NCBI RefSeq assembly: GCF_000006565.2
Contig: NC_031475.1
Coordinates: forward strand, 62,001 to 126,000
DNA length: 64,000 nt
DNA from: Toxoplasma gondii ME49
Taxonomy: Eukaryota; Apicomplexa; Conoidasida; Eucoccidiorida; Sarcocystidae
Direction of reading: 5' to 3'
The notes beneath the pieces were generated by a model. It ran no database searches. It was not told the origin of the DNA and saw only the letters and a program-made list of their open reading frames with translations. Made by a program: the position numbers and the translations under genes. Every line of letters begins with the position of its first letter. The stretch's first letter is position 1. Shown here piece by piece: positions 1-64,000 of this stretch.

Positions 1-180
1 TCTGCCTGTGCCCTTCTGTGGTGTGTGTTGTGCTGCTCTCCTCTCGTGGGCAAGACCACGTCAGGAGACAGGCGTCTATGTCGCCGCCTTACCGTCCCAA
101 GCACGCGCTGGTGCCGCGATGCGGAAACATCCTTTCATCATCTTTCTTCTTCCCCGCTTCGTCTGTGTGGTTCCATTCAG

Positions 181-3100
181 TCCGTGCTGCAGGCCCGAAG
201 TACACAGTTGGAGCCTATGAGACGACGAACGCTAATGGAGGTTGCAGATTTCCTCATGACGCAAGGGGAATTTCTGGTGCGTATGCTTCCCTTGTTTGCA
301 GTCTGTTTCGTTGCCCGTTGTCCTGTTGAATCGTCGTGGTCCCTTTTATGTCTTTCTTCGACGCGCGATCTTGTATTTCCTCCGTCATCTTCCGCCGGCA
401 TTGTCTATTCCTCTTCTCTATTCAACTCCAAACTTGTACGTGTATTTCCTTTACCCAGTTCTCGAGTTTTTGTGTCCTCATCATGCGTTTCGCCTCCCGT
501 CGTGACCTATGTATTGACAAGAGAGAGAAAGAGGAACACTCGATTCAGTGAGGGAGCTCTTTGGTCTGCTTCTGTTGTCGAATGTGAAGCAGTACCACCG
601 CCGAAACGTCATCGATAAATTCACGAAACGTGGCTGTGCCTCTCATGAATTACACGGAGATATGTAAACAGCACAGATGTGCCGAGAGTGGAGATTCGCT
701 CGAGTTGAAAGTCAGAGCACACGGCAAATACAAAAAAGAGGGACGCGGGCAAACGGAGACGCTGGAGACAGAGTGACATTATGGCGTCGTCTGTCCCGTG
801 TTTCCTACCGCGGTGATATCAGGTTCAATGGAAATGCCACAGCATGGAACGAAACAACTGCATGTTAGTCTCTTTTGACGTATAAGATGAACGTGCTGTT
901 CTGTGTTAGCTTGACTGCCCTTCCTCCTCCCGTCTTCGCGATTCTTGGGATCGTCCACTTCGCGTTTTTGTGCTCAGGAAGTGCTACAAGTTCTCGAAGG
1001 AGCCCGCCGAGATTTCGACGAACATCCAAATGATTTCGAGGCAAGCTTCACGTGAATATCCGAAAGTTAGTACATAGCTTACCTGGACTACATATGTTTA
1101 TGTTTAGGTGTAGAAGAACGAGCACGCACCCGAGTCGACACTCGTGTAATCTGGACAAATCAACTGACAGAAACGATCAGACACAGCGAAAGACCGAAAT
1201 GTGTTATCTGTGTACCAATGCGTGCATTCCTGTAGGCGGGCACGCTCTTATGCATGTGGTCCTCCTTTTTTGAGAGATCTATTCATCGTAGCGGTTCCCG
1301 TTTCATGCTGGAATCCGTCGTACTCCTCCTTTCCTCGGATGTGTGTGTGCGGTCTTTGCTTGACCAGGACGTCGTCGTTCTCCGCACTTCCTCTCTCGTA
1401 GTGTGCTTCTCCGACTTTGCTTTTTTCTCTGTTACTGCTGCAGTATGTTAACCTCGGAGCCGCATGCGCTCTACTTTCACTCGAGTCCAACGCCTTCTCT
1501 GTTGTTCGCCCTTGTCTTGCTCGCTGGACCAACTTGCTTGACTTGACTGTCGGCGTGGATATACATAGACATCGCGCCCGTTATGATTCCGAGATGGGCC
1601 CTCGCTCTTTGTATTCCTCGGTGCGTAATGAAGAAACAGAACTGTTCTTTGTTAGTCTGTTTCCCGCGCAACAGTCACGAATGCGGGGACATGCGTGTGT
1701 ACAAGCGGATTCTGCACGTTTTTTTTTCTTGTGGGGGGAAGGGTGCGAACCGTCGCGGTGTTGGCGTCGTCACCAGAGATTGATTTCACACATATTGTTC
1801 GTTTTTTCCTGTGCGTTTGCCACCTGATTTTTCGTCCGTTTAGGTACAAATGGTGAAGCTTCACACTCCATGTCCAGTTCATGTGTTTTGCCCATGTGCG
1901 AAGTATCTTTCAGTAGGGCTTGCCAATTCGGCATCCAGGCGCATCACGCCTTTGGGTGCCAAGACTCTTTTATGTTTTTCCCATTGTTGATTCTTGCCTG
2001 CCATTGTGTTCATCCCTTTTCTCTTGATGGTTTTTTCTGATGTGCTTTTCCTGTAACTTTGTTCTGATTGGTGTTTTTGCGTATTTTCCGGTCGATAGTT
2101 TGGATCTCGTACGATGCGTTTCTGAGGTCGCGCCCTTTTTCACCTTTTCCGTTAAGAGGAGGGTATTTAACTGTGTGTCCCGACTAGGCTAATGAAACCA
2201 AGCGATCTACACTCATGGTGTCTTGTTTACTGTTATATTCGGTGATCGTATGTATTCACATTGGTCTTTTCAAATAACCGGCATGTGGAAGTCGGAACAA
2301 CTTCCACGCAGGGCAATAATTGACCGACTCAAGTTTTCCAATTCTTGACCGTCTCGTGTCGGTCTCCTCCGCGCTTCGAAGGGTGACTGCATTTGCGTGT
2401 CCAGTTCTCAAATGTGTCTTTGCTGTTGTCTCTTCGTTTCCTCAGGCGTCCTCCGCTTCGTCTTCTCGCGCCTCCGTCGATGGACCAGCGGGCACGCGAG
2501 GCTCGGGACAGCTCCACAGTGTCTCCGAGCGACCCACGGAGTCGATAGGCGAACCAGATTACAGAGAGGAAGCCACGTTTGGTCGTCTTAGAGATGAAAA
2601 CGGGCAGGAACAACGCGCTGAAGTGCGAGGCAGTAAAGGGCCTTTAGCCGCTTTCTCTGCTGTGTCGGATGTCGTAAAAGGGTACGGCTGAGCTGCGAAA
2701 ATGCGGACAGCCCGGGGCCGACAACACAGGCCAAGATGGAGAGGGACACAAAGACAGACAAGCTAGGGGAAAGCTGATGTTCGTGATACATGAAAAGGGG
2801 AACCCAGTGGGCTACGGGTTTTCGTCTTGGGCTACCGAGTGAGAAGCATCTCCCTCCGGCCTCCTTTATTTCTGTAACGAGACGCGCGCACTTTCTCACC
2901 GGTTTCCCGTTGTATTGTCTTCTCCCTTTCCTGCTCTAGATCGACTTCTGCACCTTATCTCCCCTTTATTCCAAACTCGTTCACAGAGCGAAACGTGACT
3001 GTGATATTCAACTGTTATCTTATGGCATGCGCCGCATCTTTGCGGTCCCTCACGATGCCAGTTGCAGTGTCGGACGCAGCTGCGGTTGCCGATTAGAAGA

Positions 3101-6100
3101 ACTGCCGTGGAGACCTGTTTTCATTTTAACTCTTCACCTTGGCTGCCTTCGGCTATCTCGCATCAAGACGGAAGGGATGTTTCGCTCATTCTTGTCTCCT
3201 CTTTCAATCCTCAGGTATTTGCATCTGTTTGTTTCCGCTTTTGCTGTTCAGTTTGGAGCGACTGAGGTCGGGCGACATCTGTGCAGCCGCCGATGCACTT
3301 CGGAAAGTCAACGCCGGAGTGTACGGACGCGCGTTCGACGCGGCAGTTACACAGTCTGAAGTTTCCGCAAACGGATTACTTTTTTCGAACGTGGCTCCTA
3401 AACTTCAAGAGGAATCTGACAAAGTGGGGATGGCTTCTACCGATTTCCGTTGCTTTTCTGAGGCGGAAAATCAGCCAGGAAGTGTGGAAGCGGGAGCTGG
3501 GAGTTTTAGCGCAGCCGCGAGCCCATCTTTTACACGCACCAGATCGATTTTCGGCGTATGTACACCAGAAGATGTCGCACTTTATGCCATGCTCTGCTGT
3601 CTCGCTGTCTATAATCGAGACGAGCTAAAAGAACAAGTAAGAAGAGTCGTCATGCCTTAACATCTGGCGAAGATGACACTCAGTAGCTGAGAAGAGGATG
3701 ACCCACTCAGACTGACAGAACTTGGATTCTTGTCCGTGTCGGTGTCCACCAATGTGGCATAAAGATGGACTGATATTTGCTTACCTACGGACTGCTGGTC
3801 TAAATATAGTTGCATTTGCACGCTTCATTGCCATATTCTTGTTCTCGGAAGCCGAATCACCGTCGTTGTCCAACCCTTATTTACATTTGTACGTTAGAGA
3901 TGAATGAAACTACCTTTATTCCAAATTTTGCTGTTTGTCTTGCCGATACGCTCCGCAGCAGAGAATGTGAGGTTCCTCGAGAATCGCTTCGTCGTTGCAT
4001 TCCTCGAGTTTCATTTGACGTCTGTGGAGCTTGTTATTCGCCGCCAAGAAGGTACATAGAGGCAAGAGCATTCTTTGTTTGTCTTCATGGGATTTCTGCT
4101 GCAGCTTGCAGAAGATGCGCCTCTGAGGAATGTGCTGGAACCGAGCCCTGTAGCTCTACGGGCTGCAATTCTGTTCGCGCTCTCTGACTTTGAACAAGCG
4201 TTCAAGGTCGTCTGCGACATGATGGTATGTCAACGTATTGGAAACCCAGCGACGGAAATGGCAACACACGGAGAGGGGCGTATCCCGACCAGAATAAAGG
4301 TGTATCTAGAGAGAGGTATTTACGGACAGGTAGGGGGACCTACAGGGTCGAGAATCGACAGTCAGAGGCTTTGGGGAGCAAAATGTATACGTGGAGAGGG
4401 AGAAACCGTTGAACCAGAGAGGAACTCCATAAATCGACGTTAGGGCGCCCCCAGGAAGACGAAAGGCTAGAGAAACGTGAGAGACATAGGAGATAGGAAA
4501 AACAAGCGTTCTTTTCATGTTCGACAGAGCGAACAGACAAAAGATAGGGGCTATCGAGGGGGATTCGGAGAGGGTTGGCGTACACAAAAGTGGGAAACAG
4601 CAGGTTGAGCTAGAGCTTGGGCGAGAGCGCACTGCACCCGGGGTGAGAGTGGAGCTGAATGGATGAAGTGTGAAATAGTGTTTTCTGTACTGTTGCTCAC
4701 AAGGTGTTGACTCCTTGCTTTCTCGAGTGCGTGCCTTCTTCCACGCTGTGTACACAAGTCTGTTTGTGACAACAAGCGTTATGTTTTTATGTATATGTAG
4801 TATCCTTCTGCTCCAGACTGTAGACTCACATTTTCTCCTCAGTCGTCGGTATTACAGTTGTAGTGGCCGTAAGCCACGCATTTCCCGTCGGTAGTAGATT
4901 CTGAATTTGTTGTGGTGAACTCCCTTCTTTCTGTCTCTTCGTCTGCTTCGAAGACGACTACCCCCTCTGTCATCTTGTTGACGATTCGGCTCTTTCTTTG
5001 TTTCACTGATGCTGAATATGACTCGTTAGGACATACAGATAGCCAAGGTCTGTATTATTGCTGTACCACTTCACCCCACGGGACTGCTTGGGCGTCTTCC
5101 TCCATCTTTATTGTTCGATTATGGTTATTTTTACTCATTTTCTTTGTTTCAGTCTGTGGCCACGCATCCTCCAGCTTTATCTGCACTGGATGTCTATCCT
5201 TTGTTGTCACTGCAATTCGTCATTTCTCTTCTCCGTTTCCTTCGGCCGTCACTGCTTCCTCTGTCCATGTCAGCCTTGCTGTCTGTGGGCACTTTCACCT
5301 TGTGCTCTGGCGCATTTTTTTCCGTTTTCTGTCGTCCTTTGTTGAGTCCGCAGCCCGCGTTCGAACGCGATCTCCTTCTTGGAGAAGAATGCACAGCGCA
5401 GCTTTTCCGCGAAATACGCAGAAATGCAGTCTTGCAGTTCACAACTGCATACAGTTCCCTCACTCTGTCTACACTCCTTGAAGCCTTCCCTCAAGTATCT
5501 GCTGCCAGTAAGAAGAATGTACCAGGCAGGACAATGGGATGCGAATAAGAGTTCCATTGTGTTAGCATGGTTTCGAGAACACTCAGTATATAAATTAGTC
5601 TACTCCGGGTATACTTCGCCTTTTGTCGGTTGATCGTTTGTCGTGCCACAGCTAAAACAAAAGAACCGAAGGATTTGTGCATTTCTCCTGGCTACTGTGC
5701 TGGTTGCAATCGAACGCTTACTTGGCCAACTATCACCACTCAATGTATACATATATTCCTGTACACATCCGTAGATGTCGACTACACTTAGGGTGATGTC
5801 CAAACAGACTTTTTCTCATTGAGTTGGTTGTATACGAAAGCGGTTTCATTTGCGTGCACTCCTGTGACGTCACCTCGTCCAATTTTCTGACAACTTTAGT
5901 GGAGTTATACTCAATCATTGCTCCTTTTTTCGCTTCATTCCTGCAGCTATAAGAGAAGACATCGTGGCTCTCATTGAACGTCGCATGCTTCCCTTCCGCT
6001 ATGACGGAGTCAATGACGTGAGGACTGCACCGTTCATCCCTCTGTGAACTGGCATCGTTTCCCCATATTGCCCCCATCCAGTGAAAAGTGACACACGTCT

Positions 6101-7265
6101 GAAAAGGAGGGTTTGTAACATATCTAAATATTGCTACGATTGTCAGTCACGCAGGTTTCGAACTCTGGAGAACTGTACGCGATTTTGAGACACACAATTT
6201 ATATATAAACATATATATGGGGCAAGTCTTATCCTGACGCTTCAGCACTCCAAGCCCGAACACTGTAGTGGTGCTTTAGTCTTGCCAAGGTTATTCTGCC
6301 GGTATCAATATACAGATGTGTATTGATGTGTACACATGCATCCTTGCCTGCACGTGAGTCCAGTCATTGCATGCCGGGGCTATTGTAATGGGCACGCGTG
6401 TGTGGTAAATAAAGTACCAACCTTGGAAGCACATGACCGAATTCGAGTCTGTGATGTTGACGGATGATAACACACGGACATGGCTGCACCCCAATGTCGT
6501 ACAAATCGGTGATTTCTTGTCCATCCCAATGTGTCTTGCCGCTCCGACGTTTCCGTCGTACCTAGGGCGTGCAGGATGCTCACGAGACAGTTTGCTGGTC
6601 TCTTGCTTCTTCCTCTCACGTGTCTGCCGTAGATCCTGTGGCGGAACGAGCCGGATGGCATTCACGCGGTAGTCCTAGAGGCCAAACGCACGGTGAGTAC
6701 AGGAAACAGGAAGCCATAACAGAGGGTTAAAACACATTCAGTACTCCACGCGTATCTCACGCCACTCGAGGGCGAATGGCACGACCTCATTCGTGTGCCT
6801 TGAAGCATTATTCGTGGATGTACAGCGCGAGACACGCGGTCGATAACGTCTAGATACGTAGAAATGTGACTGGCGATGCTCGGCCGTCGTTCTTTGATTG
6901 AGATTCTTGCAACTTTTTTATCTTCGGTCTCTGTTTATGTGGTGTCTTCCCGTTCCTGATGGTATGAAGTGGCTGGCTTGTATGGGTTATCGTTTCGTGT
7001 TGTAATGCTGTCATCATCTGTTTAGGCAGCGGACCTCACTCACACATGCCAGCGACTGTGTCTCAACGTCTCAGTGGAAGAAGTGTTTGGTACAGCATTA
7101 CATTCCGCATGTCGGGACGATTCCCCCTTTGCGAAACGGAACACCGTAGGGGATCGTGCTCGAGAAGGCCGAAGATCTCGCGGAAAAGAGGCTGGCTGCG
7201 GAACGGCTGGGCCGGGGACGACAGTGGCGCAACGTCGAACTCGCGGCCGACATGATAGTGGTTAG
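181..7265 (+). CDS. CSN1: COP9 signalosome subunit 1-like PCI protein (3' nine exons; 5' end outside window)
   Basis: CSN1 is a PCI-domain scaffold subunit of the complex that removes Nedd8 from cullin ubiquitin ligases. Nine phase-consistent exons are visible: 181-276, 978-1040, 2446-2681, 3252-3636, 4105-4224, 5354-5507, 5947-6017, 6633-6692 and 7026-7265 (stop TAG), giving 474 residues. The helical Rpn7-type repeats are in the first exons (LMEVADFLMTQGEFL, then LERLRSGDICAAADAL). The CSN1 block TPEDVALYAMLCCLAVYNRD is in exon 4. The PCI domain follows (LFREIRRNAVLQFTTAYSSL, LLEAFPQVSAA, IREDIVALIERRML, YDGVND-ILWRNEPD). The C-terminus is a basic low-complexity tail from the last exon. Exon 3 holds a Ser/Glu-rich insertion absent from the family core. 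The 5' exons must lie before position 1. The main alternative is the proteasome paralogue Rpn7/PSMD6, which shares the PCI block; the TPEDVALY segment favours CSN1. Family assignment is firm, subunit assignment less so. Confidence 0.75.
1041..2445 (+). other. GC-AG intron of the CSN1-like gene
   Basis: The exon ending NDFE (978-1040) is followed by GCAAGC rather than GT, and the next exon starts after a polypyrimidine tract and CAG at 2445. Using GC keeps phase 0 on both sides. The first GT downstream (position 1052) would end in phase 2 and lead to an early stop in the next exon. The intron is about 1.4 kb and contains no convincing additional exon. Confidence 0.55.
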
Positions 7266-9065
7266 CCGGTTGGCGACATATAGTATTAATAACTTCGTCT
7301 GAAAAACCAACCCCTTTCCAACAATATAATTCTGGGCAGCATCGTGCCTGATATGTGACTGTCTAGTTTTTACTTTCCAGTTTTCTGTTGTAACGAGCCA
7401 AGCAGCCAACTGTAGGTGCGCCCCTTGTTGCCGGCTAAATGATACTGTTTTTACCCTTCCCTAGCTTTCCTGCAACTGATTCGGTAAACCCTATAGTTTC
7501 AGTGCTGTAAACGATCAGGGCTCAGTATTCAATGCCTCGTCCGTCGTAGCGGCTCCCGGTGGACCCGGTCACCAGTCGAGCACTTCTGTTAGGGAAACGG
7601 GTTCCAAAAGCCTGTTGCGTCATGTAAGAGTAAAGCTCCAGGGACGAACCGGAAGCTAGACAGGAGTAGAGGTGCAGACCAATGACGCCGTCAAATTTTA
7701 CAGCCCATACACCCCCAGTCGTTCACCGTATTTTAACATACCGTGGCGGCTTCGCGGCGGTGGTTGGTACTGCGGTCAGTAGTTCCAGAGGGGTACGCTA
7801 AATCAACTTGTGCGCTCATTTCCCCGCGGATGTCTTGCCTGTATGGACCCTTCGGAGCGGAAACAATACCTGTTGTTATTCTGAAGAATCGTCGCTTCAA
7901 TTCTGCGACGCAAGGTTGGCCCAGGTGAAACTGTAGAGATGTCAGTGGAAATGCAACAAAGGGCCAGAAAAATAACTCGATTGTATAGAAGACATGCTCA
8001 ACAGTACACCATGGTCCCTGCCCTGGCAGCAGGTCTGAGGTAGAAGACGTGTGACAAAATTTCCATGCGGTCTACTTCGGCAGATTATTGCATAATGCAG
8101 TTTTGGTGCGCCAGTGAATTGACAGCTTGTACAAAAGTGGAAACTGGTACTATTCACAGATTGCATTGCTCTGTGTTCATGTGCAGTCAAACAAAAAAAA
8201 CGTTGCCTTTGCTGCGACTAGGTGCCCGAGAGATTTTCATTTATACCAACAGGGTGTCAAGCGAACGATGAGTAATTTCTGTGAGGTTACATGTAGGGGG
8301 CATCACGCTATGTGGTCCTGCCCTCTCATGCTGGATTCACTCAGACTTCGTCATCGCGTCAGTTACTATGTGCTGCCAGTTTCTCGTGTATCACTGAAGA
8401 AAACGCGGTGGTTTCTCCCGTAAACAGATGCCACCTGTTTGTCGTTGTAGGAGGCGACATTTCCACACCCTACGCGAGTCACATGGGCTCAATCATTACA
8501 CTGCACCCTAAGTACCTTGTCTTTTTTGTCTTGCTTCGACCGAAGGGAGGCGAACAGTAAACTAGTACTCTTAAACAATTCGAATTCAGCATCTGTCGTC
8601 CGTTAGCTCTTCTCTGTCATCACATATCTTCACGCTTCACCATCCTCCAGCGTATCTTGAAAGACGTGCACGTCAAAGTAGCGAAGCCAACCCCGTATGG
8701 GCCCCACAATCGACATACTTGCGGAAACCACAGTGCACTATTATGAGTGAGATGTTCTAACATCATAGCCATGAATCAATTAACCTTTTTACTACTTTCA
8801 TCGAAGAATGATATTCCCACTCTTAGAAAACGGTATCACTGATCGTGTCAGCAAGTTATTGTACGCTGCAAACAAGCCTCTCAGTCTATCCATTCCGCCT
8901 CCCCCCCCATTTTTGTGATGCTGGGGAGAGCTGCCGGTGGTCGCGTCTCGCTTGGTCAAACAGAGAATCGATTGGAAAGTAAACTCTGACGGGTGAAGGC
9001 TTTTTTGATGGGCGTCCCCTCCCGAAGGCGGCAGTTTCTGCGTTGTCGCAATCGGTGGAGCTTTC
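7266..9065. other. Intergenic region between two co-directional genes
   Basis: This 1.8-kb stretch holds the 3' flank of the CSN1-like gene and the 5' flank of the IQCE-like gene. Open frames here are short, lack splice-compatible neighbours and show no recognisable protein motif. No RNA gene or repeat was recognised. A C-rich run (ccccccccc) occurs near 8900. Confidence 0.5.
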
Positions 9066-12000
9066 ATGGCGGAAACAGCGTCCACTGGGGGCCTAGCCGG
9101 AGGTGCGTTTATGGCTACACTGCGACGCACAAAAAGCAAACCAGCTCCACAAGTGTATTGCGCTTGAGGACATGTATCAGGCGAAAATGATGCTCTTTTA
9201 TATTTGTCGTCTTAACGTGCCACAGGTCATTGTCCCTCTGGCCTGCTGGCCCACGGCCCGGTTCAACTATGCTACAAAACCAACACACAAGCCAGGAGTC
9301 GCCACAGAGACTGCAGGTTGTCATTGTTGTCGAGAGCTCAATGTGGCCTTCGTTAGGCAAGACATTACTGTGCGAAATTTACAACACAGTGCGAACGGAA
9401 GACTCGTGATCAGTTGTAGCTTGATACACTTCGACACCGTCAGAACAGGGGACTCTGGTTTGACGGTTGTACTCAGAGTAGAGCAAATTAGAGGACAGCC
9501 ATCAACATGTGAACACGTTGAGGCATCTGTTTCGCGCCTACCGATTGGTTTTGTTTCTTCTGATTGCCATAGCCTTATGTGACTTGTTGGGCATTAAACT
9601 GTCGTAAATTGGGTACTTTCTGCACGTATGCACATGCTGAACGGCGTGCTGCCGAGGTCGAGACGCCTGAAAATTACAACGCCATCACTTGCATTCAAAT
9701 GACAGGGGCTGCGAGGTGTCGCCAGCTCCACACAGTGCTGCTCCGACTTTCCTAATGCATCGTGTGTCTTACCAAAACGTACAAATCACCTTGTTTCAAC
9801 CGGGTACGTCACCGTGCCAGGCAGCTTAAGCAGGCCAGTCGTTGACACGTGTTGACCCTTGAATGACGTGTTGGAGACACACTATGCTCCAACAAGCACC
9901 ATTTCACCTTGCATAAATGTGTTTGTTTATTCATACACATCTCCGCCTATGTGTTGCCTGCATCTCGCTCCTCAGCAAGCCCGCCGGAGGCGTTCCGATT
10001 CAGTAGGCTTCCGGCGACGAGGCGCCCATCCAGTTCATTCCAGTCAGGTGGGGGCTCAGAGAATCGGAGATCCAGCGCAGGTCCCGGCGGTGGAACCAGT
10101 CGTCGTAGCGATGATGGAAGACGACTGAGTAGTGCACGCAGCAGCCAACGGAGTAGTCGCATCTCATCCGGTTCCATTGCTGCGGCTACAGCGGGTGCTT
10201 CCGTCGACAATCGCGCTCCACCCTCACGAGCAACTAATTCAGGGGGATCTTCACTATGTAAGCCAAAAAGTGCTATAATGGAGAAGCATGGCCAGCTCTC
10301 ATGATGTTTGACACAGTCATCCTGTGTTTGCGTCAAGCAACATTGACGTGGGTACCACCGAGGTGAGCAGGAACGGCAGAGAAAAATACGGGGAAACCAT
10401 CAATCGTTGGTATTGTTTGGCCACATCGTGGGGGCAACGCGCGTGATCGGTTGCATGTCATAAAACGTGCTAAGATAATCTGACGCAGTGAACACAGAAA
10501 GAGACGATTTTTTCGGGGGTCCACGAGTCATATGTGTCCCAACGATGAAATGGTTTCCTCAGTTCCGATATCGATACTCAATTCTATACGGCATATATAC
10601 ATGTTCTAAGAGTGTCGCTGCAGTTCCTCCTTCCTCATGTATTAGTTTTGTGTTCTGCACCTCTTCTCTTGAACACAGTAACGGAACTGAACTTCTAGAG
10701 GAGCCGCACTGTGTGCGGCTATTAAGCACTGGCATTGCATTGCCTCTTTCGGTAAAATGTTATAATGATTTTTACGCCAGAATGCCCATGGGGCTTGCTT
10801 ATTGCAATGTGCGGGCATCTTTGCAGTTCTGGGCGACAGCACAAGGAATGACTTCTCGAAGGAGCGGTACAAAAATGACGTCATCTCGCTGAAAACGGTA
10901 AATCTGTGGACCGAACAGAAAAACGGCCGCTGTTCACTGTACTGCTCACATTTGCCCCAGCCGGTTCGATACGCCGCTGCTAGGCATCTGCTTTGAACGG
11001 GTCGGGCAATGCTCACGTTTGCAAATTACGCTGTGTCGTTTGCACAAATTTCAATTGGTCTGGAACATATCGTCCATGTCGTATTCAGAAACCTATAGCC
11101 GTAAAACTGCCGATTCGGAGGGACGTAAGGCTATGAGAAGGGCACTGTGCCGACCGACAAGCACGAGGGTCAAAACATGACATGAAACTGCCTGGAAAAA
11201 GGAGGTTTGTAGTGACTAAGCACCCCAGATACTCATTTACCCCCATGGTAGTACATATCCGAGGAAGGCAGTGGCTATAGCAAGTGGATATGAAACTAAT
11301 CCCAACATCCAAGCCGTAACTGGGTAACCATAACTACAATCATACAATTCTCGAGTCACGAGTTGGACTAATGGTGTAGAGCTTGAAGGTCTTTATTTAC
11401 CAGGTCTAAGTTCTATTATGCTTTTCATGACCATGTTAAGTGCATTAAGTACTCCACTTGGTTGCATCGAACCACGCTGGGCCTATTGCCGACCAGGTTG
11501 TCGACCTGACAGAGCGTTGCAGGGGGGGGGTCAGGGTTCAGAAGGGATTGTCTCGTATAACAGTAGATATAACAGCAGCACAAACCATGTTTCTTCTTGT
11601 GTGTGCAGAAGCTTCATGAGTACGAGGCAGAGCTAGGAAGACTCCGGCAAAAATGCCGTTTGGCAGAAGGAGCACTTGGCAGGTCAGTGCGAAGAACCAT
11701 CGCAGTGTCACCACTCGACAACTCTTTATGTTCTGCAAATATGTTGAGATACATAAGTGTGCACTATATTATCATAGCGTAGCGGTTGTTCATTTGGGGT
11801 TGACCGTAGATTTGCATCAACTGAGGTGACGTATGTGTCATCCGGTTGAGAATGCGGCGTGCTTGATGCCAACATCTGCTCTTGTTTAAATTCATACCGA
11901 GAAAGTATACACGCGTGGGTGAAGGTCTGCATCAACTCAGCATACGTTCTACAGACGCTGGGAAATAATGATTCTTGAAAAACATCCTTACTATGCACAT

Positions 12001-15000
12001 TGGTGGCGATAAGTGACTAGCCAGGAATCCACGTAGAATTCGTTGATTCGGGTTGCCGGCCGAAGAAATATAACCGAAGGACACCTAGAACATTGTGTTC
12101 TGATTTATACTGATTTCGGCATGATCGCCCCTGAAAACAGGAAAATGAAGCTTCTGGATCAGTTCGCCGACGCGTGGAATGAGAAGCTACAGAAAGCCCA
12201 ACAGCTAAAGCAAAGCGTCAGTGGCACTACGGATGGGGAACCTGGCAAGCAACGTACAGTGGAGGAGATGCGAGAGGAAGCAATCGTTTAGGAAGGGATC
12301 TGGAATTCCACAGCTGACCATTCGGTTTGAGTTTAATACACTCTTCACATATCCAGGAGAAAATGTTGTCCACTGTGTTCAGTCAGTCAAAGGTTCAGAG
12401 CCATGCATCAGAGCCACCGTTCAGAAGTGAAACATCCAAACGATCAAACATTCATTGTCTCACGAAAACCTTTTCTTGCCCCACCATATGTCACCACAGC
12501 TCACATTGTTCGTATTCGAGGGGCGCTCTGTTTCACTTCAATTAACAGCGGGAGCAGAGGCGGAAGAAAGGTCCCTCCTCAAACTCCGCGACTGGTATGC
12601 CGGCACCAAAAACTTGCACAGAGCCAGATCCATCCGAGTCGAACGAGGCGTGGGAGACTGGAAAATGTGAAGAAGGATCAGCGAAAACAAAAGACAAGCG
12701 ACGAGAAAATGCCATGAGGAAAACGTCACCCGGGAGCGAAGAAGCGACAGTTCTTCCTCCTCCAGAGTCGCTTCTCCAACGTGTTTGCCGCGACATGAGC
12801 CAAACAAGGAAATATGTCAAAATGTACATGGCATCCGCAGAAGCCATCGCTGAGAAAGACAAGGTAGGGTGCTTAGTTTTGGAGAGACATCAACACGCAT
12901 TCACACCAGTGACACGCTTTTCGGCTGTTCCTATTTCCATGCCATAAGCTCTGTTCATCGTTTCCATAAGCCATACCGCCGTATGCAGGCCGCCTGGTAA
13001 AGCAGCTGAGGTATGACGTGAGAATCGATCGAATAATGACATGAATGGAAACCGGTGCGGTTCTACCACCACTGCCAACATAGCATCAAAACGGGCCGCC
13101 TCTAAAACACAGATTCCGTCATGTTCATGTCCGGCGTGCACGTGTCTTGAAGTGATACCGTCTCTGACGGGTACCGTGCACTCATATGCACCTTGTTGTT
13201 ACACTTGCTTTTCATGGCCTTTCTCCATGAAGCTGCCAGACACTGTAAGGGAGCAGTACTTCGATCAATACCATTTTCTGACCGGCAGAGTATGACACGT
13301 GTTACCTCTCAAACTAAGTACTAGCAGGCTGCTCTATTTTGCTAATGTGTGCCGTTGCGTCCGTTTTCAGCTGATTGAAACCTTGAAATCCGATATCTCG
13401 TTCACGAGGATGCAGGAGATGAAGGCTGAACTTGATGTTAGTTAATAAACTATATCCCTGTCACGCCACCTGGAAGATAGGCGAGTTCACCGTAGTTCTA
13501 AGGCAGTGGGAATTCGTGTTAGATACCTTGTGATCGAAAAGGAAGCTGCATTGAAAACGTGCACCCCTAGCCTCGGTCGTTAAGTGTATGTGGACTATCT
13601 TTACATTTCCAGCTCACCTGGTACCGCCAAAATAAACTTGTGCCGGTATAAGGTTGTGCCGCCTCTACAAAAACTCTTCCGATACAGCCGGCGTAAGCAC
13701 AGCTGTACTTAGTGCCGCCTCGCCTGCCTCCGTCGACGTATGCCGACGGGAGGCTCCGTTACGTTTCCCAAACGAGCGAACCTATCTTTACTACAGAGAT
13801 ACATGGGTGCACTATTCCATTTATCCGTTTGGATTTATATGCACCCTGAAAGTGATGAATCCCTGTGCTGGCTCTTACAATATGCAGAGGTGACTTGCCG
13901 ATGCACTCTGCTTTTCCAAAGTGAGTTCGCCTGGTGCGACAGTGCATGGTTGAGTGAATTCCCTCTACACCGTGTCATGTGTGGCTAACTGACAGGCGTA
14001 TGCGGACGAGTGCAGTCGTCTCTCAATGGAGGTGAAACGTCTTTCTAACCATCAGCCTCAACCGAGGGTCCACGAGTTGGAGGAACAAGTGAAGAATCTG
14101 AAGGCAAGTGCATGACGAAATACAGAGTGGTCCATTCGATACATGGGCGTGCACTTTGCCTGGAGCGCACAAGAGGCAAAACCACTGACACATGAGTGTT
14201 TGGCTTGGAATCGAGCAAAAAAGAAGGACGTTTTCTCGGCGCTTGTACAGTTACACGCTCAGATGAAGGGACCACAAGCAGCTTCTTCAGTGATCGTTTG
14301 TGTTCCAGCAAAACGCAAAAACATGAAGTTCTCTTTGTTGCTATATTTTAGTGACCATTTATTGTGAACTCTCATGACATCTACGCGAATTCTGTCGAGA
14401 ACATCCCCTGCAGAGTGTTGCCTACTTCTTGGACAAGAAAGTAAAAGCAGCCCAGAAGCAGGAACGACAGTCGATGCAAAGCTTCATGTCAAGACCACAA
14501 TCGGTCAATGAAGGTGTCGCTGGTCGCGCGCGCGAAACTGACAAAGAATTCCCAGTTGAGAAGGAACGACATAGTGCTCCGTTACAGATCGATGTTGAAA
14601 CAGAGAACAGCGAGGTAACCAGAGTGTGGGAATCGTGTTCCAAGCGATGCAGGGTCCGCATCTGATTCGCGTTCGTCGTCACGGTCGCCGTGAAAAGAGC
14701 AAAACCAAAGCATGTTATCCAAATCGAACATAGATGGCGACAAGTAGTTAAAGATGTGCAACCAGAAGAAAATGCAGGCAGTGGAGGTGCTCACTCATCA
14801 ATGCTAGATTGTAGTAAGCATACAGAACATGTAGTTTTGAGATAAGCAGGAGGCAACAAAACAAACGCTAACAGCCTCTCTTTCCGGTGTTGCTGGTCAC
14901 AAACCGAAAGGACTTACGTTACAGGCACCCTGGAAAACCAAGCAAAGTGACATTTGCTGATGCGCAGAGGTCTCATTCTGGGGAAGAACAAGCCAAAGAG

Positions 15001-15105
15001 ATATTGCCAACCATTCCAATTTGCAACGCAGTTCTAATACTGAGTTTCTTTCTTCTCTGCGTCCTTCAGGCACACGAACAGGCAGACGTCTGTGCTAGCA
15101 ACTAA
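9066..15105 (+). CDS. IQCE-like coiled-coil (ciliary) protein
   Basis: IQCE is a coiled-coil protein of cilia and basal bodies in animals and is found in many ciliated lineages. A ten-exon model is phase-consistent: 9066-9102 (ATG in a good context, MAETASTGG), 9976-10257, 10827-10897, 11609-11682, 12141-about 12285, 12549-12863, 13371-13436, 13996-14103, 14414-14614 and 15070-15105 (stop TAA), about 444 residues. The N-terminus is Ser/Arg/Gly-rich. Coiled coil starts with [19 protein letters not shown]. The block [20 protein letters not shown] continuing to [20 protein letters not shown] follows the IQCE pattern of KD-x2-I-x2-L-x2-D-x3-T, then EM-x6-Y-x2-E-x2-RL. The donor of exon 5 (GTTTAG) and the last exon are the weakest parts. 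No IQ calmodulin-binding motif is visible, so it could be another ciliary coiled-coil protein. Confidence 0.5.
14104..14413 (+). other. GC-AG intron of the IQCE-like gene
   Basis: The exon ending QVKNLK is followed by AAG|GCAAGT, a perfect match to the known GC-donor consensus. The acceptor is CCTGCAG before AGTGTTGCC. Both flanking exons are in phase 0 and the coiled coil continues across the junction. Confidence 0.6.
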
Positions 15106-17312
15106 CGCTTGATGCCAAACAGATAACGTTGGTTCAGAAGTACAAATTGAAATTGAGTGAACGGTGTCTCTGCTTTCCCTCAAAAAAGGAGTAACGAACA
15201 AACCGTTCACTGCCTCAGATTCGTTGAGCGCTGAATCGGCTGCTCAATGATGATGTGTTTTTCCCTTTGTTTCTCTGGCTCGCCTGTAACATGCCCCTCT
15301 CTCCGAAGCTAACAGCGCGGATCATTCATGTACAAATACACAAGGAATGACTTTCTGCACTTGCCTGAGCACAATGCTTCCCCCATACTATAGCTGAAGA
15401 AACCCCGGCACTGCAGAAACTGACCATCCATTGGCCACCAGACTCCAACTAGTGCGGCAACTATAGACAGAACTGGCAAACGAAGCAAAACTGCATGTAT
15501 TGAGGGTAACAACCAAGTACACAAAGGAGACAAGAATTCGAAGCTTCACAGTATACGGGGAAGAAGCCGCGGCGATACCAACTGCGAAGGGCGATTATTC
15601 GTTCTTCCCGACGTGGCCACCCGCCTAAGTCCCGACGCCGGAGAGAAAGTGGTCGACTAGTTACACCAAGCTATGGAAAACCGGATACCGAAAAGAATTA
15701 TGCTCGACATCTTCATAAATAAGGAGGGAGACAGAGAAGGGTAGAAAACACCGACAGAAGAGGGGACACATGGATAAATGAGACATAGAACAGTGATATG
15801 GAGTGAAACACGTAATACGGAGGGCAGAGCAACGAGACACGGCTCTGACAGAAAGCGACCATGTGGAAGAAGGGGAAGAGCGGGGCAGACACAAATGTTC
15901 TGAAACTGTATGCTTTCGAACATCATTCATTGATTCCGTCTTCGATGACGTGGTACGAAAGAAACTCAGTCCAAATAGAAGCCAACACGATCTCTGCTTC
16001 AGTTTGTGGTAGTTCCGTGTATGCTTTTTCTTTTACTTCGTGTTCAGGAGAGAACCGTACTGTCTAGGAGGGTGCAAACGTTCCGACACACTACTTTTTC
16101 GTCTTGTGGTCCCAGTAGCTGTTGTGACCTTTCTCTGAAGACCAGTTCGCTACAATATGTGGATGGAGGTAATCGAAGACAGCAGAAAATCCTCCTACTG
16201 AAATTATGATCATTTATGTTTCGCATTACGTACATATTATGCGTTGGAAGCAGTTAACAAAAAAAGCCATTACATAACCTTCCAGCCCAGGCATTATCTG
16301 ACGTCGGGAAAGGTGCATGTGGCTCCACCGGAGAGTGAGACATGTGATTGAATTTGCCATCTAAGGTTGGCCTGCACTTCAGTCGTTTTTAAAGTAAACT
16401 CTGGATATGTACCCCTGGTACTCTCTTCTCACTGTGTTCAACACGAACTTCTACGTAGACGGTGGCTGCAAACAACAAAGTCTGTACAGCACGCGTGCGT
16501 CTTCACGCGACGCTTCTGTTACCTCCTCAAATTCCGAGAAAACAAATGTTAATGAAAGAGCAGAGATATGTCTGAGAAACAGAAACCTCGTTGTACAAGG
16601 CACTGAATAGACACTTTCCCTTCTGCCTTCGACTTGATTCCCTCCCTCAAAGTCTCGCTTTGTGACCCCAGAAGAAATAATGCGAGCGTGTCTTTCTTTT
16701 TCTGCACATGAGGCAGCTGTGCGCACTTAGAACAGAAAACTCGACGAGGGCAAAATGGCGCCAAGGAGAGTTTCGCTTCGAAAAAGCTGACATGTTATCC
16801 CGCAATTGACCGGCCAGGCGCTTCCAAAAAGAAGCTGGGCGCTCTGAAAAAACTGAGGACATTCCCACAAACCACTTTGCGGACCACCTCTCGTCACTGT
16901 ACACAGACTCAAGTCCGTTTTTTTGCTGCGCAGAAGCGATCCAAATCTACAATAGCTTTTGGAAGCAGCACTTCCGCGCGATCCATTCGTGGCGCTGCTC
17001 AGGGTCCCCGCAGTGAAAATGCCGATTGAGAGTTTGTGGAGCATCTGACAACAGATACTGCAAGTCACCTTGCAAAACCACACACTTTTGACGCCATAAG
17101 TGTGTCCACGCGCCACGGATCTTGATTGACAGCTCCAGCTAGCACAAAAACGCAGATACCCACACAGGGGAACGCCATCCGTGGACCACAGCGCTTCTAT
17201 GGGCAGCTGTGGCCACGGTTTCTCTGAGCCACGATCTGCTCACGAAGCCACAGACACGGGTTTTTCGTTCGACACTCTCGCTAGTTTCTCCGAAGAGCGC
17301 CTGCCTGCCTTT
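15106..17312. other. Convergent intergenic region
   Basis: This 2.2-kb stretch lies between the 3' ends of the IQCE-like gene (+) and the low-complexity gene (-). I found no open frame with family similarity or plausible splice partners, and no RNA gene. It should contain the two 3' untranslated regions and polyadenylation sites. Confidence 0.5.
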
Positions 17313-20300
17313 TCACGCTTCAACACCAGCCCAAGATGCAACATTTTCTTTTCCTGTGGAAGGCATCTCGCGCGGCCCGGCAGCCCGTCCCCCGGTCGGA
17401 GTTCTGCCTTTCTCCCTTGCCCCTTTCGGGGAGACAGACGCGTTTGCAGCCTTCTTCTCCCTGGTGTCTGCTCGAACCCCCTTCTTCCACTCTTTCTTCC
17501 CGCCTCCACCGACCTTCCGCTTCGGCTCCGCGGCCTCGCCGCTCCGCCGCCCGTCCCGCTGGCCCTCGCCGTCTCCCTCCTCCGGGTCGACATGCTTCGC
17601 AGACACCCCACCTTCTCTGTCCCTACGGTCGCCACCAGCTATTCCTGCCGTGTCCTCTTCACCGGTGTCTCTGGCGTCTCCCTCGGAGAGCCTTCGGGCG
17701 CGCCGCACAAGGGGCGAAGACTGCGGGATAGCGCTACCTGCCGCACCCGAAGCGGCGGAGCCCATGAGCGAGCCGGCGATCGTCCCACAGGCCCGGGCGT
17801 TCGCTCGGTGGAAGCTGACACCCCAGGAGGCCGCGAGAAGCATGTTGTCGCTGGATAGGGGATTTCGGGGCCCCGCAGCAGACGCAGTTTGAGAACTCAA
17901 CGCAGCAGACGTGTTTGAGGCACCTTGCATCGCAGTGCCAGTGAGAAGGAATCCCGACCGCGAGAGCGACGGCAAGAGCGGGAAGTGGCGCGGACAAGGC
18001 GTAGTCAGGCCTGCGGCTCCGAGGCTGGTGACAGATCCGGACCCAGCCGCAGCGCCTGCCTCCTGTGGAGTGAAGGCCGAGGCAACCCCGGCCACTCGCC
18101 GAGGAGGGCGGAAGACGCAACCGCCGGAACTCGCTCGGGTCGAGGGGGAGGCGTGCCTCTGCCTGCCTCGCTTGCGCAGGTTCCTGCTGGGGACCCGCTC
18201 CCCGTCGCTGTTTCCGTCGTCCTCGCGGTCGCCACGCCGAACGAGCACTGGGCGCGCGAAGACCACGGAGGAGGAGGCAGACGACGTCGACACCTGGCTG
18301 CTCGTGCTCGAGTCGAGCGAGTTGCTGGGTCCAAAGTATGAGCCCGAACCGGCGCCGAGGAGCGTCGGGCTCGGGCCGCTCCACAGCACGCTGGCGGAGC
18401 ACGGCGAGGATGGGAAGAGCGAGAAGGAGGCGGAGACGCGCCCGGCGTCGAAGAACGCGCTGTCACTCGCGCACGGTGAGGCGCCCCAGACGTCCGGCGG
18501 GCCAATGATGGCCGAGGGCGAGAAGGCGCCGCGCCAGCTGCTCGAGCTGAGTCTGCTCAAGCTGCTCCGCGCAGACGAACACGCGTGCTTCATCGCTTGC
18601 CGGCGCGGGTGAGGAAAAAGCGCCTTCTCTTCTTCTTCTTCGCGCGAGTAGGGCAGACACGGAGACCCCAAATCGTCAGAATCGTCAGCCTCTCCGGAAC
18701 CCTGGGCCGCCTCCTCGCCGGGTGCGGCCACGTTCGCGTCTCTCTCTTCCGCTTCCTCTCCACCCTCGCTCTTCGGTCCGACCGCGCCGAGCGCGTCGTC
18801 TTGCCTCTGTCGTTTTCGCCGCTTCCGCTCCGCCACTCCAGGCCGCGGCGAGCCTTTGAACGGAGATGCGGGCGGAGGCAGCTGGTGAAGCGAGGAGGCT
18901 GCAGCTGCCGCAGAGAGCAGGGCGCTCCCACTCAGCACGCTGCTTTCGCTCTCTCGCCTACTCAACGAAGTGTTTGCCTTTCTTTGGTAAACTGAAGGCG
19001 ATCGGTGCCTCCTGAGACTCTCCTTGCGGCTGGCTAAGGGCCTCGCGCCGCGACTTCCCGGAACAGACCCAGTTCCATCATTTGGTAGGGTCCGAGGAGA
19101 GTCGTAGGCGCCTGCTACTTGACTCCCTCGCTCAGGCCCCCGCGATCTCTCTCCTCTCCGGTAGGAAGTCTGCGGTGTGCACTGGGAGCAGACAGAGGGG
19201 ACGCTGCGCCCCTTCGAACGGCGCGAAGCATCACCGTTCAAGGCGCGAGGCGAAGGAAATCCGAGAGAAGGAGGCCCCGTCGGCGACGGCGCGTGCCCAG
19301 CCAGAGGCGAGTTGTACAGTGAGACCGGCGAGCCGGCGCAAGGCGAACAGAATGGCTCGTCTGAGGAGAAAAAGCAGGAAGAAGCGTTGGGACGAGAACA
19401 GGAAGAAGGCAAGAGCGAAGGCGTCTGACGAAAAGAGGAGAGCTGACAAGAGGAGGAAGACGAGCCTCGCATCCCGGGAAGGGTAAGACTCGCTGGCAGC
19501 GCAGAGGCGGCATCCGCGGTCTCTTGTTCCACGGGTTCCTCAGTCGTGCCTCTGCCGCCTTCTGTCTCAGCCGCGACTCCTTCACTAGCGCCTCTTCGGC
19601 CTCTCTTGCAGGCGAGAGGCAGGGCGTTTGCCGTCTGCGGCGACTCTTTAGCTTCTGCTTTTGAGTCGCCTTCGCCTTGACTCTCTCTCCCCTTCTCTGG
19701 GGGAGTCTCATGCAACCTCTTCTTCCTCCCTCCCCTTCTTGACATACTGCGCGTTCGGCGCTCACTCTGGAGTTCTTCCAGAGACTCAGGAGGCCCCAGA
19801 CCCTCAGTGTCTCCGTCGTGACCCTCTTCCTCGGTTTCTCCCCGTTTTCTGCGTCTCGTATTTCTCGCGCGACTGCTGCTGCCGTCTTCTCTCGCGAGCT
19901 CGCGATCCCTTGCGGCGTGTTGCTCCAATGGTCCGTCTCCGCGCCCCTCTCTACCTCCCCTCCCACCCATTCTCTCGCCTCCAGTCGAGCATGGCGAGGC
20001 AGAGAACGAGACAGCCTCGCTCTCCTTCCCTGTCACGCGAGGAACCGAAAGAAGAGAAGGGACATCCGAAGACGGCGAAGAGACTGGCGACCCGTCTTCC
20101 CCGTCATCCGCTTTCTCTCCCGCGGTATTCCCCCCTTCGTCTCCAGAACACCTTTTCCTCGACTCTTGCCCCTCGACGTTGTCGCCTTCCTTGTCTCCAT
20201 CTTCGCGCCCTTCCTCTTCTGTTCGGTCCTGCTGTTCTGCCCGCCCTCCTTCACCATGTTCACTCGCAAGTCCGCCTCTCCGGCACCGGCCTCTTCTGAG

Positions 20301-20870
20301 CGCCGACATCTCCACTCTGTCAGATCGCCTTGCGACTTTTCTTCTTCTCTGCAGGGCCCCGACAGCGGGGCACCTCGCCGGAGTCACTCGCGCTGCTGCA
20401 GGGTCCTCTGAGTCTTTGAGCGCGAGTTCTGAAAGCGGCTTTCGCTTTCTGATTGACAAAGTCTTCTCCTCTCCATGGTCTCCCTCCTTGCCTCTGTTCT
20501 CCGTCCCACTGAGCGATCGCTTCCGAGAAGAGGAAACAGACGAGGGCCCTGCAGAGCTCGGCTGCGGCGCCCGCCTGCTCGCCACCGCCTGTGGAGACAC
20601 CAGGGGGGGAGCTGCGGTGTCTTGGCTAGCCACGAGCGCGAGGCTCCTCGTCGGAAGAGGCAAATCTACAGAGTCGGGCGCCTCCGAGCGAGTCTGAGGA
20701 AGGCGCTCGCGGCGTCTCCTCTCGCGCTTCGGCTGAGGAACGGAGGAAGTCGCAGAAGACGCTGAGGGGCTGTCTACACAAGCCGGCTGGCGGAGGCGTC
20801 GCTGTCGAGAGCCGGGCTCAGCCACGCGATCAGGGGACGCCCCAGAAGGCCGGTCGCCTTCCATGGACAT
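17313..20870 (-). CDS. Hypothetical 1,185-residue low-complexity basic protein
   Basis: A single uninterrupted frame opens with ATG at 20870 (MSMEGDRPSG) and ends at 17313 (GKENVASWAGVEA). The frame stays open upstream to 21002, but there is no earlier in-frame ATG. No catalytic or structural domain is recognised. The sequence is dominated by Ser, Arg, Gly, Glu and Pro. It has several Lys/Arg clusters that could be nuclear localisation signals (KRERRRRERL, SIRKRKPLSE, PKRKVGGGGKK) and long acidic stretches (EEEGREDGDKEGDNVEG). A KEN tripeptide near the C-terminus resembles a degradation motif but may be chance. Coding status rests on a 1.2-kb-residue open frame and coccidian-style composition. 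The GC-rich codons also create long antisense frames, so orientation is inferred. Function unknown; a nuclear protein is a guess. Confidence 0.6.
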   Translation of the reverse strand: MSMEGDRPSGASPDRVAEPGSRQRRLRQPACVDSPSASSATSSVPQPKRERRRRERLPQTRSEAPDSVDLPLPTRSLALVASQDTAAPPLVSPQAVASRRAPQPSSAGPSSVSSSRKRSLSGTENRGKEGDHGEEKTLSIRKRKPLSELALKDSEDPAAARVTPARCPAVGALQRRRKVARRSDRVEMSALRRGRCRRGGLASEHGEGGRAEQQDRTEEEGREDGDKEGDNVEGQESRKRCSGDEGGNTAGEKADDGEDGSPVSSPSSDVPSLLSVPRVTGKESEAVSFSASPCSTGGERMGGRGGREGRGDGPLEQHAARDRELAREDGSSSRARNTRRRKRGETEEEGHDGDTEGLGPPESLEELQSERRTRSMSRRGGRKKRLHETPPEKGRESQGEGDSKAEAKESPQTANALPLACKRGRRGASEGVAAETEGGRGTTEEPVEQETADAASALPASLTLPGMRGSSSSSCQLSSFRQTPSLLPSSCSRPNASSCFFSSDEPFCSPCAGSPVSLYNSPLAGHAPSPTGPPSLGFPSPRALNGDASRRSKGRSVPSVCSQCTPQTSYRRGERSRGPERGSQVAGAYDSPRTLPNDGTGSVPGSRGARPLASRKESLRRHRSPSVYQRKANTSLSRRESESSVLSGSALLSAAAAASSLHQLPPPASPFKGSPRPGVAERKRRKRQRQDDALGAVGPKSEGGEEAEERDANVAAPGEEAAQGSGEADDSDDLGSPCLPYSREEEEEKALFPHPRRQAMKHACSSARSSLSRLSSSSWRGAFSPSAIIGPPDVWGASPCASDSAFFDAGRVSASFSLFPSSPCSASVLWSGPSPTLLGAGSGSYFGPSNSLDSSTSSQVSTSSASSSVVFARPVLVRRGDREDDGNSDGERVPSRNLRKRGRQRHASPSTRASSGGCVFRPPRRVAGVASAFTPQEAGAAAGSGSVTSLGAAGLTTPCPRHFPLLPSLSRSGFLLTGTAMQGASNTSAALSSQTASAAGPRNPLSSDNMLLAASWGVSFHRANARACGTIAGSLMGSAASGAAGSAIPQSSPLVRRARRLSEGDARDTGEEDTAGIAGGDRRDREGGVSAKHVDPEEGDGEGQRDGRRSGEAAEPKRKVGGGGKKEWKKGVRADTREKKAANASVSPKGAREKGRTPTGGRAAGPREMPSTGKENVASWAGVEA

Positions 20871-23094
20871 GGGAAAGGCCAGAGGGGGTGAGAAAACGTT
20901 CCGTACTCTTTGCAGGTGAAAGAGATGTCGTTTCTGTCGAGGGCGAGACGAAGAAGTCGGGGAGAGGCGCTTGTGGACTGGGTGGGTTGAACACGGGCGC
21001 AAGGGAAATAGGGTTTAAAAAAGCGTCCCAGTGTAGGAGAGAAATGCGAAAGAGCGATTGACAGGCAAGTGGACAAGAAAACTGACGGGTGACAAGCGAC
21101 AGGAACGACAAGAAACGGAGAGAAACAACGGGAAGCGAGCTACAGCACACGCAGTGTGAGGTCAGGGGATGTGACCTCGATTTTCTACGGTGAAAGTTTC
21201 TGAATTGGGACGGATATCGTCCTCGGGCAACCTGCCGTGACAGCTACAGGAGAAAAGAGACACAACCGAGGGTAGCCGAGAAAGTGGAGCGAATACAGAG
21301 AAAAACTCCGCGCGAAAAATTTGTGGCAAAGGAGACACCGGAACGGTGCCTGTGGAGCCCAGAAAAATGTGTGCGATGGCATTACACCTGGAGTGAGGAG
21401 AAAAACAGAGATACCACGCAACAAAACGTGGAGCGTTTGGGCTAGCGACGAAAAAGAGGCTACGCTGAAGAAAAGGTTGTCCCTTGTTTTTCTCAAACGC
21501 GTCTCCGAGCAAAAGAAAAGGCGAGAGAAAGGAAGCACCGGAAAAAGGGTGATAGCAGGGTCGGTGGTGGAGGGGGGGGAGGGTGTAGTACACCGGTGGA
21601 GGAGCGGGTAAGAGCAGAGAAAAGTTCGGGAATCGACATTTTGGACATCTGTGGAGACAGCCGAATGATAATTCTCACTTTCTCTTCACACTATTTTCCA
21701 GTGTCTACAACCTTCGGCTTCTTTGTGTCCTTTGGTTTGCGTTTCCTCAGGAGGACGCTCCCGAAGTAGAACAGACGACGGCAATCTGGATAAAGGGTTT
21801 ATAACACTTTGCACCTCAATTTATTTGTGCCACAAGCCTCTTGCCACTAGATTTTTGTGTGCAGATCCTATTAGTATAAGTGTCTAAGGTTTTGCCAATC
21901 TTTCGCAGAAGAGGGAGGGCTGTGGGGCAGGGGCGGGAGGTAGTCAGAGGACTGCCACTGCAGGGCAACGGGCGATGCTCCATGTTAAGTATGCTACGTG
22001 TCTTGCTAGTTTTCTTTTGCTCATCCGAAAAAAACGATCGGGCACAAGGGACACTCATGAGGAAACGAATGAAACAGCAGACAGTTAGAAAATCGAGCTG
22101 CAGCTAGGTCCCAAACCACCGTTAAAGTAGGGAATTAAATATGACAGTTCAGAAGCAGCGTGGGACCTTCTTTCATTTTGTAACAGAGGCACCGTTCTGT
22201 GATTCTCCACTCTCGCGATCCCCCACGTACACACTCTACTGCGTTCTTACCCTAAAAATCTAAAACAGATTTGACCCAGCATGACAGCGCGAGAATAACG
22301 CCGTTTGCTCAAAGGTAGCGGCATTCGTTCTTAGTAGTGCCGCTGGACATCTCCCAGTACAGCGGTGCCGATCACCCTAGCATCTGAGTACTCGTTCTCT
22401 TTCGCTGCTGATACGAGTGGTAACAGTGATCAATAGATTACGCCTGGTAAACGACCGATGTGGAACCCGTCGGAAAACAGGGCTCCATCACCTAAACATT
22501 GCTTGAAAGAGTTCTAAGTGGCACTAAAGAACAAAAAGATCACATGGGGATGCATTTCTATCCACGGATACCTGCGCAGGTGAGGCGGAAGCACCTGGTT
22601 CTTTCCCTTAAACCGAGTGATGACCACAAATATGTCTTTGACCACATTCTCAGCAGTATATATATTTTATACTAGTGTACACGGGTGACAAGACCAAAGA
22701 AATGAGACCATTTTTGAGTGTGGATAAGCGCGAGAAAGAGGCCCAATCTTGTTTTTAGAAGTGACAATGACAAGTTACCTTTCTCTCGAGCTGCGGAGCC
22801 CGTAGCGCCTCCTGACGGATAGAGGTGAGTCACGCATGAGTCGTGTTCTGGTTTCGTTTGTAAACGGCAGAGACACAAGAAACAGATCCCTGAAACTCAG
22901 AGAGGCGCCTCGAAACGCGAACAACCCAAATAAACAAAGTACGCAGACGCCCCTCAAATCGGAGACGGGACCGAGAAGAGAAAAAAGAAATCTGCTACCT
23001 AAAGATTCGTTCTGGAACCCACGAGGAGCGAACACGTTGTTCGACCGGAAACAGACAATGAGAAAACCGGAGAAAAAACATTTCATGAACCCAT
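20871..23094. other. Tandem intergenic region
   Basis: This region lies upstream of the low-complexity gene (-) and downstream of the UROS gene (-). It should hold the promoter and 5' UTR of the former and the 3' UTR of the latter. No coding exon, repeat or RNA gene was recognised. A short TA tract occurs near 22660. Confidence 0.45.
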
Positions 23095-26000
23095 TTACTT
23101 CTTCGGCGTCTCTCTAGGGCTCGAGCCTATCGCGTGTGACTCTACAGCCGAGACGACATTCGAGGCCAGCAATTCCTCCAGAATCGACTGCTCCCTCTTG
23201 AAGACTCCTCGGAAGGCCTCTGTTCTAAGCAGAGGAACTTCTAGCACCTTCATGACGATATTGTGGCGTTTCTCTCGCACACCCCCATGCCTTTCTCCCT
23301 CTTCTCCTGTCGGTGTGTCCTTCTCGTTCTCTTTTACCTTGTCCTCGAGGCTTGTTCCCGGTCCCCCGTCCTTCGTGGCGCTTACGCCCTCGATGTCTCC
23401 GGCCACTGGCCGCACCTCGCCTTCGCCGGCGGGTTCCCTCAACAAAGGGATTGTCGAGGCATTTGGTGGAAAAGAAGAAGAGAGAGAAGGAGAATGAAGA
23501 GGAGATGAAGAAGAGGGAGACTTAGCGGAAGAAGCAGAGGCTTGCGTTGCATCTTCTTGGTTTCCGTTGTCCGTTGCGGCTCCTTTGAGGGAGTCCTTGA
23601 GCGCAGCGAAGTCGACAGAGACTCCCCTCTCCCACAGGAGGTTCACCAGTTCCATATTTTTTCCTTCTTCTCTCGTTAGAAGAACAAGGACGCGAACTTT
23701 CTCATTTGAGCGCTGGAACTGATCTTTGTCCCTGGATCCTCTGTTCCCGTGTCCCGCATCTCTCTCTCCTTCGCTGCCGCATCTTGCACTCTCCTCGCAG
23801 CAGACCTTCCTTCGCTTCTTCTTCTCTTCTTCCACGTGATTCTCGATCGCCCGAAACAGCGTTTCCGTCCATCCAGCGAGACCAGGCTGTGCGGCCGCAA
23901 CGACCTTCGCGAATCCTAGGGCCAGATGGACGAGAAAGGCATCGAGGGAAGAAGACTGCTCTCAGTGAATCTGCTTTCACCCAACGGTTTGCATAGATAT
24001 GTACACATATACAAGTGAAGGCACACGTAGTCAGCCGATGATGGGAAAAGGCAATCACGCGTGTCCAAGCAAACACGAATGAGACAGAGGAGAACAGCAG
24101 AAAGACAAGAAGACGCAGGAACATATTTCCAAGTAAAACCGAGTGGGACACGCGAGGAAAGGGACTTCTACGCGTGTCCAAGTAGGCGCGAATCACACAA
24201 ATCGTGGACTAAAACCTGGTAGTAAAAAACGGCCCCGTGCACCTGCTCACTTCTGTTGCTTCAATAAATACGTCACGTGTTTCCAATTGTATCAAACTGT
24301 GGGAGTATGTAACTCAGCACCAAGGCGAAGCGCAACTGACTCGGAACTGGGGGACCTTGCTCTCCAGAGAATCTCCCCCACACTTGAAAAAGGGCTCCGA
24401 AAGAAGCTGCGAAAAACCGAACGGATTTTCCTTCTCTCCCGTCCATCGCCTTACCTGCGTGGCGAGCGGCGGCGGCAGTCGTGGGGCCGATCGCGAGAGC
24501 CACGAGTTTCTGTGTTTCTTTTCTCCGCCTCTTCTCTGCTTCGCGTCCCTCCATCACGCTGTTCCTGCACTCTTCAAGCAGGCGCATTAAGTCAGCTTCT
24601 GTCGACAGCAAGTGGCTGGCTGCCTTACGAGGCTGACCCGATCCCTCACGGGCCGAAGGCGAGAGCTCGAGAGGCGCCTGTGAGCAAGTGGGAGACGCCG
24701 GAGAAGCAGCGGCAGAGGAAGAAGACGAACGAGAAGAGGACTTCTTCCTGGGGAGAGAGTCCACGACGATTTGCTTGGCCCCGGCGTGGATGGCCGTGTA
24801 AGAAGGAAGAACAGGAGCGTCGAGAGTCGAGTGCTCTAGAGGAAGCCCGTTTGCAACCCAGCTCCAGACTGCTGAAGGACTCGCTAGCATGACAAAGGCT
24901 ACAGTTACTTTTGCGTCTTGTCCGTCCTCTCCTTTCTCCTCCCCCTCTTGAGTCTGCGCTTCTATCCCATCCCGACCGCCTTCTAAGAGCTGCCGTTGCC
25001 CCGCCCCTTCTGTCTTCCCGCTCTCTGTCTCGGAGGCTTGTGCTTTTTCTTCTTTCCTCGTCTCGACAGTCGCGCGCGCGGCCGCCGTGCGTGGTGTATC
25101 TGCAGGTTCCGCGCTCTTTTCACGTTTCAACAAAGCCTCCCTGAGAGTCGCAAGTAACGCCTGCCTCTCTTCCAGTGCCAGCATCCTCTGCGTGGTGGTG
25201 TAAATGTTCAAGCGCTGAAGGCGGAAGAGCGGCAGCGAAGTCCACGAAGCGGTTTCACTTCTCGCTTCCTTTTCACGCGCTTCTGTGCCTCCGAAAACGT
25301 CATTCACTGCTCTGGCTGCAGTCTGGCCTTCCTTCCCATGTTCGGGCGCATCGCGTGTTTTGGGGTGTATCTCCTCTGGTGTGCGAGACGAAAAAGCCAC
25401 GTCGTTGTGGTCTGACAACGACACGCGCGTTCGAGACGACACACTCGGAAGTACGGTTCCATGGAAAGACGCTTTTTGCACATCGCCACATGAGCTCTTG
25501 TTGGGGTGTATATACACCGAATCTCCGGGGCTGTCGCCGGAGCTTGGTTGGTCACAGGACCGCGGAGCTGAAGAAACGGACACGTTTTGCGCGCCGAAAA
25601 GCTGTACGACTTCCCTCAGCTTCCGCTCCTCAAAAGTGGTTGCGAGGTCCTCGGATGCTAAAGCCGAAGTCGGCCAAACCACGCGCGTTTGCAGCCAGCA
25701 TGGACAGCAAACGACCGAACGGCGCAGGCCGGGAAGCTCCACTGACACCGCAACGCGCTGAGCTCGGGTGTAGTTACACCAGGGATCAACATGGCCCACA
25801 TCTTCCAACGGGTCAGTGTGTTGTTCAGGCGCGTGAATACACCTCTCGTTGAAAGCGTCAGGGCTGAAACCACCGCGATAGTCGTTGTCGCTTGTCAAAC
25901 ACAGCAAGGAAAGAATTGGGGGACGAGGAGGCAAGTCGGCTGCGAGCCGGGCCGCTGTAGCTACCGAAGGCATCCAGGGCGAGAAGAGACTTTGGATTTC

Positions 26001-27464
26001 ACGCGAAGCGCTTTGTGTCTCATCTGAAACGTTCTGAAAATTGCAATCGAGTTCCCTGCCCTCTCTCCGCCTAGAATCATTCGTCGACCTTTCGCTTGTG
26101 GCCGTTTCTTCTGCATTCAAGTCCAGTTTATGTCCCCGGAATCCATGGCGCTGGCTGGCAGTCCCCGATACACGGTCGTCCCCCTCCACGTTCTGGCTTG
26201 TCTCTTCTTCGCTTTCCCTGGCGTTGTTCTTCCCTTCTAGTGGTCCTCGCCTCGCTTCGTTCGTTGCTGTGTCATCAGCCTTGCCTCGATGGCAACACAA
26301 CCTCTTAAAAACTGCATGCAGTGCCTCCTCAGCAGCGTGGCGAGTGCCGTCTCCGACACATACGATGGACTGGCGGGGCACGCTGTCTAGACACCGGAAC
26401 AGATGAGGAGGAGAAACAGAGGCCGCGGAACATGAGGAAGACTCGCAAGACGGAGGAGAATGAGACGGATAAGAGGGCGGTGTAAGAGATGTAGACGAAG
26501 AAGTAGAAGAGCACGATTGAGATGCGATGGGAAGGAGGAGACAAGTCAGCATGCGTTCCCAACAACGAGCAAACACGCGCGCCGACTCGGGCGACGTCAG
26601 GCACAGATAATCAAACGAAAAGAAGGCGGCAGGACGAGACGCCGAGCGGGGCCATGCCGGACACAATGCAGTGAGGAGAGGCGGAGCCGAGACTGAAGAA
26701 GAGGAGAGAGAACAGGACGCTGAAGCGGCTGACTCCGGAGGCGAGACACTGGGAGACGAATAGAGCGACGATGGAAACGAAGAACGATGAGAGGCTGACG
26801 GCTGGGCTGACGAGAATCGAAAAGAGAAACGCATACGGACAGGCACAGGGACAGCGTGGGCGGGCACGTAGGAGGGCGAGAGAAGTGGCTTCTCCCACCC
26901 GTGGAAGCGAGAGTGCCGGAGACTGCTTGTCCACGCAGGCGCAGGAAAGAGATGCAGACGTGGACGAGGATGTAGAGGGAACGCGCATCGGTCGAAACAG
27001 GAGGCGAATGAAAGAAATGCTGAAAGCGACGGAGAGGCGAAAGAGAGAGAAGCACTTGAGGGGGCAGTGAAGTGACAGCGCGAACGAAGGGGACCGGACA
27101 GAGAGGCAGCTGAGGGCACGAGAGGAGGAGGAAGATGAGGAGCAATCGAAGAAGGAAACAATGTCTTTGACGTCTTTTCTTTGTTTAAGAAGAGAACCGG
27201 CCTGCCTGAAAAACCGACCTGCCCCTGGCTGAGGTGTGCGGGCGACGGAAAAAAGGCGTCGACGGAGAGGGTACTCGCGCGGACAGAGAAGATACCAGCA
27301 TGGGGTGCGATGAAGGCCGGAAAAGAAAAGAGAAGAAGAGCAAACGAAGCATACGCGGAGACAGCTCGGCTTCTACGAGGCAAGAGCGAACTAGAGCAGA
27401 TGAAGGAAAAAAAGCAGAGGACTCTGTCGACGAGAAAGAGGGGAAGGAGAGGGCAAGCGGCCAT
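23095..27464 (-). CDS. UROS: Uroporphyrinogen-III synthase, circularly permuted
   Basis: UROS (HemD) cyclises hydroxymethylbilane to uroporphyrinogen III in heme synthesis. Exon 1 is 24455-27464 (ATG, MAACPLLPLF); exon 2 is 23095-23915. The junction is gca-g|ga-ttc (donor GTAAGG, acceptor CCTAG), giving 1,276 residues against about 260 usual. UROS blocks in order: DYLCLTSPESA (about residue 282), IVCVGDGT (366), VVWPTSALASEDL (594), FVMLASPSAVW (857), ALAIGPTTAAA (990), then in exon 2 VVAAAQPGLAGWTETLFRAI (1007-1027). After a charged linker come RVLVLLTREEGKNMELVNLL (about 1075) and VLEVPLLRTEA (about 1225), which normally begin the protein. The order is therefore circularly permuted. Residues 1-60 include a hydrophobic stretch (FALLLFSFPAFIA) followed by Ser/Arg-rich sequence, like an apicoplast bipartite leader. 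The adjacent enzymes are apicoplast-located in Toxoplasma, so that site is expected. Confidence 0.85.
23200..23710 (-). other. Relocated UROS strand 1-helix 1-strand 2 segment
   Basis: This part of exon 2 encodes TREEGKNMELVNLLWERGVS, matching the opening beta-strand and helix of ordinary HemD (VLxTRPEGxNxELxxLLxxxG). A Ser/Glu-rich insertion of about 110 residues follows, then VLEVPLLRTEA, matching the second strand (ELPLIxT). In ordinary HemD these precede the DxxxFTSPxAV block; here they are the last conserved elements. They are joined to the normal C-terminal helix by open frame with no stop or required splice. Confidence 0.85.
25505..25518. repeat. Perfect 14-bp palindrome GGTGTATATACACC in UROS exon 1
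   Basis: One of several GGTGTA-NN-TACACC type words inside exons in this window. Others: 25767-25780 (UROS), 35047-35060 and, with changes, 31979-31992 and 31612-31625 (PUS7), and 3553-3566 (CSN1-like, GGCGTATGTACACC). It is read as VYIHP here but in other frames elsewhere. Confidence 0.8.
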
Positions 27465-29357
27465 GTCGGAAGAGTTGATTTCTGTGAAAAGGAGAGACCT
27501 TTGTGCACAGGAAACGCCTCAGGAGGTGGAAAAGAACACAGGTGAGAGGGAAAAGGGTGAAAGGAGAAGGACAAAGGAAAGGGGGAGGCGAGGAAGCGGG
27601 CATCACGATTTTAGAGCAGTTGACAAAGATTGACAAACCTAGCACTTACTAACTAGCTTGAATCATGAGTTAAACGCCGTGACATAGCACAGAAGTTGCG
27701 GACAAGCGGCGAAAACAGTACAAAGTGAGAGAATGAGGACGAACAGGCGATCTTACGACCAAGTGGGGACTTCTTGAGACCACGCGAGCAGGGAATGTCC
27801 AGCAGAGAAGGCGCGGCGAAAAGAGTGAAAGACAGAAAGAAGACAAGACGACTGAAGGAGACGGACTTTGGATAAGATGAGGACCAAGAAATGCCTGCTC
27901 ACAGGCCAAGTCGGATGTCGGTCGCTTGCGGAATACCGTGACCAACAGTGCCGGAGAAAGTCGAAAAACGGTTGCCAAGCCAGCCAGAGTGAGATACAGC
28001 GAAGTGTGACAAGCAGCCAACGCCGACAGTGGAAGAAAACCAGAGAAAAGGCGACGACGAGTCAACATGATCTACATGCAGCAGAAGGGAAACTTGTTTT
28101 TCCACAGGACACTCCATACACCGCATGTGAGTACGGAGAAAACGAGGCGCCGCCGCTTCCTGGGGGGTTGGAAGAGACAGGAGACACGAACACACTAGCG
28201 AAGCGAGAATCGCGAGAAACCGAGAATCTGCTGCTTTGGCAAGAGAAGAATTTTCTGGAAAAGAATGGCGAGAAAAGCGACTCATGGCAACAGTCAATGG
28301 CGAGACGAGACAGGGAAGACAGACACTTGAGAGCTGTACGGCGGCAATATCTCCGGCGTCGATACACCAGGGAGACGCGCTTTTCTTTGCATGTGCATGC
28401 GCTAGAAGCTTTCGGAAGAACTCAGATATTTTTTTCGTATTTTTCCGTTTATTCGCAATGTACGTTTTTTTCTCTCAGTCTCCCGCCTTTTTCCCGGCGA
28501 AAGACGTCGGCATTTGCAATTTAAAGACCACTGCCGCAGGCGGGCCACAACGAATTCCTTGTTTTTTTTGGACGTTCAGAAAAATGAATAAAGAATCAAC
28601 AGAGGTACTCACAGTCGTTTCTCCTCTTCCCACCTCTTCCTAGAAGTCATCCGCATCTGCATTCTGAGCGTCTTTTAAGGACCGTTTCTTTCCCTCGTTT
28701 ATCCGCTGAGCAAGAAGCAGCGACTGGAGCCCCTTCGTGGCTAGAAGAGGCCGAGAGGCCTGGGGCAGAAGAAACGCGTCTGTTCTTCGCTCACGAATCT
28801 CTGAACGAGTCCGAAATGACAGCCACATGAAGACGCCGACACAAGAACGAAAAGGCCCCACCGTGTCTGGACACCCGTGAGATCCGCACAACCCAAAAAC
28901 TTGACAAACTACGAAAGAACAGCAGGCGAGATTCTCCAGGGTTTCGAGTTGGGGCTTGAGGGCACACGCGGCGAAACGGAGGTCGTGCCTTTCCGTTCCC
29001 GGAGCTGGCAACTGTTTTCGAAAAGTCTGTCAATGCACAACATATGCCAGCTTAACCGAATGTGTTGCGGAATCAACCACCCCCCACGAGCAGAGAGACT
29101 GCCGTTCACAAATTTCACCACCAGGCGTCTGTGGGAGTCAGGTGCGTCCTCAATTGAGGTCGCTCGCTCCTGATGAAGCGAACAGGTGCATCGGCAACGC
29201 CTTCACGTGTTTTCTCGTCTCTTCTCCCTTGTCCTCTTCCTCTTCTTTCTCTCCCTTGTCTTTCCTGTCTTCTCCCTCCTCTCCTCGCTTCTTCTCTTCT
29301 TCTGCTTCCTCTCCTCTATCACTTCCTCGTGCTCCTCGCCAGTCTCTGTGGCCCCCC
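27465..29357. promoter_or_regulatory. Divergent intergenic region (UROS/PUS7)
   Basis: UROS (-) and PUS7 (+) start from opposite edges of this 1.9-kb stretch, which should carry both promoters. It contains GAGACG-type words (near 28304 and 28372) and GCATGTGCATGCGC near 28386, motif classes reported as enriched in Toxoplasma promoters. It also has a T8 run near 28563. The longest open frame inside (27868-28524, +) is Lys/Arg-rich without motif support and is not called. The part from 28956 is open in the PUS7 frame but has no ATG. Confidence 0.4.
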
Positions 29358-32300
29358 ATGGAGGTCGACGCGCCCCAGGCTTTTCGTTCCGCGACTTCTA
29401 CAGGTCTGGGCCCCGTTGCGTCCTCCGCCTGGTCGGCTGTTTCGCTTGAGAGTGACTCCCAGAGAGCGAAGCAAGGGACCGAGGAGGGCGCGCTGCTGAG
29501 CCTCTCTGCCTTCTCTCGCCTGGTGGGAATCTCTCAGTTCGTCGCCTCCCATGTGCCCTCCAAACGCGGTTTCGAAGAGACGCAGGCCTCGGGATCGCCG
29601 ACCAGCGCCGCAGGCGATGTGCAGCCCGAGAAACAAAGCCCCAACGAAGGCTCAGACAGGGACGCCTGCGCCGATCACGGCGGATTCTGGGGGTCGGTGA
29701 AGACTCTTTTCGAGGACTTTCAGGTGTACGAACACTCAGAGTTCGACTGCGCATGTCTGCGTAATCAGCGTGCGTGCTCTCGTTGCGTGCCCTCTATCCA
29801 GAAAGCGGAAGCTTCTCATTCTCCCTTGTCGTTTTCTTCGGCTTCTCTCTCTTCCCCGTCTGCCTCTCTGGTGGCCTCAGACGTTTCTCAGAAAGGCGCA
29901 CGCCGTGGCGAAACAGGAAACAACTCCAAGCCACCTGCGAAGGACGAAGGAGGGCCCCGACTTGGACAGCCCTGCGCCTTCGGCTGTTGGTGTCGGGCCT
30001 TTGGAGACTCTTCAGAGGCGGCGCCACTTCGTCTGCCGCTTTTGGTGGACTCCGGACAGCTGAGGAGACAGAGGGAAGCAGAGCAGCTTGCTGAGGCGGG
30101 GGGCTTGCACGTTTCGCCTTCCTTTCGTCTCTGGCGGTGTCGACGCCGAAGTGAAGCCGCAGAGGCACTCGACGGTGTAAGGGAGGCGGGCAGAGAAGCA
30201 GAGTGGGAAGACCGGGGGGACCAGAGAGAAGAGGGAAGGGAAGAAGCAAATGAGGATGAAGACAACAGATCACAGAGTCGGGAATTGAAGGATAACGATG
30301 CCAAGAGGCGAGGAAACCGGCCGTGCGTTTCCGAGTTCGAGACGCAAAATATCGAGGCCTTTGTGCGCGGTGTCGCCTGGTGCGCTGAGGTGTACAGGCA
30401 ATACGTGATCGGTTCACCACGGGATCCAGAAGCGAGCGGTGCTGGGGTTTCCGAGAGAAGCGCCGATTTACTTCACGGACTAAATGAAGAAAAGGACTCG
30501 TGGCTGCAGCAAGCGCGGAGAACAGCGGCCTCAGCCGAGGAAACCCTGTTCACTGTTTCTTCAACTCTGGCGCCGGGGATCTCGTCCACGTTTTCATCTC
30601 TCCCGCAAGCTAAGAATGGGCAGCAAAACATTCCTTACAGCGACCCGTCAAAGGCGCCCTGCTTGTGGCTCCTAGGTGACCTCGCGGGTGTCTTGACAGC
30701 GCACTGGAGAAACGAGTTATCCGGCGTTTCCTCCCAGTCAGTACCTCTCTCCTCTTCCGCATCTCCCTCGGCTTCTCCTTCACTGGTTGAAGTCCAGAAG
30801 GAACTGCGGGGTGCCTTGCATGCGTTTGTTCGCGAGCGTCTGCCCTTCATGGTTTCAGAGTCAACGACGCTCGTCCCCGCGAAGGCAGGAGCTAACGGAG
30901 GGGACAGCGCTGGAGGCGAGCTAAGGGGGCGAGGCCTGAAGCGCGGGAGAGACAGCAATCCTCTCGACGACGACTGCGAAGACCAGGGCCAGTCAGGGGA
31001 GAGAGACGTGGAAGGAGAAGAGAAAAGAACGGGGATTCAAGATGAGGGGCAGAAGGCGCGGGATCAGGACAGACAGGAAAACAACGAGGAGGAACTGAGA
31101 GTACTACAGGGCCTGGAAGCCTCAAATCTGTCACGCCGGATTGCTTTCCTCGCTCGAGCTATTGCTTCCAGAGACGGCAGGGCTGGATTCTCAAAATCAG
31201 AACATCGACAAGAAAATGGAGAAGGATGCGTCCAGAATGGAGGAGGGCAAAACAAAGGCGGAGACGGAAACAAAGGGTCACAGAAAAAAGGGGGGTCTGT
31301 GTGTCGACCGACTTCGAATGGATTGTACGAGTCAGATTTCGCGTCGACTCGCTTCCCTTTCATCTCGATCGCAGCATGCTGGGCCCAACAGCGAGGACAG
31401 ATTCTTCGATTGAAGAAAGAAGTTGAAGAGAATGTGCAGCGGGGAAACTTAGAAGGCAACGGAGGGGGAGTGAATGAACTCGAATTGAAAGAGAGAAGAA
31501 GAAACTGGATCTCCTTGCTCGAGACAGCTGCGAAAAAACCTCCGTGCGTGGTCCTGAAACTGACCCTCAAGCCCCATTGTCGCCGTTTCCTCTTCCCTCC
31601 AGTTCACTTCAGGTGTACAGACACCGCAAGCGGAGATGCGGACCCGTCTGGAAGGAGCGGAGGCGCAGAGCGGAACGGAAGCCAGCGAGGAGGGGTGGGA
31701 GGGAAACCAGAAGTCTCCGTTCAAACCGGCGTTTCTCGAGAAGAGAGAAGAAGGGGCCGAGAGGACATAGAAGAGCTTCTCTTCCGCGGTCCGCGTGCGC
31801 AGCAGTCTGGTTCGGAAAAAGAAGAATTTGACGAAAAACAAACGGAACTGCTTGCTCGCCTCGCTTCCCACCCCGCCCTTCTGGACATCCTATTCGACAC
31901 TTGCCGAGCGTCCGAGGGAACATGCAATTACGCAGCGTCGGGCGGGCCTCAGGGCGGGCGGTGGCCAGCCGACCTCGGGGTGTATCTACACTTCATTCTC
32001 TTGAAAGTAAATCGTGATACATCCAATGCGCTCCACATGATCGGAAGGGGACTGCGTCGACACTGTCAAAGATCCCTCGCCGTCGCTGGCACCAAGGACA
32101 AACGCGGGATCACCGTCCAAAGGTGCTCCGTTCACAAAGTAAGTTGCAAATGCCCTGAGCTTCGTTCGGTATGGGGCCCCGTCCAGTTGATCCACTCACC
32201 CATATATCTGGACATCTACCGATACATATATGTATATATTTGTGTGTCGTTTTGTGTGTTTGTCCACAGCCGTTTCAGCTTTGCACTAAGCAGGAGCATC

Positions 32301-35300
32301 CCTATATATATATATATACTCGTGAGTGTCGGTGTGTGTGTCATAAACCTGTTTTCAGCGGCTGCCCACAGACGCTTTTTCAGTGGTGAACTAGAAATGA
32401 AGCGCAGCGGTGGACACGCTGGACACTTAGTCCACTAAAACCTTTACAGTTATTTCCTCAGACCTACACCCATATTTTCATATGTTCATATATATATATA
32501 TATATCGATTCATTACATCTGAAGGGGTAACTTGGTCGCGAGGAACTGGACCCCTTCAGATGCATACTCGAAAAGAGAGAGCAAAAGTTCCATTCTAATT
32601 TGTGCGTGATAAAACTAAGACGGCGAACGCAGTCTTGTGTCTGATGGACAACCGAAGCGCGTGGCTTCGTTGCTTTTTCAGGTCCTGGCGCCTGCCCTGT
32701 TGAACGCATGCTACCTAGACCATCCGTCCTGGGATTCTAACGTGCACATTGCCCCGCTGGGCCACTTTTCTCGACCTCAACGACTTGGTGCCCTTCTTGG
32801 AAACTCCTTCCAAGTTGTTCTCCGAAATGCTCGTCTTCCACTCTCAGCAACTGGTGCTTCTCTCCCTTCTTCTCTTTCTTCTTCTTTTGACGGAGAGGTT
32901 CCTCCAGGGTTTGTGCCGGTGGCGCTGTGCGACCAGTCCGTGCAGGTCTTGGCGAGCCGAGTGTCTGCGGGTGTGGCGACAATTTCCTCTCGGGGCTTTC
33001 TGAACTATTTCGGTCTCCAGCGCTTCGGCACGCATGCAGTCAGGACGTTCGAGGTCGGCGCAGCTCTGCTGCAGGGCGACTGGAAGGAGGCGGTCGCTCG
33101 AATTCTCGGAAAAAAACACAAGTCGCCCGCAAGGTGGCGGCCATCTTCGTCTGCGAGTGTTCAGACAGGTCCCGCATGCAGCATGGAGAAGAGTGCCACA
33201 GTGGCTTTGGACGCGTGGGACGAGTTGGGGGCAGAGCTGCAGAAAGCGGCTGCTGGAAGAAAAACGGATGGAGGGACACAGGGGGAAGCGAGTGACGAGT
33301 TAGAATCTCAGACGACGAGAGAGGAACTATTAGAGAAAGGCGCATGCATGGAGGATAAGCTGTCGGGAGACTGCCCAGGCGAGGGGGACGGGCGTCACGA
33401 CATAGGAAAAGGTGAAGAGCAAAGGGATAAGGGCAGCGACTCTGAACCGTCCCTGTGGGACATCTTGCAAAAGACGGGAGACCCGCGGGTCGCTCTCGGG
33501 CGCCTCGCGAGGCATCAGCATATCGAGAAAACGCTTCTGTCGTCTCTGTTGATGTCACGGCGAAAAGGGGAGAGTGAGGCAACGGGGGAAACGGGCAGCA
33601 AGTGGTGGGGAGGGGAGATGCGAGAACGTAACAGGAAACGGGCCATGTCAGGGCGAGACAGACACCGTCGAGAATGCGCCGCCCTGGGAACGGCGGCTCG
33701 GGCACAGGCTGACGGCATTTGCGCAGAGGGCAGCGAAATGCAGGTACAGGGAGAAGACCCGGGAAGGGACAAAGGCCATGCAGGTGACGTCGCATCGAAT
33801 GAACAAAAGGAAGTTGTGTCAAATGCGGTCTCGGCAACCGAAGGACAAGTACAAAGAAACGATGAATGCAAACGTGGAAACTGGGTGGACTTTGAAGTGA
33901 AAGACTACTTTCGTGCTCTGCAGGGTATCCCGGCGGACTCGCTCCAGCTGTATGTACATTCGGCACAGAGCGTCCTCTTCAATCACGCATGCACTTGGCG
34001 GTGGAAGGCTCTCGGCGGCAAAGTGTGCGTAGGTGACGTCGTTCGCGTCCGCGCGAGAGGCGACCATCGTTCCACGTTGTCGACCTCCGGCTCGACCTCT
34101 GCCGATTCGTCAAAGCGACGCGAAGCTCGACAAGTAGGGAGGATAACCGAGCTTGACGGTACAGACGACAGATTCCTTTTCGATGAGGGACAGGGCGACG
34201 GTAGCGAGGACGAAGAGGAACCCGATGGACAGACAGTCAAAGTCATTGAGACAGAGGCTGAAGCTGAGCAAGCCTCGATCTACGATTTGGTCTTGCCTCT
34301 CCCGGGCGCAGACATTGTGTACCCGTCCCATATGACAGCGGTCTACAGACAGCTAGCAAGCGATCTTCTGGGACTATCTCTCGACGCCTTCACACCGCCG
34401 AAAGACAGCCTGTGCTTGGAAGCGAGTGGAGGTTCTTCAGACATATTCGAGGGCGACCTCATGCGCGCTGGGAGAGGAGGCAGAAAAGGAGACAGAAAAG
34501 GAGACAGAAGTGGCAGACAGCGAGGGCGCGGGCGTGGGCGTGGCAGAGACGGGCGCTGTGACATGCGCGGCTACGGGGCGGAATCTGCGTGTGGAAATGA
34601 AGACGACTGCAAGGTCCGGACAACCCCCGCAGTGCTTTCGCCGGCTGCCGGGCTTTCGATTTTAGGCGTAAAGTACAAAGGAAGTTACAGATCTCTGCTG
34701 GAACGTGCCAGAGACTGCCAATGGCAACTGCTTCAGATCAGCGAAGAAGCGGTACGAACCCCTACTTCTTTGCTACTCTCGGATGTCGACCTGCTTCTGC
34801 AGAAGCAGCCACGCGAGTCCCCGTACTCTCGGTCAGCCGATAAAGCTGCGACAGGTCCAAACCCGGGAAGAAGAAGCGAATGTACCGGACGCGAAGTTGT
34901 CGGTGAGGTCGAAATGACAGAAAACGAAACGCACGAAAAGGATCAAGCGAAGGAAAGCGGATGCACGAAGAGTATGGACAGCCGGTCCTATGCGGAACAA
35001 GATTTCCGAGTTTCTTGGGATGAACCTCTCGACAGCACGCTGGTCAGGTGTATGTACACCAGAGATGAGCAGCTTCAAATGATGGAACAAGGGGAGAAGG
35101 TGCAGGGTCAAATCGACGGGTTTGGGTCGCGAATAGAAAGAAATCGGATTGTAGTTAGGGACGGAAAAAGCAATTTTTGCCTTCTTTTGAGACTGCGACT
35201 GCCTCCCGGCACATATTTCACCATGGCACTTCGTGAACTCATGAGAACGAATGCCCCTGATGATGACGAGCTAGCCCATGCTGCCGCTCGGGCCTTCGTT

Positions 35301-35357
35301 TCTCCAGACGGCTCTGGGAGAGACGCCTCCATTTCTACTTCGTCTCTTTCAACCTAA
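29358..35357 (+). CDS. PUS7: tRNA pseudouridine synthase, TruD/PUS7 family
   Basis: PUS7/TruD enzymes isomerise uridine to pseudouridine in tRNA (position 13 and others) and some mRNAs. Two exons, 29358-32138 and 32682-35357, join in phase 0 (donor AAA|GTAAGT, acceptor TTTTTCAG) to give about 1,818 residues, far larger than the roughly 660 of human PUS7. Landmarks: FEDFQVYEHSEFD (about residue 118), RGLRRHCQRSLAVAGTKDKR (catalytic Asp about 914), VQRCSVHK at the junction, NYFGLQRFG (about 1035), VHSAQSVLFNHACTWRW (about 1352), PLPGADIVYP (1468) and LRLRLPPGTYFTMALRELM (about 1760). The start is the first in-frame ATG (CCCCCCATGG). Insertions are acidic or basic low complexity, including an Arg/Gly-rich stretch in the C-terminal half. 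Nuclear or cytosolic location is likely but not shown. Family assignment is secure. Confidence 0.95.
32139..32681 (+). other. PUS7 intron with two TA microsatellites
   Basis: A 543-bp intron lies between the catalytic motif and the rest of the TruD domain. It contains (TA)n runs at 32303-32318 and 32489-32505 and ends with a T-rich acceptor. Both exons are in phase 0. Open frame continues for about 300 bp into the intron, but that sequence is TA-rich and unlike the family. Confidence 0.85.
34461..34578 (+). other. Arg/Gly-rich insertion in PUS7
   Basis: The coding sequence here contains GGRKGDRKGDRSGRQ followed by RGRGRGRGRDG, built from near-repeats of GGAGACAGAAAA and CGTGGGCGTGGC. RG-rich segments in other proteins bind RNA and are methylated by arginine methyltransferases. 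Its presence within a PUS7 domain is unusual. Confidence 0.7.
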
Positions 35358-36825
35358 GTGAAATCATAACCAGTAATGTGCCTGCAGGATGTTCGTGGCG
35401 TGTATCTCTCTGTGCAATACAACTATTCAAGTGTATGTGCTTATAGCGAAGCGAGATTCGGGGTTTCCTTACGTGTACGGTGCGTGAGTGACGAGTTTCA
35501 CGTACCCACATTCATCCTACCGGGTATTTCATCGTCCACCGCCGACAGTCACGTATCGTTGTACATACATAAATATGTATAATATATGCATATATCTGTA
35601 TAAATGTAAATTGGAAATGAATGCTGAAGGACTTCCTTCACTGTGGCGTTAAACCCACGCCACCGATACATTCCGCTGCCTGATACGATCGAGGGTGGTG
35701 GAGCTCTTCTCCGTCTTCCAGCTTCCAAATATACTGCATCTTAAAATGAGCGCATGTAAGCTAGTCTTCAACACACCGCTCGTCACGTAACAAGAAGACA
35801 TCACGTTTGTCGCATTCGGGATAAACAAAGACCTGCGTAATGTTAGTGACTCAAAGTCTCTGAGGAACTCGTAGCTGATTCCAAGTATGTGTTCGGGTGT
35901 GGAGTTGTAGGTAGACTGTTCAGGCGTCACTTTCACCGGTACCTCCCTGCGCCTTTTAGTCTTATTACATCTGTATTTACGGCTTTTGCTGTGTTGGTTT
36001 GTGTTGCACATCCAGAATGATACTCGGAATTCGGTGCTTACGAAGCGCACTATGATTGGGGGCAAATTTTTTGACAGTCACCGCGACACCCGTTTGCTTC
36101 TTGCGATATCCTTTGTGCACGGGCATTTGTTTTTGGATTTTACGCGACGGGTCTATCGCAACACAACGGACAGCCCCTAAGCGCGTAGCCACTTGTTCGT
36201 GTGTAAATAGGAAAGTAGATGTGGTGTCCATAACGTTTTGCTTCTATCTATATTGCTATATTCTCTATGCAGACTTTATCACAGGGACTCAGAAGCCGTG
36301 GAGCGTTGCGTGGGCTCTCTGGCTTGCAGTTTTCCTCATTTCTGGTGCGGGGACCAGTGCTGCTACCGCTAAAAGCGGAAAATGAGACACACTCAGGGCC
36401 ACTGATTTACGCAGTCACTGAGATTCAGTGAAAGAAACAGTGGTGTTTGGCATCTTAACACTAGACTTGACAGCTCCCTTGATCAGTGCCCTTGGTCAAC
36501 ATCTGCCATGAAAGACTTGTCTCAATTTCAACTTTGATGCTGAATCGGCGTCTCTCAAAAGCCACGCTGGGAAGTAAACATTGCCTATTGTTACACGTAC
36601 GAATATGCGCACATACGCACATACCTACGTAGGTACATAGAATATAGGCATATATATATATATATATATACATGTATATGGAAGTAAGCAAATCTGTAAC
36701 TTTCCAATATGAACCCACACTCTTGTGAAGAATGTACGTCACATATACATGTACACATATATATTTACGTATGCGCACACGTAGGTCTGCACCAATCTGC
36801 GCTTGCATATATAAGACTAAACCGT
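35358..36825. other. Convergent 3' region of PUS7 and CFAP58
   Basis: The 1.5-kb space between the stops of two convergent genes contains no supported gene. It has ATG/TAT-rich sequence near 35570-35610 and a (TA)10 microsatellite at 36650-36670. Both 3' UTRs probably lie here. Confidence 0.5.
36650..36670. repeat. (TA)n microsatellite
   Basis: An uninterrupted alternating A/T run of about 21 bp sits just downstream of the CFAP58 stop. Similar tracts occur at 37884-37900 and 41860-41879 inside CFAP58 introns. Confidence 0.9.
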
Positions 36826-39800
36826 TTATCCCCCTGCAGCATCTGCGGGCGAACTATCCATTTTTGTAAATGCCAGTCGAGTCGGTTTCGCTGTTGTTTC
36901 CCGTTTATCGCTGTTTGCACTGTGGATTTCCGGTGACCCTTCGCCGGCGCAACTCGATTTCGCCATTGCCTTGTCCCCTTTGGGTCCAGATTGGCTTTCT
37001 ATCGCTGCCGTCACGAAGGGCACATGCCCGTCATCAGTTCCTCGAGATCGACCCTCTTCCGATTCTTCTTCGGCAACATATTGGGTGCGCTCTTCTCTGA
37101 CGTCTCTCCCGTCCTTGTTCTCCATTGTAAAGGAAGACGACGATTTTGGAGAGGGACCAACGCCATCTCTAGCTTTCGAAGAGGCGGCTTCAGAAGCGTC
37201 TGGAACTGTAGAAACAGCTGCACGCAGAGGGTGAAGAGAACGGCCTTGGAGACAAGGGGTTTTTCCGGCAAACTTAGCGTGTGTGCTATCCAGAGACGCA
37301 GCGTCTGCATCAGCCTGAAAAGACAGCGGGACACAAGAGAGGCCAAATCGATACGCATATTCGAAGATAGACGCGTTACAAAGTCTTAGATAGACGACAA
37401 CGAAAGCGCACCCGGACGGCAAAAGGCAAGTGCGGGGGAAAATAAGTGAAGTAAGTGCTCCGGAGAAGCAGAAAGGCAAAAGTAACATAGAGACACAGCG
37501 GCAGAAGAACGCGAAGAAAGACGCGTCAGATGTAGAAGCGAGAAACAACTTTCACCGGCGAGGAGTAGAAAGGAAATGGGCACAACAGAGTCAACTGGAT
37601 GCGCCGATAAAACTTCGCTTTCGTATGTTCGCAACTAGGTGCGCCAAGATTTGGTGCGTTCACATGATCAGAGCTGTTACGCGTTTTGAGGCCTTACGTG
37701 TTTCAGACCACCGCTTCGTCCCAAAGTCCCAAGGGCAGTATTGCGCCTCTCTTCCATGTCCTTCGTTTTTATTGCCTGCAGAAACCCAGCAAGACAGGCA
37801 CTGCTTTTTTTCTCATAAGCGAAAAGCAAATGGCAAATCTCTTTCTAAAATAATCACGCAATGTATGTATGTGTATACATATTTATATATATATATATAT
37901 TTATATATTCGTGAACGATGCATGTCTATGTATATACATATATACTGTTTAAATCGGAATCCTGTACCTATGTATATGTCTAAGTGTATGTATGCATATA
38001 AACATATGAACTTTCACCTACATAGTGATGAGTCCCGCCTTGTTGTGACCCAAAAGTGCAGTTTATTCTTGAAACAAAACAGAAGGCAATTTCACGCCTT
38101 CTATCCTAGAGCTTGATTCAAACGAATAAAAAAGGCAAACAAAGGCTCCTGACTATTTCTGTCTCCTACGACAACTCTTTCTTCTTGGAACAGGTAGAGC
38201 AAACCCAAGGTGAGCACGCACCGCAAGTTCCTTGTTTAGCCACGCGATCTCGTCCTTGTACAATATCACCTGCGAAATACGATAAAAGAACCTACTCAGC
38301 GAAACAACAGTGCAAGTAGAGTCGCTTTTTGCCTACTAGTGCTGTTATATGTTTTTGCTATATATGTCTATCTATATTTATGTATATGTATGTATTCGGC
38401 GTTGAGTAAGAAAACAAAGGAACTGTGAAGTGGGTACCGGTAAAGATCCACAAAGAAGAGAATTTCAAAATGGGGATCTTTCTTTCGCCATACGCTGACG
38501 GTATACCCATTCGGAAAATGTGCGGTGTCTACAAGCAAGGCTTCATACGGAGTCAAACAGCCTGCCACAGAAGTCCTTCAGGATGTCGAAAGTTACAGCC
38601 AAGAGCAAATGTATCTATAAAATAATTCGAACGTCCGTTCAAAAGTTGAGGGGAACTATGCAGAGCGAAGCTCGTGTAGGCGGCTATGGTGCCGAGAGGA
38701 TCACACTGTGTCAATGGGCCCGGTTTCCTTTTCCCGTGTCTATTGCGAAGCCAGAGGCTGACCTGTTTGTGACAGGTTTTCAGTTCACAAGTCATGGCCT
38801 TCAGCTGCGCCGTCTTCTCTCTCAACGTCTGCAGATCGCAACTCGAGCGCACAAACCCCCCTTATCTGCTCAACTGCTTCCGTTGTGGGCGCTTCTGAGT
38901 TGCGTCGAAACAAGTGCAGAAGCAGCAAGCCACAGAGTGGAGCATGAAACACCGGTCCCACGAGTTCACGTCCCACACAGAGGAATTCGCCACTTTTTCT
39001 TTTCGCCTCGCCAGTAATATCTGTGAAGTAGCTGGCACGCCTTTTGAGCCGTACGTATCGCTTTCCCCACCCGGTGATATCCATTGGTGCCCACATCTTG
39101 GTAACTTCTGCTTCAACCATATGAATGCAAGCCCAAGACAGGCTCACCGTTCAGATGCTGGCGTGTCAGATCGGAAATGTGCTCTCAGCTCTGCCTCCTT
39201 TTGAAGCTGCCTCTCTTTGCGACCCGCGGAGTGTAAATGGTCAGAGAACTACAGATAATTCGCGCAGCGGCAGCGTTTCACTTACTCGCTGAAAAACTTG
39301 CATCTGGTCGACCATCTGCGGGCCGGGGTATGCCGCCAGCTTCGTCTGCAGATGGGTAGAGGAGGCAGACAAGGCGGAAGGTCAAATGAGACAGTTTTGT
39401 TAAGTGCGTTAAGTATAGTTGTATCTCACGAAGCGTGTACACAAAAGTTGGTTCTCCAAATACGCGTGATTTGTCCCAGAGTACATACAGGTTTGGCCCC
39501 GCTTCAATGCAGTCGCATTACAACACCCTTTCGTCTCACAGCTTTCGTCTATCCCAGCAAAAAGATTTCTTTAACAAGGCGAAAAGCGCATGCACGTGTG
39601 GATAGAGACACACGTTAAACAGGAAACTGGAGGCTGCACACACGTATTTTAGGAAATTTGGATCACAAGGACAGCCGGATCTCGTCTACGCACCTTGAGT
39701 TCCACATAAAGCTTCTCTTTTTCTTGAATCATGAGGTCGCGGTCAATAACCTGCCACAGAAAAGGCGAGACGCGGACACACAAGTGATGGTAATTAGACC

Positions 39801-41100
39801 CGGAGAAAGAGAAGAAAGACAAACTGAACCTTGTTTCGGTAAGCTTATTGTGTGCTCCGTATCCAAGGTTGTGCCTTGCGTCTTTTCTCCTTTGAGGAAA
39901 CGTCAAGCATATGTGTGAGCGTGCATCACACAGAGGACAGCTACACATTTACGTAGAGATTGGTCCATCTACGCTTATGCATATGTATGTAACTCGCATT
40001 TTCTGCGACCACGGGCATTTATGCAGGGACAACTGTGTGACTCGCCCCCGTACAAATGCCCCACGAGACGGCCTGGAGTTTAGGTGATCACGATCGGCCC
40101 GTTCCTGAAACCGGACTCCTGCGAAGAAGAATGCACCGCTTTTTCCTTGTGCATGCTTTCGAAAATCCCATGTTTGTGATCAGTCCCGCGTCACAGCGTT
40201 ACAACACAAAATTTGGAGTTTCTTCTGTGGAAAACCGTTCGCTCGTTTCTTGCTAGTTCCAATCGTGCGGCATGATACGCCGTGGCGAACAGTGACGCAC
40301 CACTCTTGTTTCCTAGGGCTTCCCCATCAAAGGGCAGTCCGACCCTGCCTACCTGATCCGTTTTTGCGATCAAGCGTTTTTGTAAACTTTGGATCTTTGC
40401 GAGCATTTCAAGTTTTGAGGGATCGCTTCCTTCCAGGCGCCTCCAACGGTGCACATTCATCGGGTTCTCAAGACTCTCGCTGAGAGCCTTCACTTTGGTC
40501 CTCTCTGAATTTTGACACAAAGCCAGCAAGGAAGAACAATCCGACGAACAAAACAACACAGCAAACAACTCAGCACTCTCCTATCCACATACTGCACTAC
40601 AATTTTACGCATGCATGTGTACAGAAGCAGAGAAGCCTGTTGGCTCATCACCATGGGTTCATATACCCATGTGGCATATCCAAGGTATAGCGGTGGGGCA
40701 TATATGCCCCTCAAGCGGCTGAGTGATAGGTGAACAAGAAGGAGACGATATTACTGAATGCAATCCATCAAGAAGTACGCTTAACACATGTATGGGATGC
40801 TGGTGTACCAATTTTTGCCGGCGACGCTAATGGCAAATACAATTTTTGAGAAATCGAGATGGGTCTGGGGCTTTCAGTTTGGCTAGCCATCGGTTTTGCC
40901 GTTGGCAGCAGAGGTGGCTAGGTTTTTGTCTTCGTCAGTCACTTCGCTCTTCCCGATTTACCCTGGAGCAATTCTCTCTGAAGCTGATACACCTCTCGCT
41001 TGAGATCATCCACACAGGCGACCTTTCCTCTAGCTGTCACCAATTCTCGGCGAGCAGCGCTGATCTTCTGCCGGAGAAGCTTTATGTCTGTTAGCCGCGC
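36826..41100 (-). other. CFAP58 exons 18-25
   Basis: Exons: 18, 40962-41100; 19, 40353-40504; 20, 39694-39750; 21, 39286-39345; 22, 38763-38828; 23, 38222-38269; 24, 37698-37775; 25, 36826-37314 with stop TAA. All later junctions are phase 0 after exon 19. Exon 19 carries the ENPMNVHRW hallmark. Exons 23 and 24 (YKDEIAWLNKELA, then KTKDMEERRNT) match the family C-terminus only loosely. Exon 25 is lineage-specific low complexity. Confidence 0.8.
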
Positions 41101-44100
41101 CTGTAGGCAATCAGGACGAGAAACCCGGAGAAGAAGGCAGCTGTAGACGTTTGGACAAGGAGCTAAATGGGGATAGTGACAGAGGTTAAAGTAAGGGGAC
41201 GTATGCAATAATGCACCTTTACTTGGACGAATGTCGGCAGTTTTTTCCAGTACACTGATTGATATCCTTAGACGATGCGTGTGTATGAAACATACATATT
41301 GCCGCATGAATAGGCCGCCAGACGGATGTACATCTGTGCTCAGATTCACACGGGCATCTAGAAACATACATAATCCTACCAACTCGTGGGCGCATGTGTC
41401 TTCGACAGTGTAGAGCTCTCAGGATGAATTGTGACTCAGGACGTGATAGGATTCTCAAAACGTCCGGATAACTTTCCTGTTCGACTACATTTGTATTTGC
41501 TGTGGGCCAGTTTCAAATCGAAACCCAGAGGAGACGGTCCAGAGCAGGAGTGCACATGATGCATGCTCCACGCGTGTAGGGAGTAGCGTAAACCACGTGC
41601 CAGCGTCTGCGTGCGTGTGTTCTGAGTAGCAGGGAAATATGAAAACAGTAATTCGCCCAAACATGGGTAAGCCACCGTATGGGGGACGTACTCGATATTG
41701 AGCTTCGCCCTTTTGTAGTGTGGATTGCTGAATTTTGATTTTCTCGTAAAGCAATGAAAGCTCCTCACTTCGACGCAGGAGCTGCGTGCCGAGCATGTCT
41801 CTCTCACTAAGAACCTGACAAAACATGCGTATCACAGCCATACATGCCGCAAGACATGCATATATATATATATATATATGTTAGCCTGAAATATGCGAAT
41901 TTGCTCCTCAGCTGCTGCATATGTAGGTGTAAATAATTATGTATATGTGTATGTATGTATGTATGTTGGGGTGATGTAAGAGGCATGCTTGTGTTCATGC
42001 ATTTGTATTTGAAGACATGCACGTATATTCTTGTGTCCATAGGTAGATGCACAGCAATGTATGAATATGCGTATGCGCATATCCTGAGCCCATAGCCTGT
42101 CATTGAGTTACGATGGGCACGTTGTGGGCCATTGCTGCATTCTTGAGTCAGTCTGTCACTGTGAGCATATCCGTGGCAAACTTCAAAGAAAGTGTCCTCG
42201 GCAGTAAGAAGAGCAAACACTGCGCCACAGACTAACCAGTGACCAAGCTACCAGGCTCCCTGCATGCATACAACTTCATATTCTTTCTTCTGATTTGAGC
42301 GTTCCGTCTCTGCATCTTGGATTGTAGCTTCCAGCTTCTTAATTTCACGCCTGAACGAAACACAGAGAAACATAGCTAGCGAGTCTTTTTTGACACTTTC
42401 TCCTTCCGTGCTCGTCTCCAACGCCTCACTTTTCCATGCTATCATGTTCTGCACCACCCCAACTGCATAGGTGCATTCAGGTCTACACATTCACACTAGT
42501 GCATGCATGTGTCTGTACAAATCCATCAGTGAATCTAGGCTGACACATACGTATCGATGCTGGTGATCATGCGTGTTTTGCCCCTGTGTGCTTACTTTTG
42601 ACTGAGAACGATCTGTTGGAGAGATGACAACTTGTGCTGCGCACTGTGGAGGTCACTGGTGATCTTCTCATTGTCTTTCACGATTTTGTGTTGCTCGAAG
42701 TGGCCCTTGATCAGACTTGCATCTTTTTGCTTCACTTCCTCCTTCAGCTGCTCAATCTGGTGATACAAAATCTTGAATTTCCTGGGGGACAAAATTTGCA
42801 GTTAACAGTAAAGAGGCAAGTTGTGTTTGCTGATGCAAAGCGTCTCCCAAAATTCTGTGGAGGAATGTGTAATACCGCTTCCGTTGGATTGCACATTCAT
42901 CTTTTCAACTTTCTCGAGACTGTACAATTCGTCTGAAGGTCCGTGAATATTCACGTATCGCTATAAGTGCATGCATCGATACACGCATGTGTGTCAATGC
43001 ATGTAGGTGAAGATCCACCCGTATGCGTGTAACCGGTAAACACCGGTTGATGCATATACACTCATCTAGACGGTGTGTCCAGACAGACGTCCACATACAC
43101 TTCTTCAGTGCAAGCACACGGTTCTTGCGAACAAGCAATGTATCAACTATATGGCTTTGCGTGCGTAAATATTGCCTGCGTTGCGCTTCTGCGATGGAAT
43201 TTTCAGCTTGTTTTTGTTCGACTCTATTTGCTGTTCACCCCAACTGTGTACATATTGTGTTGGGGTGAGAAAGCCTTCTCCTTTCCTACAGGCGTTATGG
43301 TTTTTTCGCTTACTGCTTCATCTCGCTAATTTCATCGAGAGATTCAATCAGATTCCGAGAGTAGAGGTTCCGGTCCGACCGCACGGACTCATAAAGACTC
43401 TTCTGAGTTGCCAGTTTGTTTCGCAGTTCGGTGATTGTTTTCTGCAGATCTGTCACCTGGTTGTCGCCTCCCTTTATCTCCTCTAGCACCGCCAAGTATC
43501 TAGAGAACGCAGTGTCAAAAAAACAACGGTCACGTGCAGAGCTCTGAGATTTTTCGCGCAGAGCCCTCTATGCTTACAGACAAGTAGACACGGACCTCTG
43601 ATGGATATGCATAGTATTTTTGCGTAGTTATGAGTCTGTAGACTGCCGTTTACATATCCATGGCATGCAACACATTATAAATGAACGTGTAGTTCTTTTA
43701 GATAGCTCTACGATGCACAGACAACATGTAAATAGTAGCGTAAGAGCTCTTCCACAAGCAACGCGCATCTTTTATGGTAGATTAGCTACTGCCTTATACC
43801 TTACTACCCTACCGGATTGGTTATCGTCGAGTTGTGTGTATTAAAGTACACAAGAATAGTTTTTGCCTGCACTGCTTACAACCGTTGTACACTTTATTCC
43901 ATGAGCAGTGGTACGCATCATGCGTGATTCTTCTTTTCCACTGATCCTTTAGTGTTTGCGCCAGCTTGCTTTTAGAAAATGCTAAGGTTATCGCCTTTGC
44001 CCCTATGAACTCTAGCATCGGTCGTTTCCGCATGGCGCATGTGTCATTGATGAAACGCTGGTGTGCTTTTCATTTGTTAACGGCTATCTCTGACTCCCCT

Positions 44101-47100
44101 ACGTAAGACTAAAGGCCATCCATCGAATTCAGCGTGGATGATTACGTGTCTATTTAAGATCAAGTGAAATGTGCCCTTTTCCGCACTTTTGGTTGATTCG
44201 AGAAAGCTCCGCGCCGCTTTTGTCGCGGTGACTCTCCAACTCTCGGATTTTCGCCTGCTGGATTTCAATGTCTTTTCGATATCGTTCGGCTTCTCTTTGA
44301 AGTTGGAGGGCGTGGGCCTCGTGCCGCTTCAACGCCTCTTCATGCTTCTTCGTTGCGTCATCCGTTCGCAAAAGATTTTTCGATAACAGGTCCCTGGTGA
44401 ACCAAGAGGGGGACGTCAACGAGTACGAGTGTAGAAATACAGGCGCAAAATCCGAGCGAGCAAGAAAATGAAAATAGTGAGCACCCAAGGCTCAGGCGCC
44501 CAATGGATACATATGCACAGACGAGCCTACCCAGATAGACACATACGCAAAACTCTCCCTGTGAGTGCAATTGTAGAGATGTGTGTGTAATGGTTATGCT
44601 CGGGATAACTGATGCAGGGCTGTGCACAGGCGCAGAATGTATAATCGTGTGCTGTACACAGAACCTGGGAGAATGTCTCGTGGTGAGTGCACGCTCTTCA
44701 AAATTTATCGAGAAGTGCATATGCAGAGTGGCGTGGTACGCGCGGCCGTCCACGATAATAGACGCTTCCAGACAAGTATACCTTTCTCTCAAAAGGTTGC
44801 CGATATTTTTTTTGTCTGCCTCGGCCTACGCAGGAAACAAAACACACATTTTCACTAGAAAACTGAAAGTTGGTTTCGCAGCTGCGTATCTGCTTGCACA
44901 TGACTCCGTATCTCTACGTGGAATGCTAACAAGCATGTACAAGTACGTGCAAATAATTCTTGGCATATAGCCACGGTCTGCGCTGATTATTCACATGCAT
45001 TCAGCGAAATGCCTCAGTGGACACTGGCGGTCCTTGCTAATCCCCTCCTCTGTACACACCAGCGGACGCGGTGGAGGGCATAAGCGATGGTGGGCAGTAA
45101 AGAATTCTTTTCACCTGCTGCTTGAGAGCCTCAACCTCTTTCTCAATCCCAGATATTTCACTCTTGAGTGCTGATACAAAGACAGCAGACAGATTCAGAA
45201 ACCCAAGAAAGTTCGTCTATCTTGTAGGACGTAGAACGTCTGGGGCGCCACTCCTCCCATTGAATCTTTCACCTCTTCCCCCTTTCAAGCGGTGCCTTCT
45301 GCTTTCTCTTACCAGCGTGTTGATCGTCAAGGGCCTTTCTGTCGTCCTCAGTCTGCTGCATTTTCCTCTTCAACAAATCGTGCATCTTCGTCACTCTCTC
45401 CTGGATAGAAGAGGAGAAACGGGAAGTCGGTTATCGATCTTCCACCAGTTTTTGCGCCATCATTTCTTTTGAAAAAATACATAAATACCCCTTTGTATCC
45501 ATTCATGTGCGTAGCTGCTGCTCATGTATGTACATGTATACTTATAGCTTGGTCCGCGCGTGCGTAGTCCTCCGTTAAGACGAGGCCCACAAATAAAAGA
45601 ATCGCGGTTGCCAAGACTTTTGCACATCCTCCCCACGTTTCAGAGCGAAAAACTCTTGGACTCTAGCGATGTTTTGTCACACCACTCCCAAGGATAAATT
45701 GTGGCATAATAGGATCAGGAGCGACTGAGGCGTTAGCCTCCAACATAACTCCTGTGAGCACCACTGAGTCCGACCTTGTCTGCCTTCATTTTGTTTATGA
45801 CCTCCGTTTGATCTCTCAGCTCTGCTTCTCTTGCTCTGGAGGAAATCGACGCCAGAGGTACAACAAAACCACCAGTGAGCACACGCACTCCTTTACAGAA
45901 TGGTTTTTGGTACAGGTCAACTAGAGCAGACACAGCTCCAACGCATGCGCCCCTCTTATTCATCTGCCCCGAGAGAAAGTGCATCAAAAAGACAGCACGA
46001 TGTTTACATCAACTTTAGCAGGTTGGCGCCCTGAATGCGACATAAACACGTCTTGAACTCCAACTATTACTCTTCATGACTATCCTAGTTTCTCTGTTCC
46101 ACCCAGGGGTTCGAGACGTACAGAAAGAACAGGCAACCCGTTGGTGACGTGGCGCCCGGATCTTGCGAATATATGGGTTGTTCATTCACAGCAAGTTTCA
46201 GTTACATAGTTGTGACTGTTTTGACATGCGATGCTTAGTGCGCGTAAATCTGTAATACCTGCTGAGTACGCTGTGTAACGACCACCTGCAAGTCTCTTGA
46301 AAGGCGAATATACGTAATCGTAGTCACATATATCCACCGCGTTAAGATGGGTCAGCACACTGCCTACTACCTGCGAGTATCCATTTCTTTTTTCGTTGCA
46401 GGGGCATCCAATTGAGAGCTTTAGAGTTGCAGATGCTCTCGTGAAGACGTTCTCATGATGGGCTTACATGTTCGCGGCTTGCATTTTGCTATTGGTGATG
46501 ATTTGCTCGTTCAGACGATTCTCTGTATCCTGAATTGAAAAGGGCCACCTGCACACGTAGTTCGAATGAATTCAAAAATCTGAGAGCACATACGTTCGTC
46601 TGTTAACGTCCATTCACATGTTAAGTAAAATCTTTGGGATTGCATTTGCGAGCAGGGTCCTGCGTTTGCTGCAAACGCATCGAATGTTTCTTTTCCTGGA
46701 ATGAAAAAGAATATGCAGATACAGGGTTTCCGTCAGACACTTTCATGAAACAACCATTACCTCCGGTGCTTTTTCTGTGACATGTTTTGGTTCAGATGCC
46801 CGCTTTTCCCCTCGCCAGTTTTCATTATCATATCTCGCAACTGCATAGATGCAAGTGCTTAAAACAGCTGACATGCGTACCGTAATGCGTCCAGTAATTT
46901 CCATAAACCTTTTGTTTTCCTTCTCATTTTCCGCTTGCAGGCTCGCGACAACAGCTTGAAGGTGCTCAGTCTAAAGAGACGGAACATCGACAGCTGAAAA
47001 CATGCTTCCAAATTGAATGATTTTGATGCCAAACATTCTGAGCCTAAGGTGCCTTTTAAGGGATACAACACATGAAAAATGAATAAGCCTTGACGGTGTG

Positions 47101-50100
47101 AACATAAATTGCAACTGAGTAAGACTTGAATCGCTTTGTCTAAATTGTAACCGTTTCGGCTGCTGTGCACACAGGCGTCCTTGAAGTAGCTTTTCAGTTT
47201 GTATCCGCACAATGTGTACGAGCTGCCTTTCTGAACAGCACGCAAGGCAAATAGTACATCGTGTAGAAGTGTCCAGCTGTCTGCCTGCGCTACTGTTAAA
47301 GTGGTTACTGGTAAACCTCAACTTCGCCATAGGAATGAACACGAGAACCCGTGTGCCTACAGAGAAATGTGGCTTTCATCTTACGAAATTCAACTCCAGC
47401 GTGCGTTCCAACATGTATCTATTTCACAGAATGGCCGCATTCGACATCTGCGGTGAGGCCGATACCCCAACGCCAAAGAAACATTCGCACCTCTTGTCGT
47501 TGTTGTTCGATGGTTGCTTGCTTCCCTTGTATCTCTGTTTGCTTCTGTTCAATCAACGCTTTCATGTCTTTCAACTCTTTCTCAATCTTCTCACGTCTCC
47601 TCTGCTCCTGGTCGCCCTCGAGCTTCTTAATTCGAAGAACGTCTTTAGTCTGTATGAGTTCGTCCTGAGCTGAAGGGTTTTGACAGGAAAGGCAAACGAG
47701 TGTTGTTCGCGTAGACGTCTGTCAGGCGAGATCATTGGACACAAAGGAACTTGTTTTGCAAACACGCCGAGCCACTGTTTGCTTTACCTCTTTCCTACCT
47801 TCAGCCACTCGCCGCTCTAGAGTTTCCAGTGTCCGACTCATGGTCTCGTTGTCTGTTGACATCTGCACATTATGAGCGGCCAGCTGGTCGCATTCTGGGA
47901 ACAGTTGACAACCGAGAGCGAAGGAAATGTGTGGAAAACAGCAATCATGAAAAAAAGGGACAACCCATCGAACAACAACGACAAGAGGTGCGAATGTTTC
48001 TTTGGCGTTGGGGTATCGGCCTCACCGCAGATGTCGAATGCGGCCATTCTGTGAAATAGATACATGTTGGAACGCACGCTGGAGTTGAATTTCGTAAGAT
48101 GAAAGCCACATTTCTCTGTAGGCACACGGGTTCTCGTGTTCATTCCTATGGCGAAGTTGAGATTTACCAGTAACCACTTTAACAGTAGCGCAGGACAAAA
48201 CTTGTTTTGTCTTCCGTAAAGTGTGACTGCTGGATTGAGCTGTACCCTCTCCGTTTCGTGTGTTGCACGTTTCCTCTTTTTGAGGTGGTGCGTCGAATTT
48301 CGCTGCTTGTTCTCAGCTTGTACGTACCGCGGAGAAGCTTCTCGCGCTCTTGGAGATACTCTTCCAGTTTTGCCTCCTGAGTGATGTGCTCTGTCTCGGT
48401 TGCTTCGATCTGCCTGCACCCAGTCAAAGGACGAACTCCAGGGTCGGACAAAAAATTATGACCGTGCAGAGGAGCGTTTTTCTCTGACAGGTGTAAATAT
48501 GTGCAACGTTACACTGATATACGTCTTTCTATTACCGCATTTCATGAATAACAGCGTCGTGGAGCGTGTGTGAGATGCAACCGCTGTATGCAGCTGATCG
48601 CTACTGTGGTACCCCGTAAGCTACGCAGCGATAAGACTATCCTATTTCTCAACATGTGCGTACGGTATATTTCTGTTTACCCATTGCAGGGCCTAAGTCG
48701 CCCGTCTATGAGTATATTCACAAGTCCAAAGATACTGCATTTGCTTCGTTGGATTTGCGCGTATGCGCTTCTCGTTAACACAGCAGTGTCCAACTCCTTT
48801 ACTTCACTGCCAATCTTTGTCTGTATCTACGGAAAGCTGTGACATGCAAATAGAGATGCAGTTTTGGAGCCCTGCCTACTTGTCATGTTCCGACATACCT
48901 GTTGAGGTCCTCGATGGTTTTGCGGAGAGAGTAAATGGTCTCCCTGGCGAGCTCTTCTCTGTCTTTTCCAGCTTGAACGAGAAGCCAGGCATGCTGAACT
49001 TCCTGAACAGCGTCATCAGTCCCTCAGCCGTAAACTAATTATGCACGCCGTTAACATGTTCGCGCGGCCTTTTCTTCACAAAGAACATTCGTCTTGTTCT
49101 CATTAGCTTCGACTCCGTAGGGGTCAAGGTTCTGTGCCGAGTCGACTGCTTGTAGTGTGAGATTGCAGCAACGACATGCACGCCAGCATCATGCTCTGCA
49201 GAGGCGTGTCCAGTCACTGTACACCACATAAATACATGCTTGCTCGTCGAAGTAAAGGTGATAGGCAATAAAGAAAAGCTATAAGAAATCTATCTCACAC
49301 CAACAGGTAAGGGTGCAAATAGAACCAGTATATGGTATTGTCTTCAGTACATCAATTTACGATTGCATATATTATTCAGTATGCTCTGTGTTGTTCCGGC
49401 CTGCGTGGAGTCCAATCAGTCGTAACTTGCCCTGCTGCGTTTGGTAACGGAGCTACCAGACAAATACCATTATTCTGCGCCTAAATGTGGGGAGCGTGTC
49501 ATCGGAAAACGAAGGGATCGATTGGACGCTTTTAAGCGGCACCTCCAGTGCTATTTCTTACCTTCTTCAAGATGTCGATGGAGCTTTGATCCTCATCAGA
49601 CAACTTGAGCGCTGCTGTAACTTTCGTCGCGTTTTCTGAGATCTGGCTAGTCAGAGTCTTACATCTGGGAGCATGCACCAGAAAAGGTGAAGGTCGGCAC
49701 GTATCCAACCATGCATCAGTGCATGCGATCTGTATATCCATTTCAACACAGTTATGCTGATAAATAACCAATTGAACTTTTAGCAGTGCATTTGTTCCTG
49801 CAATCGTAAAGCACTACCTGTATTTAAACCTGCCCGTATGTTGTTGTTCATTCAGATATACGGTCGTTCTGTATGGAGGCTCGATGCGGCCCACCACTCA
49901 TATGCCTTACGTGAGTTTAGCGAGGTCGTTCCTCTCTGGTATACTGATTTTGTATAGGTTTCTCTTGTGTTGGCACACTTTAGCCCGATGGCAAATGGCT
50001 GTTATCTTAAAAGCTGAGACTGGCAGACGGCCATCAATATTGTGACAGAAGAAGATAAAATATGGATTCAAAAGTGAACGCACGAAAATGAACTTGTGTA

Positions 50101-50587
50101 GCTAGATCGATCAGACAAGGCCACAGAGATATGTATGCCAGTAGGTTGCTCTTCATGTGAAACAGCTCAAACTCGAGTCTGGTGTGTCTCCTTCGCTGTT
50201 TCTGGCAACGAACCTTGCGAGAAGGGACAGTTCGCTTTCGTGTGACCGTTTGAGGGCACTGAGCAGCTGTTCGTACTGACGTCGAAAGGCGTCGAGACTG
50301 GGGTCGTCTGGCAAGTCTTTGAGAGTCTGATCGAAGGTTTCTTCCAGAGCAACGTAAGCGGCAGGACCGAGTGACCCGTCCTCGGGAGATGCCCAGACAG
50401 CCACACAGGTCTCTTGCCCTGCGTCAGTTTCTAGATTTTCATCTCTTATTTGTTCTCCATTTTCGAGAGGGTATGAAGGGATCTCTCTAATATTGCTTTC
50501 GCCCTCGGATCCGCCCACCGAACCTCCACGATCGCTACTGGTAAATACCTCCGGCTCTTCCTGAGTTACCGTCGCGTCTTCTTCCAT
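36826..50587 (-). CDS. CFAP58: Cilia- and flagella-associated protein 58 (CFAP58/CCDC147), 25 exons
   Basis: CFAP58 is an all-coiled-coil protein needed to build and stabilise motile axonemes. Twenty-five exons, every junction phase-compatible, encode 1,068 residues against about 872 in human. Order of blocks: FDQTLKDLPDDPSLDAFRRQ and RSHESELSLLARCKTL (N-terminal signature), KVTAALKLSDEDQSSI, long coiled coil, VRSDRNLYSRNLIESLDEIS, VLSERDMLGTQLLRR, LSLLYEKIKIQQSTLQKGEA, ENPMNVHRWRRLEGSDP (family hallmark), LMIQEKEKLYVELK, and AAYPGPQMVDQMQVFQR. The ATG at 50587 begins an acidic 80-residue leader. The last exon adds a 162-residue Ser/Asp/Lys-rich tail not seen in animal homologues. In coccidia only microgametes are flagellated, so expression there is expected. 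Identification is very firm; single exon edges with weak donors could shift by a few bases. Confidence 0.95.
41692..45835 (-). other. CFAP58 exons 9-17
   Basis: Exons: 9, 45775-45835; 10, 45313-45400; 11, 45115-45170; 12, 44782-44819; 13, 44187-44393; 14, 43314-43499; 15, 42596-42781; 16, 42272-42350; 17, 41692-41814. Phases after each are 0, 1, 0, 2, 2, 2, 2, 0, 0. Exon 9 (GTCGGA) and exon 13 (GTGCGG) have poor donors but are fixed by the family alignment. This block encodes the central coiled coil up to QSTLQKGEAQYR. Confidence 0.85.
44782..44819 (-). other. 38-nt microexon of CFAP58 (exon 12)
   Basis: This exon encodes ADKKNIGNLLRE plus two bases of the next Arg codon. It is flanked by acceptor GCCGAG and donor GTATAC. 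Without it exon 11 (phase 0) cannot join exon 13, which needs two preceding bases. With it the protein reads ALKQQADKKNIGNLLRERDL, matching the spacing of the family at this point. Confidence 0.75.
47284..47513 (+). repeat. 230-bp inverted repeat, arm A (end of CFAP58 exon 6 and start of intron 6)
   Basis: The sequence from CCTGCGC to TCGATGG is repeated in reverse complement at 47965-48194. Reading both arms base by base I find one mismatch (C in arm A at the position read as T on the complementary strand of arm B). Arm A covers the last 23 nt of exon 6 (47491-47513), its 5' splice site and the first 207 nt of intron 6. The spacer is 451 bp. The coding constraint on arm A suggests it is the source copy. 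Confidence 0.95.
47965..48194 (-). repeat. 230-bp inverted repeat, arm B (inside CFAP58 intron 4)
   Basis: This is the reverse complement of arm A with 229 of 230 positions identical. It lies wholly within intron 4 (47895-48327). It therefore carries a non-functional antisense copy of the end of exon 6 and the start of intron 6. Flanking sequence shows no terminal repeats or transposase, so it does not look like a transposon. Confidence 0.95.
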
Positions 50588-53500
50588 TGTGTATGCGGTC
50601 CCACGCAGAACTATAACAACGCTATTCCAGTCACTTTCGGAAGAAACGTGGCATCACACGATTACCGGGACTCACGCCGTTAGAAATTTAGCATCCTGAT
50701 TGGCGAAAGTTGTTTCCCCATTCAAGCGCTATCCACTTCTTCTCGACCTAGTGGGTCTGCAGGAAAGAAGTGTACTTGCGAAAATGTGTAGAATGCCGTA
50801 TATGTATTTCTACTTAAGAAACGAGCATGCTGGAGAACTTCAGGACTGCCGAGGGCAGAGGCAGCGTACACCTTTTCGAACTCCGACACACCCGACATAA
50901 TCTCCGTTAAGAACAACTGATATGTTTCCACATGACCATGTTTTTATCTTCAACAAAGAACCCCTTGGCCCCACAGACTTGCAGCATTATATTACGCTTG
51001 CAAAAGTTACCTGCATCCATTTGTTTACATATGGAGGAGGCAAGGCGATTGGAACGCTTGCACAGCGAAGGAGAGAGGAAGCAGCCCACACCGGCACGGT
51101 CCGAGGATTCAACATGGGAACGTTTTAGTTAAGCGGACACGCCGTGAAACTCGCATGCACGCCTGAGCAGGTGAGGACCACATCAGTCCGATGCCTCCGG
51201 TAGAAGAAGAGTGTGTCTAAGACTGTGGAAGCAAACTCATAATGATAATGTTCCTTCATACTGTGTCAGGTACCTCGAACTCGAGCAAAATGAGCGTTGA
51301 CACTGGCAGGCTTCTTCTGAAGGGGATTGATCCATGGTGTTCGGGAACGTACACTGATCCACTTTCAAATTTAAAACAAAACAAACCCAGCCAGCCTTCA
51401 AATTTGTGGGGCCCCACCCCATAACTGTGCAGGCTCATTCTGGTGGGCAACTACTCGACACAACATGCACTTCAGTCAGGACAAAAACAGACACTCCACT
51501 CCCTTGAAGAACCAACAGGATACTATTCAATAATGAGCCCACAATCAAAGCCAGCCTTGTGACAAAGGATTGTCCAGCACCCTAAGCATGCAGCTCACTC
51601 CGTGAACGACGCTGATAAAGAATGCCTCTCCGCAGCACTGGTGAGGTGACATTTGCTCATATATACTTCACATACACAAACGTGCCAAGGGTGCTCGGAT
51701 GCCTTCGAGTCCGTTATAGCTGAATGTATTGCTTTAGAGAAAGCCTACACGATGCTATCACAGTAGTATGTATGAACAACCACGATCCCCGCTGAAAAAG
51801 TCGGAAGACACGCAGCTGCCATCAGTGTATCCCCCAGCTACTACCTCTATGCGTACGAGTATGCCAATCAGGGAAGCTCAATTTGACGCGGAAAAAGCTT
51901 CTTGCTCGTTGACCGGAACATCATTATCACTTCCCAAATTCCTCAAGACACTGCCAACCAGCAGAACCACGCGAACAAGCCGACTTCAGACTTCACCGAG
52001 ATACGATAATGTGAAATGTGCACACTGGTACACGTTTACCACTGACGAGGAATTTACCTTGAACCACCTGATAAGCAGAGATAGAGCTAGTGACACGAGC
52101 CGCTTTAATAGGTGCAGTTAATTAACCATATTTCGTCTCCTTTTAGCGCAGCAAAAAGCCAACAGGCGCGGGGCGCTGCAAGATGTTTGAGCACTCTCTG
52201 TGTGTGCAATAACACTGCCGTTCAGATTACCGCGTGCCAAGATAACAGTGGCAGTGCAATTGGATGGAACGGGTGCTTGACATGAGGCCAGAGCCTGATT
52301 ATTTTAAATCTTACTGAGACAGAGTCGTCAAGTTGGGGTCATCAGAGCGACGTGGCGGCAGATAGTCAGATAGTGGACCAGCACTAGCAGGGCGTACGGA
52401 AGGGCATATGCAATTCAGTCTTACATCTACAACGTGAACACGACAATCTGCGCGTAAATGGCATCTGTGGCAACGGCGGGAGACATGCGTTTTTGAATTC
52501 CAGCATGTGAGAGGCTTCCTGCTCCACAGACGGACATGGGAGCGTTCGGATGATGGTAAGGACGCTGCAAACGGTGGCAGAGGCTTTTGGCGTTTATGTC
52601 CCGGTTGCGGGAGACAGTACTTGCATTAAAATAAAAACGCGTAGGCTTTTGCATTTAGCGACAGAAGTGGAGCGGAACGAAGCGCCTGTTACCCATTCCC
52701 TTTTGTCTACAAACCACTCCCGATTTACCTACCATTTTGAGCCAGTTTATTTCGAGATCGTTGTCTCACGTCAGCCTCCTTGTCCTTGTCTCCTGGAAAA
52801 CCCGCCTTGTCAGGGAAGTGAGAGGTTCTAAAGTCTTTCGCGTGTCAAAGAAATCGGTTGTCTGAAAGAGGTTCCGAAGAAGCTTTTCGCGCAGTCATCT
52901 CCGTTTTTTTGGCTCCCCCAAAATTACCCCTCTTCGTTGGGTGTCGTGCTTTCTGCCTTTATCTCCGTACGTTCGTGATACCCACTAGAAGTGTCACCCA
53001 CGCTTGGTATTTGACTTGTGTCTGTCCGCCGAAGGAGCGTTCACATTCTTTACAGACGAAGGAATACCGTGCACTTTTACCATACTGCCACAGCTGCTTG
53101 TCTATTGAAAGAGAAGCTTGCGTTTGCATGTTTCTCCGCGAGCCGCCGAAGGTGAGCCCCCAGTCTCCACGTCGCCCAATTATCGGTGATCGGGAATCGG
53201 TTCCGCAGCGGGAATAGAGAGGCATCCCTACTGTAATGATAAAACAACTATAATCCGGCATTCCTGGTAGCAGCGACCCTAGTGTCCTGCCACGAAGTCG
53301 CCAATACGGGCATCACAAGCAGGCACGGGAGGAATTGTACGGAAACAAGTCCTTTTGCTCGGACACAAAAAATTGCCAGCTCCGGGGACATGACAGTTGC
53401 GCTGTCTGGTACACGCCGGGGTCCCAGGTGCGGCAACGGTGCTAGCGGTAGTTGTAGTAGCAACGGTAGAAAGGGTGGTAGACCCTGTGGCTTCCCGTTT

Positions 53501-54222
53501 TGTGTAGCCGTACCGTGTCATTCGGCGTGCCGCAAATGAACTGCTCATATTATTCGGAATTGGGTCGAAATATACCAATTTACGCCGGGGTTTGTATTTA
53601 TGCATGTGATGCGCAGACGATACTCCCCATGCCACTGGAAACTACCGTCGGGCCAAAGAAATGCGGATGCAAATGCGTGAACTTACTCTGTGGGGTTAGT
53701 GAGGCACTAACTGTTTCGGAGCTTCCTCACCAAACACACCACCATGCGCTGCGTTTCATCTCCGAGAATCGTAGGGGCCGCGTGCAGGTTTAATCGAGCG
53801 CCTTTGTTTGGTCTTCTGGATGTTGTCCACTTTGCGCATAGTTGATTGGACAGGTGAACAACAAGCGGGTATTCGCGCCCTTGTCGCCCTCGAAGACGAC
53901 CAACTATAACAAACCACCAGTTTCGGTTTGTCTCAAGATTTCTGGAATCCCAAGCTTCGCCGGCAGCCCACGGGAAGTGACCGACGGTTGACATACCGTA
54001 CGTACCAGAATTCTTGATCAATTATTTTTTCAATGTGTCTTCAACACTCTTTAGTACCTTTTTCGAGCCTTCATTCTAACCTGAAAAACTGCACAGCCAC
54101 CGGAAGAAAAATGTCCCTCTACCCAGCGTCTAGAAATCCGGCCTCCCTTCTATCTGACCTGCGAAAGATTCTTGTGCCTGCAAGCAATGCGCTATTCCCT
54201 TTTCTGTGATCTCTGCTCAGAG
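50588..54222. promoter_or_regulatory. Divergent intergenic region (CFAP58/LOTUS gene)
   Basis: This 3.6-kb stretch separates the starts of CFAP58 (-) and the LOTUS protein gene (+), so it should hold both promoters and 5' UTRs. A good acceptor (CTGTGATCTCTGCTCAG, ending 54220) lies two bases before the LOTUS ATG, suggesting a 5' UTR intron. GCATGC words occur near 51153 and 51585. Open frames at 51031-51132, 51768-52121 (+) and 53279-53635 (-) have no motif or splice support and are not called. Confidence 0.4.
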
Positions 54223-57200
54223 ATGGGTAATGAACAAGGGGCGCTGGAGAGGGCCCAGAACCGCTTTAACGACCTTTCGCCCCCGGGGCCACAAGGCCAC
54301 CTAAAAACACCGGCACAATCCGGTGCAACGGTAGGAACACGGGAAGAGTCAACCGCAGTGAAGAAAGAGGGATCTACATCCTTTCCGATAAATTCTCCTA
54401 GAGACATCGCACACGTTGAGACAGACCAGACAAAATTCAATAAGCCATCTACTACACCCCTTGCACGGGATGACGTGGCAAGGAAGATGTGCCGTGAGGA
54501 TGACAAATACGCAGTGGACACTGTTGCGCCTTCTTCCTTGACCACAGAAGGACCTCACAAGAAGAAGGAAAGGGGTCCCACTGAAGGAGCGGAGGACGGA
54601 AAATCAATCGCTTCAGACAATGGTGACAACATAGAAAGGAAAACAAACTCGTCGACACTGGAGGTCTCCGCTCCCCTTTTCACAGACCCTGGCGGGTCGG
54701 ATGGCGCCAGACCCGAGGAGTCCTCATCGTCTTGTATCCTATCTCGGGACAACATGACACCTCCGTTTGGCGAGGTAAACAGAAACGACAAAGAACAGCA
54801 GGTAAACGAGACACCGGACACTTCGTCGGGGCACAGCGACCACATTACACACGGAGGAAACCACCCACACTTTAGTCCAACCGGAGAAACAGTATACCCC
54901 TTGCCGGCGCTGCTGCATGTTTGGAAGAAGACAAACTGTTACTCAGAAAGGGACAAAAAAGTGGCGCTTCGAAATTGTATCAGCCACACGGAAGACTGCC
55001 GTGGTGAAAATGAGGAAGACCGAACGCCTTTGACTGGATGGCGACTGTGCGAAAGAGTGGCATACTGCGAGTCGAGTCCCCCGTCTGCGCGGAGAGGCTC
55101 CGCTGATACTTCGCCTATAACTGCATGTGGCAGTCCAGCTGGCCAGTTCCAGCATCGCATCCTGACCTCTATTGCAGCCTTAGGGGTGCCGCCGATGGAG
55201 GTAAGACGTTCGTTTCCTGGAAGCACACGCTTCGCAAAAAAAAATCTATGCAGACGTCGCTGATGGCCCGAGAGTTGAATGGCGGAATCTTGAAGAAAAA
55301 TGCGTAGGGGCAGCGTTTGCTGCCTCGACCGTCATCCCCTTGGAGAAGCGTTGTATTCCAATGGGTACCTAGCACGACACGTTGCCTTCTAAATTATCTT
55401 CGCTTTTCTCAATTTCGAGAGGAACAGCAGATGCCTGGGCGAACTCACCGCAAGGCGAAACCGTGAAAATGCCGTACACGTACCGTCGGACAGCTATGTG
55501 GGTTCCCGTGGCACATACACTCGTTCGCCGTCAGCATTCCTGCCGGGTTACCTCTCACACTCTTAGCGGGTGCTCTCTCGTAGGTCTGGCGCGAGAACCG
55601 CGCCAAGATTTTCGCGCGGTTCGCCCTGTTGTTGATAGCGTGCGCTTCCCTTTGTTGCGACCCGTTTTCTCTTTCTGCTTCCTTTGCCGCAGCGACCCGT
55701 GCCCTCCCCAACCCGCTCGGCCGCGGTTCCTCCGCCGCCCCCCCTTTCTTGCCATCAGCCCCAGAGAGACGGTTCTTCTCCCCTTCGTGGCCAGAGCAGT
55801 CCTGTGTTTGATGCATCATCGCCTCCTGTTCATGCGACCTCTGCAGAAACGGAGACAGGAACTCCTTCTTCGGTGGAAAAAACCGCGCCGCGAAGAACCC
55901 GCTTGAACCCACTCGCCCCCGTCTTCGAGCCACATCAGAACTTCCAGCAATTGCAGCTTCTTCAGCACCTCCGAGCAGCCACGACGGTAAGTGGCGCGAG
56001 CACAACGTGCAGCCTGAGGAGCACACAGGGCGCACCTTCGCTCCTCACTTCTATTGTCCTTCGCGACACTCGCGCTCCCGTGGGGCGAACTGTGTCGTAC
56101 GTTTTCCCTCAACGCCACTCCTGCTCACCCATTCTTCGCTGCAGTAGCACAGGCCCCTCTATGGCCGAGCACCGGCCGCTTCTTGTGCCTCACCCGCCGC
56201 TCTCCGGTTCAAGAATGGGACGGCTCGGGGCTGCGAAGCGTGGAATGACTTCTAGTGCCCAGCAAGCCAGCGCACCACCAAGGTACCCCACGATGCCTCG
56301 GCACTCATGGTACGGACCCCACAGCCCGGGCGGTACGGCTTGGTGGCTCGGCGTCGGCCGCTCTGGGGCGCCGGGCACGAGTCGCGGCCTCGAAGGAAGA
56401 CTGGCAGAAGTAGTCGACCCAGCTGAGGCAAACAAACTACTGCTCCAGCTAGGAAGGCAAGTGAGACTCACCCATCTGCAGGTTCAAGCAGTTGTGAAGA
56501 AGGCAGGACCATCAGGGCTGCGTCTAACTAACCTCCCTGCTGCGTTCTTGAAAGAACACAATGCAGTACTGGACCTCCGAAGCCTCGGGCTCGTCCAAAT
56601 CCGCGAACTGATTGCAGGTATGGGGCGGACTCTGCGGCTCGAGGCCGACGACGAGGATCCACTGACTCTCCAAGAAGCAGCCGCAGGCAGGACAGGGTCT
56701 ACGTGTCGAGCTGCTCATCCAGAGAAACGTTCGCTCTCTCTGCCGCCTGTCGTCGCCGCCGTTGCTGGGCTGGCGCCAGACCCCACCGAAGAAACCATTG
56801 GAAAAATGCAGGAGTTCCCGTCTCAAAGGGCCCAGCCAGGGGGCGGGGTCCACGAACATCCGGGTCTACAGGGAGGAACGAACTTGACGGCAGACTTGAC
56901 AACTTCTCTCGATACTCCCCAGTTTTTTGCATTGGATGAGGACTCGTGCCTTATACTGAAACTCGGAGAGCCTTTGCCTCCAGTGATGAAAGAGCTACTT
57001 CAGCACCTGCTCATTTCTCTCGTTGCGGACGCACTCCACCACGCGAGCCCCCCTACCTTCGCCGCATCGCCGACAAACTGGCCCCTTACCAGGCCACATG
57101 CTGGCCTGTTGAAGCCCCCAACCCCCCCGGGATCCCTGGTAACTGCCACAAGCCCAGAGGCCCTGTCTCCAGAAGACTATCTTCTCTCTGAGTCGCCTGA

Positions 57201-60200
57201 GGTGCGGGCGCCGAGTCTGAAGCCCCCCTGTGCGAGCAATTCGCCAGACCCCACCTGTTTCCCTTCGCCGACTGAAAACATGCGTGTAGTGCCACAAACG
57301 AAAGAGACAGAGCGCGACAGCGGTGTGAAAGGAAAGCCAGGGGCTCCTAGGTTTGCAGAGGGTACAGGGAATACGAAGTTTGCGAGCCCGTCATATGGCA
57401 AGAAGAATAAGGGAATTCCAATTCACATTCTCCCCGCCCTGTGGCAGCTCAAGTACGGGCTTCGCTGCAACCTCTCAGCGATGTTGGAGACATGCGGCTA
57501 CACATCGCTTAGGGCGTTTATCGTTGATGAGTTGCCAAGTTTGCACATCTCGCCCGCTGGGTCTCTAGTGACCCTGCGGCTCACACCAACCTCGCCACGG
57601 TCTCTCGCACCAGAGGCACTGGCCACACTCGGTGCAGCAGCTGGGGGCAAGCAGGTGCTTCAGGACGACTCAAAAGCGGCTCTTCAAACCTCCGGCTCGG
57701 CACCACCCGCTCAGCCGAATAAGGCTTTGTCACTTAGCCGCGTAATTGACGTCGTAACTGAAGGGCGCGACAAACAGTCTGTCATAACCATAAAAGAGTT
57801 GATCTCGAAGAGTCCGCTGGATACGAATGGTACCCCTCACCCAACCATAGAGGCAGTCGCCACAGCGGCAGCCGCCGCGGTTCAGGCATCCGGAGTGTCT
57901 CTTCCCACGCTGCTAGCAGCCCTCTCGTCTGCCGCACGACGCCAGGCGGGGCGAGGCGCCGATCCAGGTCCTCCGACGGAGGGCGGGACCAAGTGTGGGG
58001 GGCGGCCACATGCCTTGGGCTCCGTGCGGCCGACGGCGGCTGCTTCCAAGCCCCGAGTGTCTCCAGGCGAGGCCCCACTGGCAGGCTCCAGCGGAGCCAA
58101 GGAAGGTGCCTGGCCCCCGGTGGAGGGATCTGCGAAAAGCCACCGTCCATCCCCTGTGACTATGGAGACGATCCTTTGCAATTCAGCGTACTCGAAACAG
58201 GTAGCAGATACGACGACTTTTGAAGAATCCCTTTCAAGCCAGGGACTCTCACATTCGTCCCCCAACGCTATCCAGGAAACGGCACCTCCAGAGTCTGCTT
58301 CCCGTCTGTTTGCATGCAAGGAAAGACCACCTGACACTTGCCTGGTCGCGCGTCCTCAGTCGCAAGACTTGGCATGCGTAGATATCGACTCAGATACAGG
58401 GGTGACTGCGCAAAAGTCGCCTGCGCCAAACAAGAAACATAAGAACAAGCAGTTGCCTGGCTCACCTCCAAAATGTGGACAGGTGTCTCGTCTGCATCTT
58501 CATCGCATGCTGTACGAAGCGATTGCGATGGGCTGCGAGAAGAGAGGACGGCGATGGGCGAGAGGGGAGGACTTGATCGAGTTGGAAGAAGAACTACAGC
58601 AGTACGCAACCGCCGCGCTCAGAGGCAAAGAAATCGCGAGTTCAAAGCTTCCAGGTGGACAAGGATGTTCTTCGCCTTCCGTCTCCGACGAGCCGAACGC
58701 ACCACCCAAGCCAGAACAGACTAAGGAACCTTCATCCGACCTTGGGTTCTCGTCCTCCCTGCCCTCGGCGTGTCAGAAGGGTGGAGAGAAAAACGGGCGC
58801 CTCGAGTTTTTTTCGCCTCGAGCGACGCTCCAGACAGGCGACAGAAAAAACAGAGGAGACAACAGCACCGAAGAGGATACCCTTGAGGAGACAGGACATA
58901 ACGGAACAGGCTATACGTTATCCTCGGCGGCGGTAAAGGACGATGAAACAGACGGAGAGGAGAAAAAGACAGAGACAGAAGTCGGCAACTCGACTCCGGA
59001 AGCTCGCGAGGAAGCGGAGCCGGACGATGCACGACTGCAGCGGCGCCGCATGAAGAAGCGGGAAAAAAAGGAGAAAAAAAAAAGAAAAAAGGAGAGGCTT
59101 AGGGCTCTGGATGAGCATGAACAGGAGCAGAAGCGCCTTCTCAGTCTCATGGACCTCCTGCAGCTTCCCTCGTCTCCGCCGTCCGCTCCCCGGTTCTCCC
59201 CTGAAACACCGTCCCCGTTTTCGCTCGCGGGAGATGAAGAGATCCCGATATCGCCATTCTCACTTGCATCGCCTTCACGCGGTCAGACGCACTCGTGCGA
59301 TACGGCCACACAGCCCTCAACCTTGAATCAGTTGCTTGGATCCTGTGGACAAAGCAGCACGGCACTTCGGAACGAAACCACGAAGATCGTTCCCGTGCTG
59401 CATGTGACTGGGACCTCTGACGCTGCCGCAAGTGCGTCGCTAGCTGTAAGACGGTTGCCTGGCGAAAGTATCTCCTCGGCCACGCCTTCGCGACTCCCCA
59501 TGTCGCAGGTCCGTCTCTCGCTGTCTCCGGAAGAACTCGCGACGGAACTCCAGAGTTACCACAATCGAGCGGTCGGCATGCTGGTGTCGGCGATAAAAGT
59601 CGAATGGGAGAGACACTTTGGCCCCCAAACCTCTTCCCTGCAGGCGTATATGGACCACTTCCAAGTTCGCCAGCTGAAGGCGCTGCTCCTGGAAGTCCCG
59701 AATCTCCTCATTCTCGGGTGCGGCGGCAAAATGCGCGTGTCCACCCTCGAGCATGCAATGCAGTTCTGCAACCCCTTCCCGCCTCCATCCACAGTCTTTA
59801 TCTCTTCGTCAGGCAAAAAAGTCAATCTGCCCCTGACCATGACGCCGACGAGTCCTCTTCCCTGGTTTCGGGCTCACGCGTACACACACGGCGAAGGGAG
59901 CGGTTGTGCGTCGGCGCTGCCCCATCTTAAGCAGTTAACGGTGCCAGACGTGGCAGCCGTCCAACCCAGTCAGGGTGGAGCCTGTGGGGGCGGAGAGACG
60001 CACGAAGAGAGAGAACAAGGATACACGAAGCACCATGGAGGTCGAGACCGGGAGGCTCGGCTGCGAGATGACAAAGCGCGAGGCGACGAAGGCCAGAGAG
60101 GGACAGGCAATGCGCCAATGGGGACTGACAAACGAGGAAAAGCCCAATGTAGGAGCATGTCGAAACGGTTTCAAAGTGGGGACAGCAACGGCGCAGACTT

Positions 60201-63200
60201 AAGGCGACTGCGAGAGGGAGACAGAGAGCATGACAACGCGACCGCGATCTCTCCGTTGCTCGCCACCAGACCTGGTCCCCCTCAGCATGCAGTGAACTCT
60301 GTAGAGGCGCTCCCGCTGTCGGCGCATTGTAGGAGAGCGCCGTCACGGCGTCTGGGACCTGGGAGTGGTGGCGACTGCTCTCCGTCTTCTCCTTTTCTGG
60401 TGGCGCAGTCAGCGTCTCACCAAAGAAAACCAGACGATATGGCGGAGGGCCAACATGTCAGCCCACGGCAACCCGGCTTCACGTGTGTATGGGACAACCA
60501 AGCCGGCCCAAGTAGGTACGGACTTGTGTCCCAAAAGGCGCAGCCGCCTCACGGTCCCTCTTTGACGACGAGCGCTGAACCTCACCGACACATGAGAGAG
60601 GATGCGCTAGAAACTCTGTGGAAACCGGCAATGGCTGTCCAACCGCAGCGAGGAACTGGGGTGATTAATCCCTTCTCCGCCTCTGAGTCTTTCTACACAG
60701 TGCCCCCTCCTGGCTTGAATCGTTCTCCCCCGTCCCCCCCTCCGGTCCAGCCCTTGCCCCCGGCAACGACCTCCCATGACTCATCTCCTCCGTCGATGCT
60801 TCCCAGACCACCGGCAGAAGGCGGTGCCCTTTCTAACCCGTGGGACTCCAGCAAGTGGTTGTCGCCGTCACCGAGTCAGACGGAGATACAGTGCAGGGCT
60901 TTGGGCCACGTCCCTAAGCTGCTCCCTCCTAACACATTGACAGACCTCGGGAGACTCCTCGTTGGCCTCCTTCTAATGGACTCTGTCACGGGGAACGCGG
61001 CGGCGGCTGTCGCGGGCCTCGGTTCGGCTCCAGAGGCTCCTGAGGAGCCAGCCGGGTATGGGCCTGTCTCCGCCCTCTTGCCGCTGCTCACACACGTGAA
61101 GGGGGTCCAGCAACCTCATAGGGGGAGCGAGGACTTGCGGAGGCAGAGAGAACAAGGGAGAGCACGAGAGAACCGAGAACCGAAGCGACAAGATGAGACA
61201 CAGCGAAGCCTCACGCCGGATGTGGACGCCCGAAGGCAGCCCCCTTCTTTCCAGGCTCCCTGCGCGTCGACCCTTCACACGTCCCCCATACCAGAATCCT
61301 TCACTCCGGCTGAGCCATTTCTCCGCCCTCCCAAATTTCTCTCCGTCCCGCAGTGGTCACGGGCACTGGAGCATGCTGAAGACAACCCAGAGAACCGGGG
61401 CAAACTCCGCAACCTTCCACCCTACTCGGAGGTGCACCACTTGTTCCCGGAGCCTCCACGGCTCGCAGCCCCGTTCACGGCTTCTCCGGTCACCTACGGA
61501 AGTCACGCGATGCCTCGCGACATGTTACTCCAAGAGAATGACTGCTGTAGAGCGCGGGATAATCTGGGGTGCCTCAACGAGGAGGGCGGCACTGCCCATG
61601 GCCCGCAGCGTTTAAACCTTCGAAGCCACATGAAGTCGCGCCTAACACTTCTTGAAAATGGTCAGATGCACGCCCCAACGCCTGGAGCCTGGCACCAGGC
61701 TCTGCCGTCGTCCTTCGGCTTCTCCTCTACTGCCTTTCCCTCAGCTGCTGTGAGCACACACCAGATGCAGTCGCCCGGCCACCTCTCAGTGGTGGCTGAG
61801 GCCTTCGGGACAGGTGAAAAACAATACGACAGAGATGCGGTTTCGCCCCAAGCGAGGTCGATGGAGACAGAAGCGAACCGACAGCCAGGAGGGACACAGA
61901 GAGCCACACCTGCTCTCAGGGCACTTGAGAGTCAACCTTCTGGTGCCGTGAGGCCTCCGCTGCTCCAAACGTTCTTCCAGGCAGACACCGCCACTGCCTG
62001 CCCTAGCTGTGACGCAGGGCCTGCCCCGAGCGGGGCTGTTGTTGGGCCGTGGACAGGAAATCGAGAGCAGCAGTTCTTCGCGGAAGACGACGCGAGGAGG
62101 AAGATACCCGAACGTCCGACCCACGGAACCGGGCAAGACGCAGACTCGCTGATGCGTCAGATGTCGTGCACAGAAGACAAGAAGACAGACGCCGGCGGCT
62201 ATTGGGGCGCACCGTCTTGTTTGTCGGTGGCTCCTCGGAGAGACCTGGAACACCGTGAACGAGTTTACCCTGGTCGAGGGAATCACGCGCGCGCACCGAA
62301 TTGCATGCCCCATGAACCACTCGAGAGACCCGTGCACAAGAACACCGATGGTCCCTGTGCAGCTGTCGACTCGTCGCCGTATCCCCCTGATTCTGACAGC
62401 CAGGACGATCGTCGCCTGGCCTCTTCGTGTGTCAGCTCGGGCGAAGAAACCGAGTTGGGACAGGAGATCCGCATCGGAGCGTGGAGGCCCGGAGCGTCTT
62501 CGTTTGAGAGGCACCAGAGAAAACCCCAGGAAAATTCAAACGGAGAGCGGAGAATAATCACCCGCCGTGAAAAACCGCAGACGAGACGTGCTGGGAACGA
62601 TATCGAGGTGGAGCGAAACGAGCATTCAGAGGCTTCTTTATCGAGGGCCACTCGAGGACGAGAAGTTGGCGACACAGGCGAGAACATAAAGACTGGAGTG
62701 AGCGAGGTAGAGTGGACGAAGAAATCACTTGACGTGCATGTGGAAAAGGGAGACGCGGTGGTGTCGCATTCGAGGATAGGCGCAGCGCAAGACTCCAGCA
62801 GGAATACGGAAGGGAAGCTGGTGATGCCCTGGACACGCCTGCATCCTACTCGTAGAACAGACAGTGGACTGCCGAGGATACACAGGAGAAAGGATGCCCC
62901 CCCACGTAGAGCCAAAGCGCTGGAGATGGCTAGGAAGTCTGGCTCGTCTTCTGCCGGAGGAGGGACTACCCCCGAGGAACCCCCGTACAGTCGGTCCTCG
63001 CGCTTCTCTTCATCTGAGCCTTCGCACTATGCCTCTTCGCTTTCCTCTCCTTTCGGTGCGCGTGTGCCTGTGTTAGGTGTACAGGCTGTAAACCGTCGTG
63101 GCCGCGCAAGGACGAAGGCCGGAGGAGCGGAAGAAGATTCTTCGGCGACCCGCCGGCAGGCAACGATCTCTCTGGAGGGTTGCCGGGAGTCTGTGAAAAA

Positions 63201-63549
63201 ACCGGTGAAGTCGTTGCCTCTCACGAGTCAAAAAGTGTTACGCGCCGCAGACGCCGCAAGCACTGTGAAAACGCGACGCGACAAAGGACGCCACAAAACA
63301 AACACGAAGGAATGTACAAGCCCAGACTCACCTGAGCTTCGAGAACACGAAGCACGGACTCGCAATTTAGAGAGAAGAAACAATAGTCATCGTGGAAGAG
63401 ACAAAATCCGCACGAGCGGCAGTAGAAAAACGGCAACATCAATTCAACACCACGGAGGAAAATGCAAAAAATCCCTGCTCTGGCGCAAAAAAAGCTCTGA
63501 AGAAGAGACTTCGGTGGCCGGCTACCGTATGGGGAGTTATCATCTCTGA
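54223..63549 (+). CDS. Giant multi-LOTUS (OST-HTH) domain protein
   Basis: LOTUS/OST-HTH domains are winged-helix RNA-binding modules (Oskar, TDRD5/7, MARF1) that bind G-rich RNA or the DEAD-box helicase Vasa. Two exons, 54223-55200 and 55693-63549, join in phase 0 (donor ATGGAG|GTAAGA, acceptor TTTGCCGCAG) for about 2,944 residues. LOTUS 1 (residues about 566-642): LTHLQVQAVVKKAGPSGLRL then LPAAFLKEH, LDLRSLGLVQIRELI. LOTUS 2 is split: helix LPPVMKELLQHLLISLVADA (about 750) and, about 125 residues on, IPIHILPALWQLKYG with CGYTSLRAFIVDELPSL (899-959). LOTUS 3 (about 1605-1678): VGMLVSAIKVEWERHFG then FQVRQLKALLLEVPNLLIL. A helix-rich block near 1254-1295 and another near 2058-2126 may be degenerate copies. 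A run of Lys/Arg precedes LOTUS 3. The rest is Pro/Ser/Arg-rich. MGNEQG could be N-myristoylated. An ATG at 54187 is an alternative start. Confidence 0.8.
55201..55692 (+). other. Intron of the multi-LOTUS gene
   Basis: A 492-bp intron runs from GTAAGACG to a T/C-rich tract ending TTTGCCGCAG. The flanking exons end and begin in phase 0, and all frames through it contain stops in the exon 1 frame. Confidence 0.8.
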
Positions 63550-64000
63550 AACGCAATTTTTCATGACTCCGAGGAAACACTTCACGGATCAACCCAGAAC
63601 AGAAGCATTTAAGAAAACGCATGAAAATGGAAGAACACCTATCGCCTCTTGGAGACAGACAGTTCACAGCAGCAGACACAACGTGCGTGGACTCGATGAA
63701 CAAGGACGAAATACGAAAGGCAGATTTGAGAAAGGGAACAGTGACCTGCAGCGAGGTTACAGGTGCTGCGGCCCACGTCTGAACGCGGGGCTTTGACCAC
63801 TTGTTCTGCAGAAGCCGGGTTCTCTCGATCGCGGAGGCACTACGCAGAAATCGTGTGGTAGGCATTTCTTACGAAACCTAGAAAAACCACGTCGGACAGA
63901 CACCCTCATCGCAGGAACGCCTTTGTAGTTGGCTTTGTTGCTATGTAAACATGGCTCAGGTGTATCCACAGTCGCGTTCCACGGTACCTGCATATTCGAT
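63550..64000. other. 3' flank of the multi-LOTUS gene
   Basis: The last 450 bp contain no supported coding exon. A minus-strand open frame overlapping the end of the LOTUS gene is Cys/Phe-rich and looks like a shadow. Confidence 0.4.

Follow-up and report, generated by a model that had tools for sequence, protein, structure and literature searches.

Natural circular permutation of uroporphyrinogen-III synthase in a gene of Toxoplasma gondii

Does a gene of T. gondii encode a uroporphyrinogen-III synthase (UROS) whose opening blocks stand at the end of the protein? This question is raised by a minus-strand locus in a 64,000-nt stretch of the ME49 genome (contig NC_031475.1, positions 62,001 to 126,000; "the window"). 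A GT..AG-bordered exon pair (24455/23915 junction) yields a product of 1276 aa, identical at 1275 of 1276 residues to the public T. gondii protein TGARI_264200 (P0001), which is called hypothetical in one source and "Uroporphyrinogen-III synthase" in another. The gene model comprises:

24455..27464, minus strand: exon 1 (splice model and match to P0001)
23916..24454, minus strand: intron, GTAAGG...CCCTAG (in agreement with P0001)
23095..23915, minus strand: exon 2 (open frame, splice model and match to P0001)

Exon 1, which a search of the own genome with the homolog P0004 places at G000:C9:86447-88762, contains the N-terminal leader, the whole of lobe A (the equivalent of human domain 2), the linker strand and the beginning of lobe B as far as IGPTTAAAARHA, with long low-complexity inserts separating the blocks. 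The intron interrupts the last canonical block, with HAG before it and FAKVV after it. Exon 2 carries the end of the canonical C-terminal block and then the canonical N-terminal block in one open frame. The series of blocks in P0001 is TSPE, VGxGT, WPTSAL, NIYTT, SPSAV, IGPTT...GWTETLFRAI, TREEGKN and EVPLLRTE, located as follows:

26559..26615, minus strand, residues 284-302: FDYLCLTSPESARVFARCW, strand with which the core of the permuted enzyme begins, near human residue 54-56
26319..26366, minus strand, residues 367-382: IVCVGDGTRHAAEEAL, VGxGT motif, whose Thr corresponds to human Thr103
residues 499-512: PSVATAARLAADLP, block in the 1276-aa product
25617..25688, minus strand, residues 593-616: TRVVWPTSALASEDL... 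/ TRVVWPTSALASEDLATTFEERKL, where the last part of lobe A begins
25179..25214, minus strand, residues 751-762: RLNIYTTTQRML, linker strand, Tyr aligned to human Tyr168
24837..24902, minus strand, residues 855-876: VAFVMLASPSAVWSWV... / VAFVMLASPSAVWSWVANGLPL, opening strand-helix of lobe B, whose Ser corresponds to human Ser197
23845..24506 with the intron inside, minus strand, residues 987-1027: LVALAIGPTTAAAARHAG + FAKVVAAAQPGLAGWTETLFRAI, canonical C-terminal block
23608..23697, minus strand, residues 1077-1106: VRVLVLLTREEGKNMELVNLLWERGVSVDF, canonical N-terminal strand-helix, now C-terminal
23206..23253, minus strand, residues 1225-1240: MKVLEVPLLRTEAFRG, canonical second strand (linker strand, human 32-38), now C-terminal

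In the alignment, TREEGKN falls on human residues 7-13 and EVPLLRT on human 32-38, i.e. the final two blocks are the opening blocks of canonical UROS, and the linear order of the coccidian protein is not the canonical one. This residue map confirms a sequence-only reading of the locus, which had claimed that the UROS blocks are all present but reordered in one gene. It had also claimed that the order needs no splice guess, and this holds: AGWTETLFRAI and both moved blocks share exon 23095-23915 in one open frame, so that the block order is independent of splicing and cannot have been created by it. The gene is best read as encoding a natural circular permutation of UROS.

For a permutation-aware comparison, a coccidian core profile (three insert-free rows; P0002, P0003 and P0005 were excluded because their models are truncated) was aligned by hhalign with a canonical profile of 21 rows (bacterial, algal, human and E. 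coli UROS) at 94 rotations spaced four columns apart. In the natural order, the score was 153.1 and the alignment covered template columns 66-265. The best of the 94 rotations scored 178.7 and covered columns 14-264, with the strand-helix blocks of both lobes all present, and the peak lay where the TRE block begins. The alignment with the canonical profile gains its missing beginning once the TRE block leads. The best alignment was obtained only after one terminal piece had been moved, and there was a single junction peak. Because the natural order covers only columns 66-265 and the first block is found at the C-terminus, we classify the protein as a permuted variant and not as an ordinary member of the UROS family.

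Shuffling of the tail columns (n = 300) gave a mean score of 153.0 (sd 1.3, maximum 158.7); none of the 300 shuffles reached 177.9, and in 14 of them the alignment started at template column 30 or before. The moved block by itself matched columns 14-62 (60% probability, E 9e-5), the unedited tails of five proteins together matched columns 14-45 (43%, E 2e-4), and the tail of P0006 by itself gave a weak match to columns 14-39 (2%, E 0.02). The unedited N-terminal extensions (P0001, P0002, P0004 and P0005 together, and P0006) matched nothing in the template (0.1-0.2%, E 0.3-0.5), ruling out an additional canonical block at the N-terminus. The moved piece is therefore absent from its original end, and the block was moved rather than duplicated.

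The comparison was repeated with a canonical set named A7, made up of 23 of 33 bacterial loci plus the algal proteins P0007 and P0008. It overlaps with the canonical HMM, for which a length filter kept 15 of the 33 loci, because both were drawn from the same loci. Against A7, which overlaps the first canonical set, the rotated core aligned over 251 columns (E 3.7e-26), and an insert-masked profile in natural order aligned over the C-terminal 45 columns only (90%). Rotation scans of single sequences by hmmsearch showed a clean junction peak for one of the three cores and brought no useful gain for unedited full-length proteins; summed full-sequence scores are uninformative in such scans because domain scores add up whatever the domain order.

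It had been proposed that profile searches miss UROS because of the permutation. In the unedited T. gondii protein, Pfam HEM4 recognises nothing but the canonical C-terminal block (model positions 191-230 of 231, residues 980-1020), and about 250 residues of P0001 trail the end of the domain. With a PF02602 cut-off of 27.5 bits, four of five proteins are above it (P0001 at 28.4 bits) and P0003 is below it (26.7 bits), with matches to about positions 191-230 only; P0006 has 37.9 bits. Removal of the inserts in natural order raised the values from 28.4 to 57.7 bits for P0001, partly through lobe B and the moved block (251-345) lying on the lobe A portion of the model (61-150), and from 33.7 to 52.8 bits for P0004. 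Undoing the permutation after that, with a Pfam model that does not contain the first UROS strand, led to 59.8 bits (+2.1) for P0001 and 63.4 bits (+10.6) for P0004. The gains from insert removal exceed those from rotation, so that the inserts conceal UROS more than the order does: the permutation contributes to the poor profile scores, but it is not their main reason.

The TRE block follows the C-terminal block in at least six proteins, from T. gondii, Hammondia, Neospora, Besnoitia and Cystoisospora and in the diverged P0006 (603 aa, 27-32% identity to the other five), which retains TREASKN and VPCVRT. Three of the six models (P0002, P0003 and P0005) are truncated, each lacking one or another part. 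The records of T. gondii, Neospora and Besnoitia are concordant on the block order, and the same order in Neospora, which the earlier reading had suggested looking for, was found with the moved blocks at the C-terminus. Between T. gondii and Neospora, 24 of 30 and 25 of 30 residues of the moved blocks are identical, compared to 8 of 26 and 43 of 106 in the adjoining inserts. Among the roughly 8000 candidates scored, i.e. those with the most common words, the permuted order was found only in Sarcocystidae and in P0006, and the matches listed included none from Plasmodium, Eimeria or chromerids; further relatives may have been missed because only these candidates were scored. These comparisons support the conservation of the permutation in coccidia.

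Among the matches listed for the rotated profile are algal UROS proteins with the ordinary block order, from Pleodorina starrii (P0007, E 8e-15) and Prymnesium (P0008, E 8e-8), followed by three PBGD + HEM4 fusion proteins, which we take to be bacterial, with E values of 0.13 to 5.9. In a comparison with 26 canonical sequences, each of the three coccidian cores matched P0007 and P0008 best (P0007: 54.1, 32.2 and 32.1 bits). The two algal proteins share with the coccidian ones LLTRExGKN, TSPE(A/S)AS, VGxGT, INxYxT (P0007), SPSAV and IGxT. A scan of bacterial genomes with both algal proteins yielded two distant loci only. Because the algal proteins share LLTRExGKN and match the cores best, the coccidian enzyme is of the plastid type and its permutation is most likely derived. 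Parts of PMC8233740 describe an N-terminal prolongation of Chromera UROS relative to bacterial homologs, which hints at the ordinary block order in that alga's protein.

The sequence-only reading had further claimed that moving the first piece makes a discontinuous lobe contiguous, and the lobe comparisons support this. In the human structure of Mathews et al. 2001, domain 1 reportedly comprises residues 1-35 and 173-260, and domain 2 residues 53-155; a cut near human residue 54 combined with joining of the old ends would thus make both domains contiguous. Within the canonical profile, lobe A aligns with lobe B end to end when the first block is placed last (109 columns, score 123.0), compared to 67 columns and a score of 88.6 in the canonical order. 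Since the canonical lobes align end to end only with the first block after the last, the coccidian protein has the plain head-to-tail order of two homologous lobes. On the origin of the UROS fold, one of two articles (PMC8250049 and PMC9815098) names segment swap, duplication and fusion as the path. With the shallow three-row coccidian profile, the lobes align with 10% probability and not end to end. A predicted model of P0006 has a HemD-like two-lobed fold; an AlphaFold2 model of the 969-aa P0004 reached a pLDDT of 36, and a direct search of PDB sequences with P0004 yielded no UROS match.

Human T103, Y168, S197, T227 and T228, which we take to be important active-site positions of UROS, are identical in the aligned residues of P0001 and P0006. 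The conserved residues suggest that the permuted protein is likely to be an active UROS. Parts of PMC11873192 list TGGT1_264200 among the proteins that LOPIT places in the apicoplast and whose level falls when this organelle is lost, and porphobilinogen deaminase, UROS and uroporphyrinogen decarboxylase are placed in the apicoplast in passages of PMC13229292. We propose with considerable confidence that a plastid (algal)-type UROS was circularly permuted in a coccidian ancestor and most likely acts in the apicoplast heme pathway. The first approximately 54 residues (human numbering) would have been relocated behind the former C-terminus, giving a contiguous lobe A, a linker, a contiguous lobe B and a linker strand, i.e. 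the tandem order of homologous lobes. The long low-complexity inserts would sit in loops, and an N-terminal leader would direct import into the apicoplast. There, the enzyme would close hydroxymethylbilane with inversion of the D-ring to uroporphyrinogen III, between the porphobilinogen deaminase and uroporphyrinogen decarboxylase steps. The likely origin is a gene that was duplicated in tandem and then lost both of its ends at the lobe boundary. The basis of this account is block order, homology, conservation, the rotation peak and the predicted fold of one homolog, and we infer activity, leader and route of origin.

An ordinary UROS gene elsewhere could perform the step, the permuted paralog being no longer a UROS or a second, minor one. 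This would fit with passages of PMC11873192, in which a gene called UROS is deleted and TGGT1_264200 is named separately as a hypothetical apicoplast protein, and with PMC7252677, in which a TgUROS was tagged whose identifier does not appear in the main-text passages. Yet all five motif positions checked are retained, the blocks are better conserved than their surroundings, and searches of the own genome revealed no second locus. No canonical second UROS was found there with PF02602, human UROS, P0006, P0007, P0008 or bacterial HemD, in searches that are insensitive and constitute weak evidence because the true homolog P0006 also misses the gene of the window; the search with P0004 found both exons and nothing else. 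A first DNA motif scan gave 165 places, compared to 183 for the reversed-pattern control, and a second one 125 compared to 49, an enrichment perhaps due to composition. The one place examined closely, a TREAGKN match on contig 12, was rejected as a second UROS because it is not in a UROS frame. Taken together, we regard a separate ordinary enzyme as improbable.

Chance resemblance of the C-terminal TRE and EVPLLRTE motifs, in a UROS simply devoid of the first strand-helix-strand, would be conceivable because the inserts are long stretches of low complexity; moreover, the moved block contributes only about 25 of the 179 score units, and the tail of P0006 alone matches weakly. Against this, the rotated score was out of reach of the shuffles, the moved block alone finds its template columns and is conserved in six proteins with an identity far above that of the adjoining inserts, and even the diverged P0006 still has both motifs, which makes a look-alike very improbable. 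An exon of a neighbouring gene joined by a wrong gene model or assembly has a practically negligible probability: models in this family are indeed imperfect, as three of the six are incomplete, but the C-terminal block and the moved block lie in a single open frame of the window, and the order agrees between three genera. The rotation peak, the shuffles and the order kept in coccidia thus support the claim of a real permutation rather than a gene-model artefact.

Core metabolic enzymes are rarely found circularly permuted in nature, and we know of no case among heme-pathway enzymes. No report of a circularly permuted UROS was found in the open-licence literature searched. According to parts of PMC7252677 (2020), the UROS step in Plasmodium was not found by sequence alignment, a candidate of low similarity had been proposed previously, and Plasmodium PBGD showed UROS activity. 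The permuted T. gondii protein is a concrete candidate for the apicoplast UROS step. It is possible, though rather doubtful, that apicomplexan parasites, Plasmodium among them, inherited the permuted order from their common ancestor and that this protein is the sole UROS of their apicoplast pathway; the step would then have been missed or disputed because of a permutation at the lobe boundary, which restores the head-to-tail repeat of two self-contained lobes, together with long inserts in loops. Relatives could be sought by excising inserts and rotating. Because the permutation restores the tandem order of two lobes, it offers a natural test of the origin of the UROS fold by duplication, and the blocks are delimited precisely enough to test enzyme activity and structure directly.

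Among known systems, the closest structural matches of the predicted P0006 model are two-lobed HemD-type proteins (PDB 1jr2, 3re1, 4es6 and 3d8r; PF02602 of bacteria and animals). In bacterial and animal HemD, in contrast to the coccidian protein, the first strand-helix-strand is N-terminal, and lobe 1 is discontinuous in sequence. P0007 (292 aa) likewise has the canonical order, whereas the coccidian proteins begin at lobe A, have the first block last and, with the exception of P0006, contain long inserts. The short protein cU3Sd (PDB 6th8) matches the second half of UROS and is reportedly a construct designed by Toledo-Patino et al. 2019 in their study of how the fold originated. It likewise handles UROS as duplicated flavodoxin-like lobes that are open to rearrangement, but it is a laboratory construct, whereas the coccidian protein is a natural, full-length permuted enzyme. 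Natural circular permutations are known for concanavalin A and saposin-like plant proteins, for which duplication plus truncation is the usual account; these represent the same kind of event in other folds.

The public protein models of the Hammondia, Neospora, and Cystoisospora homologs (P0002, P0003, and P0005, respectively) are truncated. The Hammondia and Cystoisospora models both stop upstream of the EVPLLRTE block, i.e. the canonical second strand of UROS, and lack it, and the Neospora model starts only downstream of the first blocks of lobe A. The compact, diverged homolog P0006 contains about 35 additional residues (~430-464) between the motifs IGETTAAAAR and GFQKVV, at the place of the T. 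gondii intron. They perhaps represent an intron retained in the gene model, in which case the intron position would be conserved between P0006 and T. gondii.

Inspection by eye showed that the T. gondii UROS N-terminus (27464 downwards) is hydrophobic at its very beginning and that the next 280 or so residues are rich in Ser and poor in acidic side chains; by the same judgment, this region looks like an apicoplast leader. The start of P0006 resembles a signal peptide, also by eye.

The UROS gene has a divergent neighbor:

28905-32438, plus strand, large open frame with a PF01142 match at its end

The match to TruD tRNA pseudouridine synthase (PF01142; 30.5 bits) spans residues 1023-1081 of the frame and positions 41-98 of the 412 of the model. 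Presumably, further exons carry on the TruD-like gene beyond this frame.

Most pairs of core blocks of T. gondii UROS (24455-27464 and 23095-23915) are separated by long low-complexity inserts, several hundred residues altogether. In contrast, those of P0006 are short, and therefore either the inserts have grown in Sarcocystidae or they have shrunk in the P0006 lineage.
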